Source: Candidatus Tiddalikarchaeum anstoanum
Lineage (GTDB): Archaea > Nanobdellota > Nanobdellia > Tiddalikarchaeales > Tiddalikarchaeaceae
DNA: 64,000 bases
Reading direction: 5' to 3'
NCBI GenBank assembly: GCA_902385255.1
Contig: CABMEV010000012.1
Coordinates: 1 to 64,000 of the forward strand
The first letter of the stretch is position 1. The number at the start of each line of letters is the position of its first letter. Below, one piece after another: positions 1-64,000 of this stretch. Made by a program: the position numbers and the translations under genes. The notes under the pieces are model-generated. The model made no database searches. It worked only from the letters and a program-made list of their open reading frames with translations, and had not been told where the DNA came from.

Positions 1-2159
1 GATGCATTAATAACAGCGAGTGCGGAAGCGGCGAATCTTGCTGTAATCACGTATGCTTTAACCCCTGCGACAACGACACTGAATGCGGAAGCGGATTTAC
101 ATGCATAAACCCAGGAAGCTGCACAGCATCTTGTGAAGCAATAGCAGGCTGCACTAATAACAGCGAGTGCGATGACTCTAATGTCTGCACCAATAATTTA
201 TGCAGCGGAGGCTCATGCAGTTATCCTGCATTCGCTAACGGCCAAAGAACAGGATGCACAGGAACAACAGGTTGTTCAGGAACAGGCAGGGTATGCTCTT
301 GCATGAGCGGAAACTGTTCTAACACTTGCGGTGACGGAGTATGCCAAATTTGGGAGGAGAGCACTTCCTGCAGTGATTGTGTTAATACAATATTTTTCGG
401 CGCTATTGATGATACAGGTTATCCTTTAATGGACAGCCTCATAAATTATGAGCCGACAATAAAAGAAGTTGTAAAATATGGTTATTCTTCAGATATAGCT
501 ACAGATAAAGAAGGCAAGTTGTGGATGACTTATATTAATTATAGTACAGGCGAATTGCAGATAGTGAGTAATAATTTAAATTCTGAACTGTGGAGTAACC
601 CAACAACTATAACGAATTTAGAAGGTATAGCTACACCAACTTTAGCAATAACTTATAACGGCGGAGTAAAATCATTATGGATTGTTTATACTAATGAATC
701 TGGCTGTAATGAGATACTTGTTAGAAACTCCAGCGATGGCATTACCTGGAGTGACCAAGTAACTGCTCTCGCTGGCGACTGCGCCACACTTTTCTTTAAC
801 GGACCATCCATAACTAAGACAAATTCAGGTTATGGTATTATATATAACTATTATGATTTAGACTGCAGTGACGGGGGATGCGGTGTAGGTTATATAAATA
901 GCACGGATGGCATTACATGGAATACAGAAAATGTTACTGTATATAATTTTGATTTGAATGAAATCGGTGCTTTTACGGATATATTAATGGATTCTAATGG
1001 AGTATTTCATGCAACAGTTTCATCAGGATATGGAGGAGGTGTACTCATTGGTTACGTATTTAATTCAACAGATAATGGTGCATCATGGAATGAAGAATTA
1101 TTAATTTCTTCGATAATGAGCGGAGCTGGATTACCTATTATTGAGAGTCAGGATGGTGAATTAACAGTGATGTATTTAGACAGTATGGATGGTGTACATG
1201 TTATAAGGACACTTAATAATAAACAAGTATGGGGTGATTCTGAACGTATTTACACACCTTGGTCGCTTTTGTTTGATGGCAACACTTACTGTTCTATTGC
1301 GCAGTTAAATAATAAGAATTATTTAATGTCTTATCAGTGGACTGGTTCTGAAACAAACCAGTACGTGTATTACTTGAACAGTTTTGACTTGTATGGTTAT
1401 GGACCTATCTCGTGGGTTAACAGGAATAACACTGTTTATGCATTAACCGTATTGAGTGGTGTTGACCTTTATAGCACTAATTCCAGTGATGGAACTTTCT
1501 TTACTGCACCTCAGATTGTAGATAGTGATGCTATGGGTTCTGGCAATATAGATATGAAAGTGGATAACAGGAATTATTGTACAGGTTTATGGGGCAGTTT
1601 TAATTTAATATCCGTTTTCGAGTCCTCAGACTGTGTTACTTATACTAGTTCAGACGTAACTTTACCCGACTCACCTTCTGGAGTTACTATAATGCAGGAC
1701 TCTGATGATACTTATTGGATAGCTTATGCTAACTCTACTAATATTAATTTAATGCACTCTAATGATTTAATGAACGCTTCAAGCTGGAGCGAACCTGTTA
1801 ATATAACTAATGGTTATAATCCTTACCTTATACAGGCGGATAATGGAGATTACATTCTAGCCTTTAGTTATGACGAAGCAGCAATACAATATATAGGTGT
1901 AATAAGTTCAGCAGACGGTATAACTTGGGGTGGCTTTAATTCAATAATTAATGCAGCATCATTGAGTCCAGCACCTTACCTGCTTGAAAGCAGCAATCAT
2001 ACATTTTTCATATTTTATAATAATGCAGGCGAGATAGGTGTATATTCTTCTAATGACTTGGTTAATTGGAATCCTGTACCTACAGCAGTTTCAACTGTTA
2101 ATAATTTCTATTACAGGCCTGCTGCCTATTCCAGAATAGACAACAGCACTAGAAATTAG
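1..2159 (+). CDS. Large Cys-rich, Asp-box (sialidase-like) surface protein, 5' end outside window
   Basis: The reading frame is open from the first base (codons in phase with position 3), so the gene starts upstream; the ATG at 303 is internal. About 120 Cys-rich residues come first, with many short Cys-x(n)-Cys units such as NNSEC and CGDGVCQIWE. A beta-propeller-like region follows with Asp-box motifs: SSDGITWS near 732, STDGITWN near 900, STDNGASWN near 1068 and SADGITWG near 1908. Asp boxes are typical of sialidase-type propellers, but no catalytic residues can be assigned, so adhesion or glycan binding is an inference. The Cys-rich part closely resembles codons 1107-1195 of the 1623-aa protein at 41584, so the two are modular paralogues. 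Many N-x-S/T sites fit an exported glycoprotein. The stop lies four bases before the 3' end of a convergent tRNA gene. Confidence 0.8.
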   Translation, partial: CINNSECGSGESCCNHVCFNPCDNDTECGSGFTCINPGSCTASCEAIAGCTNNSECDDSNVCTNNLCSGGSCSYPAFANGQRTGCTGTTGCSGTGRVCSCMSGNCSNTCGDGVCQIWEESTSCSDCVNTIFFGAIDDTGYPLMDSLINYEPTIKEVVKYGYSSDIATDKEGKLWMTYINYSTGELQIVSNNLNSELWSNPTTITNLEGIATPTLAITYNGGVKSLWIVYTNESGCNEILVRNSSDGITWSDQVTALAGDCATLFFNGPSITKTNSGYGIIYNYYDLDCSDGGCGVGYINSTDGITWNTENVTVYNFDLNEIGAFTDILMDSNGVFHATVSSGYGGGVLIGYVFNSTDNGASWNEELLISSIMSGAGLPIIESQDGELTVMYLDSMDGVHVIRTLNNKQVWGDSERIYTPWSLLFDGNTYCSIAQLNNKNYLMSYQWTGSETNQYVYYLNSFDLYGYGPISWVNRNNTVYALTVLSGVDLYSTNSSDGTFFTAPQIVDSDAMGSGNIDMKVDNRNYCTGLWGSFNLISVFESSDCVTYTSSDVTLPDSPSGVTIMQDSDDTYWIAYANSTNINLMHSNDLMNASSWSEPVNITNGYNPYLIQADNGDYILAFSYDEAAIQYIGVISSADGITWGGFNSIINAASLSPAPYLLESSNHTFFIFYNNAGEIGVYSSNDLVNWNPVPTAVSTVNNFYYRPAAYSRIDNSTRN

Positions 2160-2163
2160 AATT

Positions 2164-2233
2164 GCGGTTGCCGGGAATTGAACCCGGTTCCTAAGCTTGG
2201 GAAGCTCATATACTACCGGTGTACTACAGCCGC
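2164..2233 (-). tRNA. tRNA-Gly (anticodon CCC)
   Basis: The reverse complement folds as a 70-nt tRNA. It has a 7-bp acceptor stem, a 4-bp D stem with loop ACCGGUA, anticodon stem UGAGC/GCUUA with loop UUCCCAA (anticodon CCC), a 4-nt variable region, and T stem CCGGG/CCCGG with loop UUCAAUU. GCGG at the 5' end is usual for tRNA-Gly. The acceptor stem has one C5-A68 mismatch. CCA is not encoded. The gene is convergent with the preceding surface protein, 4 bp from its stop. Confidence 0.9.
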
Positions 2234-2293
2234 TTACTTCCTTAAACGAGTATTTCTTATAATTAAATAATTTTTGGAAACATGAAGTGACAA

Positions 2294-3589
2294 ATGTTTA
2301 TAAAATTAGACTATCGGAAAAGAGATGTGGGAAAAACTAATACTAAGAAGAAGCATAAGGAAATGTTTGGAAAACAAAAAGGGCATATCCCTTCCCATAA
2401 CAAAAATCATACCGGAAATGACAGAGCAAACAATAGAAACAGGAACAATTTTGATAAAAAAAAGTTCTATCCAAAAGAGGAGCCCTGTAATGTTCATGAT
2501 GAATATTCAGTAAATGAGGAGTCGCCAAGGGCTTCATACAAAGTTGGGCGTGAAACCCCTAAGATTAAGACAGAATCATCAATCCCATTAATTGAATTAA
2601 TCTCGGGAGACGAGGCAGATATCAGCGAGAAATTATTGAAAGAACTAAGCACTAGAGAATACCTGCCTATTGGCATAACTTGTTTTGAAAACGTCTTCAA
2701 GATAAGGCTTTCATATGAGAATCAGAATTTAACGCTTGAAACTTACCTTAAGAATAATAAAGGACCCAGCATAGATTCAATAATAAGCACAATGAAAAAT
2801 CCAAACCTTGATGAGAAGAAATTTGCATTCATTTCAGTCTACGGCGAGAAATTAGAACATTACGGTTTAAGCATAAACATTTACTACGATAATGCGAAAT
2901 TATTGTGCATTCTGACCAAGAATAATGATATTGTGCTGAAAGCTGTGAAGATGGAGGATGAAGAATATCTTAAAAAAGTTATGGATTACCAAAGGAAACA
3001 CAACGTAACCCTGAATGATGAAGCGATTAATAAATTAAGAAGAGCCATCGGGCTTGCAAATCAGAAACTGAAAAATGAATACTTCAACTTTAACACTAAC
3101 AGTTTGGAAACAATGGTGCAAAGAATAATATTTTCAACAAGGGAGAGGACTTATATGCCAATAGGAGTTGTAAGCCTTGACCCTGCTATAATAATAGGAT
3201 ATGTTAAAAAAATCCAGGACCACATGACTTATAAAAATACAACAGTGGAAGAACGCCTCAAAAATTATGAGATTACGGATGAATTAATAAGGAATGCAAT
3301 ACGGGCGCCTTCATTTCCGGATAATACTTTCGGCTTCCTTGCTCTTAATAAAGGAGAACACGATTATTTCCTTAACCTGAACTTATTCTTAGGCAAAACA
3401 ACAGTCAATGGAAAATTATACAATTTAGGCGAGAACTTGCATTTTGATATCCAGTACATCTGCAGCACAGGAAATTCCTGGCTTGATAAATCGAAGAACT
3501 TCTATTCGCAGACAAATTGCAGGATTGATTATACTACACTTAAGAACGTGTTTAAAACAGTTGAAATGGCAAATTTGAAAGCTAAATGA
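2294..3589 (+). CDS. Hypothetical protein with basic, low-complexity N-terminus
   Basis: I do not recognise this 431-aa protein. The first ~60 residues are rich in Lys, Asn, His and Arg and look disordered. From about residue 90 the sequence is a regular mix of helix and strand without Cys clusters, P-loop or membrane segments. Two stretches resemble each other ('TREYLPIGITCFENVFK' near 115 and 'RERTYMPIGVVSLDPAI' near 280), suggesting two copies of one domain. An AT-rich TATA-like tract (about 2258-2275) lies 25-30 nt before the ATG, fitting a leaderless transcript. The upstream neighbour is a tRNA on the other strand, so the gene is probably monocistronic. Confidence 0.7.
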   Translation: MFIKLDYRKRDVGKTNTKKKHKEMFGKQKGHIPSHNKNHTGNDRANNRNRNNFDKKKFYPKEEPCNVHDEYSVNEESPRASYKVGRETPKIKTESSIPLIELISGDEADISEKLLKELSTREYLPIGITCFENVFKIRLSYENQNLTLETYLKNNKGPSIDSIISTMKNPNLDEKKFAFISVYGEKLEHYGLSINIYYDNAKLLCILTKNNDIVLKAVKMEDEEYLKKVMDYQRKHNVTLNDEAINKLRRAIGLANQKLKNEYFNFNTNSLETMVQRIIFSTRERTYMPIGVVSLDPAIIIGYVKKIQDHMTYKNTTVEERLKNYEITDELIRNAIRAPSFPDNTFGFLALNKGEHDYFLNLNLFLGKTTVNGKLYNLGENLHFDIQYICSTGNSWLDKSKNFYSQTNCRIDYTTLKNVFKTVEMANLKAK

Positions 3590-3649
3590 AAAAACCAATA
3601 TATGCTAAATCTTTTAAAACTATTATTTCCCTAATGTTTTGACTATAAA

Positions 3650-4588
3650 ATGGATAAAACTGTATATGAAAAGCGCAGATATAAGATGGTGGGCAGCCAT
3701 AGCGCTGTCAAATTATGCACATGGACCAGGAATTCACTTGTAGGAAAAGGGCACTGCTACAAGGAAGAGTTTTACAACGTTAAAAGCCATCGCTGCCTGC
3801 AGATGACGCCGGTTGTAGCGTGGTGCGAGCACTCATGCCTTTTCTGCTGGAGGCCTTGCGAGTTCACGCAGGGAACTAGCATGAAAGATGTAAAAATAGA
3901 TGAGCCGGAGGATATAATCAACAACGCAGTTGAAGCCCAGAGAAAACTGTTAATAGGATTCAAAGGCAATGATAAGACTCCAAAAAAGATGTATGAGGAA
4001 GCAATAAATCCAAACCAGGCAGCGATAAGCTTGGCAGGAGAACCTACGCTTTATCCTAAGATTAACGGACTGCTTGACATATTCAAAAAGAAGAATTTCA
4101 CAACATTCCTTGTCACTAACGGCATGAACCCTAAAGTATTGGAACAATTGTCACCTCTCCCTACGCAGTTATATATAACACTCGTTGCCGGCAACCCTAA
4201 AGATTATGCCAAGATTACGAATAGTTGCTATAAGGAGAAAGGGTTCCAAAGATTATTAGACAGCATAAATGTGATGAAATCATTAAACACGAGAAAAGTT
4301 TTGAGGCTGACTTTGGTCAAGGATTATAATATGAAGAATCCAGGGGAGTATGCAAAGATTATAGAAAACAGCGGATGCGACTTTGTAGAAGCAAAAGCTT
4401 ACATGCATGTCGGTTCAAGCATAGAAAGATTAGGCAGGGAGAATATGCCTTCATTCTCTGAGATAAAAATTTTCAGCAAGAACCTCGCGGACGAATTAGG
4501 ATGGAAGATAATTGACGAGCAGGAAGTGTCAAGGGTGTGCCTGATAGCTAAAGAGGACTACAGTTGGAGAAAAATAAACAAGGATTAG
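3650..4588 (+). CDS. taw1: 4-demethylwyosine synthase Taw1/TYW1 (radical SAM)
   Basis: Radical SAM enzyme of tRNA modification: it condenses pyruvate-derived carbons with m1G37 of tRNA-Phe to form the tricyclic 4-demethylwyosine. The SAM-cluster motif CEHSCLFC supplies C59, C63 and C66. Three N-terminal cysteines, C23, C36 and C49, have the 13/13 spacing expected for the second 4Fe-4S cluster of archaeal TYW1. The length of 312 aa is normal for the archaeal enzyme, which lacks the eukaryotic flavodoxin domain. A TATA-like tract lies near 3610-3620. The last four bases overlap the 3' end of the convergent radical SAM gene. Confidence 0.95.
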   Translation: MDKTVYEKRRYKMVGSHSAVKLCTWTRNSLVGKGHCYKEEFYNVKSHRCLQMTPVVAWCEHSCLFCWRPCEFTQGTSMKDVKIDEPEDIINNAVEAQRKLLIGFKGNDKTPKKMYEEAINPNQAAISLAGEPTLYPKINGLLDIFKKKNFTTFLVTNGMNPKVLEQLSPLPTQLYITLVAGNPKDYAKITNSCYKEKGFQRLLDSINVMKSLNTRKVLRLTLVKDYNMKNPGEYAKIIENSGCDFVEAKAYMHVGSSIERLGRENMPSFSEIKIFSKNLADELGWKIIDEQEVSRVCLIAKEDYSWRKINKD

Positions 4589-6063
4589 CTTGACAATACT
4601 TTATTGGTTATTTTTTCAAAATGCAGCCTGCAAATAGCGAGTTCAACAGCTACTGGAAACGCTTTTATCTTGGTGAAGAAAGTCTTTGTTAAAAGTTTCC
4701 AATAAAGCCACCTGTCACTGGATAATACACCAATATACCAGTTGCTCTTTATTAAAGTAAGAATATTATTTAATGAAATCCTGGCTTTGGAGGTGGGATT
4801 ATACTCTTTTATAAATTGTTCAATCCGCTTATAATACTCAATTGGGGAATAAATAGTTGACAATATTTTCTTATAACCCTTAAGTAAGGATTCTTTTCCG
4901 AGTTTTGGTATAAAATTAATGACTCCGTCAGTGTTCTCCCCTGTCCAATCATTTACAAGCCTCCCTTCAGCCTTAAGCCTGTACCAAAGTCTTGTCTGAG
5001 GAATCACAGTTAATAAACCAACCATTGCATTTACTACACTGCTTTCTCTGATAAAATCAATCTGCGACTTGAAAATATCTTTTGTATCATTGTCAAATCC
5101 TACAATGAAACCTCCCATGACCTGCATCCCGTGTTTGTGGATAATCTTAACGGATTCAACAAGGTCTCTCTTGACATTCTGGAACTTGCCGCACTCCTTT
5201 AGACTTTTAATCTTAGGAGTCTCAATGCCAAGGAATACTTTGTTAAAATTTGCAGTAATCATTAAATTCATTAATTCCTCATCATCAGCCAAATTAGTGC
5301 TGGCCTCTGTTAAAAGAGTGAATGGGTATTTGTGAACTTTCTGCCACTCAATTAATGAGCGGAGCATTTTTTTAACCTCAACCTTGTTGCCTATGAAATT
5401 GTCATCAACTATGAAGAGACCTCCCCTCCAGCCTGCATTATATAATGACTCGACCTCGCTTAAGAATTGTTTAGGGGTTTTAGTCCTTGGCACTCTCCCG
5501 TTCATTACTATAATATCACAGAATTCGCAGTTGAAAGGGCAGCCTCGGGAGTACTGCAGAGACATAGTCCCATAATCCTTGAAATTGATAAGATTCCATG
5601 ACGGAATCGGAGTATTAGTGATGTCGGGCTTAATATCCGAGGTGTAAATTTTTTTAGCACATCCTTTTTTCAGGTCTTTAAGGAATAATGGAAGCGTTAC
5701 TTCAGCCTCGTTTAACACAAAATGATCAACGTTGTCAAATTTTTCATGCTGCATTGTAAACGCAGGGCCGCCTGCAACTACTACCTTATTTTTTCCTTTG
5801 CACTTATTTATTATTTCCTGGCTGCTTTCTTTCTGAACCAGCATTGCGCTGATAAAGACCATATCCGCCCACATTATATCTTCATCTTTCAGGTCGCGGA
5901 TATTCTCGTCAATTAATTTCTTATTCCACTCTTTTGGGAGCATTGACGCCACTGTGAGAAGCCCAAGAGGAGGATACATAGTCTTCTTAGAAATAAGATT
6001 AAGAATCGTCTTAAAACCCCAGAAAGTATCAGGATACTTAGGGTATACCAGCAGTATATTCAT
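4585..6063 (-). CDS. B12-binding-domain radical SAM protein (DUF4070-like)
   Basis: 492-aa protein. The N-terminal ~150 residues look like a cobalamin-binding Rossmann domain, with VVVAGGPAFT near 95. A radical SAM core follows, with SRGCPFNCEFCD giving C175, C179 and C182. The segment after the cluster (NGRVPRTKTPKQ, then GWRGGLFIVDDNFIGN) is characteristic of the class with a DUF4070 C-terminal region, which includes hopanoid and other methylases. The canonical B12 DxHxxG motif is not evident, so cobalamin use is uncertain. The substrate is unknown; lipid or natural-product methylation is only a family-level guess. The gene stands alone, convergent with taw1, with a 106-bp gap upstream. Confidence 0.85.
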   Translation of the reverse strand: MNILLVYPKYPDTFWGFKTILNLISKKTMYPPLGLLTVASMLPKEWNKKLIDENIRDLKDEDIMWADMVFISAMLVQKESSQEIINKCKGKNKVVVAGGPAFTMQHEKFDNVDHFVLNEAEVTLPLFLKDLKKGCAKKIYTSDIKPDITNTPIPSWNLINFKDYGTMSLQYSRGCPFNCEFCDIIVMNGRVPRTKTPKQFLSEVESLYNAGWRGGLFIVDDNFIGNKVEVKKMLRSLIEWQKVHKYPFTLLTEASTNLADDEELMNLMITANFNKVFLGIETPKIKSLKECGKFQNVKRDLVESVKIIHKHGMQVMGGFIVGFDNDTKDIFKSQIDFIRESSVVNAMVGLLTVIPQTRLWYRLKAEGRLVNDWTGENTDGVINFIPKLGKESLLKGYKKILSTIYSPIEYYKRIEQFIKEYNPTSKARISLNNILTLIKSNWYIGVLSSDRWLYWKLLTKTFFTKIKAFPVAVELAICRLHFEKITNKVLSS

Positions 6064-6169
6064 TTAAAATCTAAAACCAACCCGCTTTAAATATTTTTTA
6101 ATAGCCAATTGTCGAGATTAAAAAAAGTAAAAGAAGAAATAAAATATATAAAAAATTTGCTGGATTAGT

Positions 6170-6859
6170 TTACCAGTTTATTTCTTGGGTTCCGAATTGT
6201 TTGAACTCGTCTTCTATGTTTCTAAGTACTTCTTCTTTAGGTTTCTCTTTAAGGCCGTTTACGTATTTTGGAAGCGTTTCTAAAGCATTGCTCATAGCAT
6301 AGTATGCCACGTTTTTCTCTTTCAGCGACTCTTCAACGCTTTTTCCTCTTGCATCTTTCTCATTCCTGTTGGTAAATCCTATAGCTGCTAATATTTTCAG
6401 TTTTGATTCTAATAATTGGTCTACTCCTTTTATCAACGAAGCCCCTGTTGTTGTCACATCTTCAAGTATGACAACATCCCCTTTTGGTTCGCCGACGAAG
6501 AATTTATCCTTCGGGTCTCCATGCTCTTTAGGCACTTCCCTGCCAAGAGGGAGAGGGTATGCTCCTTCACAAAAATCAAGTTGGCCCATTGCCCATTTGT
6601 ACTGGGTTATTATAGCTGCTTTTGTTGCACCTGCAGGAATCCCGTAAAAACATCTGGGCTGAAGGCCTTTATCGTTCACGAATTGTATTATATAATCAGT
6701 AAACATTTCCATATTGTAGACATCTTCAGCTACGTTTCTCCAATTAAAGTAGAAGTACGATTCCCTTCCTGATTTTAGTTTGAACGGCTTATCCTTTATT
6801 CCAATAATTCCTTTCGTTATGATGAAGTCGTTAAATTCATTTTGGTTAAATTTTTCCAT
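6170..6859 (-). CDS. pyrE: Orotate phosphoribosyltransferase
   Basis: Converts orotate and PRPP to orotidine 5'-phosphate in de novo pyrimidine synthesis. The PRPP-binding motif VVILEDVTTTGAS lies at about residues 129-141. An upstream FYGIPAGATKAA segment and the N-terminal KLKSGRESYFYFNWR block match the family. The length of 229 aa is normal. It follows pyrF by 4 bp in the same operon, so the last two steps of UMP synthesis are co-transcribed, as two proteins rather than a fusion. Confidence 0.95.
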   Translation of the reverse strand: MEKFNQNEFNDFIITKGIIGIKDKPFKLKSGRESYFYFNWRNVAEDVYNMEMFTDYIIQFVNDKGLQPRCFYGIPAGATKAAIITQYKWAMGQLDFCEGAYPLPLGREVPKEHGDPKDKFFVGEPKGDVVILEDVTTTGASLIKGVDQLLESKLKILAAIGFTNRNEKDARGKSVEESLKEKNVAYYAMSNALETLPKYVNGLKEKPKEEVLRNIEDEFKQFGTQEINW

Positions 6860-6863
6860 TTTT

Positions 6864-7721
6864 TCATATCACCTTTGCTATATCATTTATTATGTCAAGC
6901 ATTGCCTGCTTCGGGTCTTTCGCTTTGTGTATGGCGCTTCCAATTACTAAATAGTCAGCACCCCATTTTATCGCATTGCTTGGTGTCGCAACCCTGTCCA
7001 TGTTCTGTGTGCTTCCTGCAATTCCTGAAACGGGCCCCTGAATTCCTGGAACAACAGTTAAAAGAGAAGGATACAATTTCTTAATGTCTCCAACTTCTTT
7101 TGGCGAACAAACAACAGCACCCATATTTGCTTTCGCGGCCAATCCTGCCAAGTGCACTACTTGATTCTTTATTACGTTGTCCAAGTTTAGCTTTGATATT
7201 AAGCCTTTGAATGCACTGATGGATTCTTCTTCAGTATTTCGATTATAATCATCGAATACTACGTTACTTAATTCAGGCACTGCCTTTTTGAAAGTTTCCA
7301 AGTAAGACTTTTCGTTAAAACTAGTTAAGACAGTAACTCCTGCAATAACAGGCAAATTATCCAGTTCGTACTTTTCACTCGCCTCTGTTACTCCGTCATT
7401 TGCAGCTTTCATCATGGAGACTCCGCCGTGCGTATGCACAGTGAACATGTTAACTCCTTTTTTTGCTGCAGCGTATGCAAAATTCTTCACAGTTCCTGGA
7501 ATATCGTAAAATTTCAGGTCAAGAAATACATTCATGCCGTAACTTCGTATCTTCTCTATAGCTTTATCCCCCTCTTCAATGTATAGGCTGTTAATCTTTA
7601 CATTAAAAAGCAAGCCTCGTGTTGCTTCAAGAATTGGTATTGCATCATCCAAAGTTGGTGAATCCCACGCGAAATAAACTTTTTTGGCTGCAATTAATTG
7701 TTTCTCGCTTAGTTGAACCAT
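6864..7721 (-). CDS. pyrF: Orotidine 5'-phosphate decarboxylase
   Basis: Final step of UMP synthesis. The catalytic D-x-K-x-x-D signature is present as FLDLKFYDIPGTV (D68, K70, D73), with an early Asp (FAWDSP, D20), the phosphate-binding VVPGIQGPVSG segment and a C-terminal GSAIHKAKDP. At 285 aa it is longer than compact archaeal forms (~210-230 aa) and closer to the longer group of this enzyme. The promoter is visible: a TATA-like CTTTAAAAAAC at 7743-7753 is about 27 nt upstream of the ATG, so the transcript is probably leaderless. It heads the pyrF-pyrE operon. Confidence 0.95.
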   Translation of the reverse strand: MVQLSEKQLIAAKKVYFAWDSPTLDDAIPILEATRGLLFNVKINSLYIEEGDKAIEKIRSYGMNVFLDLKFYDIPGTVKNFAYAAAKKGVNMFTVHTHGGVSMMKAANDGVTEASEKYELDNLPVIAGVTVLTSFNEKSYLETFKKAVPELSNVVFDDYNRNTEEESISAFKGLISKLNLDNVIKNQVVHLAGLAAKANMGAVVCSPKEVGDIKKLYPSLLTVVPGIQGPVSGIAGSTQNMDRVATPSNAIKWGADYLVIGSAIHKAKDPKQAMLDIINDIAKVI

Positions 7722-7829
7722 TTAGTTTACTAGATTACCAACTTTAAAAAACGTGTTTAGTAATCATTAAGTGGTAAAAACAGTTATATTAATAAGGTTT
7801 AAAAATAGAAAAATAAAGGAGTTTAAAGT

Positions 7830-8252
7830 ATGAATATCCCTATAGTGCAGATAACCAAAGACATGCTGGCGTTTATAGACAGGAATAAGATAGACAAATA
7901 CACTGAAATCGCGCACTTAATTAATATTAAAGCAACAGCGCATGGGCGTAACGGCCTCATTTATGTGGATACAGCAAAGGATTATGCAAACAAGATTAGT
8001 GCTTACCTGATAATTCACACAATGTCTGAAATTAATCCGCCTCTTGAGTTACACATGAACATCGGAGCGCCATCAACGAGAATAACTGTTATTTGCAATG
8101 AAAAATTGAAAAATTACGTATTCTTCGGTGCAGTATATGAAGGAACGGTAGTGCAATGGAAAACCATCGATTCTGTTGACATGCCAGTAATAAAGTCAGA
8201 GCTTGAACAGATCATAACCCATTTTGAAACTAAACCAAAAACAAAGAAGTAA
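7830..8252 (+). CDS. Hypothetical protein upstream of sepS
   Basis: I do not recognise this 140-aa soluble protein. It has no Cys residues beyond one, no membrane segment, and a Lys-rich tail. The ATG follows a Shine-Dalgarno-like AAAGGAG about 10 nt upstream, and a TATA-like TTATATTAAT lies near 7784-7793. It is separated from sepS by an intergenic region holding sepS's own promoter, so co-transcription is not required. A role in cysteine metabolism would be guilt by position only. Confidence 0.65.
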   Translation: MNIPIVQITKDMLAFIDRNKIDKYTEIAHLINIKATAHGRNGLIYVDTAKDYANKISAYLIIHTMSEINPPLELHMNIGAPSTRITVICNEKLKNYVFFGAVYEGTVVQWKTIDSVDMPVIKSELEQIITHFETKPKTKK

Positions 8253-8272
8253 TTTCTGTGTTTAGTAAAAAG

Positions 8273-8282
8273 CTTTTTAATA
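8273..8282 (+). promoter_or_regulatory. TATA box of sepS
   Basis: CTTTTTAATA is centred about 29 nt before the ATG at 8306. In leaderless archaeal genes this is where the TATA box sits. It decides between the upstream in-frame ATG at 8258, which would lie before this box, and 8306. Confidence 0.6.
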
Positions 8283-8305
8283 ATCGTTTATTATTATCAG
8301 TTATT

Positions 8306-9871
8306 ATGTATCCTACAAAGAAACTGCTTCATGACGCTGAGGAAGATTTCTATAAAGCATGGGATGAAAGTGCGAAACTGATAAAGAAGAAAGGAGAGAG
8401 CTATAAATTTCCGGAACGAAGAGGGGAATCGCACGTATTATACGATTACGCAGAACGAGTAAGACAGATACTTTTAAACTTAGGATTTGATGAGGTAATA
8501 CATAAACCATTCTGGGAGGATACGCATGTCAAACTGCAATACGGACCGGAAGCTCCTGCAATACTAGACAGGTTATACTATGCTGCAAGCCTGCCTCGCC
8601 CTGATATAGGAATCTCAAAAGAGAAAGAAGCGGAATTGAAAAAATTAGGAAACATTGATGTTAAAGTTTTGAAAGATATATTCAAGGATTATAAGAGAGG
8701 GGAGATAGACCCTGGAGATTTGTTTGAAGAATTAATAACAAAACTAAAGATTGACACATCCATCGCGGCAAAGATAATATCATTATTCCCAGAGATGGAG
8801 AGCTTGCAGCCTATCTCATCAAACATGACTCTGCTTTCGCATTTTACTACAGCTTGGTTCCCGACAATAGCTAATATGTTAAAAAGGTCAGACCTTCCTC
8901 TTCAATTATTCACGAATGGCTGGAGGTTTAGAAGAGAGCAGAAAGAGGATTCTACGCATTTGAAAGCGCATTATAACACAAGCATAGTTGTTGTCGACAA
9001 GGACTTATCCATTGAGGATGCGGAGAGTATAACAAGGAAAGTAATGTCAGCACTCGGATTTGACAATGTCAAACTAATCTACAAAAAACATAATCCAATA
9101 TATTATGCTCCCGGGACTAATTTTGAAGTCTTTACCGAAGGGCCTAACGGCAAACTAATAGAAGTGGCTGATGGAGGATTATACTCACCTATTTCACTTG
9201 CAAAGTACGGCATTCCTTATTCAGTATTCAACTTGGGCCCTAGCCTGCACAGGACCGTGATGATTAAGGAAGGATTCTCAGATGTCAGGCATTTCACGTA
9301 TCCTCACGAGTATGAAGCTGCAAAATTAACAGACTCAGAACTTGCCAACATGTTATACTACGACGTTGTCCCAATATCTAAAGACGGCCATAAACTGGCA
9401 GATATCATAGAGGATGCTGCAAAAAATAATAGGGACAAGACTGCACCAGTCAGCGTCACAGCATATGAGGGAACCTTCATGACTAAGACTATTAAGGTGG
9501 AAGTTTTCGAACCTGACAATGACGCTAAACTGCTCGGCAAGGCTGCATTAAACAAAGTTTACGTGCATAATGGCAGCGTTTACGGGCTGCCTGATGAGGA
9601 TTTTAACGAGAAAGTTAAAGACATCAGGGAAAAAGGCGTGAAGACTAATATTTCATTCCTTCAGGGAGTAATATACGCATTCGTAAAAGCATTAGAGGAA
9701 GGGATTAATGAGGATAAGAAAAATGTGGAACTCCGAGTCAGGATGGCAAAGAGGCCGTCTGAGTTGAATATTGGAGTAAAAGGTGCAGCTAAATATTATA
9801 TAACAAGCAATAAGACACTATTACAATTAAAAGGCCCAGTATTCATAGGATTAAAAGCGGAAATAAAATAA
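8306..9871 (+). CDS. sepS: O-phosphoseryl-tRNA(Cys) synthetase
   Basis: Class II synthetase that charges tRNA-Cys with O-phosphoserine; SepCysS then converts the product to Cys-tRNA, the indirect route used by methanogens and some other archaea. The SepRS-specific block QYGPEAPAILDRLYYAA...LPRPDIG is present, as are motif 2 (WRFRREQKEDSTHLKAHYN) and motif 3 region (NLGPSLHRTVMI). The C-terminal half (GKAALNKVYVHNGSVYGLP, KGPVFIGLKAEIK) matches SepRS rather than PheRS alpha. The length of 521 aa from this start is normal. The start at 8306 is preferred over 8258 because the TATA box lies between them. SepCysS and any CysRS must be elsewhere. Confidence 0.93.
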   Translation: MYPTKKLLHDAEEDFYKAWDESAKLIKKKGESYKFPERRGESHVLYDYAERVRQILLNLGFDEVIHKPFWEDTHVKLQYGPEAPAILDRLYYAASLPRPDIGISKEKEAELKKLGNIDVKVLKDIFKDYKRGEIDPGDLFEELITKLKIDTSIAAKIISLFPEMESLQPISSNMTLLSHFTTAWFPTIANMLKRSDLPLQLFTNGWRFRREQKEDSTHLKAHYNTSIVVVDKDLSIEDAESITRKVMSALGFDNVKLIYKKHNPIYYAPGTNFEVFTEGPNGKLIEVADGGLYSPISLAKYGIPYSVFNLGPSLHRTVMIKEGFSDVRHFTYPHEYEAAKLTDSELANMLYYDVVPISKDGHKLADIIEDAAKNNRDKTAPVSVTAYEGTFMTKTIKVEVFEPDNDAKLLGKAALNKVYVHNGSVYGLPDEDFNEKVKDIREKGVKTNISFLQGVIYAFVKALEEGINEDKKNVELRVRMAKRPSELNIGVKGAAKYYITSNKTLLQLKGPVFIGLKAEIK

Positions 9872-9919
9872 GTGCCTAATTAGATAAAAAAACTATTTTT
9901 AAAAAAATAAAAAAAGAAT

Positions 9920-10516
9920 TTACTTTTTCTCTTCTTTCTTCTCTGTCTTTACAGGCTCTTTTAGTGTTATCTTTTCCAATTCCACGCTTCTCACAGGATA
10001 AATCTTATGCAATTGTTTCCTGATATCATTCTGTATCATGTTGCTTAACAAGTCGATTATTAATGCATCACTGTTCGTGTTCTTTATCGCTTCGTTGCCT
10101 AATCTTTGCAGAACTTTTCTAAGCTCGCTTTTCGCAGTTGTGAAACATCGTCCTTGGGCGATTGCTGAGATTAAGAGTCCGACTTTTTTGCCGTCTTTGC
10201 TGACGCCTACGCACTTAGTGTCAACTTTACTGTCATGCTTGACTTTCCTCTGAATATAAGGCGCACTCACAGTTATACTATCAACTACTGTGTGGGCAAC
10301 ACTGGTTTTAACTTCGCTGATTTTGAAACGAATATTAATATACTTTTTAGCATTACCAAGCACTTCACCTGCAGTGGATACTATGGTTTTACCTATTAAT
10401 CCTTCAGTAGTCTCTGATAACGCTTCTCCTATAGTAGTACCTTTTAAGAACTCAGGTGCTACTACCTCGAAAAATTTCTTTTTCTTCACTTTTTGGGCAC
10501 TTGTTACTTTCGCCAT
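9920..10516 (-). CDS. rps3ae: Small-subunit ribosomal protein eS1 (S3Ae)
   Basis: Archaeal/eukaryotic ribosomal protein on the 30S platform. The N-terminal KKKKFFEVVAPEFLKG and the block HTVVDSITVSAPYIQRKVK are typical. The length of 198 aa is normal, ending in a Lys/Glu tail. A Shine-Dalgarno AAAGGTGAT precedes the ATG. It is the last gene of the uS15-DHH-eS1 operon, an order known in many archaea. Confidence 0.95.
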   Translation of the reverse strand: MAKVTSAQKVKKKKFFEVVAPEFLKGTTIGEALSETTEGLIGKTIVSTAGEVLGNAKKYINIRFKISEVKTSVAHTVVDSITVSAPYIQRKVKHDSKVDTKCVGVSKDGKKVGLLISAIAQGRCFTTAKSELRKVLQRLGNEAIKNTNSDALIIDLLSNMIQNDIRKQLHKIYPVRSVELEKITLKEPVKTEKKEEKK

Positions 10517-10527
10517 AATATCACCTT

Positions 10528-11889
10528 TTAAACAAAACCATCTTTTATAAGCATTTCTCCTCTTGTTTCCTCGCTGAAACTGTTTAAAAACAACTCTTTA
10601 GATTCTTTAGAAATAACTGCTCCGCCTGCTTTTTTATGGCCGCCTCCCTTAAAATTTAATTTCTTGCACACTTTTGCCAATACTTCGCCAATATTGATGC
10701 TTGTCTTAGTCCTGCATGAAACTTTTGTCTCATTCTCCCTGTCAGCAAAACCGATTATAGTGTTAATAGTATCATATTCCATACTGTTTAATGCCATCCC
10801 AATCACAGTCCCTATCATAGTATCAGGTATTTCAGACTTTCCATCAATTACAAGGAGGTCGTTCAATAATAAGGAATTCATCTTGACGTACTCTAAGCTC
10901 TTGGTTAAAGTCTTCCTGTACTCCTTTAACAAGTCATCAATCTTCGGAAGAGCATAACTTTTATAACCCATGTTGAGCAATACCCCGAGGCTTTGGAAGC
11001 CCTGCCTGCCAGAACTGTTTAATAACACACTCCACTCTTTCAAATCACTAGTTAATCCGCTTTCATTGCTAATCTCTAAGACGTCACTGATAATATTAGG
11101 GTCCAAATTATGGCTTATCCTTCTCATAATTATGTTTGTAACTAATTTTTTCATCTCTTGCTCGCTCATGTTAGCCAGCGTCTTCCATGAACCGTCGCTG
11201 TTTTTCAAATCAATATTAATATCTGACAATAATTGAATCGCTGCGCTTTCGTTGCCGTTCACTCCTGGAATGATTAAATCAAAATTATTGCTTAATGCTT
11301 CATGAACAGGCTTACTCACCCGTCCGAAAACGTTTAAGCCTTTGATTTTTTTTATAATGCCCTTTTCAACAAAATCATTCAGTAATTCCAGGTTTAATCC
11401 TTTAAAACCTTCCTCAAACTGATTGTCACCTATTGCGCCAATGAGTGACAAATAGCTTTTATCTTCAAAGCCAGGATTTAATCCCTTAATCACTATATAT
11501 GATACTCCGCTTGCGCTGATAGTGTCGTCATAAAGCGCTGGGTTAAAGTGGACAAGGTTTTCGTGTTCGAATTGGTCCTGAACCTGGTGGTGGTCTATAA
11601 TTATTATCTTCCTCTCATTAATCACTTCTTTTAACAATCCGAACTGTCCGCTGCCCATGTCAGTTATTATCACCAAATCAGATTTAGTCTCTTTAATCTC
11701 ATTGATGTTCTCTAATTGTTTGATTATCCTTACTGTGAAAGTCTTGTCCATCTTTTTCAGGAATAATGCAATTATTGAAGCGCTCGTTAACCCGTCAGCA
11801 TCCAAGTGCGAAAGCAGAAGGATATTATTAGAATTATTTAAGAAACATTTTGCTTTTTCAAATAAAAAAGGGGAAAATAAAGCGTTCAA
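10528..11889 (-). CDS. DHH-family phosphoesterase, RecJ-like exonuclease
   Basis: 453-aa protein of the archaeal RecJ/GAN-like group, single-strand nucleases tied to replication and repair. Metal-binding motifs: LSHLDADG (H28, D30, D32), an Asp at about 77 (VIITDMGSG) and the name-giving DHH at 99-101. The C-terminal DHHA1 domain has the GGGHKKAGGAV nucleic-acid-binding motif. It lies between the genes for uS15 and eS1, a conserved archaeal neighbourhood. Gaps to both neighbours are about 11-13 bp, so the three are one operon. Confidence 0.9.
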   Translation of the reverse strand: MNALFSPFLFEKAKCFLNNSNNILLLSHLDADGLTSASIIALFLKKMDKTFTVRIIKQLENINEIKETKSDLVIITDMGSGQFGLLKEVINERKIIIIDHHQVQDQFEHENLVHFNPALYDDTISASGVSYIVIKGLNPGFEDKSYLSLIGAIGDNQFEEGFKGLNLELLNDFVEKGIIKKIKGLNVFGRVSKPVHEALSNNFDLIIPGVNGNESAAIQLLSDINIDLKNSDGSWKTLANMSEQEMKKLVTNIIMRRISHNLDPNIISDVLEISNESGLTSDLKEWSVLLNSSGRQGFQSLGVLLNMGYKSYALPKIDDLLKEYRKTLTKSLEYVKMNSLLLNDLLVIDGKSEIPDTMIGTVIGMALNSMEYDTINTIIGFADRENETKVSCRTKTSINIGEVLAKVCKKLNFKGGGHKKAGGAVISKESKELFLNSFSEETRGEMLIKDGFV

Positions 11890-11902
11890 AATCTTTCCCG
11901 CT

Positions 11903-12358
11903 TTACTCTACTATAAGCTTAGCCTTATCTATGCTGTACTCCCATTTTGGAGATAGCATCTTTCTAGCTTTGTAGTAACGTTCTAAGCGTCTTATCTTAT
12001 TTTCCATGAAGTCGAAGCCTCTTTTTGAGTGAACATCTTTCTTGTTCAGATCCAAGTGCTTCTTTACACGAACTGCTCTCTTGATAAGATTGAATAAGTC
12101 TTCAGGTAATTCGCCGTATTTTTTAGATTCTTTTAATATACTGCTTATTTTCTTTCCTGTAACTAGTTTAACATCAGGAATACCGTACTGGTCACGCAGA
12201 CTTCTACCTATATCTGCGCTTTGCATATTCTTGTCGCCCATTTTTTCAACGAGCTTTTTAACCTCTTCAGGTTTGTAAGAAACCCATTTCTGGAGCGGTT
12301 TAGTCAATGGTTTTAAACTGCCACTTCTTCCGCGCTTCCTCGTATACATTCGTCCCAT
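11903..12358 (-). CDS. rps15: Small-subunit ribosomal protein uS15
   Basis: Archaeal-type uS15 with an N-terminal extension before the bacterial-like core (HLDLNKKDVHSKRGFDFMENK region). The start MGRMYTRKRG at 12358 is chosen over the in-frame upstream ATG at 12397 because a Shine-Dalgarno GAGGTG sits 8-13 nt before it, and archaeal uS15 begins this way. The likely TATA (GTTTAAAAATC near 12442-12450) implies a leader of about 60 nt. Within it, TCAAAC (12376-12381) and GTTTGA (12404-12409) could form a weak stem. It is first in the operon with the DHH protein and eS1. Confidence 0.95.
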   Translation of the reverse strand: MGRMYTRKRGRSGSLKPLTKPLQKWVSYKPEEVKKLVEKMGDKNMQSADIGRSLRDQYGIPDVKLVTGKKISSILKESKKYGELPEDLFNLIKRAVRVKKHLDLNKKDVHSKRGFDFMENKIRRLERYYKARKMLSPKWEYSIDKAKLIVE

Positions 12359-12464
12359 ATTTTTTTCACCTCGACTCAAACAAGCCACTTTTTCCAAGGA
12401 CTGGTTTGATCTATTAACTAAGTAAATTATTAACGAAACCTGTTTAAAAATCTTGTTAAAAGAG

Positions 12465-12836
12465 TTATTCCTCTTCTAATCCTAATTTTTTCATAATTGG
12501 ATTGTGATTTACGAAAAAATGCTTCAATTTTTCCAGATTTTTTAGTCCTTTCTCAATCTCTGATAGTTTTGATATATTGTTATAATCCATGTTTAACTCC
12601 TCTATTCCTGTTAATTCCCCTATTTGCGCAGGGAAACTTTCCAGCCCGTAAAAATTTATTGTCAGCTCTTTTATTCTGCCGTCAATTATTGAAATAGTAT
12701 ACACTCCTTTAAACGAACAGTTTAACTTATCTTTTATGCTGCACAGCTCTTTTTCCAATCCAATAACTGCTTTATTATCTTCTTCCTGTATTTCCGTGCC
12801 CCTTAAACTCTCAACTATCCCGTTATATTTTAACAT
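12465..12836 (-). CDS. Small leucine-rich-repeat-like protein
   Basis: 123 aa from the chosen start. The central region (IKELTINFYGLESFPAQIG, LTGIEELNMDYNNIS, LKNLEKLKHFFVNHNP) has the L-x-x-L-x-L-x-x-N rhythm of about three leucine-rich repeats, suggesting a protein-binding role. A GTG start 33 bases upstream is possible, but a TATA-like ATAAATTTA lies just after it and 17-25 nt before the ATG at 12836, so the shorter form is preferred. There is no signal peptide. The gene stands alone upstream of rps15. Confidence 0.6.
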   Translation of the reverse strand: MLKYNGIVESLRGTEIQEEDNKAVIGLEKELCSIKDKLNCSFKGVYTISIIDGRIKELTINFYGLESFPAQIGELTGIEELNMDYNNISKLSEIEKGLKNLEKLKHFFVNHNPIMKKLGLEEE

Positions 12837-12950
12837 ACTAAGTAGAAAGGCTAAATTTATCCTTAACACTATGCACTATTAATAATAGTACTTGCATCCT
12901 TAACCTAATAGTTTTTAATAAAACGCTAAATAAGTTCTTTTTGAAAAAAA

Positions 12951-13502
12951 ATGGAAGAAGTAATTAACAGCGTATTCCTGCTTGAAGGAGAATGCAACTC
13001 TTATTATATAGATGATAAAATTAAGATATTAATAGATGCAGGTTTCGATTTTAAAAAACACGTAGACTTTTTAGTACTAACCCACATACACCCTGACCAT
13101 ATATTATTCGCGAAGGTGATACAGGAAAGGACAAACTGCAAAATACTTGTTGGCGACGGCGACCAAATTATTGATTCATTAATCCAGTTTTTCCCTGAAT
13201 GGCATGGCAAGAAAATCAGGCAGTTTAAGGCAGATAAAGTCCTGAAAGATGGTGATGTAATTAACAGCGGAGCTTGCTCTTTTAAAGTCTTAGCTGTTCC
13301 CGGACACAGCAAAGGAAGCATAGCATTATTTGAATATAATAATAAAATCTTATTCAGCGGAGACACATTATTTGCCGACGGAATTATCGGAAGGACGGAT
13401 TTCCCCCACAGCGAGCCGAAAAAGATGGAGTCATCACTTGAAAAACTCAAAAAGACTAATTATAAGATTTTACTGCCCGGTCATGGCAAGATAGTTCTCT
13501 AA
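12951..13502 (+). CDS. Metallo-beta-lactamase-fold hydrolase, glyoxalase II-like
   Basis: 183-aa MBL-fold protein. The metal-binding signature THIHPDH (H45, H47, D49, H50) is followed by VPGHSKGS (H119), FSGDTLF (D138) and LLPGHGK (H178), the full dinuclear metal set. The compact length and the GRTDFPHS segment are usual for small hydroxyacylglutathione-hydrolase-like proteins; the true substrate in an archaeon is unknown. The last 33 bases overlap the 3' end of the convergent gene at 13470. Confidence 0.85.
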   Translation: MEEVINSVFLLEGECNSYYIDDKIKILIDAGFDFKKHVDFLVLTHIHPDHILFAKVIQERTNCKILVGDGDQIIDSLIQFFPEWHGKKIRQFKADKVLKDGDVINSGACSFKVLAVPGHSKGSIALFEYNNKILFSGDTLFADGIIGRTDFPHSEPKKMESSLEKLKKTNYKILLPGHGKIVL

Positions 13503-13817
13503 CTCTTTTTCCTTCACTAACCCAAGATTCGGGTCTAAGCTTTTTATCTTATTAAGTGTTTGAGAAATCACCTTTGAGAATATTGCATTATTACACTTTT
13601 CAATTTTTGAAACATAACTTTTAAGCAGGTTAGAGTAAGCCATTATTCTGACATTTCTAATCTCAGCCTCGATACTTTCCCTGTTTTCAACGCTGTTTTT
13701 CTCGAATATTTCATATATGGGTTTTAGGCAGAACTCTACCAGGTCAGTCTTCCCGTCTTTCGCGTAACTTTTCGCATTAAGAATCATACCCTCTATTGAA
13801 TTAATAATCATGTTCAT
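13470..13817 (-). CDS. Small helical hypothetical protein
   Basis: 115 aa, predicted all-helical from composition, and not recognised. Its last 33 bases overlap the 3' end of the MBL gene on the other strand. The protein reads naturally (charged and hydrophobic residues in helical spacing) and the region upstream is AT-rich, so I accept it with moderate confidence. The start may instead be the second Met at 13811. Confidence 0.5.
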   Translation of the reverse strand: MNMIINSIEGMILNAKSYAKDGKTDLVEFCLKPIYEIFEKNSVENRESIEAEIRNVRIMAYSNLLKSYVSKIEKCNNAIFSKVISQTLNKIKSLDPNLGLVKEKELENYLAMTGQ

Positions 13818-13871
13818 TTACAAGTGGTTTAAAATTCATAATTATAAGACTTTCTATTTAAAATGCATTTT

Positions 13872-14468
13872 TTATTGCTTCTTCCTGCCTCTTTTCTCGA
13901 CGCTTTTTAATCGCTCAATTACTAACTTGTTTTTATAGCTTGAAATTATGATTTTCATACATTTCTCCCAGACGTTGTTATGTTTTGCTATCAATGCCTG
14001 TTTTATGAGATGCAAGTCAACAGCTTTGTCCTCAATCTTTGACGATACGCTTCCCAAGCTGAAATCTATAAAATAAACCTTGTCACCATCAACAATCATA
14101 TTGCTGGTCGTTAAGTCGCCATGAACTATATTCTCTTTATGCAGTAAATTAATCTGTTTGCCGACTATTTTGAATATTTGAACAAGGCGCTTCTCATCAA
14201 TTTTCGGGATATAATCCCTTAACACTATGCCTTTTATGTAATCCATCTTGAAACTGTACTTCTCAAGGTCGTAAACATTCGGAACTGAGACTCCAACGCT
14301 TTTTGCACGTTTTAAGAGTGAAACTTCATTCTTAGTCCTCGTCTTCCTTAAATACTCATCAATCTCAGTTAACCTGTAATTCTTCTTGACGCGCTCTTTT
14401 AACAAAGTATCCTTATTGACCTCGTAAATTTTTGCCTCAGCACCCTGGCTTAACAATATCATCTCCAA
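13872..14468 (-). CDS. bud32: KEOPS kinase/ATPase Bud32
   Basis: Small atypical kinase of the KEOPS complex, which makes t6A37 on ANN-decoding tRNAs with Kae1. The N-lobe has QGAEAKIY as its glycine-poor loop. The catalytic loop HGDLTTSNMI gives D118 and N123, and the DFS metal motif gives D135. The length of 198 aa matches free-standing Bud32. Its start overlaps the end of kae1 by 10 bp; in several archaea the two are fused, here they are separate but translationally coupled. Confidence 0.93.
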   Translation of the reverse strand: MEMILLSQGAEAKIYEVNKDTLLKERVKKNYRLTEIDEYLRKTRTKNEVSLLKRAKSVGVSVPNVYDLEKYSFKMDYIKGIVLRDYIPKIDEKRLVQIFKIVGKQINLLHKENIVHGDLTTSNMIVDGDKVYFIDFSLGSVSSKIEDKAVDLHLIKQALIAKHNNVWEKCMKIIISSYKNKLVIERLKSVEKRGRKKQ

Positions 14469-15430
14469 GTCACCTCTACTTGTTCAGTTCTCGTTCTCTG
14501 ATTAATCGTCAAATCAGAATCGCTTTTTTTCTGAACATTGTATTTCAAAATTCCTGCCCACGCAATCATTGCTGCATTGTCAACAGCAAACTTTGCAGGA
14601 AGAGGCTTAAAACTCGCAAGCCTGTCTTTGCACATAATATTACACATTTCCTGCAGCCTCGCGTTGCAGCCGACTCCGCCTGTAACAACTAATTCATTCT
14701 TCATGCAGTGGGCTAGAGCCCGTTCAGTAACTTCAACGAGTTCTGCAAAAACAGTCTCTTCGACGCTGAAACATAAATCTTCAACTTTGTATTTTTCAAA
14801 CATGCGGCTTAAGTTAGTGAATAATCCGCCGAAGCTTACATCCATGCCTTTAACGCTGTAAGGAAGTTCAATATACTTACTTCCCTTCTTCGCCAACTCC
14901 TCTATTTTCTTGCCCGCAGGAAACCCTAGTTTTAACAATCTTCCAAACTGGTCCAGAAAATTACCAACACCCATGTCAAGCGTCTCACCAAACACCCTGT
15001 AACGCCCTTCCTGGTAAGCAATAACTTGTGTGTTTGCGCCGCTCGTATATAACATGACAGGGTCGGAAAAACCAGTAAGCAGCCTTGCTATCTCAAGGTG
15101 CGCTATGCAGTGATTCACGCCGACAATTGGTATGTTATGAATCTGGCTTAACGCCTTTGCACAGAGTGCGCCTATCTCAAGGCAGGTGCCTATTCCAGGG
15201 CTCTGGCTGAAAGATATTAACTCTACATCAGTTATTTTCTTATTTGCTTTTTCAAGCGCTGCCTGAATTATTCTGCCGCAGACATTAATGTGGTGCTCAG
15301 CAACATCCCTTGGTATTAATCCTCCTTTTATTGTTGTAAACATATCGCTTTCCAGGCTCAGAATATCGGAATCATCAAGTATGCTAGCGCTGAATGTGTG
15401 AGCAGTGGACTCAATGCCAAGGACTATCAT
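14459..15430 (-). CDS. kae1: tRNA t6A37 threonylcarbamoyltransferase Kae1
   Basis: Catalytic subunit of KEOPS, transferring threonylcarbamoyl to A37. The ASKHA-fold start MIVLGIESTAHTF, the metal-binding NHCIAHLE (H107 and H111) and the GGVGCNARL segment are intact. The length of 323 aa is normal for a Kae1 without a fused kinase. It is downstream of the eS24-eS31 genes, a neighbourhood seen in many archaea, with an unknown 245-aa gene in between. Confidence 0.95.
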   Translation of the reverse strand: MIVLGIESTAHTFSASILDDSDILSLESDMFTTIKGGLIPRDVAEHHINVCGRIIQAALEKANKKITDVELISFSQSPGIGTCLEIGALCAKALSQIHNIPIVGVNHCIAHLEIARLLTGFSDPVMLYTSGANTQVIAYQEGRYRVFGETLDMGVGNFLDQFGRLLKLGFPAGKKIEELAKKGSKYIELPYSVKGMDVSFGGLFTNLSRMFEKYKVEDLCFSVEETVFAELVEVTERALAHCMKNELVVTGGVGCNARLQEMCNIMCKDRLASFKPLPAKFAVDNAAMIAWAGILKYNVQKKSDSDLTINQRTRTEQVEVTWR

Positions 15431-15454
15431 ACTTTAAACCCATCCTTTTTAACT

Positions 15455-16192
15455 TTATATTATTTTGTTTGTTTTAGACTTCTTTTTTTCAAAGAATGAC
15501 AGCTTAGGAGGAGGCGCTTCCTCCTTTATCACTACTACATCTTGTTTTACTTTATCTTGTTTAACTAAACAATCAGTTATATTATTTATTACAGAATTAA
15601 TTGTTTTATACTTAGTTATATTATCATACTCTAAATCATCTATTATTGCGGTAAGCGCCGCCGGATTTACTGCTTTAAAGAAACTTTTTACATTCTCGGT
15701 ATGCATCCTGCTGTTAGGCGAAGGGTTTAATATAATCACCTTACTGCCAAGCATATACTGTCTAATAAATTTTAAATAATTAATCGAGTACCCTGCGTAC
15801 GCAGGAAGAGGTTCTATAAAATCATCCTTTTCATAATGAGGCATGGGGAGACACTTCTCAACAAATTTTTCAAATTTCTTATTATTCTCCAGGATATCAC
15901 AAAGGTCCTTAGTATGCTCGAACAAATCCTTAGGCAATATTAACTCCCACACTTGATAACGCACAATATTTTCTATGTTATAATTTTTAATAAACTGGTA
16001 GAAATTAATATATATCGAATTTCCGAAATTAAACGATCCGTTAAGCGTTAATTCTTCGATTGAAATATTCTTCAAGGTTTTCCCAGACTTTAACTGTTTA
16101 ACAATATTTAAACGTGCATAATTGTATTCCCTGTTTATTTCAGATTCGAAAGGCTTACCCATGTATACTATTTTGAAAACAAACTTATTCAT
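15455..16192 (-). CDS. Hypothetical protein between eS31 and Kae1 genes
   Basis: 245 aa, not recognised. The N-terminal half has alternating hydrophobic and charged residues, with four Tyr/Phe-rich segments around 60-80. A Pro-Pro-Pro stretch and a Lys-rich tail (from about 225) look disordered. No metal site, P-loop or membrane segment is visible. It ends 25 bp before kae1 on the same strand, so it is probably co-transcribed with it. A gap of about 65 bp separates it from rps27ae. Confidence 0.65.
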   Translation of the reverse strand: MNKFVFKIVYMGKPFESEINREYNYARLNIVKQLKSGKTLKNISIEELTLNGSFNFGNSIYINFYQFIKNYNIENIVRYQVWELILPKDLFEHTKDLCDILENNKKFEKFVEKCLPMPHYEKDDFIEPLPAYAGYSINYLKFIRQYMLGSKVIILNPSPNSRMHTENVKSFFKAVNPAALTAIIDDLEYDNITKYKTINSVINNITDCLVKQDKVKQDVVVIKEEAPPPKLSFFEKKKSKTNKII

Positions 16193-16257
16193 TTTTTAAA
16201 CAGACTAAGTCTAAAGTGATTAGTATAAAAACGTTATTATTGCTTTTTTTTAGACCT

Positions 16258-16476
16258 TTATTCTTTCTTGTTCTTGAATATAGTATATCCGCAGGCTCCG
16301 CAAGTGTACCTGTTCTTATGCTCAGCCATGAATACTCCAGCTCCGCACTTTACACAGCTTTTCTTCACGCGGTTTAACTTTCCTGCTTCCACTTTGTAAG
16401 CTTTGTACTTCTGGCTGGAATCAGACTTGACATGCGCTTTTTTGCCTTTTGCTTTGACTGTTTTTTTCTTACCCAT
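16258..16476 (-). CDS. rps27ae: Small-subunit ribosomal protein eS31 (S27ae)
   Basis: 72 aa. Four cysteines (C41, C44, C59, C62) form the zinc ribbon CVKC...CGAC, with a basic N-terminus and no ubiquitin domain, as expected for archaea. It starts immediately after the stop of rps24e with no spacer, part of the Rpo7-Spt4-eS24-eS31 run. Confidence 0.93.
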   Translation of the reverse strand: MGKKKTVKAKGKKAHVKSDSSQKYKAYKVEAGKLNRVKKSCVKCGAGVFMAEHKNRYTCGACGYTIFKNKKE

Positions 16477-16854
16477 TTACTTTTTCGCCTCTTTTTTCTC
16501 TTCTTTTTTAGGAGCTGCTGGTGTTGGTGCCGCCGCTGGTGCAGGTTGAGCTCCGGCTTCACCTTCTTTTTTAACTTCAGGGTGGAATCTCTTAATTATA
16601 TGTTTAGGCTCGTTCTTCTCAAGCAAAGCCTTATCCTTGTAAACATGAGCAGTTATTACCCCTTTGCTTGCACCGAAAGCAGGTTTTATACTTCTAATAC
16701 TTAACAGTTCAGGCTGCACTTTAGTTATCTTAATAACCTCTTCAACTATTACTTTGCGATTAGGTGTTGCAGTTTTTGGATAATCTATTTCAATAATATA
16801 TTCTTCTCTACCAAAAAGTTGATTCTCTTTTTTACTTATGATTTTAGTACTCAT
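16477..16854 (-). CDS. rps24e: Small-subunit ribosomal protein eS24
   Basis: 125 aa. The core NQLFGREEYIIEIDYPKTATPNR and FGASKGVITAHVYKD match eS24. A low-complexity Ala/Pro/Lys tail of about 30 residues follows the conserved core. It lies 2 bp after spt4 and abuts rps27ae. Confidence 0.95.
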   Translation of the reverse strand: MSTKIISKKENQLFGREEYIIEIDYPKTATPNRKVIVEEVIKITKVQPELLSIRSIKPAFGASKGVITAHVYKDKALLEKNEPKHIIKRFHPEVKKEGEAGAQPAPAAAPTPAAPKKEEKKEAKK

Positions 16855-16856
16855 TT

Positions 16857-17042
16857 TTATCTCACTCTTAGAGCAAACATACCAACAGAGTCAATATTTA
16901 ACTTTTTCGCAATAACGCTTTTTTCAGGATTGAAAACAACAGCGAGGCCTCTCCAGTTCTTGCTGCCTTCCGCGTCCTTGCATACTGAACAAGTCTTCTT
17001 GGATAATATCCTGTTGCATTTTTTGCACGCGAATTCTATCAT
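16857..17042 (-). CDS. spt4: Transcription elongation factor Spt4 (RpoE'')
   Basis: 61-aa zinc protein. C6, C9, C18 and C21 (CKKC...CSVC) form the zinc site, and SKNWRGLAVVFNPEKS is the Spt5-binding region typical of the family. Its start overlaps the end of the Rpo7 gene by 4 bp, so translation is coupled. Confidence 0.95.
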   Translation of the reverse strand: MIEFACKKCNRILSKKTCSVCKDAEGSKNWRGLAVVFNPEKSVIAKKLNIDSVGMFALRVR

Positions 17043-17635
17043 TTCTTCTTCTCACCTTTTTCTTTCTCTGCTTTTTCAGGCTTCTCCGGCTTCTCTGATT
17101 TTTTCTTATCCGCCTCTAACCATTCAGGCTTTCCAAGTCCAGGCTGCCTCATAGTGAGTCCAATCTTTGCCTCTTTCAGATTCTTCATGCTGATTGCAAC
17201 TATTCTTGCCCTGACAGTATCCCCAACGCCTAATGTCCTTTTGCTTTCCTTTCCGACCAGGCTTTTAGTTTTTGAAAAACTGATATAATCATCCATTACC
17301 TGGCTGATGTGAACTACACCTTCTATAGGTCCGCTTCTCACAAAAACCAAGTACTCGTTTATCTCGCTTACCTTGCCTTCGACGACTTCTTTAAGTAAAG
17401 GTTCATATATTAATAATTTGAATTTAGCATCATAATAGATTGCACCGTCTCCGGATATTATGTGGCCTTCTCCGATTTCAAGCGTTTCAACTAAGCATAT
17501 AATAAACCAGTTATTTTCCAATAATTTATTTTCATATTCTGCAGTAATGCTTTCATTTACGCTCTGCATCAAATCTTGTTTGAACTTGCTGGGTTCAACT
17601 CTTACTCGGTCTTTTACAGTTACTACTTTATACAT
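17039..17635 (-). CDS. rpo7: RNA polymerase subunit Rpo7 (RpoE')
   Basis: Stalk subunit of archaeal RNA polymerase, which pairs with Rpo4. The N-terminal RNP-like domain is followed by an S1/OB domain (GPIEGVVHISQVMDDYISF near 118-136) and an acidic/basic Lys-Glu-Pro tail. The length of 198 aa is usual. It is co-transcribed with spt4 and eS24, a classic archaeal arrangement. Confidence 0.95.
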   Translation of the reverse strand: MYKVVTVKDRVRVEPSKFKQDLMQSVNESITAEYENKLLENNWFIICLVETLEIGEGHIISGDGAIYYDAKFKLLIYEPLLKEVVEGKVSEINEYLVFVRSGPIEGVVHISQVMDDYISFSKTKSLVGKESKRTLGVGDTVRARIVAISMKNLKEAKIGLTMRQPGLGKPEWLEADKKKSEKPEKPEKAEKEKGEKKK

Positions 17636-17640
17636 TTTTT

Positions 17641-18042
17641 TTACGTCACCACTATTTTTTTCCTGCTTTTATAGAATGCAAGACAGGTTAATCCTTCTTT
17701 TTTTGCACGCTCTCGTAAAATTTTATCACCTGTCACTATAAAAGCGTTTTGCTTCTTTGCATAGGAGAGTATTTTGCTGTCAACATCCTTCTCCCCGATA
17801 ACATCAATTATTTTAATTCCCAGTTTTAAAACATTTTCTTTTGCCATTACAGCTTCTGTAATACCATTCTTTTCAAGTTTTTCAAGCTCGTTTAAGCTTT
17901 CTTTGAGCACTACGAGCTCGGAATTAGGGTAATTATATCGTATTTCAGAGAATATGTCAAACTTGTCCCGTATAGGCACAAATAATATATTCGTATCCAG
18001 TATTATTTCGGTACGATTTTTCCCCAACCCGTCAGCACCCAC
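17641..18042 (-). CDS. PIN-domain protein (Fcf1/Utp24-like)
   Basis: 133-aa PIN nuclease-like protein. EIILDTNILF supplies the first acidic residue (D16), and the C-terminal DSKILSYAKKQNAFIVTGD supplies the others. The position between aIF2-gamma and Rpo7 is the conserved archaeal place of the Fcf1-like PIN protein thought to act in rRNA processing, which favours that over a VapC toxin. The start ATG lies inside the 3' end of eif2g (40-bp overlap). No alternative ATG precedes the PIN core, so the overlap seems real. Confidence 0.85.
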   Translation of the reverse strand: MGADGLGKNRTEIILDTNILFVPIRDKFDIFSEIRYNYPNSELVVLKESLNELEKLEKNGITEAVMAKENVLKLGIKIIDVIGEKDVDSKILSYAKKQNAFIVTGDKILRERAKKEGLTCLAFYKSRKKIVVT

Positions 18043-19229
18043 CTATTGTTTACTTTTCTTGAGATTACAACTCTTTCTCCAGGAAGTATCGCTATTGGCA
18101 GGGTTAGTATTATATTAATGATATCCTTCTTGATGTTTTTGATAACTCCTGAAGTCCTGCTCGTCCATGCATTAATGAGCAAAGGCTCGTTTATTTTTAG
18201 CGGAGTTACTTCCTTATTCCTCTCTATAATGTGGGTTTCCAGAAATAATTCCGTGAAAACATTAATCGGCTTATTCGCCAGGCATACTACATTTCCTGCT
18301 AACCTGTCAGCCTTGCAAAAGTAAGGGTCAAGTTTTGTCGATAATCCAAAACTCCCTCCGGGCTTTACTTCGTCAATGAACATGTCGCCATAGTTTAAGT
18401 TGTCAATCACAGTCTTAAGCTGGGTCCACGTTTTCTTATCCTCATCATGGAATCCGGGAAGTATGATTATCTCATCGCCTTTTTTTAATCTGCCCTGTTT
18501 TAATGCTCCGCCAAGCACGCTGCCCACCAAGTCATTTATCGCCTTTCCAGGACGGTTGACATCAAAACTCCTTGCAACTATCATGATAGGGTCTTTGGTT
18601 AAATCACGAACAGGAGTTTTTATGTAAGTCTGAATGGCCTGAAGAAGAGCATCTATGTTTATACCCTGCTGGGCAGAGATAGGAATTATTGGTGCAGTTT
18701 CTGCAACTGTTCCCTTGACAAATGCGTTAATCTCATTATAATTCTTTTTTAATTGTTCAGGAGTCACTAAGTCAATCTTATTCTGGACTATGATTATGTT
18801 TTTCACGCCGACAGTGTCTAATGCTATCAAATGCTCCCTCGTCTGCTGCTGAGGACAAGGCTCATTCGCAGCTATAACTAGGATAGCAGCGTCCATTATG
18901 GCAGCTCCTGAAAGCATAGTCGCCATTAATGTTTCATGGCCGGGGGCATCTACGAAGCTGATTTTTCTCTGCACTACGCTTTTACTGTTATGCTTCATGC
19001 ACATTGGAACTGTAGAATAACACTCAGGCTCGTCGCACTTCTCGCACTTGTAAATAGTGCACTGCGCGTAGCCAAGTTTTATAGTGATGCCTCGCCTTAT
19101 CTCCTCACTGTGCGTTGTAGTCCTCTTTCCAGTAAGCCTTTCTAATATAGTAGTCTTTCCATGGTTTAAGTGCCCTACAACACCCATGCTGATTTCCGGA
19201 AGTATAACCTCTTTTTTATCTATAATCAT
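18003..19229 (-). CDS. eif2g: Translation initiation factor aIF2 subunit gamma
   Basis: GTPase subunit of the factor that delivers initiator tRNA. G1 is GHLNHGKT at 19-26 (most homologues have GHVDHGKT), followed by switch I REGIT-like RRGITI, zinc knuckle C62/C65/C70/C77, G3 DAPGHE at 94-99 and G4 NKID. Domains 2 and 3 follow, and 408 aa is the usual length. It is preceded by an unknown 563-aa gene rather than directly by rps6e. Confidence 0.96.
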   Translation of the reverse strand: MIIDKKEVILPEISMGVVGHLNHGKTTILERLTGKRTTTHSEEIRRGITIKLGYAQCTIYKCEKCDEPECYSTVPMCMKHNSKSVVQRKISFVDAPGHETLMATMLSGAAIMDAAILVIAANEPCPQQQTREHLIALDTVGVKNIIIVQNKIDLVTPEQLKKNYNEINAFVKGTVAETAPIIPISAQQGINIDALLQAIQTYIKTPVRDLTKDPIMIVARSFDVNRPGKAINDLVGSVLGGALKQGRLKKGDEIIILPGFHDEDKKTWTQLKTVIDNLNYGDMFIDEVKPGGSFGLSTKLDPYFCKADRLAGNVVCLANKPINVFTELFLETHIIERNKEVTPLKINEPLLINAWTSRTSGVIKNIKKDIINIILTLPIAILPGERVVISRKVNNRWVLTGWGKIVPK

Positions 19230-19290
19230 TCACCTTTGCTTTTAAGGAATAGAATCTGTAATTATTTTATAAAACTTGTCAAAAACAGGA

Positions 19291-20982
19291 TTATTCAGTC
19301 AGTTTAACTCTTTTTGTGGTTTTCTTCTTGACTTCTTTATTTTCTGGTTTCTGCTTATCTTCTTGTTTTAACAAAGATGCTTCTTCGCTCTTATTCGGCT
19401 GATTTGCCTTTATTATTTCAGGAGTTAAGGGAAGCGGCGCGGGTTTTAGCAGAGATTCTTTTATTATTTTGACTTCATTTTTAGGCATAACTATTGTGCC
19501 TGCATTCTTTTCAGCTTCTTTATCCAAAAAGTAATTTATCTGCTCTTTTGTTGGCATTGCAGTCTTCACATTTTCCCCTGACCTAGTTGGGATATATGTG
19601 ACAGGAAAATCTTGGGGTGGCGGCAAAACAGCGGTTTCTTGTTTGGATTTCTTTTTGACGCTTCTCTTGCTTGCTTTGGCATTAGGGGCAATAGATTTTA
19701 TTTTCTGGTCTGGTAACAGCTGGTTATCATATATTTTGCCTTTTATAGTTGTCTCATTGTAAGGTGTCACTAATTTTTTGATATTGTTGATATCTGTAAA
19801 TTCATATATTACTGCGCTTGTTGTTTTATTTCTTATTTTTTCAATAATTTTTTTGCCGAGTCTGAAGCTTCCTTTAATCGCAGCGTATATTCCTAGTATT
19901 GGAAGAGTAATGGCAAGTCCAACAACAGTTTCAGCACTTAATGCGAGAGCATCAACCATGCCTTCTCCTATGAAAGGTTTATCTGAATCGCGGGTCTCGA
20001 TAATGTTTATATTATTATATAATGTTTTATCCAAACTATCTCCTTTTTTCAAAAGCGAGATTAGCTGGGAGCCGTCTATTGTCTGGCTGGTGCTGTTGGA
20101 ATAGATTTTCATAGGCAAACTGCCTTTAAGGCTTTGTATGAAAACTCCGAAATATCCTAGTTCATCATAGGTTTCATTTGTAATATCCTCTTCTCTGGAT
20201 GAACCTATTTCGAGTTCTAAGAACTCGTTCAGACCAAGTCCTATACTTGTGATTGTTTTGTTAATGCTGACATCGCCGCAATTATAATAATTAACAAGCT
20301 GTTCGATTAAGTTTTTATGCAATTCACCATTCTGGGTGCTGTTTTTTTCAATCAAGTTCAAAAAGTTAGCGCTATTGAATTCAGCGCCGAAGCTTTTTGT
20401 TCTGTTGTCATAAAATAGCACGCCGAGATTGGAATTTCCTTCTTTTAACTGCATGCAGTGTGTGTCATTGTTTGTCTTAATTATAATTGCTGTATATTTT
20501 TTATCTTTTGAGATATTAGAGGCTAATTCGTCCAGGCAGCTTTGCGAGTTATCATCCATGAACTCAAGATTTTTGCTGAACGCTTCTGCTTTTTTCCATA
20601 ATGTATCTATATGATTTATATTAGCATTGTCGAAATTTTTGAAATATTCATTTACGCAGGTGTCGTTTCTTAATATTGTCAACCTGACATCTTTCCCATC
20701 TAATTCAGTTCTGATTGTGTTTTCGAGAAAAGCAGGAAATATCATATCTTCTGTTTTAAGCACTAATTTTGCTTCCAGCGTGCCTGCATTATATTTTAAT
20801 GGTTCCATTGGAAGGTAGCAGTAAGTAGGTATTGATTCATCCTGTTTATTAACTAGTGTGGATGGAAATTTTGCTGATAAATCGCTTAATCTGTATTCTT
20901 TTAGAACCTGCCAGTAAATATCAGAAAATTTCTCTGCATTACGTTCGTGGTTAAAATGGAATACTTTAGTAGTTAAACTCAT
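19291..20982 (-). CDS. Hypothetical membrane protein inside the eS6-aIF2gamma operon
   Basis: 563 aa, not recognised. The first ~340 residues look soluble with mixed alpha/beta character. One strongly hydrophobic segment (about residues 347-368, VVGLAITLPILGIYAAI) follows. The last ~130 residues are Pro/Lys/Glu-rich and probably disordered. The gene sits between rps6e and eif2g, which are neighbours in many archaea. The spacers are 36 and 61 bp, so it is probably co-transcribed with both. Codon use looks like that of its neighbours, so recent transfer is not obvious. Confidence 0.7.
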   Translation of the reverse strand: MSLTTKVFHFNHERNAEKFSDIYWQVLKEYRLSDLSAKFPSTLVNKQDESIPTYCYLPMEPLKYNAGTLEAKLVLKTEDMIFPAFLENTIRTELDGKDVRLTILRNDTCVNEYFKNFDNANINHIDTLWKKAEAFSKNLEFMDDNSQSCLDELASNISKDKKYTAIIIKTNNDTHCMQLKEGNSNLGVLFYDNRTKSFGAEFNSANFLNLIEKNSTQNGELHKNLIEQLVNYYNCGDVSINKTITSIGLGLNEFLELEIGSSREEDITNETYDELGYFGVFIQSLKGSLPMKIYSNSTSQTIDGSQLISLLKKGDSLDKTLYNNINIIETRDSDKPFIGEGMVDALALSAETVVGLAITLPILGIYAAIKGSFRLGKKIIEKIRNKTTSAVIYEFTDINNIKKLVTPYNETTIKGKIYDNQLLPDQKIKSIAPNAKASKRSVKKKSKQETAVLPPPQDFPVTYIPTRSGENVKTAMPTKEQINYFLDKEAEKNAGTIVMPKNEVKIIKESLLKPAPLPLTPEIIKANQPNKSEEASLLKQEDKQKPENKEVKKKTTKRVKLTE

Positions 20983-21018
20983 ATTTTAAAAAAACAAAAT
21001 AAATATATATATAAATGT

Positions 21019-21420
21019 TTACTTTTTCTTCTCTTCGCCCTCTTTAGGTGCTTTTTTGAATATCTCGTCCAGGTTTGCAGTTCCGTATTTTGTTATCTTC
21101 GTGTTAACCTGTTCTATTTCCTCATTTAAAGTGTGTCCTCTTACTGTTTTTCTTGTCCTGTAGCCTTTCTCGCTGTTTTTAAGTCCAACACCTTTGGATA
21201 ATAATATCCTTGAACGCTTGCTTCCCTTTATCTCTGGGCGTATCGGAAAGCCGCTCTTGTCGCTTCCGCCGGTTATCAAAAACTGGTAACCTTGCAGGTC
21301 GAATAATTCGCCGTTTAAAGTATCCCCAACTTTCTTCTGATATAATTGGTCTTCAACGCTTTTATCTAACACTTTCTGGTAACTCTTGCCAGTTTTAGGG
21401 TCTGATATTACAATTTTCAT
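21019..21420 (-). CDS. rps6e: Small-subunit ribosomal protein eS6
   Basis: 133 aa, archaeal short form. MKIVISDPKTGKSYQK and the GGSDKSGFPIRPEIKGSKRSR-type block (residues about 51-71) are diagnostic. A Shine-Dalgarno GAGGTG lies 9-14 nt before the ATG. The transcript has a leader of about 75 nt, judged from TATA GTTTAAAAAC at 21517-21526, and a hairpin at its very 5' end. It heads the long operon leading to Bud32. Confidence 0.95.
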   Translation of the reverse strand: MKIVISDPKTGKSYQKVLDKSVEDQLYQKKVGDTLNGELFDLQGYQFLITGGSDKSGFPIRPEIKGSKRSRILLSKGVGLKNSEKGYRTRKTVRGHTLNEEIEQVNTKITKYGTANLDEIFKKAPKEGEEKKK

Positions 21421-21472
21421 ATTAAATTTTTCACCTCATTCCCGAGAATTGAATTATTTTCAACCTCAGTAC

Positions 21473-21494
21473 GTGCGACAAATAATCCTCGCAC
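21473..21494 (-). promoter_or_regulatory. Hairpin at the 5' end of the rps6e leader
   Basis: On the minus strand GTGCGA (21489-21494) and TCGCAC (21473-21478) pair perfectly around a 10-nt loop. The likely TATA box at 21517-21526 places the transcription start near 21496, so this stem would sit at the first bases of the mRNA. It could stabilise the transcript or be a site for ribosomal-protein feedback; the function is inferred. Confidence 0.45.
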
Positions 21495-21526
21495 AAAAAA
21501 TATCAAAGCTAAACTTGTTTAAAAAC

Positions 21527-21901
21527 TTAACTGTTCAAAGAGTCTAGTATCTTTGCTGCCAGATTTTCAACAAATATCTTTGTTATTCTAAAACCATTAT
21601 CATAAAGCTTTTCAGACTTGGATTTCTCGTATAACTTCGCCAATTCGCCGTATTTTTCAGCATCAACATCCTTAAGCTTGTTTAATTTAGGAGTATTACA
21701 TTCATACTCGCTTATTATACGCTCAATATTGCTTGCCTGCCCGGGATTATCCAGCTTAAACTCTCTTAATAAATCAACCAAATACTGGTTGAAGTTATAG
21801 CCCAGCTCTTTTTTCAGATTATTAAAACCTATCTCGCCTAAAGGCATATGAAGGAGTTTCATTTTTACCACAGCTACTTTGCTGTTATATTTTTCAAACA
21901 T
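21527..21901 (-). CDS. Small helical hypothetical protein
   Basis: 124 aa, not recognised; composition suggests a helical bundle, with no membrane segment and one Cys. It follows the 307-aa methyltransferase by 33 bp on the same strand, and its stop abuts the TATA box of rps6e. It is therefore the last gene of the MFS/ArmA-like/methyltransferase run, or an independent gene. Confidence 0.6.
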   Translation of the reverse strand: MFEKYNSKVAVVKMKLLHMPLGEIGFNNLKKELGYNFNQYLVDLLREFKLDNPGQASNIERIISEYECNTPKLNKLKDVDAEKYGELAKLYEKSKSEKLYDNGFRITKIFVENLAAKILDSLNS

Positions 21902-21934
21902 GAATATTTTGTTTATTTTACCTGCTTTATAATA

Positions 21935-22858
21935 TTATTGTTTTGTTATTGAAATGACAACGTTTGGTGATAATTTAGTGGCGCTCTTTGTTATCTTCGC
22001 ATCATAATTAATTATGCAGTAATCAATTAATTCTCTGGTTGAATCAGTTAATTCAACCCAAGATTCGGAAACGTTCATATCCGGTCCGCCATTCAAAAAT
22101 TTGATAACATCTGACCTAGTCTTGGTTAAATTTGCTGCTTCATCAAAGATTAATGACCCATTACTATTTAGCAGGTTTTCTAAACAATAATTTATTACTT
22201 TCATCTGATCAATAGGTGATAAATAGAAAAGAGCATTAGTTGAATAAATCACATCAAATTTTGTATCATTAATCACATTCTCAATATCCCTTAAATCTCC
22301 TTCTATAAGTTTTACATTCTTGATATCATCTTGAGTTGTTAAATTCAAGTCTACACCGTATCCAATTATGTCTTTTTTATATTCCTCACCATATAATTTT
22401 ATAATATCCTTAATAGACCTGCCAACAGGTCCGCATCCTAAATCAAGCACACAAACTTTATTTTTTAAATTAAACTGTCTCATAATTTCATCATATATAC
22501 CAAGAATACTATCTACTATTTTGCCGCTTCTCGTTGCTGCGATTTCCCTGCGAGTTTGAAACATAGCCCAGATTAATTTCAAGTCATCTTTAGGCAATAT
22601 CTCTGTTAATTTTTCCATTGTACCAATTTTTAACTGCAAAGACATTATATCATAAAGGTCTAATACATCCTTGTTATCAACGATTAAATCAATTGCATCT
22701 TTAGACAGGTTAAAATTAGGATAATATTGATGCCAATAACGTTCAAATAATTCAGTATGGTATTGTGTACTTAGTGACTTTGACTTTTCATATTCAGCGA
22801 GGTATTCTTTAACCTCTAATCCCCCGTTTCGTACAAATTCTAACAGTTCAATTTTCAT
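21935..22858 (-). CDS. SAM-dependent class I methyltransferase
   Basis: 307 aa. The SAM-binding motif I VLDLGCGPVGRS lies at about 137-148, followed by an acidic motif II (GYGVDLN), DLRDIE and FDVIYSTNALFYLS as motif IV. An unassigned helical N-terminal domain of ~130 residues precedes the core, perhaps for substrate recognition. The substrate is unknown. It lies 30 bp downstream of the ArmA-like gene on the same strand, so the two methyltransferases are likely co-expressed. Confidence 0.8.
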   Translation of the reverse strand: MKIELLEFVRNGGLEVKEYLAEYEKSKSLSTQYHTELFERYWHQYYPNFNLSKDAIDLIVDNKDVLDLYDIMSLQLKIGTMEKLTEILPKDDLKLIWAMFQTRREIAATRSGKIVDSILGIYDEIMRQFNLKNKVCVLDLGCGPVGRSIKDIIKLYGEEYKKDIIGYGVDLNLTTQDDIKNVKLIEGDLRDIENVINDTKFDVIYSTNALFYLSPIDQMKVINYCLENLLNSNGSLIFDEAANLTKTRSDVIKFLNGGPDMNVSESWVELTDSTRELIDYCIINYDAKITKSATKLSPNVVISITKQ

Positions 22859-22888
22859 AATTTTTAATATTACTGAAAAATTCTGCTT

Positions 22889-23686
22889 TTAAACATTGCT
22901 TTTTCTCACTATATAGAATAATTCGTTAGGTATCTCGAAATATTCAAAAGGCATGTTTAAACGGTTTAACATTACTTCAAACCAAGTCCTTCTTTTGCCA
23001 GTCATGTTTCTGCCGCTTAACGTCTTAGTTGAAAAACTGACAATAACCCATTTCGCAGGAACTTTCTTGACAATATCCTCAGTCAGCCTGTGGCTCTTTG
23101 TCGTCTCGAGTATCTCAACAAGCTTAAACAGGAATGTTGTATCAAAAATTTTACCAAACTCGTAATCACTGCTCTCCGCATCAAACAATACAGTGCGCCC
23201 GGTTATGCCTTTCTTGTTAAAATAATCCTGTATTATAGTCAGGTCTTTTCCGTTAATATCGCAGGCTACGTATTCAACATTTAACAAATGCATAAACTCA
23301 AAGCTTACAGGGTTCATGCCGCATCCAATATCAAGTATCGATGATGGCATCCCTGTTATTGTGAATATCTTATTGTAAACCTCCTCATAATAAGGAAGCC
23401 TTTCAAAACTGCTCTTATGAGACTTTAACAAACCTGTAAAATCATTCTTCGTTAAGAGTTCATTCCGGTCCATTTTAGTATTCTGAAAAACCCCATATTG
23501 TCTGCGAAGAACCGCCCTGACTTTTTTGACAAAACTTTTGTAACACTCAGTCTTAAAACGCCCCTCCTCGATTATAACCTTAGTCTTACTGTCAAGCAGT
23601 GATTCAATAATCTTAGTAACTAATTTCTTATCAATTCCAGATAACTCTTTCTTTTCCAACACGTCGCTTATTACCTGCTCGTTCAT
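22889..23686 (-). CDS. 16S rRNA m7G1405 methyltransferase (ArmA/Rmt/FmrO) family homologue
   Basis: 265 aa. The layout follows the bacterial aminoglycoside-resistance methyltransferases: a helical N-terminal region of ~100 residues, SAM motif ILDIGCGMNP at 117-126 (ArmA has a closely similar ILDFGCGFNP), then FDTTFLFKLVEILE, then the signature VSFSTKTLSGRN at 216-227 with WFE at 235-237 and a C-terminal NELFYIV. ArmA-family enzymes methylate N7 of G1405 in helix 44. Homology is seen from motifs recalled, not from a search. Whether the archaeal protein acts on the same base, and whether it gives drug resistance, is unknown. It begins 4 bp after the MFS gene ends. Confidence 0.8.
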   Translation of the reverse strand: MNEQVISDVLEKKELSGIDKKLVTKIIESLLDSKTKVIIEEGRFKTECYKSFVKKVRAVLRRQYGVFQNTKMDRNELLTKNDFTGLLKSHKSSFERLPYYEEVYNKIFTITGMPSSILDIGCGMNPVSFEFMHLLNVEYVACDINGKDLTIIQDYFNKKGITGRTVLFDAESSDYEFGKIFDTTFLFKLVEILETTKSHRLTEDIVKKVPAKWVIVSFSTKTLSGRNMTGKRRTWFEVMLNRLNMPFEYFEIPNELFYIVRKSNV

Positions 23687-23689
23687 TTT

Positions 23690-24874
23690 TTAGTACTCCT
23701 TTAAGCCTCTTATTAAAAAAACAGGCAGTAGTATTAAGACTGTGAGTATTAAATAAAAATTGCTGTAGCCGAAAGAAGAAATTAATATTCCTGCAATGAA
23801 AGGACCAATTGCAGAACCTGTGTCCTGAATCATTGAAAACACCCCTGTTAAACTTCCAGCCTCCTCAATTGACAATAAGTCCGTTAATTTAGCATTCATG
23901 CATGAGTACACGAAAGAGTAACCTGTGTTTATCAGGAAGGTAAAAAGCATGAACTGTTCAAAACTCCTGCTGATTCCTAAAAATATTAAGCTTACAGATA
24001 TAATTAACAATCCAGTGATTGTTGGAATCTTCCTGCCGTACTTATCGCTTAATGCTCCGACAAAAGGCGGGAATAATATGTAAGGCATGTATCCTCCTGC
24101 AAGTATTACGCTTATCTCACCAATGTTTATGTTATTATTTTGAAGCTGTATTGGAAGAAAGTTCGAGAATCCTACAATTACACTTATGGATATAAAAGCC
24201 AGTATTGAAATTCTAAACGATGCCTTGTTTTCGAAGAACATGTCAAGCTGCTCCCTGAAACTTTGCTTATTGTTATTAACAGGTTTTTCAGACTGTATGA
24301 AAACAGTTGCATAAAAGAAAGATAATAATGCCAGTATGGACGCAGTATAAAATATGAAATTCGAAGGCATTAATGATATTAATACTCCTCCAATCATTGG
24401 TCCAATGACGTAAGCTATATTCTGGACCATTTCCCAAAAGCCGACTTCTTCCTGGGCATAATTTCCTTTAGTTTTTCTCCTGATTAAAGTCCAGCCTGAA
24501 ACCCATAATCCTGAGCAGGCAATTGCGTGAAAAACCCTGACTAATAATAGTGTTGTAAAATCATATGCGAAGGTGTAGCAGAGAAATACTGCGCTGTATG
24601 ATAACAGGCTTAACTGGAGCACTCTTTTAGGATTAATCTTATCGCACAATCTTCCTATATTCGGGTCTAAGAAAATCATCACTAACCCAAGCATTGAGTA
24701 AATAATTCCTGACAAAAATAATGAATTTGTAATATCATTAATCCTGATGTTAAATATTGGCGTGACCAAACCCCATCCTAACAAGTAGATTAGGAATGTG
24801 AATGATAACGCGCTTAACTTTCGAAAATGTCTGCCTCTCTCTTTTATGAACTCGCGAAAAGTTTCAAGCATCAT
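23690..24874 (-). CDS. MFS transporter
   Basis: 394 aa with about 12 hydrophobic segments. Two copies of the MFS loop motif are visible: GRLCDKINPKR between helices 2 and 3, and GALSDKYGRK between 8 and 9. This half-repeat is typical of drug/proton antiporters and sugar efflux proteins; the substrate is not deducible. It is the first gene of a run with the ArmA-like methyltransferase (4-bp gap), a second methyltransferase and a helical protein. The start may be the second Met at 24871. Confidence 0.85.
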   Translation of the reverse strand: MMLETFREFIKERGRHFRKLSALSFTFLIYLLGWGLVTPIFNIRINDITNSLFLSGIIYSMLGLVMIFLDPNIGRLCDKINPKRVLQLSLLSYSAVFLCYTFAYDFTTLLLVRVFHAIACSGLWVSGWTLIRRKTKGNYAQEEVGFWEMVQNIAYVIGPMIGGVLISLMPSNFIFYTASILALLSFFYATVFIQSEKPVNNNKQSFREQLDMFFENKASFRISILAFISISVIVGFSNFLPIQLQNNNINIGEISVILAGGYMPYILFPPFVGALSDKYGRKIPTITGLLIISVSLIFLGISRSFEQFMLFTFLINTGYSFVYSCMNAKLTDLLSIEEAGSLTGVFSMIQDTGSAIGPFIAGILISSFGYSNFYLILTVLILLPVFLIRGLKEY

Positions 24875-24995
24875 TTGAATAACAAAGTGGTTTTTATACT
24901 TTTAAAACTCTTTTATGGGATATTTGGATAAACGCTGATTTCTAGGAGGCTAAACTTGAAAGTTTTAAAAACTTCTAACAACTATTTTTTACTTA

Positions 24996-25694
24996 ATGCC
25001 CAATGATAATATGCTCGTTCCTGTTGGTATCGCCGGTTTTGATGACGTAATAGGCGGAGGCGTCTTTCCAGGCAGCTGCATCTTATTAATAACTCCTCCT
25101 CTGATAGAAGCCAGGCTTTTTGGCTTAGAATTCATATACAGGGGCTTGGAAAAAAACATTCCGGGACTTTTTATCGCAATGGACGAGTCGCCTGAAACGT
25201 TGAAATTGAAAGCGCTGCGATACGGATGGGTTTTAACGAGCGGCGAAAGCAAGAATCTTCTAAAATGGGTTGACGGCTACAGCAGCAAGGCGAACATTAA
25301 AGTTAACGACACTAATGCCATTAAGAGAGTCAGCGGACCTCTCGCATTAAGCGATATCAGCATTGCAATCAGCGGAGCACAGGCGTTATTTGGCACGAAG
25401 AGCAGCACTTACAAATTAGTGTTCGACTCGTTGTCAACGTTGTCTTTCTACAGCAGTCCGGAAACCATCTACAGGTTTCTCCAGGTGATAACTGCGAAAG
25501 TGAAAACAAGCAACGGTGTAGGATTATTTGTAATAACTGAAGGGATGCACAGCCCGGATTTCATAATGACTATCCGCCACATGATGGATACGATAATACA
25601 ATTTGACGACAACTTGAATTTTAATTTCCAGTCCGAGCTTACAAGACAGACAGGCAGACTTCTTCTAGGCAGAAACGGCTTCGAAGTGAAATAA
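24996..25694 (+). CDS. KaiC/RecA-like protein with degenerate Walker A
   Basis: 232 aa. The KaiC-family frame is intact: GIAGFDDVIGGGVFPGS at the N-terminus, then a beta strand, EFIYRGL, LFIAMDESPE, Walker B-like LVFDSLST. The P-loop position (residues 32-39, ITPPLIEA) has lost G-x-x-G-x-G-K-T completely, so ATP hydrolysis in the usual manner is unlikely. TATA-like GTTTTAAAAAC at 24961-24971 is 30 nt before the ATG. It converges with the active KaiC-like gene at 25699 and may be its regulatory partner, by inference. Confidence 0.85.
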   Translation: MPNDNMLVPVGIAGFDDVIGGGVFPGSCILLITPPLIEARLFGLEFIYRGLEKNIPGLFIAMDESPETLKLKALRYGWVLTSGESKNLLKWVDGYSSKANIKVNDTNAIKRVSGPLALSDISIAISGAQALFGTKSSTYKLVFDSLSTLSFYSSPETIYRFLQVITAKVKTSNGVGLFVITEGMHSPDFIMTIRHMMDTIIQFDDNLNFNFQSELTRQTGRLLLGRNGFEVK

Positions 25695-25698
25695 TTTT

Positions 25699-26784
25699 TT
25701 ACTTTATAACTTCATTGAACACTTCTTCATTGCTCATTACTTCCAAACCATTCTGTGTGAATCTGATTGGATGAATCTTCTCGCTGTGCTGTGTCCCTCT
25801 CATTTTTATTATAGCAATCATTCTCATGAACTGGTTTAACACCTTGGTGTAGTACAAGAAAATTATTCCATCACTTGTCAGGTCTGACTGGCTTAGCGTC
25901 TCTGGAGCATTAGCTTCAGTAGTTATTATCGTTGTGCAGCCTATCTTTTTCAGCATGCTGCTAAGTTCTATGAGCGCTTTCCTGGAATCTATATCCCTCT
26001 CAAAGAATAATCCAAGGAGAGCCCCAGGGTCTATGACTAATCTTTTTGCACCTATTCTTGTAACATTCTCCCTGATTGAATCTTTTAATAAGTTGAACTT
26101 GTACATCGGCGTTTTTGCGATTATTATTTTTTCTTTTTTGATTAATTTTTCAAAATCCCATCCGAACTCTTCGCCTGTTCTCATCAGCCTTTCAGGCTCC
26201 TCCTCTAATGTTACGAAAACTCCAGGCTCGTTATACTTCGATGCCCCCTCGTATATGAATTGAAGGCACATTATAGTCTTCCCGCTTCCAGGTCCACCGC
26301 TTACAGTTACCAAATTACCTTCAGGTATTCCCCCATCCAGTACGTCGTCAAGCCCTGGAATCCCGCTTTTGACGGATTTATAATCTTTTTTGATTTCAGT
26401 TTCAGGATTTATGAATTCCTCATTTAATTTTTCAGCAGATTCGCCGTTATTCTTAATAGGCTGGGTAAAATCTGCCAACTCATCTTTTTTCGGATTCTTT
26501 AATGTTGCCCATGAAGCAGGACTTTTATTATTAACATCTTCTTTTGGAGTTACTGTCTCTTTTTTAGAAATATTTGGTGTCGCCCATGATGCAGGGCTTT
26601 TATTATCAGGTTTTGTTATCGTCTTTTCTGGAATATTTTTTTCTTTTTTAGGTTCAGCCCATGAAGAGGGGCTGGTTTTGACTTTCTCCAATTTAGGATG
26701 CTCAACTTCTTTTTCAGCTTTTGATACTTTGATTTTCTTCTCTATATTCTCATTTTTTGAGGGAAGTACTATTACCTTAACCAT
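25699..26784 (-). CDS. KaiC-like ATPase with N-terminal 25-residue repeats
   Basis: 361 aa. The C-terminal ~225 residues form a single RecA-like KaiC domain: GIPGLDDVLDGGIPEG, Walker A GGPGSGKT at 163-170, LVIDPGALL as Walker B. Such single-domain KaiC proteins include ArlH of archaella. The N-terminal ~135 residues are Lys/Glu/Pro-rich and contain three tandem 25-residue repeats starting with SPSSWA (38), SPASWA (63) and SPASWA (88). It is divergent from the pilus operon across a 103-bp region of repeats, so a role in pilus assembly or its control is plausible but inferred. Confidence 0.85.
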   Translation of the reverse strand: MVKVIVLPSKNENIEKKIKVSKAEKEVEHPKLEKVKTSPSSWAEPKKEKNIPEKTITKPDNKSPASWATPNISKKETVTPKEDVNNKSPASWATLKNPKKDELADFTQPIKNNGESAEKLNEEFINPETEIKKDYKSVKSGIPGLDDVLDGGIPEGNLVTVSGGPGSGKTIMCLQFIYEGASKYNEPGVFVTLEEEPERLMRTGEEFGWDFEKLIKKEKIIIAKTPMYKFNLLKDSIRENVTRIGAKRLVIDPGALLGLFFERDIDSRKALIELSSMLKKIGCTTIITTEANAPETLSQSDLTSDGIIFLYYTKVLNQFMRMIAIIKMRGTQHSEKIHPIRFTQNGLEVMSNEEVFNEVIK

Positions 26785-26867
26785 TTAATTGTTTTAGTAG
26801 GTTTTAGTAAGTTTTAATTGTTTCGTTAAACCGTAAAATGCGCTGGTTCAAAAGGTTTTAATTGTTT
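26784..26867. promoter_or_regulatory. Divergent control region with phased direct repeats
   Basis: TTTAATTGTTT occurs three times (26784-26794, 26813-26823, 26857-26867). Three 10-bp units with common GTTTTA starts run head to tail from 26791 to 26820 (GTTTTAGTAG, GTTTTAGTAA, GTTTTAATTG). Lying between the KaiC-like gene and the pilus operon, they may be binding sites of a shared regulator. Confidence 0.4.
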
Positions 26868-26887
26868 CTTATACTAATTTTTAAATA

Positions 26888-29374
26888 ATGGTTAAGGCAC
26901 AAGTCAGTCTTGAATACTTATTCATTTTCGCAACAATCCTCCTCGCAATTATAGGACTCCTTTCCTTCAGCAACTCATTCCTGTATCAGCAGAGAATAGA
27001 TTACAGCATTAATTCAGCAGTTGTCCAGATTCATGATATTGCCAAGAGTGTCGCACTTATGGGTTACCCTGCAAGGCAGACAATTAATGTTTACATACCG
27101 AAGAATATAGACCCCGAAACAACTTATGTTAGAAACAGCACTATTAATTTCGGGGTTTTCGAGCCTGATAACGCACTTCGTGATGTTTTCAGGCTTGAGG
27201 ACTTCTGCGTTAAGGGAAACCTGCCATATTATGAAGGCTACTACGTGATTCGCGCTTTAGCAGTGAATGATTGTGTATTAATAGATTATCATGACTTATA
27301 CATTAACCCTTCAAGAATTGAGAAGAGTGTCTGTACAGGAAATATTGCAGCTGAGACGTTAGATATCATCAACTTGTTAGACATTCCAATAAATGTGTCA
27401 ATAATCGCGGAAGGCAATATTACTTCAGTAACTGATGTTGATTCAACTATTTTAGGAAGGCAGAGCAGCAAGGATTTAGGGACACTTCAAAGCCTGGATG
27501 AATTGTATAATATTGTAAGCTTTTTCGGAGATGTTGAAGGAGACTATACTGGTTCCTTGACTATTAATAATGATTCAGTTGAAGTACTGCTTCATATCCT
27601 TTCCTGCCAGGGAGCTATTCTCAGCCAGACTAGTGTCAACGCGACAAATGTATTATTGGATGATTATGTATGTATTAACACCACCGTAACACCTGGCGTC
27701 TGCGGTGTTGACCAAGTGTGGGCAGAGTTGTTCAAATGGCCTAATTATTTTAACATGACCCTTTACGATACTGGGTCTTGGTGTGCCGGAGCAGCAGGGG
27801 ACAACGTTTATGGTGCACAATTGCAACTAACACAGCTTGGAACTTACACTCTGCTATCAGGGTGGGTTAATGATACATGCGGCAACATGAACAGCGACGT
27901 TGCAAATACGAATATTCAAGTTTCAACAGGAGGAGCGATACCTGAAGGAGATATACTATTAAGCTATCCAAGTGCTGTGACAAAAAATAGACTGACAACT
28001 CACAGTTTCCTGGTATGGAATAATAACTCATTCGCAGTCAACTATATTGATAACGTAAAAGATGTATGGAGCACCAGCCAGGCATCAGCGTCTTCATGTA
28101 CATTAATTAGCCCCATTGGTGCAACTTTAACCTGTGCATGTAACGCTCAAAACCAGTGCAACGCTACATGGAGCGGACAATTTACTATCTCGCCGCAGAA
28201 TTATACAATATTCGCTTACTCTTTTGATAACAGCGGTTCAGATGAATGCCTGACTGCAACAGCGACGTTCCACGTAATTAACAGCACAACATTTTCAAAA
28301 ACTAGGAATGTCTGCATGCTGCAAAACGCGCCAACAGCGCAAATATTCTTATCACTTGATAATAATAGTTGGTCGCAGGGAATTAATTACGTAACTGCAG
28401 GAACAAGAAACACTATCTATGTGCAGTTAAAAGAAGAAAGCGATAAATCATCACCTCCAGTTGAGTTAACAAACCCTAAAATTTCATTATACCTGCCGAA
28501 ATCCTGGACAAATATTACAAGCAGTACAGCAACGATTGCAGATATAGGATTATACTGGGAGATAAATAATTCATTCACAAATATAGACCATGGACAATTT
28601 AAAACATTCAGTTTTAACGCTACATCTCCAGATGTCACAGGCTTATCTACTTTGAACAGTTACATTTATGCACCTAACAGCGTTGACCCTTCAAACAATC
28701 ACGAGTTAGGAATATTGACTAAAGAAGCGGCTACTCCGCCTATTAATATTACTGAGTTAGACTTGTGGGAAATATTGGCAGACAGGCCTTTACCTGTTGA
28801 TTTCACAAGCGGACTAAACACTACAGGCAACACTTTTGGGCCAAACGGTGCAAATGACGGATGGGACTGGTCGAATAATATTTACGGAACAACTAGCACC
28901 TGCGTATTCTGGAATACAGGAACAGTTGGAGTAGACCATAACTTGAGAATAGATATTGGAGATGTCAATAACGGCTGCAGCAATAGCGGACAAGGAGACG
29001 GAGCTTATGGAATACTATTCTACATTAATTCATCAATAGCATCAAGTTCAGTGATAAACCTAAGTTTTGCTTGGACTTATACACCAACACGATTAGGGAC
29101 AGGAGAAAGCGCTTGGGTGAAAGGAAGATTCGGAAACACAACGACCATGAATTATTTAGGCGCTAATTTCGGCGGAACGAATGATGATGCAACAAATGAT
29201 ATTTACTACAGCAACACTCCAACATTTCAGTCAGGAACGTTCACGCAAAACGTCAAACAATGGGTTTCAAATAGCGGATGGTATTACTTGGACTTTGGAT
29301 GCAAAGTAAGAACTTGGAGCAATAATAACTGGCTTACTTGCACATTTGACAACGTTGATGTACACTGGAGTTAA
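26888..29374 (+). CDS. Giant class III-signal-peptide pilin/adhesin
   Basis: 828 aa. The N-terminus (K-A-Q-V-S-L-E-Y-L then a hydrophobic helix) is a canonical archaeal class III signal peptide, processed by a FlaK/EppA-type peptidase before Q4, which places the protein in a type IV pilus-like filament. The remaining ~790 residues are a Cys-, Asn-, Thr- and Ser-rich ectodomain with many N-glycosylation sequons and beta-rich segments, far larger than a normal pilin (100-200 aa). It is the first gene of the pilus operon and could be a tip adhesin, by inference. Confidence 0.85.
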   Translation: MVKAQVSLEYLFIFATILLAIIGLLSFSNSFLYQQRIDYSINSAVVQIHDIAKSVALMGYPARQTINVYIPKNIDPETTYVRNSTINFGVFEPDNALRDVFRLEDFCVKGNLPYYEGYYVIRALAVNDCVLIDYHDLYINPSRIEKSVCTGNIAAETLDIINLLDIPINVSIIAEGNITSVTDVDSTILGRQSSKDLGTLQSLDELYNIVSFFGDVEGDYTGSLTINNDSVEVLLHILSCQGAILSQTSVNATNVLLDDYVCINTTVTPGVCGVDQVWAELFKWPNYFNMTLYDTGSWCAGAAGDNVYGAQLQLTQLGTYTLLSGWVNDTCGNMNSDVANTNIQVSTGGAIPEGDILLSYPSAVTKNRLTTHSFLVWNNNSFAVNYIDNVKDVWSTSQASASSCTLISPIGATLTCACNAQNQCNATWSGQFTISPQNYTIFAYSFDNSGSDECLTATATFHVINSTTFSKTRNVCMLQNAPTAQIFLSLDNNSWSQGINYVTAGTRNTIYVQLKEESDKSSPPVELTNPKISLYLPKSWTNITSSTATIADIGLYWEINNSFTNIDHGQFKTFSFNATSPDVTGLSTLNSYIYAPNSVDPSNNHELGILTKEAATPPINITELDLWEILADRPLPVDFTSGLNTTGNTFGPNGANDGWDWSNNIYGTTSTCVFWNTGTVGVDHNLRIDIGDVNNGCSNSGQGDGAYGILFYINSSIASSSVINLSFAWTYTPTRLGTGESAWVKGRFGNTTTMNYLGANFGGTNDDATNDIYYSNTPTFQSGTFTQNVKQWVSNSGWYYLDFGCKVRTWSNNNWLTCTFDNVDVHWS

Positions 29375-29380
29375 AATAAA

Positions 29381-29785
29381 ATGATGAAGAAGTGCCAGGC
29401 AAGTTTTGAATTCTTGCTAATAATCGGATTTGTAGTGCTTATCACAGCAGCCATGAATAATATATTCTTCCAAAAAAACCTTGCATTGTTACTTGCAAGC
29501 AGGTCCATTGACTCGTATACTAACTGCGAAGGATTTAGCAGCGCCGTAACAGAAGCAGCAAGGCTGAATAATATGAGAATTAAAATTTACAACTATTATA
29601 ATATGACAGTAAACAGCAGCGGCATGTTAATAGTTTCCTATTATAATTATAACAGTGAAGAGTCATTCTGCAGTTTACAGACAAAGAAATTAGTAAATGA
29701 GGCTGGAAGCGGTTACTTCAACCTTACAGACGGCTACTATTATATCACTAACCATAACGGGACGTTAAAGGTGGAAGCCGCATGA
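29381..29785 (+). CDS. Pilin-like protein with class III signal peptide
   Basis: 134 aa. KKCQASFEFL followed by a hydrophobic helix (LLIIGFVVLITAA) matches the Q-x-S-x-E motif of archaeal pilins. The rest is a small Asn/Tyr-rich domain with two cysteines (C48 and C98 of the longer form). It starts 6 bp after the giant pilin and overlaps the next gene by 4 bp. The second Met (29384) is an equally likely start. Confidence 0.8.
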   Translation: MMKKCQASFEFLLIIGFVVLITAAMNNIFFQKNLALLLASRSIDSYTNCEGFSSAVTEAARLNNMRIKIYNYYNMTVNSSGMLIVSYYNYNSEESFCSLQTKKLVNEAGSGYFNLTDGYYYITNHNGTLKVEAA

Positions 29786-30261
29786 AAAAAACACAATTTT
29801 TCTCCTTTGAAATAGTATCCGCACTATTAATATTCACGGCATTATTCCTGTTCGTACTATTAATCTGGTCTGTTAAGGAATCTGATTACAAAAAAAACTT
29901 ATTATTGACATCTTTGGAAAAAAGCTCAATGAGTGTTGGAGAATTATTAGCAACAACACCTGGAAGCCCGAATAATTGGAGTACAACTTATATTGAACAG
30001 TTAGGACTCGCAGATAATTATAACACACTAAATCCCATAAAATTGGAAAACTTCTTCTACTTAACACAGAACAACTATTCATTGGTAAAAGAACTGCTTG
30101 GCATATCTAGTTATGATTTCTTTGTGCAATTAGAGGATTTTAACAATAACGTGTTAAGAAAGAGCGGAAACTTTTCAGGCTACTCGCAGGTAGTTATCTG
30201 GCAGGAGAATGTATTATTGAATAACAGCGTATTCAGATTAAAAGTAGGTGTTACAATTTGA
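29782..30261 (+). CDS. Pilin-like minor subunit
   Basis: 159 aa. The N-terminus KKTQFFSFEI plus a long hydrophobic helix is a weakened class III signal peptide (Q and E kept, S-x-E spacing kept). The remaining soluble part is unrecognised. 4-bp overlaps with both neighbours show translational coupling in the pilus operon. Confidence 0.7.
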   Translation: MKKTQFFSFEIVSALLIFTALFLFVLLIWSVKESDYKKNLLLTSLEKSSMSVGELLATTPGSPNNWSTTYIEQLGLADNYNTLNPIKLENFFYLTQNNYSLVKELLGISSYDFFVQLEDFNNNVLRKSGNFSGYSQVVIWQENVLLNNSVFRLKVGVTI

Positions 30262-30650
30262 GAAAAACAGTGATATTAAGTCTGGACTTGTTTTTCTCAG
30301 TCTTAATACTTTCAGTATTTCTTTTAATCATACTTAACGTGCAGGAAAACTATAATTTTGAAAATAATCTACTCCAAAATTATGCAAAGAACACGCTATT
30401 ATACATGGATGACTCATTGCTTTCGCAAAATACTACACTAATAATATTAGATATCAACAAATACCTGCCAAGTTATATAACATACCAGTTAAGAGTGGAT
30501 TATTACAACAATAACCTATTAGCAAACACCACAATTTTAGGAGACCGATTAACTAATAATTATGTCAGCGTAACGAGGCCTTTCATATATGGTGATAATT
30601 TTGGAACAGCAAGCCTGAGAGTCTGGCTGGGTTCAAGGGGAAGTGATTAA
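30258..30650 (+). CDS. Pilin-like minor subunit (TTG start)
   Basis: 130 aa from a TTG that overlaps the previous stop. RKTVILSLDL followed by FFSVLILSVFLLIIL resembles a pilin N-terminal helix, but the Q is replaced and D replaces E. The Asn-rich rest of the protein is unrecognised. It sits 3 bp before the next operon gene. Confidence 0.7.
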   Translation: MRKTVILSLDLFFSVLILSVFLLIILNVQENYNFENNLLQNYAKNTLLYMDDSLLSQNTTLIILDINKYLPSYITYQLRVDYYNNNLLANTTILGDRLTNNYVSVTRPFIYGDNFGTASLRVWLGSRGSD

Positions 30651-30653
30651 ATC

Positions 30654-31505
30654 ATGAATAAGAAATCCCAGTTTTTAATAATGAGTTCATTCTTTTTCAT
30701 TACAGTATTAACAATATTTGCTGTAACAATGCAAAAACATGTTGAATCCGCAAACAGCATAACTTACGGAAGCATGGTTAGCTCAGAATTAATATACCAA
30801 AACTATAATTTTTTCCGCTTATTAGGAAAAGCCCTGAATACGGATTTTACACAGATTTTTTCCGGAAACATAATTAATGTAACACTGCACTCTAATATTA
30901 AAAGCGGATTTGACCCCTTAACAAAATTAGCCAACTACAATGATTTCTTAACTCTTTACAAGACAAAACTTGGAATAATTATGAACTACTCAATGACTGA
31001 CTTATTAAGCGACGTTTCAACCAACCATAAATATGTAAGAACCATTTACCCGAACAACGTTTCAATAACAACTAATTATCAGACAAACACTATTATTTAT
31101 ACAAATAATCAGAATATTAACTATTACCTTATTAGTTTAAGCTTCAATGGCGAAATTAAGAACATAACTTGGACGCCAAGCCCTGCTGGAACACAAGTTC
31201 CAATCACTATTAACGGACCAGGAGGCTACACTGCGACTTACATGCTTAACAAAATCGGAAATTATACATTAAGGATAAACATTAACAATACAATAGCGAC
31301 TAATAATATAGATTTCGTATTCAATTACACTTCAAGTACAAGCATGATTAATTATTCTTCGCTCGCTAATTTTAATGATGTGAATCTTGATTTTACAACA
31401 ACAGTTCCAAGTTATGGAAACGTATTTAAAATTCTATCTCCATATCCTAATACAAGAATTAATCTTGGTTTTGGAGATTATTCCGTAAGCCAGGGCTTGG
31501 AGTGA
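30654..31505 (+). CDS. Pilus-operon membrane-anchored protein
   Basis: 283 aa. A basic NKKSQ start is followed by one hydrophobic helix (FLIMSSFFFITVLTIFAV). The large ectodomain has many Asn-x-Ser/Thr sequons and beta-type sequence. The Q in KKSQFLI suggests a pilin-like anchor without the classic E5. The family is not recognised. It ends 7 bp before the coiled-coil gene. Confidence 0.7.
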   Translation: MNKKSQFLIMSSFFFITVLTIFAVTMQKHVESANSITYGSMVSSELIYQNYNFFRLLGKALNTDFTQIFSGNIINVTLHSNIKSGFDPLTKLANYNDFLTLYKTKLGIIMNYSMTDLLSDVSTNHKYVRTIYPNNVSITTNYQTNTIIYTNNQNINYYLISLSFNGEIKNITWTPSPAGTQVPITINGPGGYTATYMLNKIGNYTLRININNTIATNNIDFVFNYTSSTSMINYSSLANFNDVNLDFTTTVPSYGNVFKILSPYPNTRINLGFGDYSVSQGLE

Positions 31506-31512
31506 AAAAAAA

Positions 31513-32838
31513 ATGGTTGTGAAAAAAGAACTTCTAATAAGACTGAAAAATTTGGTAAAAGGGGCAGGCAGGATAAGCTTTGAACAAGCAATGAGCCTGT
31601 TAAACACGGATACGAAAACGCTAAACAGTTTAAGCAATTTTTTAAGCGATGATTATACAATAATAAAAGAAGGAACTAATTCTTTTTTCGAATACACTAA
31701 GGAATTGACAAGTGAAGAGGAACAAGAACCAGCAAAGCCTGAAGAAAAAAAGAGGAAAACGGAAGAGAGGGATACTGGAGTAAAACCTCTTGTCAAAAAA
31801 CAGGATGTAACTCGTAATCCTATCAGGATTTTACTTAATGCATTAATCGGCAAAAAAGTCGGAAAAGTGGAGCTTAACTATAAACTTCAGAATCTGCTTG
31901 GCTTGGTGAAATCAAGCAGTGAAGAAGCAGGAAAATTTGTGGAATTAAAAGCGGAAAGGGATTTCTTAATTGATATATTAAATAATATCAACAATGTTGA
32001 AAAGGATATAACTTACAATGAGGAAAAATTCAACAATAAGATAAAAGAGCTGGAAACAAGGCTTGGTTCAATAACTAATTACAGTAAAGAGATGAAAAAA
32101 TTAGACGATAAGATGACTGAGATTACGCATAATATAAGCGAGCACTCGAAGAAAGTCAATGAGAGCGTCTTAAACCTGAAAAAGAATGCAGAATTATTCA
32201 AGGACTTAGAATCAAAAGTGGATCTTGAGAAAAAATCAGTCCTCCAAAGTCTTGAGAAAGTAAAATCCGAACTCGGCGTCAACCCTGGAAAGAAGGAAGA
32301 TACGTATATAGTAAGCACATATTCACTGCCTAATATAAAAGAAGAGAAAGAATCAAAACAGCCCACGTTTAAGCCAAAAACAATAGAAGCCAAAAAAGAG
32401 GAGAAGAGAGAAGTTTCAGATAAAAAAGTAGAAGCAGTTAAACATTATAATTTTGAGAAACGAAAAAATGCGGAAAAACAAAAGCCTGAAGAGAAGCCTA
32501 AAAACAACGATAAGAAGATTCTAACACAGGACAAGATTAAAAAATTAAGTGAGAAAGTAATTGACGAAGCCTTGAATGAAGAAGATAAAATTGAGAAAGT
32601 GGATAAAGCTGAACATAAAGGCACGGAATTCGTAACTGATATAGATAAAGTATTAGCATTAGTCAAAGAGAAAGGAAAAGTAAGCTTCTCAAAGCTTGAA
32701 AAATTATACAACGCCAAGATGTCTACCATAGAAGGCTGGTGCGAAGCACTGGAAGATAAAGGCTTTGTTGAAATAGTATACCCATTACTCGGCGCGCCTT
32801 ACATAAAATATATTGGGGGAAATAATAAGAATGAGTGA
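31513..32838 (+). CDS. Coiled-coil protein with a winged helix at each end
   Basis: 441 aa, no signal peptide, very Lys/Glu-rich. Residues about 1-55 (ELLIRLKNLVKGAGRISFEQ...) and about 375-435 (VLALVKEKGKVSFSKLEKLY...) look like the same winged-helix fold repeated at both ends. A coiled coil of ~120 residues lies at about 135-260 and a Lys/Glu-rich linker at about 270-350. It ends overlapping the start of the pilus ATPase gene (ATGAGTGA). It may be a cytosolic scaffold of the assembly motor; archaella have cytosolic FlaC/D/E proteins in a similar operon position, but sequence homology is not claimed. Confidence 0.7.
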   Translation: MVVKKELLIRLKNLVKGAGRISFEQAMSLLNTDTKTLNSLSNFLSDDYTIIKEGTNSFFEYTKELTSEEEQEPAKPEEKKRKTEERDTGVKPLVKKQDVTRNPIRILLNALIGKKVGKVELNYKLQNLLGLVKSSSEEAGKFVELKAERDFLIDILNNINNVEKDITYNEEKFNNKIKELETRLGSITNYSKEMKKLDDKMTEITHNISEHSKKVNESVLNLKKNAELFKDLESKVDLEKKSVLQSLEKVKSELGVNPGKKEDTYIVSTYSLPNIKEEKESKQPTFKPKTIEAKKEEKREVSDKKVEAVKHYNFEKRKNAEKQKPEEKPKNNDKKILTQDKIKKLSEKVIDEALNEEDKIEKVDKAEHKGTEFVTDIDKVLALVKEKGKVSFSKLEKLYNAKMSTIEGWCEALEDKGFVEIVYPLLGAPYIKYIGGNNKNE

Positions 32839-34402
32839 GAAAATTAATCCTAAAGAAAAAGTCCATAATGAGATTAAGAAGGCTGAAACAAAAGCCGAAA
32901 TTCTGAAAAAGAAAATAATAGAATCCTATGAAATAGTGAGCGAAGGGGTGAAGGCTAAGGTAAGTGTAGTAGTTGAGCCTGAACAATTATCGCTCTCATA
33001 CCATATTGACATACCTCAAATCGAGCCTGCAACAGAAGCGTTGCTTGACGACGTTAGGGATGAATTAGTTAAGGAAATAACACTGTCCGCAACAGAAGTT
33101 CTTGATATTAGAAGCGCTGTGGAATTAAAGGAAAAGTTTTACAAAAAAATTTATGACTTAATTAAAAAAAGGATGCCTAACGAGAAGGAAGAGCATATAG
33201 TCATAATGGCAGGCAGGTTACTCAACACTAGTTTCGGGCTTGGAGATATTGAATTCTTGCTTAGCGACCCGAATCTTGAAGAAATAGTCATTAACGGAGC
33301 AACTCAGCCGATATGGGTTTTTCATAAAGTGCACGGCTGGCTAAAGACTAATTTAGAAGTAGACACTGAAAGCCTCATTTATAATTATGCATCAACTATA
33401 GGCCGAAGAGTTGGAAGACAGATAAATATACTTAATCCATTACTTGACGCCCACTTAATAACAGGAGACCGTGTAAACTCCACTCTTTTTCCAATAAGTT
33501 CAGCAGGAAACACTATAACTATCAGGAAATTCAGAAGGAACCCTTGGAGCATTGTTGAATTAATATCAAACAAGACAATAACAAGCAGGATGATGGCATT
33601 CTTATGGCTGTCAGTGCAGTACGAGATGAGTATACTTTTTAGCGGAGGAACAGGCAGCGGAAAAACAACACTGATGAACGCTGTAATGTCATTCCTCCCT
33701 GCCAATCAAAGAGTGATAAGCATAGAAGACACTAGGGAGATAAACCTGCCCACATACCTTCACTGGGTCCCATTAACGACAAGAGAAGCAAACGCAGAAG
33801 GAAAAGGAGAAGTAAACATGCTGGAATTATTAGTAAACAGCCTGCGTATGCGACCTGATTATATAATAGTAGGTGAAATAAGGCGAGGACCAGAAGCTGA
33901 CGTATTATTCGAAGCGATACATACTGGACACAGCGTTTACTCAACGCTTCATGCGGATACAGCACTCCAGACAGTGAGAAGACTGACGAACGAGCCGATA
34001 AATATCAGCCCAATAATGCTTGAATCGCTGCCTTTAATTGTAGTTATGTTCAGAGACAGGAAGAAGAGAATAAGAAGAGTTCTGGAAATAAGCGAAGTTT
34101 ACTCCTCAATAACAGGCGGAAACCAGAATGAGTCAATAACAGTGAATGATTTATGGAAATGGAACCCAAGAGATGATACGACGCAGGAAATAGGGGAGAG
34201 CGTCAGGTATTATGAAGACCTGAAAATGCACACAGGAATGAGCGATGAAGACATAGCTAAAGACATGAAGGAAAAAGAAGAAGTATTAAACTGGATGGTT
34301 GGGAAAAAATTATTCGATGTTGATGAACTTGGCAAAATAATAAATGAGTACTACTTGGACAAGGAAGGTTTGCTTAAGAAGATTCGCGGCAAAAAAATAT
34401 GA
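32831..34402 (+). CDS. Type IV pilus/secretion assembly ATPase (TadA/VirB11-like)
   Basis: 523 aa from the chosen start. Walker A GGTGSGKT lies at about 272-279, the Asp box is SIEDTREINLP, Walker B is YIIVGEIRRGPEA, and the His box is HTGHSVYSTLHAD. It is the motor that powers extraction or insertion of pilins through the TadC-type proteins encoded next. The ATG at 32831 overlaps the previous stop and has GGGGGA about 10 nt upstream; the in-frame codon at 32813 would lie deeper in the previous gene. No KH-like C-terminal extension is evident. Confidence 0.93.
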   Translation: MSEKINPKEKVHNEIKKAETKAEILKKKIIESYEIVSEGVKAKVSVVVEPEQLSLSYHIDIPQIEPATEALLDDVRDELVKEITLSATEVLDIRSAVELKEKFYKKIYDLIKKRMPNEKEEHIVIMAGRLLNTSFGLGDIEFLLSDPNLEEIVINGATQPIWVFHKVHGWLKTNLEVDTESLIYNYASTIGRRVGRQINILNPLLDAHLITGDRVNSTLFPISSAGNTITIRKFRRNPWSIVELISNKTITSRMMAFLWLSVQYEMSILFSGGTGSGKTTLMNAVMSFLPANQRVISIEDTREINLPTYLHWVPLTTREANAEGKGEVNMLELLVNSLRMRPDYIIVGEIRRGPEADVLFEAIHTGHSVYSTLHADTALQTVRRLTNEPINISPIMLESLPLIVVMFRDRKKRIRRVLEISEVYSSITGGNQNESITVNDLWKWNPRDDTTQEIGESVRYYEDLKMHTGMSDEDIAKDMKEKEEVLNWMVGKKLFDVDELGKIINEYYLDKEGLLKKIRGKKI

Positions 34403-35277
34403 AAACTATCTTTGAAAATAAAAGATTAGACGCAATCGCATCTATCTTGAAACCTTTCGCTAATATATTATTAATAACAAATCCGAATCTTAAAGTAGAA
34501 CTTGAACAGGCAGGACTTAAAGTAAAACCTGCATCTTTTGCATCAATTTCTTTGTTATTATCACTGATTTATTCAATACTGCTCTCACTAGTAATATACG
34601 GGATTTTCTATTATTTTGACGTCTTAGACAAGAATAAGATAATAATTATTCTATCATTAGGGTTTCTTTTTTTCACGTTTTTGTCAGTATATAATATGAA
34701 TTATCCAAAACTAATACTGGCAAAAAGGGTAAATGAATTAGACCGCTCATTGCTTTTTGCTCTAAGACATATACTTATCAAAGTACGTTCAGGAATTCCG
34801 TTCTTTGACAGCATTGCGGGAGTGGCATACAATGATTACGGCTACATCTCTTTAGAATTCAGAAAAGCGATAAAGGATATAGAAGGGGGAAGCAGCGAAG
34901 TACAAGCATTAGAGAATATAGAATTCTACAATCCAAGCCCTTTTTTCAGAAAATTCATCTGGCAGATAACAAACAGCATACGTGCAGGTACGGACATTGC
35001 AAAAACGTTAGAAGTAATAGTTACAGGGATAGAGAATGACCGTTACGTCCAGATAAAAACATTTGCGAACAGGCTAAGCCCTATAGCATTAATGTACGTG
35101 ATGTTCACAATCATACTTCCTGCGTTGTCAATAACATTCATAACAATATTTTCATTCTTCTTCGGGTCATCTATAAATGCGCAGATATTTTACATAATAC
35201 CTCTGGTATTATTGGTTTTCAATATTTTCTTTTTGAATATTATAAAGTCAACAATGCCGACGTTTGAGATGGAGTGA
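34399..35277 (+). CDS. Pilus assembly membrane protein, TadC-type (first)
   Basis: 292 aa. Two N-proximal hydrophobic segments (about 50-70 and 80-98), a soluble T2SSF-like helical domain with the conserved LLFALRHILIKVRSGIPFFDS segment, and two C-terminal membrane segments. It forms the platform that works with the ATPase. It overlaps the ATPase gene by 4 bp. Confidence 0.9.
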   Translation: MKTIFENKRLDAIASILKPFANILLITNPNLKVELEQAGLKVKPASFASISLLLSLIYSILLSLVIYGIFYYFDVLDKNKIIIILSLGFLFFTFLSVYNMNYPKLILAKRVNELDRSLLFALRHILIKVRSGIPFFDSIAGVAYNDYGYISLEFRKAIKDIEGGSSEVQALENIEFYNPSPFFRKFIWQITNSIRAGTDIAKTLEVIVTGIENDRYVQIKTFANRLSPIALMYVMFTIILPALSITFITIFSFFFGSSINAQIFYIIPLVLLVFNIFFLNIIKSTMPTFEME

Positions 35278-35284
35278 AAAAAAA

Positions 35285-36280
35285 TTGAGTTTCGCAAAAG
35301 GGATATACAAGAGGATTGAAGGAGTGCTTCCAGGTTTTTACAAAAAGCACATAATGAAGAGCATGATGTACGCAGGAGTGAGACTAGACTATAAGGAATG
35401 GGTCGGATTTTTCTTCTCGTACTCTATTGGGATAGCAATAACAGTTGTAGCAGTATTGCTGCTATTCACAAGATTGGAATGGTATTATTTATTAATCATC
35501 TTCTTCGGAGTTGTATTGTTTGTGCATGGAATCTCTGAATTATTATTAATGTTAGGTGTCCGCTCAAGAACATTATTTGTTGAAAGAATACTTCCGGATG
35601 TTGTGTCGCTTTTATCGTCAAATATCAGAAGCGGTTTAACAATAGACCAGGCGTTAATACTCTCTACTCGCGACGAGTTTGGAAGCTTCAAAGAGGATTT
35701 AATCAAGGCATCCAAAGAGACACTTACAGGTAAAAGCCTCGGGGAGTCATTGATTGGAATCAGCGAGGAGATTAATTCCAAGCTTCTTAGAAAGACTGTG
35801 AATCTTATAATTGAAGGAGTAAACAGCGGAGGAGAACTTTCAGCCCTTCTTGAAAACATAGCAAGTGATATCCGCGAAATGCAATTATTAAAAAGGGAAA
35901 TCAAGGCAGGAATCGCAATGTATACTTTAATACTCATACTTGCAAGCTGCGTCGGCGCACCACTCCTTTTCAGCGTCTCATTATATGAAGTTGAAACGTT
36001 GCAGTCCCTTATATCACTAACTTCATTCTCTGAAGCCCCGGCAGGAGTATCGATGATTTCCATACAGCCAAGTCTTATAGATCTGTCATTCCTTCAGATA
36101 ATTTCAGTAATAAGCCTGCTTATCAACACAATATTTGGAAGCCTTATGATAGGCATGCTTGAATCAGGAAACCCCAAAGATGGAGTACGATTAATACCAT
36201 TCCTTTCAGGATTAAGCATAGGAATGTTCTTCCTGATAGGATACGTTGTCCGTTATTTCTTTACCGGGATTCCTGTGTAA
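35285..36280 (+). CDS. Pilus assembly membrane protein, TadC-type (second)
   Basis: 331 aa. T2SSF domain with LLSSNIRSGLTIDQALILS, flanked by membrane segments at both ends; paralogous in layout to the preceding gene, the usual archaeal arrangement of two such proteins. The start TTG at 35285 is chosen because GGAGTGA (35271-35277) precedes it by a run of A, the same arrangement as GGAGTGA before the ATG at 31513. A TTG at 35264 would overlap the upstream gene by 14 bp. Confidence 0.88.
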   Translation: MSFAKGIYKRIEGVLPGFYKKHIMKSMMYAGVRLDYKEWVGFFFSYSIGIAITVVAVLLLFTRLEWYYLLIIFFGVVLFVHGISELLLMLGVRSRTLFVERILPDVVSLLSSNIRSGLTIDQALILSTRDEFGSFKEDLIKASKETLTGKSLGESLIGISEEINSKLLRKTVNLIIEGVNSGGELSALLENIASDIREMQLLKREIKAGIAMYTLILILASCVGAPLLFSVSLYEVETLQSLISLTSFSEAPAGVSMISIQPSLIDLSFLQIISVISLLINTIFGSLMIGMLESGNPKDGVRLIPFLSGLSIGMFFLIGYVVRYFFTGIPV

Positions 36281-36315
36281 AACTTTAAAATACACCCAAT
36301 GCCCCTTATTGATTT

Positions 36316-36786
36316 ATGGCAACTAATAGAAAAGCTCAAAGTGCTCTTGAGTACTTGATAACATATGGTTGGGCAATCCTAATCATAGTAATAGTAGGCA
36401 CTGTATTATTCGCACTTGGAGTGTTTAACCCAGGTGGCAGTACTGCATTGCAAGTTAGAGGACTAAGCAACTTCCAGATTGACGATGCAAAAATAATTCC
36501 AAACGGGACTATGACGCTTTCATTAGGCGTAAAAACAGGTAGGACAACTACAATAACAAATGTGGATTACGGCGTGCAAGGCGTAGTTTGTGCAAACACA
36601 GCTGTTGAAGCAAGCTATACTATAACACCTTCACAGACTGTAATAAAAACATTAGCCCCAGGTGTGGCATGTACCCTGAACGTTGGAGACCAGTTAACAG
36701 TACCTATGAATATATCATACACTGTCAGCGGAAGCACTATATCACACATGGATACAGGCCAGTTAACAATAACCGTGCAATCATAA
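36316..36786 (+). CDS. Major pilin, copy 1
   Basis: 156 aa. A textbook class III signal peptide: RKAQSALEYL followed by TYGWAILIIVIVGTVLFALGVF. The C-terminal ~110 residues are a beta-rich head with two cysteines. It stands alone behind its own promoter and is followed by a poly-T terminator. Copy 2 is 92 bp downstream; the two are nearly identical over the first ~65 codons, then diverge. Confidence 0.92.
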   Translation: MATNRKAQSALEYLITYGWAILIIVIVGTVLFALGVFNPGGSTALQVRGLSNFQIDDAKIIPNGTMTLSLGVKTGRTTTITNVDYGVQGVVCANTAVEASYTITPSQTVIKTLAPGVACTLNVGDQLTVPMNISYTVSGSTISHMDTGQLTITVQS

Positions 36787-36796
36787 AAACTAAAAT

Positions 36797-36819
36797 TCTT
36801 TTTTTATTCTTTTTTTTAT
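36797..36819 (+). terminator. Poly-T terminator after pilin 1
   Basis: Two successive T runs (7-8 T each, split by ATTC) lie about 10 nt after the stop. Oligo-T tracts terminate archaeal RNA polymerase. Confidence 0.6.
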
Positions 36820-36877
36820 TGCTCTAAAACCTTGTTTTAATAATCTTTTTAAATTACCGGCCCCGTTATTCTTATTT

Positions 36878-37348
36878 ATGATGATGACGAGAAAAGCTCA
36901 AAGTGCTCTTGAGTACTTGATAACATATGGATGGGCTATTCTTATCATTGTAATCGTTGGTGCAGCACTATTCGCGCTTGGAGTGTTTAACCCAGGTGGC
37001 AGTACTGCATTGCAAGTTAGAGGATTAAGCAATTTCCAGGTTGACGATGCAAAAATGAGTCCTAACGGCAACTTGACGCTAGTATTAGGTGTTAAGACAG
37101 GAAAGACAACTTTCGTTACAGAGATTGACTTCGCTGTATTAGGCGGAAGCTGTTCAAAATTCGTAGCCGGACCTACAGCAACTATACCTGCATCACAGAC
37201 ACAACTATTAGTAATGAACCCAGGTGCACCTTGTGGACTTGCTACTGGAGACCAGTTAAGGGTTGCTACTAACATAACCTACACAGTTGCAGGAAGTAGT
37301 TTAGTACACTTAGATACTGGAGAGATAACGGTTACAGTGCAAAACTAA
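36878..37348 (+). CDS. Major pilin, copy 2
   Basis: 156 aa, same architecture as copy 1 (RKAQSALEYL plus hydrophobic helix, FNPGGSTALQVRGLSNFQ). About 50 bp are identical in DNA between copies (around 36411-36461 and 36973-37023), including silent sites, while the head domains differ. Both have similar upstream elements (an AT tract then CCCCTTATT / CCCCGTTATT just before the start). It is followed by a strong poly-T region. Confidence 0.92.
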   Translation: MMMTRKAQSALEYLITYGWAILIIVIVGAALFALGVFNPGGSTALQVRGLSNFQVDDAKMSPNGNLTLVLGVKTGKTTFVTEIDFAVLGGSCSKFVAGPTATIPASQTQLLVMNPGAPCGLATGDQLRVATNITYTVAGSSLVHLDTGEITVTVQN

Positions 37349-37356
37349 GAATAGAA

Positions 37357-37390
37357 CTTTTTAATTTTAATTTTTTTTTTAATTTTTTTT
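37357..37390 (+). terminator. Poly-T terminator after pilin 2
   Basis: Runs of 5, 10 and 8 T interrupted by AA lie within 34 bp directly downstream of the pilin stop; expected to terminate transcription efficiently. Confidence 0.65.
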
Positions 37391-37464
37391 ACCTCCCAAT
37401 TTTAATATAAGAGATTTTCTGAGGCAAAAGATATTTAAGCTATTGACAAGTATTTTATTCCAAT

Positions 37465-37764
37465 ATGGTTGATGTGTTACGAGGAAACCTGAAATTTTTA
37501 GTTCTCCACATATTATCAGCAGGACCAATACACGGTTACGGATTATTCAAAGAGCTGGAGAAAAGCTATAAGTGGAGACCTTCATGCGGAACACTATACC
37601 CTGTATTAAACACCCTGGAAAAAGACAGCCTGATAACAAGCAGCGAGACAGTGGAATGCGGCAGATTCAAAAAGATATATTCAATAACCCCAAAAGGAAT
37701 CGAGGCGTTAAACGTAATGGTTAAGGAATTAAGAGAGTCATTACAGCAGTTAAACCTTAACTAA
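37465..37764 (+). CDS. PadR-family transcriptional regulator
   Basis: 99 aa. The PadR winged-helix pattern is clear: LKFLVLHILSAGPIHGYGL, then CGTLYPVLNTLEKDSLI, then KKIYSITPKGIEAL. Short PadR proteins lacking a long C-terminal helix domain are common in archaea. It lies between the pilin pair and the 824-aa surface protein, so control of either is plausible; no operator could be identified. Confidence 0.9.
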   Translation: MVDVLRGNLKFLVLHILSAGPIHGYGLFKELEKSYKWRPSCGTLYPVLNTLEKDSLITSSETVECGRFKKIYSITPKGIEALNVMVKELRESLQQLNLN

Positions 37765-37802
37765 GGAAAATCTTTAATATTAAAATACGTATTCATTTTA
37801 TT

Positions 37803-40277
37803 GTGAAATTACCCATATTCTTCCTCATACTGCTTTGCACCCTTGGCATATCCTTCTCATGGACGTCCTACACCAACAACTACTCAAACAGTTTCCTTAC
37901 AGACATTAAAGGAGGGGGTTATTTTAACGAGAAAAACAGCTTCAACGTTTCAGGAAGCCCAATCTGCACGCCCCTGATTTATGATAACACCTTATTTGTA
38001 TCAACCAATGACTCTATCTCTGCATTTAACGCTGGAATCATGATATGGAATTACCCTTTAAATAATAACTCTTGCCCGTTCATATACGACAATAAGGTAT
38101 ACACGAACAATAATAATTTGATATTAACTTATTCAATAAGCGGCCAATTATTAAACAGCATACCTGATAATTCAACAAATATTTACTCCCTAATAGTCTA
38201 TAACGATAACATCATAATTTCTGCAAATACAGGTGTGAAATCTTACTCGCAAACAGGCCAATTATTATGGCATAATAATATTCCTAACTGCAAAACATAC
38301 CCAGCCATCAACGGCAATGAGTTAGTGCTCGGCTGCGGCAACAAAGTTTACGCACTAAACCTTGATGACGGAGAAGTAGCATTCCAAAACCAGTTCGGCT
38401 CAAACATAGTAGGCCAGTTAATCATAAAAGAAGGATATATTATAGTGCCCTTGAACAAGTCAATGGCCATCCTTGACATCAACGGCGGAGTGTTAAGCAC
38501 ATCATACTACGTCGGAAGGTCAATAACCATAGACACCAACATCGCAATGGGTGACAATATCATAAGCTGCGTATCCAACGGATTATACATAACAAGAATA
38601 GAAGATGACACTACGTATTATGAGAATTATCTCGAAGAGTACGGGGGCTGCTCATCACCTTTACTTTTCGACTTCGACAATGACGGCGAGTACGATATTA
38701 TTTTCAATCATAACAACACCATAGTCATACTGGACGGCTCTGGGACTTATTTAACAGAGAGAGTGGTGCCTGACACTAAATATTTGAGCGTAGGAGACTT
38801 GGACAACGACAACAAAGCCGAGATAGTTACTGTTTCAGGCTCTGGATTGGTAAACGTATTTGACACAACAATACCTAACCTTGGTTTAGACGTATTCATT
38901 AACGAACAGGGATTTTTTGCAAACATTACAAATTCAGGATTCGAAAACAGCATGGGGGCAGAGTTATCATTAATATCCCCTTACGATTCCGTGGTTGATG
39001 CAGTAAACGTCTTAGCCCAGTCGTCAATAATCAGGGAATTAAGTTGGGAGCCAAGTGAAATTGGAGAATACAATATAAACATCTCAGTTTTCGACCCTGC
39101 AGAGTCTGATTATTCAAACAATAATAAGATACTGGGATTATTCGTAGTCAAAGGCTATGATAACAATTTCGGAATACTATATAATAACAATTACTATGAT
39201 GTCAGCAATGATTATGCAACACTATTACTTGATGCTGACATTAACCATGACGGCGCCGGCGAGAAGACAATAATTGTTGACGGACGCTATTATTACTACA
39301 ATGGCAATTACTCTTTTAATGAAGCAGGAGACTTGACAGCCAGCGTTGAACAATTAAGGCAAAACTATTACGATAACGAGACTGTGCAAATTCGGGGTGA
39401 AGTTTACAATAATGCACCATACGAGTTAAATGATTTTTCAATCTCATTGTTAGTGGACGGGAGAGCCGAACGCACCGTGCGAAAATCACTGCAGCCAGAG
39501 TCATCAGGGAGTTTCTACTACTCATTAAACAACTTATCCTTGGGGCAGCATACAATTGGAGTAATAATTGACAGCGAGAATATAATAATGGAAAGCAATG
39601 AAATGAATAATGAGTACTCCCAAAATTTTAACGTATTATCAAGCAAGATTCACAGCCTGACAATAAATTCAAACAGTGATAATTTCACACTGCACAATCA
39701 AGTACTAAAAGTGCACTTATCAAATGAAGGCGACTTCGATGAAGAAGTAAGATTCTTCGCAGACAATGAGTATAAAGGAATTATCCTAGTGCCAAGCCAC
39801 GCAGAATTAGACAGCGAATTATATTTCAATTACAGTCTAGGCAGCCATGAAATAACTTTCTCCGCGCTTAGTGATTATGCTGTTTATAATTCATCATTCA
39901 CCGCAGAATTAACATGCAGCTTCGATGATGACTGCATGGCTAACTGTAAATGCATTAACTCAACATGTGCTTATATTAATCCATTAACAGGGCTTGCAGT
40001 ACTGGCGGAGACAAACAGCATATCAGGGTTATTAACCAGTTTCGGAAGCATCAACATCCCTGACCAGGCAGTGTTCATACTATTACTTGCGTTCTCCAGC
40101 ATAAGCGTCTACTTCTTGATTAAATCCTTCATGCCAACTTACGAATTAGTATGGTCTTTCGCCAACTTCGCACTCTTCTTTGTTCTCTCGCTGATATTCG
40201 GAGCTGAAAGAATAACATCAATACTTATTGAAGAAGTAATAATTATAATAATCGGATTATTCTTCTTATTTAGATAA
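37803..40277 (+). CDS. Secreted beta-propeller/CARDB-like surface protein with C-terminal membrane segments
   Basis: 824 aa from a GTG. A signal peptide (LPIFFLILLCTLGISFS) is followed by a PQQ/FG-GAP-like propeller (LFDFDNDGEYDIIF and VGDLDNDNKAEIV are calcium-binding FG-GAP-type repeats), then two or three CARDB-like beta domains (for example VNVLAQSSIIRELSWEPSE, SNNNKILGLFVV). A short Cys cluster (CSFDDDCMANCKC) precedes three hydrophobic segments at the C-terminus. It is probably membrane-anchored with a large extracellular domain for binding or adhesion. No catalytic motif was seen. Confidence 0.8.
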   Translation: MKLPIFFLILLCTLGISFSWTSYTNNYSNSFLTDIKGGGYFNEKNSFNVSGSPICTPLIYDNTLFVSTNDSISAFNAGIMIWNYPLNNNSCPFIYDNKVYTNNNNLILTYSISGQLLNSIPDNSTNIYSLIVYNDNIIISANTGVKSYSQTGQLLWHNNIPNCKTYPAINGNELVLGCGNKVYALNLDDGEVAFQNQFGSNIVGQLIIKEGYIIVPLNKSMAILDINGGVLSTSYYVGRSITIDTNIAMGDNIISCVSNGLYITRIEDDTTYYENYLEEYGGCSSPLLFDFDNDGEYDIIFNHNNTIVILDGSGTYLTERVVPDTKYLSVGDLDNDNKAEIVTVSGSGLVNVFDTTIPNLGLDVFINEQGFFANITNSGFENSMGAELSLISPYDSVVDAVNVLAQSSIIRELSWEPSEIGEYNINISVFDPAESDYSNNNKILGLFVVKGYDNNFGILYNNNYYDVSNDYATLLLDADINHDGAGEKTIIVDGRYYYYNGNYSFNEAGDLTASVEQLRQNYYDNETVQIRGEVYNNAPYELNDFSISLLVDGRAERTVRKSLQPESSGSFYYSLNNLSLGQHTIGVIIDSENIIMESNEMNNEYSQNFNVLSSKIHSLTINSNSDNFTLHNQVLKVHLSNEGDFDEEVRFFADNEYKGIILVPSHAELDSELYFNYSLGSHEITFSALSDYAVYNSSFTAELTCSFDDDCMANCKCINSTCAYINPLTGLAVLAETNSISGLLTSFGSINIPDQAVFILLLAFSSISVYFLIKSFMPTYELVWSFANFALFFVLSLIFGAERITSILIEEVIIIIIGLFFLFR

Positions 40278-40388
40278 TCCTTTTTGGACTCTCTCTTTCA
40301 CTTCTTTTTTTGATATAGTTGGTAATGTCCTTCTTGACCTGTTTTTTTGAAGTAATCTCGTTCTCCTATTGAATGATTGTTTAGCCAT
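40266..40388 (-). CDS. Tiny basic protein, possibly ribosomal
   Basis: 40 aa on the minus strand, starting MAKQSFNRRTRLLQKNRS and ending in a Lys/Arg-rich stretch; about 14 of 40 residues are Lys or Arg. Size and basicity recall small ribosomal proteins such as eL39, and the L-L-Q-K-N-R-S-R-R-T segment is loosely eL39-like, but the usual W-V-x-x-x-T and C-terminal R-R-x-W-R-R are missing, so I do not name it. Support comes from the TATA box 32 nt upstream, shared symmetrically with the GTPase gene. Its 3' end overlaps the 824-aa gene by 12 bp. Confidence 0.5.
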   Translation of the reverse strand: MAKQSFNRRTRLLQKNRSRRTLPTISKKEVKERVQKGLSK

Positions 40389-40412
40389 AATTGACTTATT
40401 CGTAATTGGGAA

Positions 40413-40428
40413 GTTTTTAAAAAATTTA
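40413..40428. promoter_or_regulatory. Bidirectional TATA region
   Basis: GTTTTTAAAAAATTTA is nearly self-complementary and centred about 32 nt from both the ATG of the GTPase gene (40452, plus) and the ATG of the 40-aa gene (40388, minus). One AT core could serve both divergent leaderless genes. Confidence 0.5.
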
Positions 40429-40451
40429 TTGTTTTATCAAAGTATCAAAAT

Positions 40452-41549
40452 ATGGTGACTGTTGAGGAGCAAATTAAGGCTATAGAGGATGAATTAGCCA
40501 GGACGCAGTATAATAAGCATACAGAACACCACGTAGGGTCATTGTACGGCAAGATAGCAAAGTTGAAGGATAAGATAGAGAAACAGCAGCTTAACGCGTC
40601 TAAATATACAGGCCCAAGGTTTTCTATTAAAAAATCAGGCGATGCCACAGTCGCGCTCGTAGGCTTTCCCAGCGTGGGAAAAAGCACGCTGATTAACGCA
40701 GTAGCTAACACGTCATCCAAAGTTGCAGCCTACGATTTCACAACATTGATGCCTATTCCTGGAATGATAGAGTATAAGAATGCAAGAATACAAATTATAG
40801 ACCTCCCGGGTATAATAGGCGACGCCAGCAAAGGAAGAGGGAGAGGAAGAGAAGTTCTCAGTGTTGCAAGAAATGCAGAACTAATACTTCTACTTGTTGA
40901 CCCAAGAAAACCTGAACAGTTAAAGATAATAAAAGAAGAATTGTACAATATAGGAGTTAGGCTTGACAAGAAGCCTCCTAAGGTAATAATAAAGAGGACA
41001 TTAAAAGGAGGAATCAACGTACTCTCAGACCCGCAGATAACAACGCTCAGCAAGGAATTAATCGAGTCAGTATTGCAGAACTTCGGCATAGCAAACGCTG
41101 ACGTGATGATTTATGAAAAAATGTCCATTGACGAATTCATTGACGCACTTGTCGGAAACAGGCATTACGCAACCAGTATTTTAGTATTCAACAAGGCTGA
41201 CACGATATCGAATGAAGAACTCTTGAATCTGAAAAAAGAGTACCCATACGCTTTATTTATCAGCGCCGAAAAGAAGGAAGGACTTGACAAGCTGAAAGAT
41301 GCAATATTTGAAGCTACGAGAATAATGAGGATTTATCTAAAGCCCCAGGGAAAACCTGTTGATATGCAGAAGCCAATCATAATGCGAAGGGGCGACACTG
41401 TTTATGACGTATGCTTAAAAATCCACAGGGGCTTTGTTCATAGTTTCAGGTATGCACAAGTATGGGGAAGCAGTGCGAAATTTAAAGGCCAAAAGATAGG
41501 ATTAAACCATATATTATTAGACGGCGATGTATTAACTATAGTTTTTTAA
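40452..41549 (+). CDS. DRG-family GTPase
   Basis: 365-aa translational GTPase of the OBG superfamily, the developmentally regulated GTP-binding protein group conserved in archaea and eukaryotes. A coiled N-terminal region is followed by G1 GFPSVGKST at 71-79, switch LMPIPGMIEY, G3 DLPGI with the DRG-typical G-R-G-R-G-R segment, G4 NKAD and a C-terminal TGS domain (MRRGDTVYDVCLKIH). Ribosome association is known for the family. Confidence 0.95.
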   Translation: MVTVEEQIKAIEDELARTQYNKHTEHHVGSLYGKIAKLKDKIEKQQLNASKYTGPRFSIKKSGDATVALVGFPSVGKSTLINAVANTSSKVAAYDFTTLMPIPGMIEYKNARIQIIDLPGIIGDASKGRGRGREVLSVARNAELILLLVDPRKPEQLKIIKEELYNIGVRLDKKPPKVIIKRTLKGGINVLSDPQITTLSKELIESVLQNFGIANADVMIYEKMSIDEFIDALVGNRHYATSILVFNKADTISNEELLNLKKEYPYALFISAEKKEGLDKLKDAIFEATRIMRIYLKPQGKPVDMQKPIIMRRGDTVYDVCLKIHRGFVHSFRYAQVWGSSAKFKGQKIGLNHILLDGDVLTIVF

Positions 41550-41583
41550 ACAATTATAACCTTATACTTTTTTAGAAAAAACT

Positions 41584-44500
41584 ATGCGTAAAACTATTAC
41601 TCCAATCATAAGCACCACTCTCTTAATACTTATGACTATTATCTCAGGAGCTGTAGCTTTCTTGTGGATTACTTCAGTCCAAGGAAGACTGAACGGCCAG
41701 ATGTCAACTAGTTTTTCCTCATGTTCAAGAATACAATTGATAAGCATGACACCTGACGAAGTTGTGGTAAACAACGTAGGATGCGACTCAGTAAACAGCA
41801 TAACACTATTGATAGACGGAGTCCTTACAAGTTTTGATTTGAATTCGCCGATTGCACCGGGAGATACAGGTGTTGTCTCCCTGACAAACATAGTTGTAGG
41901 AAGGCATTGCATTAAAATAGTGCTGAAAAACGGCCAGACTGAGACTAAATGCTTTCAGATAAACTCATTCAGCACTAATTTCACTTACACATTTGGGATT
42001 ACTAACTTTGCAGGATTAAGCAGCTTGAATGTAGAGTATATGCAGCCAAACATAACATACCTGAGGCTTCCTAAAAATGCAATATTAGATGCGACAACAC
42101 TTACAGTAGAAACACCTGAAATATTCCCAGTAACTTCAGGAGAGTACTCTACAAACATGCTGGGAATTCAGATGACAGGCAGTGATACAACACTATACTT
42201 ATTATACGATACGAATACGACTTCAATATCTGACATGGCATTAACAATCAGAAATGTTACCTCCACGCCTTTTGGAGGAAGCGTGAGCAATGAAGTCGTA
42301 ATATTAAACGCGACAGTCAGCACCAGTGATGGACAGCCTGATGATGACCTTAGAGGCGGTTACATGAATAATATTGTCCATGCAGTGTATAAAGGAGGGG
42401 ATGGGAATATACAATACGTTAACTACAACACAATAACAGGGCAAGTTAACACTGAAGTAGTAGGTTCTCACACGAGCGGCCTCGATTTAAGAAGATTAAT
42501 AGCAGATAAGGACGGATACAAATATTTAATATATAAAAATTCAACTAATCATTTTTTCATAACTTCTACGCGGACAACAGGAAGCTGGAATATGTCAAAC
42601 TCTTACCTAATAAGCAGCCTGCCAGTTTTCACTGAAAATGAACCATTCCAGTTCTATTACGATTCAACAAACGACGTCTTCCACGCGGCCATTTCAAGAA
42701 AACTCAACGAGACATACGTTGACGTCGTATACATTAAGAGTACAGACCATGGAGTCACATGGAGCACTCCTGAGACAATACTGCCACCTTACGATAAGGA
42801 CTTGTTAAAGCCGCCAATCAACGGATTCTACCTGTCCGGAAACACAAACGGGGACATATTATTCGGCTACTCACAATTACTCCTTGGAGGAACAGCTTCA
42901 ACAGCGTATGTAAGAAAGAATAATGTATGGAGTTCAAGACACGACTTCACAGACTGTACAGGACTGCCCCTACTAAGTTTCATAATTAACAACAGCAACA
43001 TCTACTATTTCTGCCTAAAAGTGAACGGCATGATTGAATTTGAATCAAGCTATAATCTTCTTTACAAAAGCACCGATTTTGGAAGCAGCTGGTCCGGGCC
43101 TTTCAGAGGAATGTCACCATTAACAGAGAATTACATCCCAGCAATAGCTTTCGGAAAATACTCCAATAATGACGGTTCACTTTATGGTATTCTTGGAGAA
43201 CTAGACTTTGACGGGGCTATATCAAACATGTTCCAAACCATACCTGTAGCATTCTCATTTTTCAGGAAACAAAACCCTACACTCACGCTTAAAGTCGGAG
43301 ACCAGACTATCTTCAATAATTCCTCGCTCTCAGACAGGTCTTACAATTTAGACATCACAAGCACTATTAGTTCATACCTGACAAGTTGCGGAAACCCATG
43401 CGACGTGCCAATCTACATAGAATCAGACTATAAATATCCCGTAACATTAGGTGTTACAGGCTCATACACTCTGCCTGGCTTTGAGACTTACATGTTCAGC
43501 GCTGAAGATTTCAAAGAGTCATACTATTCTGATTCGAAAAGCCAGGAGTTTTTTGCGCCTGTAATAAGAAACACCACTATTTTAGGAACAGCTTTGAACT
43601 TAGAATTTGACGCACCGGTCATTAAGAATTATCAAACCACTGCTTCTTCACGAATAGCACTAAACGGCATACAAGTATACGGAGACAAAAACTTGTTCAC
43701 AGCAGTGCACTTTGTTGACACTGATAACAGCGACGAGACAACGACATTCAACGTCATAGTCTCAAAGAGCACAGATGTTGGAGAAACGTGGAGTTCGCCG
43801 CAGACAATACTAAACAGCATAAACAGCACGCTTCCTCACCTTGCCATGGACACCACTAAAGATTACCTGCATGGTTATTACAACATATCGCACTATTTCA
43901 ATTACTCATTAATTAATGGACAAGTTAAAACACAGGATTTGACTAACACTTTTCCACTAACTATATACGGCAATAAGTCAAACAATGATTTTTACACAGT
44001 ATACTTAAACAAAGTGGACAATAAGTTATACGCGATGAAGAATAATGACTTAGGTAATTCGGTGCTCATGAGCAATCACGTGTTTGACTTATCACAACTG
44101 GAACTTATGGCTATACCTCCAGGCCTCGTAATCGTAAACAATAACGGGATTCACGTTTTAATTGCAGATTTCCCTTCACCTTACAACATATTACATTACT
44201 ATTACTTAAACAGCAACGATGGAGGATTAACTTGGGATGATACCCACCCAACACTTCAAGTAAGCATTTCAGGAGGAGGAATATTCCCGATGAGCTTCCT
44301 GGTTAATAATAATGATATCTTCTTCTCATGGAACCTGGTGGGTCCGACTACAACTTGGGGTTATTCACGCTTTATTAGCAATAACTGGTCCACGCCGATA
44401 ATATCATCCAATGAAGTGATGTTTACAGCATCAAATAACGGTTCAACAATTTACGCAGGATTTAACAAGATGGTAGGACCTCTTCCTCACCCGACCAGAG

Positions 44501-46455
44501 GATTTTTAACTAAAAGCACTGATTTTGGACAGACTTGGAGTACACCCGTTCTCGCATTCGACCACTTCTCAACATCCTCTGTCGCTTCAGCACCCAAGTT
44601 CTACTTTGACGAACCTTACGTTTACGGATTTTACGTGGATTATATGCCTTTGAACGTGCTCAACTATTTTTTCATAAGAAAATTCGTTGAATTAAAAACT
44701 GAGAATCCAGTATTAAGCATTGATAATAATACGATTTGGAGCACAAGCGGGACTGCACTTGGAACTTATAATATTTCAGGATTCGAAACCGAGATAAACA
44801 ATTATATGTCAACATGCACTGACCCAATATGCGACATTCCTTTTAAGATAAATAGCGACGCTAACGCGTATTTCACAGCGAGCAGCATTGCCTTAAACAG
44901 CCCTGACACTGCATGCAGCATAGACGCATGCAATGACAATAATGTCTGCACTCTTGACTACTGCATCTCCGGCGCATGCCAGTTCATTCCTAAATCTCCA
45001 AGCAGTATTTCAGGATGCACTGGAACAACAGGCTGCTTTAATGAGGGAAAAGGGAATTACGAGTACGTATGCAGCTGTAAAGAAGGGCGCTGCCGTGATT
45101 CATGCGGAGACGGGACTTGCCAATCTTGGGAGAACAGTACTAATTGTAAGGAGGACTGTGTTGGCTTCTTTGTGGAACACGTTGAGTTCATGGATGATGT
45201 TTACGTGTCAGGCGCGCAGTCAGGCTTATGCGTGAAAGATGTAGATTCTGACGGCACTGTTGAAATAACAGCAGTATCTTATAGTATAGACACAGGTCGT
45301 TATTACGTAAACGTTTATAATTATACAGGCAGCACGCTCAACTTGGAGAAACAAACATACGTTGACCACGCAGGATATGGCGAAATTTTTACCCACTCAT
45401 TAGAATGCGTTGACTTATACGGAGAAGGGAATACCGAACTTGTAATAGCAGGGTCATTATATAATAGCGGTGATTATAGTTCATTCATTGACGTATTAAA
45501 TGTCACCAGTAACGGCGTAACTTTTGACAATGGTTCAGTCTTCATGCTTCCTGACAAGTTTGGAACCACGCAATCCACGCAAATACTCTCTGCCAAAGTT
45601 GCAGACTTAGACGGCGCTAATAAGATATACTCTTTCGCAGTCTTAGGAAATTACTATAATAGTCCATATTATCTTTTCGCATTTAATTATTCAAACAAAA
45701 TCTTATCCATGGAGAATAGCACGCACTTATCCAGCACTGATGTTTTAACATTCGGGCAGTCTAACGTACTTGCAATAGGAGACGTCGACAACGACTTGGA
45801 TACTGAACTTGTAGAATCAGTCGGGAATACCCTGAACGTATTCGACTACACTTACACTGACGGGTTCATAACTGAAGCCTCCCAAGGTTTCAGTTCATCG
45901 CCTTACCTTAGATTCACAAACGGGATAAACGTTGGAGACTTTGATACAACAACGCCGGAGAATGAGATAATAGCATCTTATTATAAAGTACTTGGCTCAT
46001 CTTATGACTGGAATGACGTGTTTGGCCTGGTTGGATTATACAATAAGACAGGAAGCAATCTTGTTAGCATGTACGCTGACAGTTTCAAGATTGAAAACCA
46101 GAATACGTACACAATAGGAGCTTACGCTGATGATTTCGATTCAGACTTAACTCCTGAAATATTCATAAATTCAGTATACGGCGGCTGCCCTGGAACATTG
46201 AAAACTAGTTTCAGACTTTATAACGTAACCAATCACGCATTAGACCTGGAATTGGACAAAGAAGTCGGCTTGGTTAACGGCGTTTACAACCTTGCAAATA
46301 TTGCAACTTTAGTCCTTGCCAAGTTTGGAAGCGGAGACATTGATAATGATGGAAAAACAGAATTAGTGATGGTAAGTTATTTAACAGCCAATCCTTGCAG
46401 CCTGCTTGGAACTTATTATAATTCATTATTAATATTCGAATACAGGGAAGAATAA
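41584..46455 (+). CDS. Giant surface protein: pilin-like N-terminus, Asp-box propellers, Cys-rich module, FG-GAP repeats
   Basis: 1623 aa. The N-terminus (RKTITPIISTTLLILMTIIS...) resembles the archaeal type IV pilin N-terminal domain seen in R-K-x-x-x-P-V-I proteins, then a ~90-residue beta domain. Two large propeller-like regions carry Asp boxes near residues 385, 495, 728, 876 and 977 (for example STDHGVTWS, STDFGSSWS, STDFGQTWS). Residues ~1107-1195 are a Cys-rich module nearly matching the start of the first gene in the window. The C-terminal ~400 residues hold FG-GAP-type repeats (DVDNDLDTELVE, DIDNDGKTELVM). Probably an extracellular adhesin or glycan-binding protein; no enzyme site is proven. 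Confidence 0.85.
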   Translation: MRKTITPIISTTLLILMTIISGAVAFLWITSVQGRLNGQMSTSFSSCSRIQLISMTPDEVVVNNVGCDSVNSITLLIDGVLTSFDLNSPIAPGDTGVVSLTNIVVGRHCIKIVLKNGQTETKCFQINSFSTNFTYTFGITNFAGLSSLNVEYMQPNITYLRLPKNAILDATTLTVETPEIFPVTSGEYSTNMLGIQMTGSDTTLYLLYDTNTTSISDMALTIRNVTSTPFGGSVSNEVVILNATVSTSDGQPDDDLRGGYMNNIVHAVYKGGDGNIQYVNYNTITGQVNTEVVGSHTSGLDLRRLIADKDGYKYLIYKNSTNHFFITSTRTTGSWNMSNSYLISSLPVFTENEPFQFYYDSTNDVFHAAISRKLNETYVDVVYIKSTDHGVTWSTPETILPPYDKDLLKPPINGFYLSGNTNGDILFGYSQLLLGGTASTAYVRKNNVWSSRHDFTDCTGLPLLSFIINNSNIYYFCLKVNGMIEFESSYNLLYKSTDFGSSWSGPFRGMSPLTENYIPAIAFGKYSNNDGSLYGILGELDFDGAISNMFQTIPVAFSFFRKQNPTLTLKVGDQTIFNNSSLSDRSYNLDITSTISSYLTSCGNPCDVPIYIESDYKYPVTLGVTGSYTLPGFETYMFSAEDFKESYYSDSKSQEFFAPVIRNTTILGTALNLEFDAPVIKNYQTTASSRIALNGIQVYGDKNLFTAVHFVDTDNSDETTTFNVIVSKSTDVGETWSSPQTILNSINSTLPHLAMDTTKDYLHGYYNISHYFNYSLINGQVKTQDLTNTFPLTIYGNKSNNDFYTVYLNKVDNKLYAMKNNDLGNSVLMSNHVFDLSQLELMAIPPGLVIVNNNGIHVLIADFPSPYNILHYYYLNSNDGGLTWDDTHPTLQVSISGGGIFPMSFLVNNNDIFFSWNLVGPTTTWGYSRFISNNWSTPIISSNEVMFTASNNGSTIYAGFNKMVGPLPHPTRGFLTKSTDFGQTWSTPVLAFDHFSTSSVASAPKFYFDEPYVYGFYVDYMPLNVLNYFFIRKFVELKTENPVLSIDNNTIWSTSGTALGTYNISGFETEINNYMSTCTDPICDIPFKINSDANAYFTASSIALNSPDTACSIDACNDNNVCTLDYCISGACQFIPKSPSSISGCTGTTGCFNEGKGNYEYVCSCKEGRCRDSCGDGTCQSWENSTNCKEDCVGFFVEHVEFMDDVYVSGAQSGLCVKDVDSDGTVEITAVSYSIDTGRYYVNVYNYTGSTLNLEKQTYVDHAGYGEIFTHSLECVDLYGEGNTELVIAGSLYNSGDYSSFIDVLNVTSNGVTFDNGSVFMLPDKFGTTQSTQILSAKVADLDGANKIYSFAVLGNYYNSPYYLFAFNYSNKILSMENSTHLSSTDVLTFGQSNVLAIGDVDNDLDTELVESVGNTLNVFDYTYTDGFITEASQGFSSSPYLRFTNGINVGDFDTTTPENEIIASYYKVLGSSYDWNDVFGLVGLYNKTGSNLVSMYADSFKIENQNTYTIGAYADDFDSDLTPEIFINSVYGGCPGTLKTSFRLYNVTNHALDLELDKEVGLVNGVYNLANIATLVLAKFGSGDIDNDGKTELVMVSYLTANPCSLLGTYYNSLLIFEYREE

Positions 46456-46471
46456 AAATAAATTTTTATTA

Positions 46472-47689
46472 TTATTTTTTCATCATTTGTTCAAGCATTA
46501 AAAGCCTGTTATACTTACTAACTCGTTCTCCCCTTGCAGGAGCTCCGGCTTTCAACTGCTCGCAGCCCCAGCCTAAACACAAATCCGCTATGAAATCATC
46601 GCAGGTCTCGCCGCTCCTATGGCTCATTATTACATTCATATTATTCTTATGCGCCAAAACAGCAGCTTTCTTCGCCTCAGTTAACGTCCCAATCTGGTTA
46701 ACCTTCAATAATAACGCGCTGCACGAGTTTTCCTGTATTGATTTCTTTAAGCGTTCAACATTCGTTACTAATAAGTCATCCCCTACAATCTGCACCTTGC
46801 CTCTTAATGCCTTATTCAATACTGCGAATGATTCAAAATCATTCTGCTCGAAAGGGTCTTCAATGCTCACTAAAGGGTACTTCTTTGACAATGCAATATA
46901 ATAATCTGACAACTGGTCGCTTCTCAAATTCTTGCCCTGAAAGTTGTAATAATTATCACTGAAGAACTCGCTTGCCGCGACATCCATACCAAGTTTTACC
47001 TCCTTGCCATACCCGTTCTCTTCTATAGCATTAAGAACCATGGAGAATGCATCTTCTATATCAGTTATCGGAGGTGCAAATCCGCCTTCGTCACCGACGT
47101 TAGTCGCGTTCTTCCCGTATTTTTTTTCAATAATCTTCTTCAAACTCTGGTATATTTCAGAAGCTGCCTGAATATCCGTTTCAAAACTTGGCGTGTCAGG
47201 TATAATCATGCACTCTTGTACGTTTAAATTATTGCCAGCGTGTTTTCCTCCGTTGATGACATTCATTAAGGGAGTTGGGAAACCTTTCATCCCTCCCAAA
47301 TACCTGTATAATTCCTGATTTTTGAAACTCGCTGCGCACCTTGCCGCAGCCATTGAGACGCTGAGTATAGCATTAGCTCCGAGTTTTGACTTATTAGGCG
47401 TGCCGTCCAAAGATATCATTGCTGAATCAATAAGTTCCTGCTCGGTGACATCCATGTTTAAGAGCTCTTTTGAAATGACCGTATTAATATTACGTATCGC
47501 ATTCATCACGCCTTTACCGTTAAATGCTTTGGCATTATCCCTGAGCTCTACAGCTTCAAATTCGCCTTTTGACGCACCGCTTGGCACACTCGCTACGCCG
47601 ATGCTTTCCTTAGTTTTCACTATTGTTGTAATCGTAGGGTTGCCCCTCGAGTCTAATATCCAAAAACCATTAACATGTGTTATTTTCAT
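46472..47689 (-). CDS. eno: Enolase
   Basis: Interconverts 2-phosphoglycerate and phosphoenolpyruvate. 405 aa. Starts WILDSRGNPTI; contains GGKHAGNNLNVQE, NVGDEGGFAPP, the Mg-binding SIEDPF and GDD, the catalytic Lys in LLLKVNQIGT, and the C-terminal signature MSHRSGETCDDFIADL with LKAGAPARGERVSKYNRLL. All key residues appear intact. A TATA-like tract (TTTTTTAAACTTT on the minus strand, 47693-47708) is close upstream. Confidence 0.96.
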   Translation of the reverse strand: MKITHVNGFWILDSRGNPTITTIVKTKESIGVASVPSGASKGEFEAVELRDNAKAFNGKGVMNAIRNINTVISKELLNMDVTEQELIDSAMISLDGTPNKSKLGANAILSVSMAAARCAASFKNQELYRYLGGMKGFPTPLMNVINGGKHAGNNLNVQECMIIPDTPSFETDIQAASEIYQSLKKIIEKKYGKNATNVGDEGGFAPPITDIEDAFSMVLNAIEENGYGKEVKLGMDVAASEFFSDNYYNFQGKNLRSDQLSDYYIALSKKYPLVSIEDPFEQNDFESFAVLNKALRGKVQIVGDDLLVTNVERLKKSIQENSCSALLLKVNQIGTLTEAKKAAVLAHKNNMNVIMSHRSGETCDDFIADLCLGWGCEQLKAGAPARGERVSKYNRLLMLEQMMKK

Positions 47690-47745
47690 TAGAAAGTTTA
47701 AAAAATCGGAGCTTTTTAACGTTTATTTAAATGGTTTACATTAAT

Positions 47746-48081
47746 ATGTTTAATGCATTCTTCTTCCTGCTGATAGACGTAGTCCTCGCAGGCTTCATAA
47801 TATTCGCCGGTTACTTATGGATTCAAAAACTGCAGAGCGATGCTTCAATCTCGATAAGCGGGGAAGTAACCAGCCACCAGTGCAACTGTCTTTCCATCAC
47901 GGACGGAGGAGGAGAAATCATTGTCATGAACGCTAAGTGCAGTTCTGTAACAGGGCTGACTGTGAATGAGATATCCTACTCTGCGCAATTATACAAAGGG
48001 GATTACGTCGTCTACTATTACAATAATATATCATTATTTAATTTCGCATACAATACTTGTTCTGAATATTATACAAGATAG
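47746..48081 (+). CDS. Small pilin-like membrane protein
   Basis: 111 aa from the chosen ATG. One N-terminal hydrophobic helix (FFFLLIDVVLAGFIIFAGYLWIQKLQ) precedes a small beta domain with four Cys. Its layout (helix ending in Y-L-W-I-Q-K-L-Q, Ser-rich spacer, C-N-C, I-V-M-N-A-K-C) parallels residues 15-90 of the 1623-aa protein (F-L-W-I-T-S-V-Q, then C and V-V-N-N-V-G-C). It may thus be a free-standing version of that N-terminal domain. The start at 47746 is chosen over 47731 because TATA GCTTTTTAAC at 47711 is 30 nt before it. Confidence 0.65.
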   Translation: MFNAFFFLLIDVVLAGFIIFAGYLWIQKLQSDASISISGEVTSHQCNCLSITDGGGEIIVMNAKCSSVTGLTVNEISYSAQLYKGDYVVYYYNNISLFNFAYNTCSEYYTR

Positions 48082-48120
48082 TTTTTTAAATAGACTATTT
48101 TTAAAACACTAATATCAGAC

Positions 48121-48477
48121 ATGGTTGAGACTAAAGACAATGAAGAGTTTGGAGAGGAAGCTGCAGCTACAGGACATGCAGGCGAGGGCGAGGGAACATT
48201 CAGAGTAAGAACTCCAAGAGGAAACGAGATTATAGGAATAGTTGACCAGTTACTTGGCTTCAGGAAGATGTATATTAGATGCGCAGACGGAAAGACCAGG
48301 CTTTGCAGGGTTCCAGGCAGGTTCAGAAGGAGCATGTGGGTGCGCCAAGCAGATGTTGTAATCATCGAACCATGGGAGTATGACAATACTAAAGGCGACA
48401 TAGTTTACGATTACAGGAAGACCCAGATAGAATGGCTCAGGGAAAGAGGATTCCTGAAAAAATTGGAAGAATTCTAA
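48121..48477 (+). CDS. eif1a: Translation initiation factor aIF1A
   Basis: 118 aa. The OB-fold core is unmistakable: TFRVRTPRGNEIIGIVDQLL, RCADGKTRLCRVPGRFRRSMWVR (two segments), DVVIIEPWEYD. The acidic N-terminal tail is usual. It helps scanning/start-site selection on the 30S subunit. It begins the cluster leading to RIO1, the KH protein and topoisomerase VI. Confidence 0.96.
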   Translation: MVETKDNEEFGEEAAATGHAGEGEGTFRVRTPRGNEIIGIVDQLLGFRKMYIRCADGKTRLCRVPGRFRRSMWVRQADVVIIEPWEYDNTKGDIVYDYRKTQIEWLRERGFLKKLEEF

Positions 48478-48515
48478 AAGTTTAAAAGATTGAAATTTTT
48501 TGAAACAAATACGTA

Positions 48516-49298
48516 ATGGAATTATCACGATTTGTCAAGACTTTGTTTATACGGTCAGGGATTCCTATCCGTGTTGACTGGAACATTTGTGACTTGCCGG
48601 ACACTGAAAGGCTCATACTGCTTGGGTTTTACGAGAGCGCAGTTTCAAGCAACGTGCTTCACAGCCAGTTAAAAGAGATAAGGTATGATAATTTTGTCTT
48701 CATACCTTTAGAGGAGAAAATAACTTATTTCCCTAATCTGGAAATGCCTTTATCATTCAGGCAGTATTTTGATAAGATTTCAACTGAAGGGAGCACAATT
48801 AATCTGGAAAAGAAAGAGTATAGTATACAAATAGCTTATGTTCCCTCGTTCGGATTTAAAAACAGGGTTATTATTAAGGAAGGCGTTGACGAGAAAAAAG
48901 TTAATGATGAATTAGACTGCGTAATCCCTTTCATCGAAGAAAAGTATAATAATCTTTTTATCCCGATAAAATCAGACATTTTATGCCTCGGCCTTTTCAG
49001 CAATGAAGTGCAGTACTGTTTTGGCAAAGTCTATCTTAGAAACGTCCTGATGGAATTGTTCAAGAAGTTCGGCGCTGATTTTTTCACTGATTCATCTCTG
49101 TTGAAATCTGGCTGCAGTAAACAATTAATAAAATATGATTCAGTAAAGGATGAATTGGAAAACATTAACAACTGGTTTGTTAATAAGGTTAAGGAAATGC
49201 CTTATGACCAGTCATTTGACGATGCCGTTAAAATGATAAGATTCGAGAAATTCGTCAAAAAAAGCATGACTAATTTATCAAATATTTTAAAACCATAG
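48516..49298 (+). CDS. Hypothetical protein between aIF1A and RIO1 genes
   Basis: 260 aa, not recognised. Soluble, mixed alpha/beta, without Cys pairs, P-loop or membrane segments; begins with a helical MELSRFVKTLFIRSG. A TATA-like AGTTTAAAAG (48479-48488) is ~33 nt upstream, so it may have its own promoter. It lies between two translation-related genes that are often adjacent in archaea; a role in translation or ribosome maturation is a positional inference only. Confidence 0.65.
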   Translation: MELSRFVKTLFIRSGIPIRVDWNICDLPDTERLILLGFYESAVSSNVLHSQLKEIRYDNFVFIPLEEKITYFPNLEMPLSFRQYFDKISTEGSTINLEKKEYSIQIAYVPSFGFKNRVIIKEGVDEKKVNDELDCVIPFIEEKYNNLFIPIKSDILCLGLFSNEVQYCFGKVYLRNVLMELFKKFGADFFTDSSLLKSGCSKQLIKYDSVKDELENINNWFVNKVKEMPYDQSFDDAVKMIRFEKFVKKSMTNLSNILKP

Positions 49299-49317
49299 AG
49301 TGTTATACAATTTATTC

Positions 49318-50010
49318 ATGGTTGAAAGGGATTTCAGAGTCAGGAATGAAGTTTTTGACGAGAGTACTATCAGGGTTCTTGACAAGTTCAGGCATGAATA
49401 CTTTGAGGATTTAGAGCACTGCATAAGCACAGGGAAAGAGGCTAATATTTTCAGGGCGACAACGAAGGATGGCTTTGTTGCTGTCAAAATATTCAGGACT
49501 TACACGACAAGTTTTGAAAGAATGGCTAAGTACATCGAGGGCGACCCTCGTTTTGCAAGGGTGAAGAAAAGCAGGCATAGTTTAGTCTACTTATGGTGCA
49601 GGAAGGAGTTTAAGAACCTATCAAAAGCAGCCAGTATAGGAATAAACGTGCCTAAAGTTTACGTTTTCAGGAAGAATGTCCTAGTCATGGAGTTGATAGG
49701 CGAGAATGGTTGCCCAGCCCCCATGTTAAAAGATGTTACTCTTGACAATTACCAGGAATGGTATGATGAAATAATCGCTATCATGGTCAAGCTTTACAAA
49801 GGCGACTTAGTTCACGCTGACTTATCCGAATTCAACATACTTGTTTTCAAAAGCCGCCCTGTAATAATAGACATGGCTCAGAGCGTGCTGGTTGAGCATC
49901 CTGAAGCTTTGAATTTCCTGAAAAAGGATTTGTACAATGTCAACGCTTACTTCCTGAAAAAGAAGTGCAAGATTAAAAGCTGGGAAGAGTTCAAAAAACT
50001 GATTTTTTAG
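49318..50010 (+). CDS. rio1: RIO1-family serine protein kinase
   Basis: 230 aa from MVERDFRVRNE; the ATG at 49300 would add six residues and lies just after the previous stop. The RIO signature STGKEAN is at 37-43, the catalytic loop is HADLSEFNIL (D168 and N173), and the metal loop is DMAQ near 185. Archaeal RIO1 acts late in 30S maturation. It is followed by a Dim2-like KH protein, a pairing common in archaea. Confidence 0.94.
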   Translation: MVERDFRVRNEVFDESTIRVLDKFRHEYFEDLEHCISTGKEANIFRATTKDGFVAVKIFRTYTTSFERMAKYIEGDPRFARVKKSRHSLVYLWCRKEFKNLSKAASIGINVPKVYVFRKNVLVMELIGENGCPAPMLKDVTLDNYQEWYDEIIAIMVKLYKGDLVHADLSEFNILVFKSRPVIIDMAQSVLVEHPEALNFLKKDLYNVNAYFLKKKCKIKSWEEFKKLIF

Positions 50011-50049
50011 CACTAAATGTTTTTAAACTATCGGATTTTTCTAAGTTTT

Positions 50050-50601
50050 ATGAATGATTTTACTGCAGAAGTGAGAATTCCCCAGGATAGGGTTGCGGTA
50101 TTAATAGGCTCTAAGGGGAGCACTAAGAAAGATTTCGAAACCCGCTTCGAAGTCAGTTTGAATATTAATTCTGAAGGTGCGGTGAGTATCATAGGCAAGG
50201 ATTCTTTGAAAGTTTATCTTTGCGAGAAAGCTGTCAAGGCTATAGGCAGGGGTTTTAATCCTGAAATTGCAAAATTATTGGAGAAGGATAATTACGAGTT
50301 CGAACTGATTGACATATCAGATTATGCAAGGAATGAGAAGGACGTTGAGAGACTGCGAGGCAGAGTTATTGGAAGGGAAGGAAAATCGAAAGGGATGATA
50401 GAGAGATTAACAGGGTCGTACATAATTGTTTACGGAAAAACTGTCAGTGTCATCTCAGACGTGAATGTCATCGAAATAGTCCATCACGCTATAGAAATGT
50501 TATTAAAAGGTGCGATGCACGTATCAGTGTTCACTTATTTGGAGAAGGAAAATCAAAAAAGAAAGAGAGAAGTGATGTTAAGTGGAGAAAACAATAGCTG
50601 A
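50050..50601 (+). CDS. Dim2/Pno1-like KH-domain RNA-binding protein
   Basis: 183 aa from MNDFTAEVRIPQ; an earlier in-frame ATG at 50017 precedes the TATA-like GTTTTTAAAC, so the later start is preferred. Two KH domains: the first with VAVLIGSKGSTKKDFE, the second with GRVIGREGKSKGMIERLTG. Archaeal Dim2 homologues bind the 16S rRNA 3' end and work with RIO kinases and Nob1. It overlaps top6B by 20 bp. Confidence 0.9.
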   Translation: MNDFTAEVRIPQDRVAVLIGSKGSTKKDFETRFEVSLNINSEGAVSIIGKDSLKVYLCEKAVKAIGRGFNPEIAKLLEKDNYEFELIDISDYARNEKDVERLRGRVIGREGKSKGMIERLTGSYIIVYGKTVSVISDVNVIEIVHHAIEMLLKGAMHVSVFTYLEKENQKRKREVMLSGENNS

Positions 50602-52336
50602 CGATTTAGCGGAGAAACACAAAAGTATCAGCGTTGCTGAATTTTTCGAGAAGAACAGGCACTTATTAGGTTTCGACTCGAAGCTTAAAGCGATGCTGAC
50701 TTGTGTAAAAGAAGCAGTTGATAATAGCTTGGACGCTTGCGAAGAATACTCATTCGAACTGCATAAGAGGGGAAAACCGCCCGAGCTTCCTGACATACTT
50801 GTCAGGGTTGACCAAGAAGCAGGTGAAGTTTTCAAAATCATAGTCGAGGATAACGGTCCTGGTTTAATGCCTAGTGTTATCCCAAGAGCTTTCGGTAAGA
50901 TGCTTTACGGCAGCAAATTCCACCGATTAAAGCAGGGACGAGGACAGCAGGGAATAGGTATTCACGCGGCAGTATTGTACAGCCAGTTAACAACAGGTAA
51001 GCCTGCAAGGATAATCAGCAAGATAGGAAAAGACCATCCTGCTCACATTATTGAATTATTCATTAATACAAAGCTTAACGAGCCTGACGTGAAACGCGAT
51101 GAAGATTACCCTAAGTTCAGCAAAGACCATGGCACTAGGGTAGAACTTAGCATGGAGGGAAAATACGTAGCAACAGGTGATAAGAGCATATACGAATATT
51201 TGAAGAGGACAAGCGTTGTTAATCCTCATGCGAAGATTACATTCATAGACCCAAGCGGCCAAACTTTCAACTTTAAGCGTTCAACTGACCAGATGCCTCT
51301 TGAGACTAAGGAGATAAAGCCTCACCCTTGGGGTATAGAGCTTGGCGTATTGACAAGGATGCTGAAAGAAACCAAGAAGAATACGATGGTTTCATTCCTG
51401 ACTGAGGAGTTCTCAAAAGTCGGAGCTGTCAATGCGAAATCAATACTTGAGAATTCAAAGGTTGACCCGAAAAGGAAGCCTGACTCTGTAATTTTTGAAG
51501 AAGCGCAGTTATTATTAAAGAGTCTTGAGAAGGCGGAATTGCAGAGGCCTCCGACAGACTGCTTAAGCCCTGTCGGAAGAGGAGCTATAGAGAAGAGTCT
51601 CCGTTCAGAATATAATCCTGAATTCATAGTTGCAACGACTCGTCCACCTGAAGTTTACAGAGGTTATCCTTTCCAGGTTGAGGCTGCATTAGCTTATGGA
51701 GGGGACATTCCTGAGAATGAGAGCGCCAAGATTATGCGTATAGCGAATAAGGTTCCATTATTATACGAGAGCGGTGCGTGTGCTATCACTGAAGCTATCA
51801 ATGACATGGATTGGAAAAGGTACGGGGTCAACAAGCCTTCAGGAAGTTCAATACCGCAAGCTCCTCTTATCATACTAGTGCACTTTTGCAGCGTATGGGT
51901 GCCTTTCACAAGTGAAAGTAAAGCTGCAATAGCAAGTTATCCTGTTATTCTTAAAGAGATGAAACTCGCGCTTCAGGAATGCGCAAGACAATTACAAGTA
52001 TTCCTGCATAAGAAGATGAAGGCGAAGCATGAAGCTCAGCGTATGGGCACTTTTGTCAAGTACAGCGGAGTAATGGCTAAAGCGCTTTCCGACTTAACCC
52101 GCAAGAATGAGAAGGAGATTAGCGAGGTAATAAAACGGGTTATTGAGAAAAAATATGGGAGTAATTCTAAAATATTAGAAGCTGAGAAGGCAATTAAGGA
52201 GGATTCTGCGAAGAAAGCAGAGTCTGATAATACTAAAAAAGAAGTAAAAAAAGAGGAGGGTGATGACGAAGAAGATGGCAAAGCAAGAGGATCAAGAAAG
52301 GGCAAGTCAGGAAAAAATAAGAATAGCGAGGAGTAA
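50582..52336 (+). CDS. top6B: DNA topoisomerase VI subunit B
   Basis: 584 aa from a GTG within the KH gene's end. The GHKL ATPase site has EAVDNSLDAC (N box), VEDNGPGLM and GRGQQGIGIHAAVL (ATP lid). The transducer domain follows with the switch lysine region, and a Lys/Glu/Gly-rich tail ends the protein. With Top6A it forms the type IIB enzyme that decatenates and relaxes DNA. Confidence 0.95.
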   Translation: MEKTIADDLAEKHKSISVAEFFEKNRHLLGFDSKLKAMLTCVKEAVDNSLDACEEYSFELHKRGKPPELPDILVRVDQEAGEVFKIIVEDNGPGLMPSVIPRAFGKMLYGSKFHRLKQGRGQQGIGIHAAVLYSQLTTGKPARIISKIGKDHPAHIIELFINTKLNEPDVKRDEDYPKFSKDHGTRVELSMEGKYVATGDKSIYEYLKRTSVVNPHAKITFIDPSGQTFNFKRSTDQMPLETKEIKPHPWGIELGVLTRMLKETKKNTMVSFLTEEFSKVGAVNAKSILENSKVDPKRKPDSVIFEEAQLLLKSLEKAELQRPPTDCLSPVGRGAIEKSLRSEYNPEFIVATTRPPEVYRGYPFQVEAALAYGGDIPENESAKIMRIANKVPLLYESGACAITEAINDMDWKRYGVNKPSGSSIPQAPLIILVHFCSVWVPFTSESKAAIASYPVILKEMKLALQECARQLQVFLHKKMKAKHEAQRMGTFVKYSGVMAKALSDLTRKNEKEISEVIKRVIEKKYGSNSKILEAEKAIKEDSAKKAESDNTKKEVKKEEGDDEEDGKARGSRKGKSGKNKNSEE

Positions 52337-53417
52337 AGAAATAGCTGATAAGCTTGTCGAGATTGGCAACAGGATTATTCGAGAGTTGGAGAAATATGAG
52401 AATCCCGCTGTCAGCATACCTGTCAGGAGTTTAAGCAATGTTTACTACGATGAGAAGGCTCGTCTTATCAGGCAGGGTAATAATAAGAGTGACAGGACAT
52501 ATTTCAACGTTGCACAGTCTAAGAGTTTCATGCAGACTATGCTTATGGCTTCAAAATTGAGGGATTTATTGGAGCAGGGAAGCACCGTCGGTTTGAGACA
52601 ATTATTTTATATGTGTCGTGGAGGAATTCCCGGGACTAACGAGAATACTTTTGACGAACAGGAAGAGAGTGACCCTATTGTAGAGGATGTTGAAGGTATG
52701 CTTGATGCTCTTCGTGAAGAGATGAACGTTTACGCTGACCGTAAGGGCATCTTATGCGGTGACTTGAAAATTGTTGACCATGGTGATGAGATTGACTGCA
52801 GCAAACTTGGAAGTAGCGGTTATGGTATTCCGAGCATTGTAGAGAAAGGCCGTGTCGACTTCGTTGACTGCAAGGCAGATTATATTCTTATTGTGGAAAA
52901 GGCGCAGACTTGGAGCCGTCTTAACGAGGATAAGTTCTGGAAGAAGAATAAGTGCTTAATACTAACTGGTAAGGGCCAGCCTGCCCGTGGTGACAGGCGT
53001 TTGGCAGCGAGGCTGCATAAGGAGTTGGATTTGCCGGTTTACGTTTTCACAGATATGGATATCTGGGGTTATTACATCTACAGCGTTTACAAACAGGGCA
53101 GTATTAACTTGGCGCATTTCAGCGAGAAGAGTGCGATGCCTGATGCTAAATTCCTTGGATTCATGACTCGTGATGTCAAAAAGTATGATATTCCTAAGAA
53201 TTACTGGATCCCACTTGATAATGAGGACCATAAGAGAGTGAAGGAAATCTCTAATTATGAATGGTTTAAGAATAAGAAGGAGTGGCTTACTGAGTTCAAG
53301 TCTTTATTGGATTTTAAGAACAAGGTTGAGCAGGATGCGCTGGTAGGTAAGGGTATTGAGTTCATGGCCAAGAAGTATTTGCCTGAGAAGATTGAGAGCA
53401 AAGACTGGTTTGACTAA
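52263..53417 (+). CDS. top6A: DNA topoisomerase VI subunit A (Spo11-like)
   Basis: 384 aa. The catalytic Tyr is Y116 in RQLFYMCRGG, and the Toprim acids are in ILIVEKAQT and YVFTDMDIWGYYI. The ATG at 52263 follows GAGGAGG closely; a GTG directly before (52260) and an ATG at 52275 are alternatives. It overlaps top6B by 74 bp in another frame, unusually long, because both the tail of B and the head of A are low-complexity and charged. Confidence 0.94.
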   Translation: MTKKMAKQEDQERASQEKIRIARSKEIADKLVEIGNRIIRELEKYENPAVSIPVRSLSNVYYDEKARLIRQGNNKSDRTYFNVAQSKSFMQTMLMASKLRDLLEQGSTVGLRQLFYMCRGGIPGTNENTFDEQEESDPIVEDVEGMLDALREEMNVYADRKGILCGDLKIVDHGDEIDCSKLGSSGYGIPSIVEKGRVDFVDCKADYILIVEKAQTWSRLNEDKFWKKNKCLILTGKGQPARGDRRLAARLHKELDLPVYVFTDMDIWGYYIYSVYKQGSINLAHFSEKSAMPDAKFLGFMTRDVKKYDIPKNYWIPLDNEDHKRVKEISNYEWFKNKKEWLTEFKSLLDFKNKVEQDALVGKGIEFMAKKYLPEKIESKDWFD

Positions 53418-53450
53418 TGTTTATAACTTAGTTAATACTATTTTATTTTT

Positions 53451-53939
53451 ATGAATAAGTATTCTTATCCTATTGAAGAAAAGAGTATTTTGTATATTAC
53501 TTCTAAATCTCCTGCTCATAAAAAAGTATTGCTTAATCATGAAGAGTATGATTTGACTAACGCTATTGATTTTTTATGTGAAGAAGGTACTGAGGTTAAA
53601 GCTGCTTTTGGTGGAGAAGTTGTTACAATATTTAATGAGGTTAATAAGAATTATAATGGATTTGAAGAACCTTCTTTGGATATTATGAAGCAGAGTGAGC
53701 AGGATGGGAATTATGTTGTTTTAAAGCATGATAATAATGAGTTTTCAATTTATAGTCATTTGAAAAAAGATAGTATTAGAGTGGTTAAGGGCTCTCGAGT
53801 TAAAGTGGGAGATGTTTTGGGTTATGTTGGCAGTACGGGTTGGTCAATTAAACCTCATTTGCATTTTATGGTATTCAAATTTGTTAAAGCTTTTCCTAGA
53901 AGGGATTACGTTTCACTAAAAATAGTATGGAAAACTTAA
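53451..53939 (+). CDS. M23 (LytM)-like peptidase fold, one zinc ligand missing
   Basis: 162 aa. The M23 core is clear: GTEVKAAFGGEVVTI, VVLKHDNNEFSIYSHL, VKVGDVLGYVGSTG and KPHLHF (H136, H138). In M23 enzymes the first ligand pair is H-x-x-x-D; here it reads T36-N-A-I-D40, so the His is lost. There is no signal peptide. Catalysis on peptidoglycan is doubtful; a structural or regulatory role, or cytosolic location, is possible. TATA TGTTTATAACT lies ~26 nt upstream of the ATG. T-ending codons dominate, unlike the topoisomerase genes just before. Confidence 0.75.
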   Translation: MNKYSYPIEEKSILYITSKSPAHKKVLLNHEEYDLTNAIDFLCEEGTEVKAAFGGEVVTIFNEVNKNYNGFEEPSLDIMKQSEQDGNYVVLKHDNNEFSIYSHLKKDSIRVVKGSRVKVGDVLGYVGSTGWSIKPHLHFMVFKFVKAFPRRDYVSLKIVWKT

Positions 53940-54002
53940 TTTTAGTAAACCAAAATTTTAAAAAGCCGAAAAGCACTTTCTTTTCTTATCAAAGTATTAC
54001 CT

Positions 54003-54075
54003 GCCTCGGTAGCTCAGCAGGTAGAGCACTTGCCTGTTAAGCAAGTTGTCACAGGTTCGAGTCCTGTCCGGGGCG
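54003..54075 (+). tRNA. tRNA-Asn (anticodon GUU)
   Basis: 73 nt including a G discriminator. Acceptor GCCUCGG/CCGGGGC, D arm GCUC/GAGC, anticodon arm CUUGC/GCAAG with loop CUGUUAA (GUU), T arm ACAGG/CCUGU with loop UUCGAGU. CCA is not encoded. TATA-like TTTTAAAAAG lies about 45 nt upstream. Its last 13-14 bases recur at 58269-58282 and 61586-61598, marking it as a probable integration site. Confidence 0.95.
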
Positions 54076-54178
54076 AAATTTAATTATTATTTATGTTATG
54101 TACACTTCTATTTGATGAAATTAATATAAGACTGGGAGCTAAAGTTATATATAAAGAACTTTTTATCAAAACATATTT

Positions 54179-55174
54179 ATGTTCGGGTTATCTAAATTAT
54201 TAATAGTTTGGAGGCTGGTTATGGTTGTGAGTAAGATTTTGTTAATTATTTTTGTTGTGTTTTTTTCTTTGTTTAGTGTTGGTTTTTGTTTTTATGTTGA
54301 TGGTTTTGAGGATGGGAATTATGATGCGAATCCTGTGTGGGTTCCTACAGGTGGGACTTGGGGTGTTAATACTAATAATCCTCATACTGGGTCATACTCG
54401 GTTTATGGAACTGTTGGGTCAAGTCCGAGCCATCAGCTTAAAGTGAACATTTCTAGTGTAGGTGGTAATGTTGTTAATTATACTGTTTGGTTGAAGATTA
54501 CGACAGCGAATGCAGCTGGTGTAGCAGGTCTTTGGATTTATGAAGGTGATGTGGCAAAGTATTATTTGAAAGCGCATTATGCAGGATTTTACAAAGGTTG
54601 GTATTTTGACAGCGACGCTTCCTGCCATAGCAAACCAAAACTATCTTCAACTGAGCCGTCAACGAATCACTGGTACTATTTAGTAATACAGAGAAAAGTT
54701 AGTGAGAATAAAGCAAGAGCTTACGTGTACGATAGTGATGGCACAACAATACTGCTTGACAGCGGTGACTTAACAGATTCATGCAGCAGCGCGAACATAA
54801 ACAAGATAGGATTATTCAGCCAAGACGGCACAGTATACTACGATGATGTTAACATAGGCGAAATGAACGCTACCGAACTTGAAGGACGAAACGCGATAGA
54901 AGAAGGTATCCATTCTAGCGTTCTAGGACCCAGTGCTGTAATTTACACAGACCAGAAATTATACATATATAACGGGACTCACAAATTAGGAACGTTTGAC
55001 AAAGTAGTAAAAACAAATAATCAAGTGTGGGCATTCAATTACATCACAAGCGGAGAAAATTATCAAAGCATGAAGAACTTAACAAACGTAATCTACTTTT
55101 GGGAACAAGGAAACATGTCATACTCAGAAATCAAAACAGCAGTAGGACAATACATAAACAACACCAAACAATAA
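54179..55174 (+). CDS. Secreted LamG/jelly-roll-like protein
   Basis: 331 aa. A hydrophobic signal segment (KILLIIFVVFFSLFSVGFCF, about residues 18-37) is followed by a beta-sandwich-like domain of ~190 residues (DGFEDGNYDANPVW, YLVIQRKVSENKARAYVYD, KIGLFSQDGTVYYDDVNIG) typical of concanavalin-like glycan-binding folds. The last ~100 residues are unrecognised. The promoter TATATATAA at 54146-54154 resembles that of the downstream repeat copies. Codons are T-rich up to about 54590, then A/C-rich. It is the first gene of putative cassette 1. Confidence 0.7.
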   Translation: MFGLSKLLIVWRLVMVVSKILLIIFVVFFSLFSVGFCFYVDGFEDGNYDANPVWVPTGGTWGVNTNNPHTGSYSVYGTVGSSPSHQLKVNISSVGGNVVNYTVWLKITTANAAGVAGLWIYEGDVAKYYLKAHYAGFYKGWYFDSDASCHSKPKLSSTEPSTNHWYYLVIQRKVSENKARAYVYDSDGTTILLDSGDLTDSCSSANINKIGLFSQDGTVYYDDVNIGEMNATELEGRNAIEEGIHSSVLGPSAVIYTDQKLYIYNGTHKLGTFDKVVKTNNQVWAFNYITSGENYQSMKNLTNVIYFWEQGNMSYSEIKTAVGQYINNTKQ

Positions 55175-55188
55175 AAAAAGATGAAAAA

Positions 55189-55593
55189 ATGAAGTTTAAT
55201 AAATGGATAAAAGAAAACAAGAACTTACTAATTGTATTAGGTGTGATTGGATTAGTCCTTGTTGGTATTTTTGGTTATAATTGGTATACTATGTATAGGA
55301 TTGAACAAATGTTAGATATTACTAATGTTTCGACTAATATTGGTACAAATGTTATTAAGACATTAAGAGAGTTTGGTGAAGCTAATGTTATAATTTCTGT
55401 TAATTTGAGCAGTTCTGATGAACTTAACTCATTAGTTATATCAACATTATCGGAAGAAGAATTTAGACCAAGACATATCAGTCTGTATGGAACTTGGTTT
55501 TCAGGTTATCTAAGTGTAATTGGATTTGAAAAATTAAAGAATAACCCCTATATTTTAAGTATTGAAATAAATGAGGCAGTGAGCGGAAGTTGA
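55189..55593 (+). CDS. Membrane-anchored I9-like propeptide/inhibitor protein
   Basis: 134 aa from MKFNKWIKENKN; the open frame continues upstream into the preceding gene but without a plausible start. One membrane helix (LLIVLGVIGLVLVGIFGYNW) is followed by a ~75-residue domain resembling a subtilisin propeptide (I9): VIISVNLSSSDE early, and FSGYLSVIGFEKLKNNPYI at the end, which matches the usual 'gf-x-L-x-x-n-p-x-V' finish. It overlaps the start of the protease gene by 4 bp. It may chaperone or inhibit that protease in trans; this is inferred. Confidence 0.65.
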   Translation: MKFNKWIKENKNLLIVLGVIGLVLVGIFGYNWYTMYRIEQMLDITNVSTNIGTNVIKTLREFGEANVIISVNLSSSDELNSLVISTLSEEEFRPRHISLYGTWFSGYLSVIGFEKLKNNPYILSIEINEAVSGS

Positions 55594-58157
55594 AAAAACT
55601 GTTAAATACAAAATTTGTATTTAATTTAAGAATCCCAAGATATATTACTATAAATTATTCTATCCCTAAAATGTTGTTAGAGACTAAATTAATCACTTTT
55701 ATTTGTTTATTTATTATTTGTCTTTTTTTTGTTGAACCTGTTTTTGCAATAAATCAATCTTCTAATTCTTCTGAAGATATTTCTCATCAAACTAATTTTA
55801 CATATATAAATGGAACTTGCCAAAATACCACTTTATTTAATCTAACTCAGCAAAATGAAACGCTAATCGAAATAAATCCTTGTTTAAATATTTCTTGTCA
55901 AGAAGGATTTCAGTGTGTTCAAGGAAAATGTATATTAAATTTATCTTATCGAAACGTTGATTTTAACATAATTTATGGTTTAAGTTTTAATAAATGGGTT
56001 AATGTTATTGTTAATTTATATGATGAAAGTTCATTTGTTTTTTCTTCCAATTTAGCATTAAACCGTGAATTATATACACAAAGAGCAGGATATTTTTATA
56101 AAACAGAAGATGAAGTTTTATCTACTATTCCGGAAGGAGAATTTATTCTAAGACATACGTTTGGATTAGCTAACAGTTTTTCAGGACTTATAACTTTAGA
56201 AGGATTAATGTATCTCCAAAACAATTCAAAAGTTTTTATGATATCCTCTAATGAAAGAGTTTATCAAAGTTTAGACCAAAGTGTTCCGTTTATTAATGCA
56301 AATGATATCTGGACTATACAAATTAATACTGAAAATTTAACTGGGACTCATCAAACCGTTTGTGTTATTGACTCGGGTGTTAATGATACCCATCCTGATT
56401 TAAATAATAAAGTTATTGCTCAACACTGCTTTTGTGCTTATGGTGGAGGTTGTTGTCCCCCAAATAATTCTGTTGAAGGTAATGATGCTGAAGATGGAAC
56501 TGGTCATGGAACTCATGTTTCAGGAATAATAGTGGCAGATGGATATTTGAAAGGGGTTGCACCTGGAGCAAGTATAGTTGTGGTTAAGGTTTTTGATTCG
56601 TTAGGTAATGGATATATAGATGATACTACTGCAGCTGTTGAATGGTGTTATAATAATTCAAAAAAATATAATATTTCTATTATAACAATGAGTTTAGGTG
56701 CGAGTTTATATGATGATTATTGTGATTCTAATTATAATACTTTGACTAAAAATATAGAATCAGCTATTAATACAGGTATTTTTGTTGATGCTGCTGCAGG
56801 TAATGGTGCTAATTTTACACATATTTCTTCTCCAGCGTGTATTTCTAATGTTACTTCTGTTGGTGCAACTTACGATGCTAATGTTGGTGAACAAGATTGG
56901 TGTAAAACATGGAATCAGGATCATACTCAGTGTATTGAATATTTATGTAATGATACTATAACCTTCGCAGATAGAATTGCTTGCTTTAGTAATCGTAATA
57001 GTATTACTTCTTTATTTGCTCCTGGTGCAATAATTAATTCAACAAGTTATACTGGTGGTTATGAAGAAAGGTCTGGCACATCTATGGCTGCTCCTCATGT
57101 TGCTGGTGTTGCTGCTTTGATGAAGCAAGCTAATTCGAGTCTTACTCCTTTTGATATTCGTAGCATTATGCAAAGAACAGGTGTTAGTGTTTATGATCCT
57201 TTGTCTAAACTGACTTTTCCGAGAATAGATGCTTATCGTTCAGTTATGGCTAGTATTCATGATTTGGTGGTTAGTGATGCTGAAATTTTTGATAGTAATA
57301 ATAAGTATAACTTGTTTAGTTTTAATGTTTTTAATGACTTGAACGAGACAATTAATAATATTAATTGGAGTGTTAGTCTCGGAGATGGTAATATTATAAA
57401 TAATACTGCGGATATCTCGATTGGTGCTTATGATGATTTATGGGTTTTTATAGAACATACTTATGATAATGTTGGAGATTACACTGTTAATGTGACTGCG
57501 AATAGTACGACTGATTCTAGCAATTGGCAATCTTTACTTGTAACTATTGACAAAGATTTTGGAATCAGCGACATTGACGTATTATGCACTGATTGTCTTG
57601 GAACAAGAGTGTTCGGATTCAACATTACGAATTATTATACTCCAATAACAGCAAATTGGAGCATTAAACTCGGAGATGGAAATGAATTAAGCAGTACAGA
57701 AACAATTAACTTAAACCAGTATGAAGACATCTGGGTCTTTGTAGAACACGATTATGACGAAATCGGGAATTATACAATTAATTCTACAGCAACGAGCGAA
57801 GAATTGACAAGATACTCGAACAATGCATTTGCAAATATTACACAAGTATTAAGCGAGAACTTAAAATTATTAAACTTAGGAATATTCAACAGCACAGGAT
57901 TATACAGAATATTCAACTTCACAATACAAAACAACGGCACACAGAACCAATCAGGAATATACTGGCAGTTCAACATAAGCGGAGAAACGCCAGTTAATAG
58001 CAATGAAATAAACCTAACAGTAAATGAAGAAGTATGGACATTTATAGAATACACTTATCCGAGCGCAGGCAGTTACACAATCACAGCAAAAGCAGACCCA
58101 GACGACTTGATACAAGAATTCAACGAAAACGACAACGAAGAAACACTAAATGACTAA
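55590..58157 (+). CDS. Subtilisin-like serine protease (S8) with three C-terminal beta repeats
   Basis: 855 aa from a TTG overlapping the previous stop; an ATG at 55671 would give a cleaner signal peptide (LITFICLFIICLFFVEPVFA). An I9-like propeptide (VNVIVNLYDE ... GLITLEGLMYLQNNSKV) precedes the catalytic domain: Asp in VIDSGVNDTHPDL (~residue 261), His in GHGTHVSG (~308), Ser in GTSMAAPHVAGVAAL (~498). Three ~95-residue CARDB/PKD-like repeats follow, each with a W-V/T-F-I/V-E-x-x-Y block. An extracellular degradative enzyme. Codon usage changes abruptly near 57545, between repeats 1 and 2. Confidence 0.88.
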   Translation: MKKLLNTKFVFNLRIPRYITINYSIPKMLLETKLITFICLFIICLFFVEPVFAINQSSNSSEDISHQTNFTYINGTCQNTTLFNLTQQNETLIEINPCLNISCQEGFQCVQGKCILNLSYRNVDFNIIYGLSFNKWVNVIVNLYDESSFVFSSNLALNRELYTQRAGYFYKTEDEVLSTIPEGEFILRHTFGLANSFSGLITLEGLMYLQNNSKVFMISSNERVYQSLDQSVPFINANDIWTIQINTENLTGTHQTVCVIDSGVNDTHPDLNNKVIAQHCFCAYGGGCCPPNNSVEGNDAEDGTGHGTHVSGIIVADGYLKGVAPGASIVVVKVFDSLGNGYIDDTTAAVEWCYNNSKKYNISIITMSLGASLYDDYCDSNYNTLTKNIESAINTGIFVDAAAGNGANFTHISSPACISNVTSVGATYDANVGEQDWCKTWNQDHTQCIEYLCNDTITFADRIACFSNRNSITSLFAPGAIINSTSYTGGYEERSGTSMAAPHVAGVAALMKQANSSLTPFDIRSIMQRTGVSVYDPLSKLTFPRIDAYRSVMASIHDLVVSDAEIFDSNNKYNLFSFNVFNDLNETINNINWSVSLGDGNIINNTADISIGAYDDLWVFIEHTYDNVGDYTVNVTANSTTDSSNWQSLLVTIDKDFGISDIDVLCTDCLGTRVFGFNITNYYTPITANWSIKLGDGNELSSTETINLNQYEDIWVFVEHDYDEIGNYTINSTATSEELTRYSNNAFANITQVLSENLKLLNLGIFNSTGLYRIFNFTIQNNGTQNQSGIYWQFNISGETPVNSNEINLTVNEEVWTFIEYTYPSAGSYTITAKADPDDLIQEFNENDNEETLND

Positions 58158-58163
58158 AAGATT

Positions 58164-58282
58164 AAAGGAGAACTTTTATCGTAAACTATTTATTTTAGCG
58201 CTGCTCATTAGATTCTTGTAGGACTACTAATACGCATTAGAGTTTAGGTGTTAGACTGTTTGGCACGCTCCTGTCCCGGGCG
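58164..58282 (+). repeat. Dispersed ~120-bp repeat, copy A (ends at tRNA-derived core)
   Basis: Shares AAAGGAGAACTTTTATC, AAACTATTTATT, AGCGCTGCTCA, then a TTGTAG...CTAC hairpin and TAGGTGTTAG with copies at 60639 and 61463. It lacks the TATATATAA box of the other copies. It ends in TCCTGTCCCGGGCG, the tRNA-Asn 3' end with one change. Confidence 0.75.
58269..58282 (+). other. Putative attachment site (tRNA-Asn 3'-end copy 1)
   Basis: 13 of 14 bases match 54062-54075. It is separated from the intact tRNA by 4.2 kb and sits at the end of repeat A, as expected for a distal attachment site. Confidence 0.5.
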
Positions 58283-58313
58283 TAAAAGTTAATATCGAAT
58301 ATGGGTTGATTTT

Positions 58314-58970
58314 ATGATTTCAGTTCAAGATTTGTATAAAAAATGGGCAAGTTCTTACGATACTGATATTAATGGAGTAATATATTTAGAGGAAGAGGTT
58401 ACTAAAAAATGGTTTAATTTTAAGAATAAAACTATTTTAGACTTGGGCTGCGGCACAGGAAGATATGCAATACCTTTATCCAATTCAAATAAAGTTGTAG
58501 GTGTTGATTCTAGTCAGTCAATGCTTGAAATTGCACGCAAAAAAATAAAGAATAAAAATATTACTTTTGTAAATAGTGATGTAACTAATTATACTCCTTC
58601 GCAAAAGTTTGATGTTATATTATCAATGCTTGTTTATGACCATGTTAAAAATTTAAAGAAAGCAATAGGTGTTGTTAAGGATGCGAGCAAGAGAGGAACT
58701 GAATTGTTTATTTCTAATGTTCATCCTTATCGCGCATTTTTAGTATCTTTAAATAAAAATAGAGCAAGATTCCCTCATGGTTATGAGAGCTATCAATATT
58801 ATCATCCTTTGGATGAGTATCTTCATTTACTTCGTCCATTAGGTTTTGAATTAGTTGATTATAAAGACTTAATATTTACTAAAAAAATGTTAACTCCAAA
58901 ATTCAAAAAAGCAGGAGAAGAAGAAAACGAATTAGTTGCGGTAATATACTATTTTAAAAAAATTAATTAA
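58314..58970 (+). CDS. SAM-dependent methyltransferase
   Basis: 218 aa, small class I enzyme. Motif I LDLGCGTGRYA at about 42-52, acidic VVGVDSSQSM as motif II, and DVILSMLVYDHV as motif IV. Members of this group methylate small molecules; no substrate can be named. TATA-like AAAGTTAATATCG at 58285-58297, directly after the tRNA-derived core, is 24 nt before the ATG, so its promoter forms the left edge of the second cassette. Confidence 0.85.
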   Translation: MISVQDLYKKWASSYDTDINGVIYLEEEVTKKWFNFKNKTILDLGCGTGRYAIPLSNSNKVVGVDSSQSMLEIARKKIKNKNITFVNSDVTNYTPSQKFDVILSMLVYDHVKNLKKAIGVVKDASKRGTELFISNVHPYRAFLVSLNKNRARFPHGYESYQYYHPLDEYLHLLRPLGFELVDYKDLIFTKKMLTPKFKKAGEEENELVAVIYYFKKIN

Positions 58971-59041
58971 ACTTTTTCTATTCTTTAGCGTAAACCTAAA
59001 ACTCCTATTTTTTTAATAAACAAAATCTTTATATTATATAC

Positions 59042-59081
59042 TTACCTGTTTTTAGGTATGATTATACCTGAAATAAGGTAA
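59042..59081. promoter_or_regulatory. 40-bp palindromic operator of the MNT/HEPN operon
   Basis: Half-sites alternate as TTACCT-N6-AGGTA-N6-TACCT-N6-AGGTAA. Same-orientation half-sites repeat every 22 bp, so all lie on one helix face. A TATA-like CTTTATATTATAT ends just before it and the MNT start codon is 7 nt after. Binding would block the start site; the winged-helix MNT protein is the obvious candidate repressor. Confidence 0.7.
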
Positions 59082-59087
59082 TGTTTT

Positions 59088-59708
59088 ATGTTGACCCAGA
59101 AGCAGTTGATTTTGTTAAGTGTGTTTGTTCCTAATCTGTTTAAGGAGTACTCTTTTTCAGAATTGAAAAGGGCTTTGGCTGAGAAGTCTAACAGTGTTTT
59201 GCAGAATGCTCTTAAGCAGTTTAAGAGTGAAAACTTAGTTGTTGAGAGAAGTATGGGCACGTCTAAATTGTATAAGATTAATCTTGATAATAATCTGGTT
59301 TTTGATTATATTGGTATAATAAATAAAGGTAAGTTGTCCAAGCAGGTTGAGAGAACAATTAGTCTGATTAAGGAAGAGGTTGATAAGTATACTTTTTTTT
59401 ATTCAGTAGTGATTTTTGGCTCTTGGGCGGTTGGTGAGGAGAGAAAAGATTCGGATTTGGATATTGCAGTTTTTATTGAAAAGGATGAGGATAAGAAGAA
59501 GGTTGAGTCTGCTTTGAATTCTGCAGAACAAAAATCATTAATTAAATTGGACAGCCATGTTATTTCTCAGGATGAATTCTTGGAAATGCTTAGACTAGAT
59601 GAGGAAAACTTAGGTAAGGAGATAGCGCGTAAGCATCTGGTTGTGCATAACAGCAAACTTTTTTATTCAGTGTTAATTAAGGGTGTGAAGAATGGATTCA
59701 AACTTTAA
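59088..59708 (+). CDS. MNT-type nucleotidyltransferase with N-terminal winged helix (antitoxin)
   Basis: 206 aa. Residues 1-70 form a winged helix (SFSELKRALAEKSNSVLQNAL). The nucleotidyltransferase core has VVIFGSWAVGEERKDSDLDIAVF, with G111-S112 and catalytic D123 and D125. In MntA/HepT pairs the MNT protein neutralises the HEPN partner, in studied cases by AMPylation. It starts just after the palindromic operator and overlaps the HEPN gene by 17 bp. T-rich codons contrast with the A-rich partner gene. Confidence 0.88.
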   Translation: MLTQKQLILLSVFVPNLFKEYSFSELKRALAEKSNSVLQNALKQFKSENLVVERSMGTSKLYKINLDNNLVFDYIGIINKGKLSKQVERTISLIKEEVDKYTFFYSVVIFGSWAVGEERKDSDLDIAVFIEKDEDKKKVESALNSAEQKSLIKLDSHVISQDEFLEMLRLDEENLGKEIARKHLVVHNSKLFYSVLIKGVKNGFKL

Positions 59709-60165
59709 ACTTTACTTATCAAGATCCGAGAACGAGTTGAACTTGGCAGGAATAATATTTCAACTAAGCATCAACAAAGAATTACAGTTAGATATTTTCA
59801 AAGTAAAGCCGGACACCTATTTTAGTGCTGCAATATCTCACGCGTATTACTGCATATTCTATGCAGCTAAAGCATACTTATTGACGAAAAATGTGAAGAC
59901 TAATCCTCCAGAAGAGCATAGGAAGACCTTTGAAGAGTTCAAGAAATTAGTGGACAAAGGAATAATTGACAAAGAGCTGCTGGAACTCTACGAAGATGCA
60001 TTGATAAAAGCAGACGCGCTCCTTGATATATTTCAGCAGGAGAAAGGAAAGAGAGGAAAATTTACTTATAGAAAACTGCCTCAAGCAAACCAAGAGCCTG
60101 CAAATGAAAGCTTGGAACACGCTAAGACATTCTTCAAGCACATGTACAACCTTTGCGAAATATGA
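59692..60165 (+). CDS. HEPN-domain protein (partner of MNT)
   Basis: 157 aa, all helical. YFSAAISHAYYCIFYAAKAYLL near 42-63 is the characteristic second HEPN helix, and EEHRKTFEEF follows. I cannot see the R-x4-6-H motif of RNase-active HEPN toxins, so this may be a non-nuclease HEPN, as in many MNT-linked proteins. It overlaps the MNT gene by 17 bp, giving translational coupling. Confidence 0.8.
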   Translation: MDSNFKLYLSRSENELNLAGIIFQLSINKELQLDIFKVKPDTYFSAAISHAYYCIFYAAKAYLLTKNVKTNPPEEHRKTFEEFKKLVDKGIIDKELLELYEDALIKADALLDIFQQEKGKRGKFTYRKLPQANQEPANESLEHAKTFFKHMYNLCEI

Positions 60166-60250
60166 TTTTTTAAGTTTTAATCGCTTGATTTTGAGGAATA
60201 AAGGAAGTAATATCCTTACATGTTTAAGTTCTGCGTCCTTTTTTATTTTT

Positions 60251-60598
60251 ATGAACTTTTACGATATTGGTTACAGTACATATGAGGAAAGCGAATATAA
60301 ACAGTTAGTTCACAAGGTTAAATATACACAAGACGAGTTTGAAAACATAATAACTACTATTATTGCGGATATTCTGAAGAATGACTCTACAAAAGATGAA
60401 GAATCTTTTCAAAATATATTTTATAATGTGGTTGAAGAGCTTGTTAAGAATTACGGTTTTAAAAAACTAGATTTCGCTGCTCGAATTGATTTTTTTGGTT
60501 GGGCGAGAATATTAGATGAAACGGATTGGAAAGGGCAGCGTGGGAATGTACTGGAGAAATTGACAAAAGATATAAAAGAGAAGATTAAGAAAATTTAA
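60251..60598 (+). CDS. Small hypothetical protein
   Basis: 115 aa from MNFYDIGYSTYEESEY, not recognised. It is soluble, acidic in the first half with a Lys-rich end, likely helical. The open frame extends upstream into the HEPN gene in another phase without a believable start. It lies 85 bp after the HEPN gene; whether it belongs to that operon is unclear. Repeat copy B starts 41 bp after its stop. Confidence 0.55.
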   Translation: MNFYDIGYSTYEESEYKQLVHKVKYTQDEFENIITTIIADILKNDSTKDEESFQNIFYNVVEELVKNYGFKKLDFAARIDFFGWARILDETDWKGQRGNVLEKLTKDIKEKIKKI

Positions 60599-60638
60599 GG
60601 AAGTTTTCTTAGCTGGAGTTACATTAAAATTCGATATC

Positions 60639-60760
60639 AAAGGTATATATAAGGAAAGGAGAACTTTTATCGCAAACTATTTATTCTAGCGCTGCTCAGT
60701 AGATCTTTGTAGATTATAGGACTATAAAGAAATATCTAATTATAGGTGTGCTAGTTTTTT
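60639..60760 (+). repeat. Dispersed ~120-bp repeat, copy B, with promoter, hairpin and T-run (candidate small RNA)
   Basis: AAAGG before TATATATAA (60644-60652) gives a strong archaeal BRE/TATA, predicting a start near 60673. The downstream part contains AGCGCT, then CTTTGTAG (60705-60712) pairing with CTATAAAG (60722-60729) around a 9-nt loop, and ends in TTTTTT at 60755-60760. That is a complete transcription unit of about 85 nt. The tRNA-derived core found at the end of A and C is absent. The 315-bp gap between genes here is otherwise empty except for a doubtful small frame. Confidence 0.7.
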
Positions 60761-60971
60761 GAGTACTTCCTGGTTCTTTTTTGAGAATTTAAAAAATGAT
60801 AGTTTGGCCATATCTTTTGTTATTTTTTTAAAAACTGCTGGCTGTTTCTTAGTTAAAGTTACTTTAGGAGTAGTCATATTAATATTATCTTATTTTATCA
60901 TTTATAACTATTTTCATTTATTAAAATCTTTAAAAGAGTCTAATATGTCCTGCATGGACTCAGCAAGGTAA
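60759..60971 (+). CDS. Doubtful small membrane protein
   Basis: 70 aa from a TTG at the end of repeat B's T-run. Residues about 16-52 are two hydrophobic stretches (AISFVIFLKTAGCFLVKV, LGVVILILSYFIIYNYF). The last 58 bases overlap the Doc gene on the other strand. It could be a small toxin-like membrane peptide or chance; no homologue is recognised. Confidence 0.25.
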   Translation: MSTSWFFFENLKNDSLAISFVIFLKTAGCFLVKVTLGVVILILSYFIIYNYFHLLKSLKESNMSCMDSAR

Positions 60972-61414
60972 TTCATTGATTCTTGTTCACTTTTACTTAA
61001 CTTTTTAGTATATTTCTCTAACTCTCCGGCAATATGTTTAATATAGTCTAAAACATCTTCATCTTTAATATTAGACGCTTCTTTTGCCACATTTAATAAA
61101 TAATCAGCATAAACTAAAGGTAGCTTTTCTAGTTCGTAACCATTGAATAATAAGAATGCTGCAGTAGAGACAAGCGCAGTTCTTTTATTTCCGTCTAGAA
61201 AACAATGTCCTCTGATAATATTAAATAATAAAGCTGCAGCCTTTACAAGAACTTCTTTATATCTTGGTTGCTTATACTCGTGAACTGCATACTCAAGGTT
61301 AGCTTTATCTCTTATCCCTTTAGTATCTGCATCTTTCATTACTAATTCATGCAAGAAAATAATTATATCTTCATCAAGTAAATATAACTCTTTAGTCATA
61401 TCTAATATAATCAT
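60914..61414 (-). CDS. Doc/Fic-family protein (death-on-curing type)
   Basis: 166 aa. The motif HCFLDGNKRTA at 70-80 matches H-x-F-x-D-x-N-K-R, with G where Doc often has A (DGNKR is the Fic form). The Doc-like length and N-terminal LHELVMKDADTKGIRD fit. Doc phosphorylates EF-Tu in bacteria, and Fic forms transfer AMP. No Phd-like antitoxin is adjacent. TATA-like AGTTTAAATTA is 22 nt before the ATG at 61414; a second Met at 61399 is possible. Confidence 0.85.
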   Translation of the reverse strand: MIILDMTKELYLLDEDIIIFLHELVMKDADTKGIRDKANLEYAVHEYKQPRYKEVLVKAAALLFNIIRGHCFLDGNKRTALVSTAAFLLFNGYELEKLPLVYADYLLNVAKEASNIKDEDVLDYIKHIAGELEKYTKKLSKSEQESMNYLAESMQDILDSFKDFNK

Positions 61415-61462
61415 AATAACTAATTTAAACTTTTAGACTAACATTCAAGTATTATTAATCTC

Positions 61463-61598
61463 AAAGGTGTATATAAGGAAAGGAGAACTTTCATCATAAA
61501 CTATTTATTTCAGCGCTGCTCAGATAGATCTTTGTAGAGCATAGGACTATAAAGAAATTAGAGGCGTATAACAAATTTAATACTGCCTGTCCGGGGCG
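61463..61598 (+). repeat. Dispersed ~120-bp repeat, copy C (ends at tRNA-derived core)
   Basis: Begins AAAGGTGTATATAAGG (TATA at 61468-61476), shares AGGAGAACTTT, AAACTATTTATT, AGCGCTGCTCAG and the hairpin CTTTGTAG (61530-61537)/CTATAAAG (61547-61554) with copy B. It ends in CCTGTCCGGGGCG at 61586-61598, identical to the last 13 bases of tRNA-Asn. It fills the 233-bp gap between the Doc gene and the histidine kinase. Confidence 0.75.
61586..61598 (+). other. Putative attachment site (tRNA-Asn 3'-end copy 2)
   Basis: Identical to 54063-54075 over 13 bases. The right edge of the proposed cassette array, 50 bp before the end of the histidine kinase gene. Confidence 0.55.
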
Positions 61599-61647
61599 CT
61601 AATTATTAATTTCCTTTATTTTATTATTATCCCTATTCCATTTGTAT

Positions 61648-64000
61648 TTATTTTGCAGGTAGTTTAATAATGAATTCGGAGCCTTTACCGTACTCGCTCT
61701 TTAAACTAATTTCTCCGTTCATTGCTTTGATTAATTCTTTTGATAATGCCAGACCTAGTCCTGTGCCTCCTGCTTGTTTGCCTTCTTTAGTCTGATAATA
61801 TTTAACGAATAATTTAGGCAGGTCCTCCTTCTTAATACCTACTCCATAATCTTTGACAGATATGTATACATAATTCTTTTCTGCCCATGATTTAAGTTCT
61901 ATCTTTCCACCTTCTTTTGAGAACTTGATTGCATTATCAATTAAATTATTAATTACATCTTTTAATCGATTAGGATCAACTAGCACGTTTACGTCTTCAA
62001 ATTTAGTAACTAGATTAATCTTTTTAATGTCCGTTATTGGTTTCTTAATATTAATACTTTCATTTAATAATATAGTAAGATTGGAGTTAGTAATACTTAA
62101 CTTCAGATTGCCTGACTCAAGTCTTAACAAATTAAGTATTTTATCAACCATTTCCTTGAGTCTGTACGCTTGGGAAATAATTTTATCAGCGGAGATTAAA
62201 TCTTCTGGAGTTTTTAATTTTTCTTTGATGAGTTCTGCATAACCAATAATTGGAGTTATTGGTTGTTTCAAGTCATGCGTAATCAAAGTCATGAAACTAT
62301 CTTTTAATTCTTGTGTTTTCTTATTTAATTCAAATTCAATATTTTCCCGTTCGGCCTTTTTTTGCTCAGTTATATCATATAGTGATGCAAGATATGCGTC
62401 CTTACCTTCCCAAACAGTGTAAGTGACACTTAATTCAGCAAATCCTATTTCATTATTCTCGCGAAGAATGTTAATCTCTGTTTTTTTATTTATTAACGGC
62501 ACTCCAAATAATGTACCAATTAACTCGTTTGATTTCTTACCTAGCAGTTTTTCAGCAACAGGATTAACGAATAATACTCTACCTGTATTATTTAATACTA
62601 GAATTCCTACAATACTATTTTGTAATAAATCCTTAAATTTCTTATTCTCAAATATTAACGCTTCTTCAGCTTCCTTACGCTCAGTAATATTCAGTGCATA
62701 AATATTAGCATATCCTTCTTTAACAAAAGGAGAGATAAATAACCAGTAAATTTTAGAATCTAATTTAATTTCTTTATCAATTTTTATGTTTAAATGCATT
62801 GAATCACGTACTAATTTATGCAAAAATGCCGGAATCTTTCTATTAACGTTATAACCAAGTTCTCCTAACAATTTCAAGCCAGCAGGGTTAACATAACTAA
62901 AATTATTATTCATTACACGAAATATGGGATTAGGATTCTCGCTAGGAAAGCGCGCAAGACTCTTAATTTCATTTTCAGCATTCATGCGTGCTGTAATATC
63001 TCTAAAAAAACCCACATTGTACAATTTAGTGCCGATTTTCAAACGTGCACTTTTTATATCAGCATAAACGATTTTCTTATCCTTTCTTAGACAAGGTATA
63101 TTCTCCGCAACAGTAATTTTTCCCTTTGCTAATTTTATGAATAAATTAATAATCTCTTTAAGATTTTTTTTGGGGTGTATATCATTAATATTTAACTTAA
63201 TTAATTCATTATTAGTATAACCTAAAAATTTACACACCTCGGTATTTGCGAACTCAAATTTTTTTGTTTTAACATCGGCAGCTAGAATTCCGTCGGCAGC
63301 TCCATAGAATACTGTTCTGAATTTCTCCTCATTCTCATGTAATGCTTCCTCATTTTTCTTTTGCTTAGTAATATCACGGAAGTACCAAACACGTCCATAA
63401 TATTTGCCGTAACTGTCAAATATAGGGCTTGAGTAACGATCAAGTACTCTGCCATCTTTTAATTGAATTTCTTCTCTGCTTTTTTCAATCTTATGTTTGT
63501 ATAAGTAATTAACTCTAGCAATGAATTCAGATGGATTAGAGAGTTTATTAATCACTGATTGTAATGCCTTCTTGTCAGACTTTGATTTAATTACTTTATC
63601 AGGAATATTCCATATTTCAATGAAACGTTTGTTATAAGATATAATCTTGCCATTCTCGTCAACAATGAGAATACCATCAATTGCTGACTCATTCTGCGTT
63701 TGAAGAAGTGTATTCTTGAATAAAATATCTTCCTCATTTTTCTTTTGCTTAGTAATATCCCTTGAAATAATAAGTATTTCATTAGCAACATTACTCTTAA
63801 GAATGGGTACGGCGTAGGTTTCATAATTTTTAATAATCTTATTATTGCCCATCGCTTGATATTCAAACCGTTTAACTTTTTTATCTCTTAAACATGCATT
63901 AATATTTTTCTTAAACAAATTCACAGAATCCTTAGCTACAAAATCATAAACAGGCTTACCAATAGTACTCTTTTCATTAAAACCTTTAGCATAATGATTC
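61648..64000 (-). CDS. Multi-PAS sensor histidine kinase, 5' end outside window
   Basis: At least 784 codons are open to the right edge; the GTG at 63922-63924 is internal. PAS domains in order: one cut by the edge (STIGKPVYDFVAKDS), then those starting SAIDGILIVDENGKII, GAADGILAADVKTKK, NPIFRVMNNNFSYVNP and SIVGILVLNNTGRVLF, linked by PAC-like YFRDITKQKK segments. A HisKA domain with the phospho-acceptor His in THDLKQPITP and a HATPase_c domain with N box NNLIDNAIKFS, G1 DYGVGIKKED and G2 GGTGLGLAL end the protein. No membrane segments are visible, so it probably senses intracellular ligands or redox. No response regulator is nearby. Confidence 0.92.
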   Translation of the reverse strand, partial: NHYAKGFNEKSTIGKPVYDFVAKDSVNLFKKNINACLRDKKVKRFEYQAMGNNKIIKNYETYAVPILKSNVANEILIISRDITKQKKNEEDILFKNTLLQTQNESAIDGILIVDENGKIISYNKRFIEIWNIPDKVIKSKSDKKALQSVINKLSNPSEFIARVNYLYKHKIEKSREEIQLKDGRVLDRYSSPIFDSYGKYYGRVWYFRDITKQKKNEEALHENEEKFRTVFYGAADGILAADVKTKKFEFANTEVCKFLGYTNNELIKLNINDIHPKKNLKEIINLFIKLAKGKITVAENIPCLRKDKKIVYADIKSARLKIGTKLYNVGFFRDITARMNAENEIKSLARFPSENPNPIFRVMNNNFSYVNPAGLKLLGELGYNVNRKIPAFLHKLVRDSMHLNIKIDKEIKLDSKIYWLFISPFVKEGYANIYALNITERKEAEEALIFENKKFKDLLQNSIVGILVLNNTGRVLFVNPVAEKLLGKKSNELIGTLFGVPLINKKTEINILRENNEIGFAELSVTYTVWEGKDAYLASLYDITEQKKAERENIEFELNKKTQELKDSFMTLITHDLKQPITPIIGYAELIKEKLKTPEDLISADKIISQAYRLKEMVDKILNLLRLESGNLKLSITNSNLTILLNESINIKKPITDIKKINLVTKFEDVNVLVDPNRLKDVINNLIDNAIKFSKEGGKIELKSWAEKNYVYISVKDYGVGIKKEDLPKLFVKYYQTKEGKQAGGTGLGLALSKELIKAMNGEISLKSEYGKGSEFIIKLPAK

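What the first reader, a model, noticed from the sequence alone, without database searches (positions are those of the whole stretch)
22889..23686. Archaeal homologue of ArmA/Rmt aminoglycoside-resistance 16S rRNA methyltransferases
The SAM motif, the VSFSTKTLSGRN-WFE block and the helical N-terminal layout match the m7G1405 methyltransferase family, known from aminoglycoside producers and resistant bacteria. An archaeal chromosomal member could show an ancestral housekeeping role or exposure to aminoglycoside-like compounds.
Basis: partly seen in the sequence, partly recalled or inferred. Interest (0 to 1): 0.72.

Follow-up and report, generated by a model that had tools for sequence, protein, structure and literature searches.

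The report
Archaeal housekeeping-type G1405 rRNA methyltransferase
A small archaeon carries a chromosomal relative of the ArmA/Rmt enzymes that make bacteria aminoglycoside-resistant; its spread through half of the sampled phylum and its ribosome-gene neighbours suggest it is a routine ribosome-maturation enzyme, not a resistance gene.

Summary
The gene at 22889-23686 (-) is real and belongs to the FmrO/Arm family of 16S rRNA m7G1405 methyltransferases by Pfam, Foldseek and motifs, with the N-terminal domain present. It is not an ArmA/Rmt-type resistance gene: in trees, 116 archaeal members form one clade, apart from all bacterial and plasmid members.

About half of 279 sampled genomes of the phylum have it, clustered by family. 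Recurrent neighbours are ribosome genes: Pelota in 23 loci, Dim2/Pno1 in 8, S6e with aIF2gamma in its own order.

Unexpectedly, chromosomal bacterial relatives (mostly Chloroflexota) sit beside tgt, rsmI (C1402), an RsmF-like gene (C1407) and often a second copy of themselves. The family looks like decoding-site rRNA maturation machinery, with clinical ArmA/Rmt as one branch.

The archaeon's own 16S rRNA keeps G1405, but its order carries C1404U paired with G1497A, plus U1498A.

Archaeal membership is not new: Podar et al. 2013 reported it in Nanoarchaeota. The spread, contexts and housekeeping reading were not found in the literature searched. Catalysis and exact nucleotide remain untested.

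The parts
22889..23686 (-). FmrO/Arm-family 16S rRNA methyltransferase, 265 aa (coordinates include the stop codon)
23420..23686 (-). aa 1-89, helical N-terminal domain (RNA-binding domain of the family); K54, R57, L60 and G65 conserved in 87-92% of 116 archaeal members
   Evidence: model secondary structure; conservation
23399..23419 (-). family motif H-K-S-S-F-E-R (aa 90-96); H, S, E, R shared with the bacterial enzymes
23309..23332 (-). SAM-binding motif I D-I-G-C-G-M-N-P (aa 119-126)
23123..23125 (-). K188, conserved in 97% of archaeal and all bacterial members aligned
22979..23038 (-). S-F-S-T-K-T-L-S-G-R-N...R-R-T-W-F block (aa 217-236); R233 and W235 typical of the archaeal clade, G-M and Y of the bacterial one
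22922..22924 (-). E255, in every archaeal and bacterial sequence aligned
21019..21420 (-). ribosomal protein S6e, downstream; directly adjacent to the methyltransferase gene in three of the four order-mates
18003..19229 (-). aIF2 gamma (408 aa); the same cluster lies beyond S6e in the order-mates
   Evidence: (order-mate named by Pfam)
21935..22858 (-). class I SAM methyltransferase of unknown substrate (307 aa), lying between S6e and the gene; absent from the four order-mates
23690..24874 (-). MFS transporter immediately upstream (3-nt gap); order-mates have only 23-24% identical MFS proteins elsewhere

Best explanation
A chromosomal, mainly vertically inherited ribosome-maturation enzyme. 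It uses S-adenosylmethionine to methylate the small-subunit rRNA in the decoding helix h44, most likely N7 of G1405, through the same two-domain architecture as Sgm/RmtC: a helical domain that docks on the 30S subunit and a Rossmann-like catalytic domain. The modification would be constitutive and tune decoding or late SSU maturation; any aminoglycoside protection would be incidental. Shown: family, predicted fold, motifs, distribution, gene neighbourhoods, and that the own 16S rRNA keeps G1405. Inferred: catalysis, the exact nucleotide and atom, and the physiological role.
For: PF07091 and NF000466 matches; model with the top 16 PDB fold matches all Arm-family, Sgm TM 0.81/0.83. H90, S92, E95, R96, D119, G123, N125, P126, K188 and E255 are shared between the archaeal and bacterial clades. 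Strong hits in 140 of 279 phylum genomes (my tally), uniform in 31 of 44 multi-genome families against 9.9 by shuffling. Three ribosome-linked contexts: Pelota overlapping upstream (23 loci), Dim2/Pno1 (8 loci, within aIF1A-Rio1-Dim2-RMT-TopoVIB), S6e with aIF2gamma; RsmB/F-family genes directly after it in three loci. Bacterial chromosomal relatives lie with tgt (51 of 73 loci), rsmI (20 loci) and an RsmF-like gene (13 loci at +2), the latter two families acting on 1402 and 1407. The own 16S rRNA keeps G1405.
Against: No biochemical data. The gene is absent from about half the phylum, so it is dispensable at that scale. Most loci outside the three contexts have unrelated neighbours. The target residue is inferred from homology at about 25% identity, and several bacterial-specific positions (H61, P219, G227, Y232) differ in the archaeal clade. 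The fold prediction used an alignment containing bacterial Arm homologues, so it is not independent of the sequence assignment.
Confidence: 0.62

Rival explanations
1. Same family and same kind of substrate, but a different target nucleotide or RNA: the archaeal clade has diverged and methylates another residue near the decoding site, or another structured RNA.
For: The archaeal clade is separated by a long, fully supported branch. Positions nearly invariant in bacterial enzymes differ (H61 to R, P219 to S, Y232 to R) and R233/W235 are archaeal. In this order the bases next to G1405 have changed.
Against: The motifs shared by all members (H-x-S-x-x-E-R, D-x-x-C-G-x-N-P, K188, E255) are kept, and contexts point to the small subunit and, in bacteria, to enzymes acting on 1402 and 1407.
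Confidence: 0.25
2. Resistance or self-protection gene: the archaeon meets aminoglycoside-like compounds, and the enzyme, with the adjacent MFS pump, protects it.
For: Homology to ArmA/Rmt; an MFS transporter with similarity to drug efflux families lies 3 nt upstream.
Against: The MFS gene is not conserved beside the gene in the order; distribution is clade-wide rather than sporadic; the recurrent neighbours that could be named are mostly translation genes.
Confidence: 0.08
3. Recent transfer of a bacterial Arm gene into this genome, or contamination of the assembly.
For: Podar et al. 2013 read the nanoarchaeal gene as shared with Bacteria; a second, bacterial-side paralogue exists in two order-mates.
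Against: The window protein sits in the archaeal clade with 100/100 support and with its four order-mates, on a contig with S6e and aIF2gamma.
Confidence: 0.03

Closest known systems
Sgm / FmrO / GrmA-type m7G1405 methyltransferases of aminoglycoside producers (PF07091)
   Same: Two-domain fold (TM 0.81/0.83 to Sgm 3lcv); local sequence match with the SAM and H-x-S-x-x-E-R motifs
   Different: About 20% identity; producers carry it for self-protection (established knowledge), whereas here it is a clade-wide chromosomal gene, often beside ribosome genes
Acquired ArmA and RmtA-H resistance methyltransferases (NF000466)
   Same: Family and shared conserved residues
   Different: 24-28% identity to the five tested, score below the Rmt equivalog cut-off, separate clade with 100/100 support, not seen on mobile elements. 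RmtA, D, G, H were not in the tree.
Nanoarchaeal rRNA (guanine(1405)-N7)-methyltransferase of N. equitans and Nst1 (Podar et al. 2013, PMC3655853)
   Same: An archaeal member of the same family, noted from genomes
   Different: That report knew it in no other archaea and treated it as shared with Bacteria; here about half of 279 phylum genomes have it, as one archaeal clade. N. equitans itself was not in my alignment by name.
Chromosomal Arm homologues of Chloroflexota, Armatimonadota and Bacillota
   Same: Family, chromosomal, next to translation and rRNA-modification genes
   Different: Bacterial clade; neighbours are tgt, rsmI, a tandem second copy and an RsmF-like gene instead of Pelota, Dim2 or S6e

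Membership tests
FmrO/Arm 16S rRNA methyltransferase family (PF07091) | Profile match above the curated cut-off | tested here: met
   67 bits against 27
FmrO/Arm 16S rRNA methyltransferase family (PF07091) | Helical N-terminal domain plus class I methyltransferase domain over the full length | tested here: met
   Model pLDDT 92; Foldseek alignment to Sgm over 276 columns, TM 0.81/0.83
FmrO/Arm 16S rRNA methyltransferase family (PF07091) | Conserved H-x-S-[ST]-x-E-R, D-x-x-C-G-x-N-P, K188 and E255 | tested here: met
FmrO/Arm 16S rRNA methyltransferase family (PF07091) | Target nucleotide G1405 present in the organism's own 16S rRNA | tested here: met
   CGCCUGUC in own 16S, (numbering by the universal motif)
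FmrO/Arm 16S rRNA methyltransferase family (PF07091) | Methylation of N7 of G1405 in assembled 30S subunits | not testable with these tools
   Needs an enzyme assay or rRNA mapping
Acquired ArmA/Rmt resistance group (NF000466 equivalog) | Score above NCBI's equivalog cut-off | tested here: not met
   140.8 bits against 250; ArmA itself scores 321
Acquired ArmA/Rmt resistance group (NF000466 equivalog) | Grouping with ArmA/Rmt in a tree | tested here: not met
   Archaeal and bacterial/plasmid sets separated at 100/100
Acquired ArmA/Rmt resistance group (NF000466 equivalog) | Association with mobile elements or resistance genes | tested here: not met
   No recurrent neighbour of that kind among the clusters named across 119 archaeal loci; MFS neighbour not conserved. 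Singleton neighbours were not all named.
Acquired ArmA/Rmt resistance group (NF000466 equivalog) | Confers aminoglycoside resistance | not testable with these tools
   Needs a bench test
Kam/NpmA m1A1408 methyltransferase family | Profile or fold match ahead of the Arm family | tested here: not met
   No Kam/NpmA match among the Pfam, NCBIfam or PDB sequence hits listed; the top 16 fold matches are all Arm-family and no NpmA is among the 50 shown

The most novel reading that the evidence does not exclude
The Arm/FmrO family is in the main a housekeeping decoding-site rRNA methyltransferase family, constitutive in about half of a DPANN-type archaeal phylum and in many Chloroflexota (in rsmI-tgt-RMT-RMT-rsmF-like gene strings). 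The clinical ArmA/Rmt and producer enzymes would be a resistance branch recruited from it. In this archaeal order the decoding helix itself has changed next to the target (U1404-A1497, A1498).
Probability: 0.45. Interest if true: 0.8.

Novelty: new variant of a known kind. Interest (0 to 1): 0.6.

Why it matters
m7G1405 is known as a costly drug-resistance mark: in E. coli every Arm/Kam enzyme tested reduced fitness (PMC12406665). If archaea and Chloroflexota carry it constitutively, ribosomes can be built around it, the origin of ArmA/Rmt can be sought in housekeeping genes, and resistome surveys that count PF07091 hits as resistance would overcall. It also gives a testable modification at the decoding site in a phylum where KsgA/Dim1 is mostly missing (clear match in 62 of 279 genomes).

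Tried and rejected
(1) Replacement for missing KsgA/Dim1: rejected as a simple story, since presence of the two is not associated (36/62 against 99/217, Fisher p 0.087). (2) Resistance cassette with the MFS pump and the 307-aa methyltransferase: neither is conserved beside the gene in the order. (3) Contamination or recent transfer: contradicted for this copy by tree and contig. (4) First genome-contig scan with the window protein found nothing; a second with an ArmA-led alignment gave 80 bacterial loci, so no named archaeal relatives were obtained. (5) The key papers on Sgm (Husain 2010) and N. equitans rRNA methylation (Seistrup et al.) are not held. (7) Prevalence of the family across Chloroflexota could not be measured because no genome handle was available. 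(8) Two alignments failed on wrong coordinates and were redone.

Full report
Observation. The ORF 22889-23686 (-) is intact and encodes 265 aa. It matches PF07091 FmrO (67 bits, cut-off 27) and the general Rmt model NF000466 over its whole length (140.8 bits, E 4.6e-41, but below the equivalog cut-off of 250). In the PDB the closest sequences are Arm-family enzymes, Sgm first (5e-15). The own genome (1.16 Mb, 13 contigs) has one PF07091 match.

Fold. A model built from the window protein and 41 bacterial relatives has mean pLDDT 92, with helices throughout the N-terminal part followed by a class I methyltransferase fold. The first 16 PDB matches are all Arm-family structures (Sgm 8e-19, TM 0.81/0.83; RmtF, RmtB, RmtC, ArmA); the next falls to 5e-8. 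The alignment contained Arm homologues, so this confirms architecture more than it adds independent evidence of kinship.

Residues. Across 116 archaeal and 85 bacterial or plasmid sequences, K54, L60, G65, H90, S92, E95, R96, Y104, D119, C122, G123, N125, P126, Y139, K188, S217 and E255 (window numbering) are shared at 80% or more. R57, R233 and W235 mark the archaeal clade, and H61, P219, G227 and Y232 the bacterial one.

Phylogeny. A tree of 203 sequences puts 116 archaeal proteins on one side of a branch (98*), with all bacterial and plasmid sequences plus a divergent archaeal paralogue on the other. A slower mixture-model tree of 58 sequences gives 100/100 for this split and 100/100 for the window with its four order-mates. 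The root is not inferred, so the direction of any ancient transfer is open.

Distribution. With a profile of 30 archaeal members (A3), 153 of 279 phylum genomes match at E <= 0.001. By my count of that table, 140 are strong (E < 1e-19) and 13 weak (E > 1e-7). PF07091 alone finds 130 over its cut-off. Presence follows families: 31 of 44 families with two or more genomes are uniform, against a shuffled mean of 9.9 and maximum of 20 (family labels were transcribed by hand). This is the pattern of mainly vertical inheritance with losses.

Gene neighbourhoods in archaea. Among 119 loci, Pelota (TIGR00111, tested on one representative) lies directly upstream on the same strand in 23, with a median overlap of 10 nt, usually followed by TrmB and often PheS-PheT. 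Dim2/Pno1, a KH protein of 16S maturation, is directly upstream in 8 (median overlap 1 nt), in some loci within a full aIF1A-Rio1-Dim2-RMT-TopoVIB order and in others with part of it. S6e is directly downstream in three order-mates, with aIF2gamma beyond it; in the window S6e lies at 21019-21420 and an aIF2gamma-like ORF at 18003-19229, with two extra genes between S6e and the methyltransferase gene. RsmB/F-family m5C methyltransferase genes directly follow it in 3 loci and lie nearby in a fourth; the archaeal representative tested scores best with a tRNA C49 model, below its cut-off, so its target is open. No recurrent resistance or biosynthesis neighbour appeared among the clusters named. 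The background rate of translation neighbours was not computed, and loci within a family are not independent.

Gene neighbourhoods in bacteria. An ArmA-led alignment found 354 relatives in GTDB genomes; the best 80 were kept, mostly Chloroflexota, some Armatimonadota, Bacillota and Patescibacteria-type. In 73 usable loci, tgt is immediately upstream on the same strand in 51. An rsmI gene (TIGR00096, C1402 2'-O-methyltransferase) is within two genes in 20, a second PF07091 copy follows in 20, and an RsmF-like gene (RsmF is the C1407 m5C enzyme; below the model's cut-off) is second downstream in 13. Family names rest on one representative per cluster. C1402 and C1407 flank G1405, so this is contextual evidence for decoding-site maturation. 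The sample is biased towards ArmA-like sequences.

Substrate. The own 16S rRNA (G000:C1:74088-75555) reads CGCC-U-GUC where nearly all other phylum genomes with the motif read CGCCCGUC, so G1405 is kept and C1404 is U. The opposite strand reads AAGUCAACACAAGG, i.e. G1497A (restoring a U-A pair) and U1498A. All five genomes of the order share this; the other genomes inspected keep C1404 and G1497, and one (G076) has U1498A alone. Numbering is by the universal motif, assigned by hand. Whether this change and the long stem branch of the order's enzyme are linked cannot be tested with one clade.

Prior art. Podar et al. 2013 (PMC3655853) reported the gene in N. equitans and Nst1, then known in no other archaea. 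Literature searches found no description of the wider distribution, of the contexts above or of a housekeeping role; the library lacks many subscription papers.

KsgA/Dim1. Only 62 of 279 phylum genomes have a clear KsgA/Dim1 (threshold set by eye at the gap in scores), consistent with the reported absence in N. equitans and some nano-sized archaea (PMC7897474). It is not associated with presence of the Arm homologue.

Verdict. The resistance reading is unsupported, and a housekeeping small-subunit rRNA methyltransferase, probably acting at G1405, is the best explanation at about 0.62. The archaeal member as such is known; the distinct archaeal clade with ribosome-linked contexts makes it a new variant of a known kind.

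Noticed in passing
L247:1501-2968 (own 16S rRNA, G000:C1:74088-75555); also L278, L279, L281, L282: Order-wide changes in the normally conserved decoding helix: C1404U with compensating G1497A, and U1498A. In the phylum sample T1404 was otherwise seen only in a second copy in G105.
   Followed up: partly
L167-L246, e.g. L188, L196, L210, L222, L231, L235, L237: Chloroflexota and others carry chromosomal Arm homologues in rsmI-tgt-RMT-RMT-RsmF-like gene strings, often with two tandem copies of the methyltransferase.
   Followed up: partly
L044:1011-1772, L045:8627-9406, L049:8796-9675: A second, divergent Arm-family paralogue in order-mates G001 and G002 lacks the H-x-S-x-x-E-R motif and groups on the bacterial side; a similar one in G004 is split over two reading frames.
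   Followed up: partly
phylum sample: KsgA/Dim1, usually called near-universal, has a clear match in only 62 of 279 genomes of this phylum.
   Followed up: partly
window 21935-22858 (-): A 307-aa class I methyltransferase of unknown substrate lies between S6e and the gene in this genome only; absent from the four order-mates.
   Followed up: partly
window 24996-25694 (+) and 25699-26784 (-): Two ORFs that look like KaiC-type ATPases by eye (not searched) lie close to the gene, on opposite strands.
   Followed up: no

Follow-up and report, generated by a model that had tools for sequence, protein, structure and literature searches.

The locus analysed here raises the question of which protein reads an array of four short half-sites in front of an archaeal MNT/HEPN operon, and with what effect on that operon. 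Among the two-gene modules of archaea, HEPN/MNT pairs belong to the most abundant, and Makarova et al. (2009, PMC2701414) considered their putative antitoxin 'unlikely to be a transcription regulator'. An earlier note on this DNA had proposed that the MNT protein may repress directly by means of a winged helix of its own. All coordinates refer to the window, which is the whole stretch of 64,000 nucleotides that was analysed.

The array and its promoter

The letters at 59042-59081 of the window were read as TTACCTGTTTTTAGGTATGATTATACCTGAAATAAGGTAA. The alternation of TACCT and AGGTA half-sites with constant 6-bp spacers, as described in the earlier note, was confirmed exactly over 59043-59080, with half-site starts exactly 11 bp apart and with GTTTTT, TGATTA and GAAATA as the three spacers. 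The elements of the promoter and array were as follows.

59020-59027, + strand: possible BRE, A-rich (from the sequence)
59028-59040, + strand: TATA-like promoter element TTTATATTATATA (from the sequence)
59043-59047: half-site 1, TACCT
59054-59058: half-site 2, AGGTA
59065-59069: half-site 3, TACCT
59076-59080: half-site 4, AGGTA
59043-59058, no strand: outer palindrome 1 (half-sites 1 and 2), TACCT-GTTTTT-AGGTA, with the conserved CC-N8-GG core
59054-59069, no strand: inner palindrome (half-sites 2 and 3), AGGTA-TGATTA-TACCT, with the most symmetric spacer among the dyads
59065-59080, no strand: outer palindrome 2 (half-sites 3 and 4), TACCT-GAAATA-AGGTA, 22 bp from palindrome 1

The array is located between the TATA box and the ATG of the wHTH-MNT/HEPN operon. 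Since the TATA-like box occupies 59028-59040 and an archaeal start lies about 25 bp further on, transcription would be expected to begin at approximately 59057-59065, within the array; the claim that the array covers the predicted transcription start was therefore upheld for a start position that is itself inferred. The agreement score of the four half-sites was 20/20 in the 117-bp intergenic stretch, compared with a maximum of 17 among 2000 dinucleotide shuffles. The two-palindrome operator occurs once in its own genome (G000, 1.16 Mb in 13 contigs); no second copy was found in that genome, where the nearest sites had 3 mismatches, a level which was matched by a backward control pattern.

Directly upstream of the operator there is a SAM-dependent methyltransferase gene (58314-58970, + strand) whose 3' end is approximately 70 bp from the array. 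A dispersed intergenic repeat beginning AAAGGAGAACTTTTATCGYAAACTATTTATTYTAGCGCTGCTCA was present in four copies in the genome, three in the window (58164-58221, 60630-60790 and 61458-61558) and one at G000:C13:5777-5860. The three copies in the window surround the operon and two of these flank the segment containing the methyltransferase and MNT-HEPN genes. No Rfam match to this repeat was obtained.

The wHTH-MNT protein and its HEPN partner

The two genes of the operon are given below.

59088-59708, + strand: wHTH-MNT protein, 206 aa (ORF, Pfam, AlphaFold2 and structure comparison)
59692-60165, + strand: HEPN protein, 157 aa, PF05168, predicted toxin partner (ORF and Pfam)

Pfam analysis of the 206-aa protein returned the MNT domain PF01909 (31.1 bits, cutoff 21) and PF18765, and the MNT motif GSX10DXD (G111, S112, D123 and D125) was invariant in alignments of 17 and of 39 sequences. 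An AlphaFold2 model built from 39 sequences (pLDDT 93.8) contained a winged helix made up of helices 4-13, 23-30 and 35-47 and a two-stranded wing at 51-64, while the remainder had the MNT fold. The recognition helix in this model is helix 3 of the wHTH, residues 35-47, starting at residue 35. Comparison with VIA-align revealed that residues 1-83 resemble ArsR/MarR-type repressors (Z 10-11) and that the C-terminal residues, from about 83/84 to 206, match MntA (Z 10.8). The model and the ArsR/MarR-type matches thus support the statement that the MNT protein has its own winged helix, at N-terminal residues 1-83. The same statement had called this an uncommon addition to MNT antitoxins, which is wrong for this phylum, as homologues were present in 119 of the 371 genomes sampled; most of the homologue matches, among those listed, span the wHTH region. 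No single chain convincingly spanning both the wHTH and MNT domains was seen in the PDB comparisons, which is not proof that such a chain is absent.

The HEPN ORF overlaps the 3' end of the MNT ORF and its product matched PF05168 with 25.1 bits (cutoff 22). Conserved residues of the HEPN protein were R121, Y126 and H76, with Y126 present in 117/117 aligned sequences, and the R-x(4-6)-H motif was absent from the 157-aa sequence. The HEPN gene was next after the MNT gene in 120 of the 132 homologous loci with enough sequence. Six operator-positive loci had no HEPN match directly downstream, of which some may have been missed. The order of an MNT gene followed by an overlapping HEPN gene, together with the presence of GSX10DXD, agrees with the naming of this locus as an MNT/HEPN operon. 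Because the HEPN protein is PF05168, with the conserved Y126 and no RX4H, the module is by its sequence a Class II (PF05168) HEPN/MNT pair. Membership of Class I (HepT/MntA) was rejected since the HEPN protein is not PF01934/PF08780 and is without RX4HXY, and since the NCBI equivalog MntA_antitoxin scored 34.1 bits against a cutoff of 60. Membership of AbiE type IV was likewise rejected, as the partner is a PF05168 HEPN protein and not an AbiEii (DUF1814) nucleotidyltransferase. A Fic/DOC family protein (PF02661; 60914-61414, - strand), which is another possible toxin-like gene, adjoins the MNT-HEPN operon.

Conservation of the array and covariation with the recognition helix

Upstream regions were read for 110 homologues from the sampled genomes of the phylum and 106 of these were long enough for array scoring. 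Fifty-three of the 106 scored at least 17/20 at a period of 22 bp, while other periods between 14 and 33 bp gave 0-2 homologues each, with none at 21 or 23 bp, and 20 shuffled upstream sets gave 0 homologues at this score. A second database scan with a ten-sequence alignment returned 48 loci, in records labelled Pacearchaeota, Woesearchaeota and Nanoarchaeota and one each labelled Diapherotrites, Nanohaloarchaea and Aenigmatarchaeota; there were no matches when genome contigs were scanned with the single protein as query, and no relatives in viral contigs in one scan. The 22-bp array was present in all close second-scan homologues with upstream sequence and absent from a more distant 'KPWVF'-type clade. 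The merged set contained 72 operator loci in which the CC-N8-GG core was nearly constant in both palindromes. A TTTAWATA-like box (up to 2 mismatches) was located 4-19 bp, mostly 6-10 bp, ahead of half-site 1 in 69 of the 72. Three palindromes in 22-bp register were found at L152 and, read by eye, apparently also at L011. The four-half-site form was absent from approximately half of the homologues, the more distant ones, of which some keep one palindrome and others none that is clear. A search for matching palindromes before homologous wHTH-MNT genes had been named as a check in the earlier note, and the 22-bp tandem array does precede most close homologues, the opposite of homologues lacking any palindrome.

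The pattern WACCW-N6-WGGTW-N6-WACCW-N6-WGGTW gave 16 sites in 16 of the 371 genomes, compared with 0 for a reversed control, and comparison of gene coordinates placed all 16 close upstream of wHTH-MNT genes. A wider regulon for this motif class was rejected as there was no second operator in the own genome and no W-pattern site elsewhere than at wHTH-MNT genes in the 371 genomes.

Two further observations were made on the upstream regions. The second outer spacer (59070-59075) has an A-tract that is conserved across the family, with A at array position 30 in 69/72 loci, and which is weaker in the first outer spacer of the merged loci; it perhaps serves bending or start-site melting. A second wHTH-MNT clade with the helix KxKPWVFN (L035, L042, L046, L056, L061, L163 and L165) has another conserved upstream element, approximately AAAGTAACGATARTTATTTAAATAAGTAAC, across the TATA box, which is probably a different operator design.

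Half-site variants among the homologues included TACCT, AACCA, TACCA, TTCCA, ATCCT, TCCCT, GTCCT and ATCTC. When operator distance was compared with protein distance in sliding windows the association peaked at one short stretch of the protein.

59187-59207, + strand: codons of residues 34-40, SNSVLQN, the putative specificity-determining stretch at the operator-protein covariation peak

With the MNT domain controlled for, the partial r at this peak was 0.60. Of 200 covariation windows, the ten highest-ranking all overlapped residues 30-45, and residues 34-40 beat any non-overlapping stretch; the best single columns were 39 and 36, with 35 ranking fourth. The residue 34-40 window was also the best of 200 for nearest-neighbour prediction of the operator at <40% or <35% MNT-domain identity. 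Q39 was accompanied by T at half-site base 1 in 24/25 loci and other residues at position 39 by A in 23/25. At base 5, A occurred with N36 and T with S36, a relation which also holds in a separate Y37 subfamily (5/5 and 14/14). The covariation peak falls where the recognition helix begins in the AlphaFold2 model, which was built without operator data. We have to note that these counts come from related sequences, so that a Fisher p-value calculated from them is no true probability and a better control is given by the remaining windows of these proteins, and that the covariation could in part be due to shared descent. Paralogues within one genome had different half-sites with matching helices (for example L026/L044/L051 of G359, L013/L041 of G256 and L058/L066 of G111). 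The specific covariation between half-site sequence and recognition helix supports direct action through the wHTH of the MNT protein itself and not a separate regulator, as had been proposed.

Proposed autorepression and related systems

We consider it very probable that the array is an operator dedicated to autorepression, to which the wHTH-MNT antitoxin binds through its own wHTH. Two dimers (or one tetramer) would most likely occupy the array, roughly along a single face of the DNA, with recognition helices contacting the four half-sites, one per helical turn. As the array follows the TATA box, precedes the ATG and covers the expected start site, protein on the array is proposed to keep the transcription machinery from assembling or starting at the MNT-HEPN operon. 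A dimer on the inner dyad is favoured since the inner spacer is the more symmetric (2.06 of 3 pairs compared with 1.38 and 0.92 for the outer spacers) and since several distant homologues retain an inner-type palindrome alone, e.g. GGATAATATTATCC, although the inner half-sites deviate more from the locus consensus than the outer ones (29 and 37 mismatches versus 18 and 22).

Binding of the array by a separate, unlinked transcription factor is very unlikely, as the half-sites vary with the recognition helix encoded by the adjoining MNT gene and differ between paralogues of one genome, and sites of this class precede only wHTH-MNT genes in the 371 genomes. The inverted repeats might alternatively work in RNA, as a leader hairpin or attenuator, and the second palindrome would fall in the leader, where a 5-bp hairpin is possible. 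However, the leader fold did not stand out clearly from those of shuffled sequences (z -1.39), the position of the first palindrome is at or ahead of the expected start site, the array has no Rfam match, and in L025, L026, L041 and L155 the array is entirely upstream of the TATA box, so that the operator would act there as DNA. The RNA hairpin was rejected on the leader fold and on these upstream arrays, and we find the RNA reading scarcely credible. The operator may also serve an activator role of the wHTH-MNT protein instead of repression.

It is a realistic possibility, to which we give somewhat less than an even chance, that the MNT-HEPN complex is the main form that binds and that HEPN or its AMPylation state determines the affinity, in a manner comparable to type II conditional cooperativity; this would be a refinement of autorepression, not its opposite. 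The regular position of the HEPN gene after the MNT gene favours such a complex, as does the Shewanella MntA/HepT hetero-octamer of two MNT and six HEPN (PMC7641770), and four half-sites would suit a complex bearing several wHTH domains. The six operator-positive loci without a downstream HEPN match argue against it, as does the finding that AbiEi autoregulation is not increased by its toxin (PMC7319586). Returning to autorepression by the wHTH-MNT protein, we tentatively suggest, as a proposal that could well be wrong, a single enzyme-repressor which nucleotidylates HEPN and reads the operator, in which the state of HEPN or the nucleotide level would feed back on transcription, while the residue-base code (residues 35, 36 and 39 versus bases 1, 2 and 5) would insulate paralogous DPANN modules from each other.

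In the Class II clade described here, a conserved operator and a recognition code would be joined to a predicted DNA-reading domain within the antitoxin itself. Testing the predicted code would take a single purified protein and a handful of short DNAs, and the operator motifs flag family members from DNA alone. No prior description of the operator or the residue-base code was found in the literature searched, in which subscription journals were thinly covered.

MarR/ArsR-family dimers bind palindromes, and these repressors share the fold of residues 1-83; here the fold is joined to an MNT enzyme and the palindromes are in tandem at a fixed 22-bp register. Among HEPN/MNT pairs, the Shewanella MNT protein SO_3165 is a repressor of its own promoter, to which it binds and which contains two palindromes (PMC4621449). 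The Class I pair SO_3165/SO_3166 (HepT/MntA, type VII) resembles the present module in having the MNT gene before the HEPN gene and in GSX10DXD. In SO_3165, however, no DNA-binding domain can be recognised, and the two palindromes of its promoter differ from each other (PMC4621449), whereas here there is a fused wHTH and four matching half-sites in strict 22-bp register, and the Shewanella HEPN protein has the RX4HXY which is missing from the HEPN protein here. Class II pairs (PF05168/PF01909), as presented in the accessible part of PMC7641770, share the PF05168 HEPN protein with conserved tyrosine and no RX4H, and the GSX10DXD of MNT; that part mentions no DNA-binding domain or operator, both of which the module here has, the operator being predicted, and its authors were aware of no biochemical study of Class II as of 2020.

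The PADLOC profile PDC-M05A matched the MNT protein (E 1.5e-11, residues 5-182 on profile positions 14-184 of 201) with the wHTH part included, while the HEPN protein of the window and three homologous HEPN proteins matched no PADLOC model. PDC-M05 is a candidate archaeal defence system of a nucleotidyltransferase and a HEPN protein with an unconfirmed antiviral role, and its description, in the portion of the source available, gives no regulation (PMC12988326), whereas the module here has a putative operator. AbiEi and Rv2827c are wHTH antitoxins which autoregulate by way of inverted repeats across the promoter, two for AbiE and four for Rv2827c (PMC7319586), and in this they work like the system proposed here. 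Their repeats are 23 bp, and toxin and wHTH antitoxin are two proteins, of which the toxin is the nucleotidyltransferase-like one (PMC7319586), whereas in the present module wHTH and nucleotidyltransferase are in one protein, with another domain order and with HEPN as the partner.
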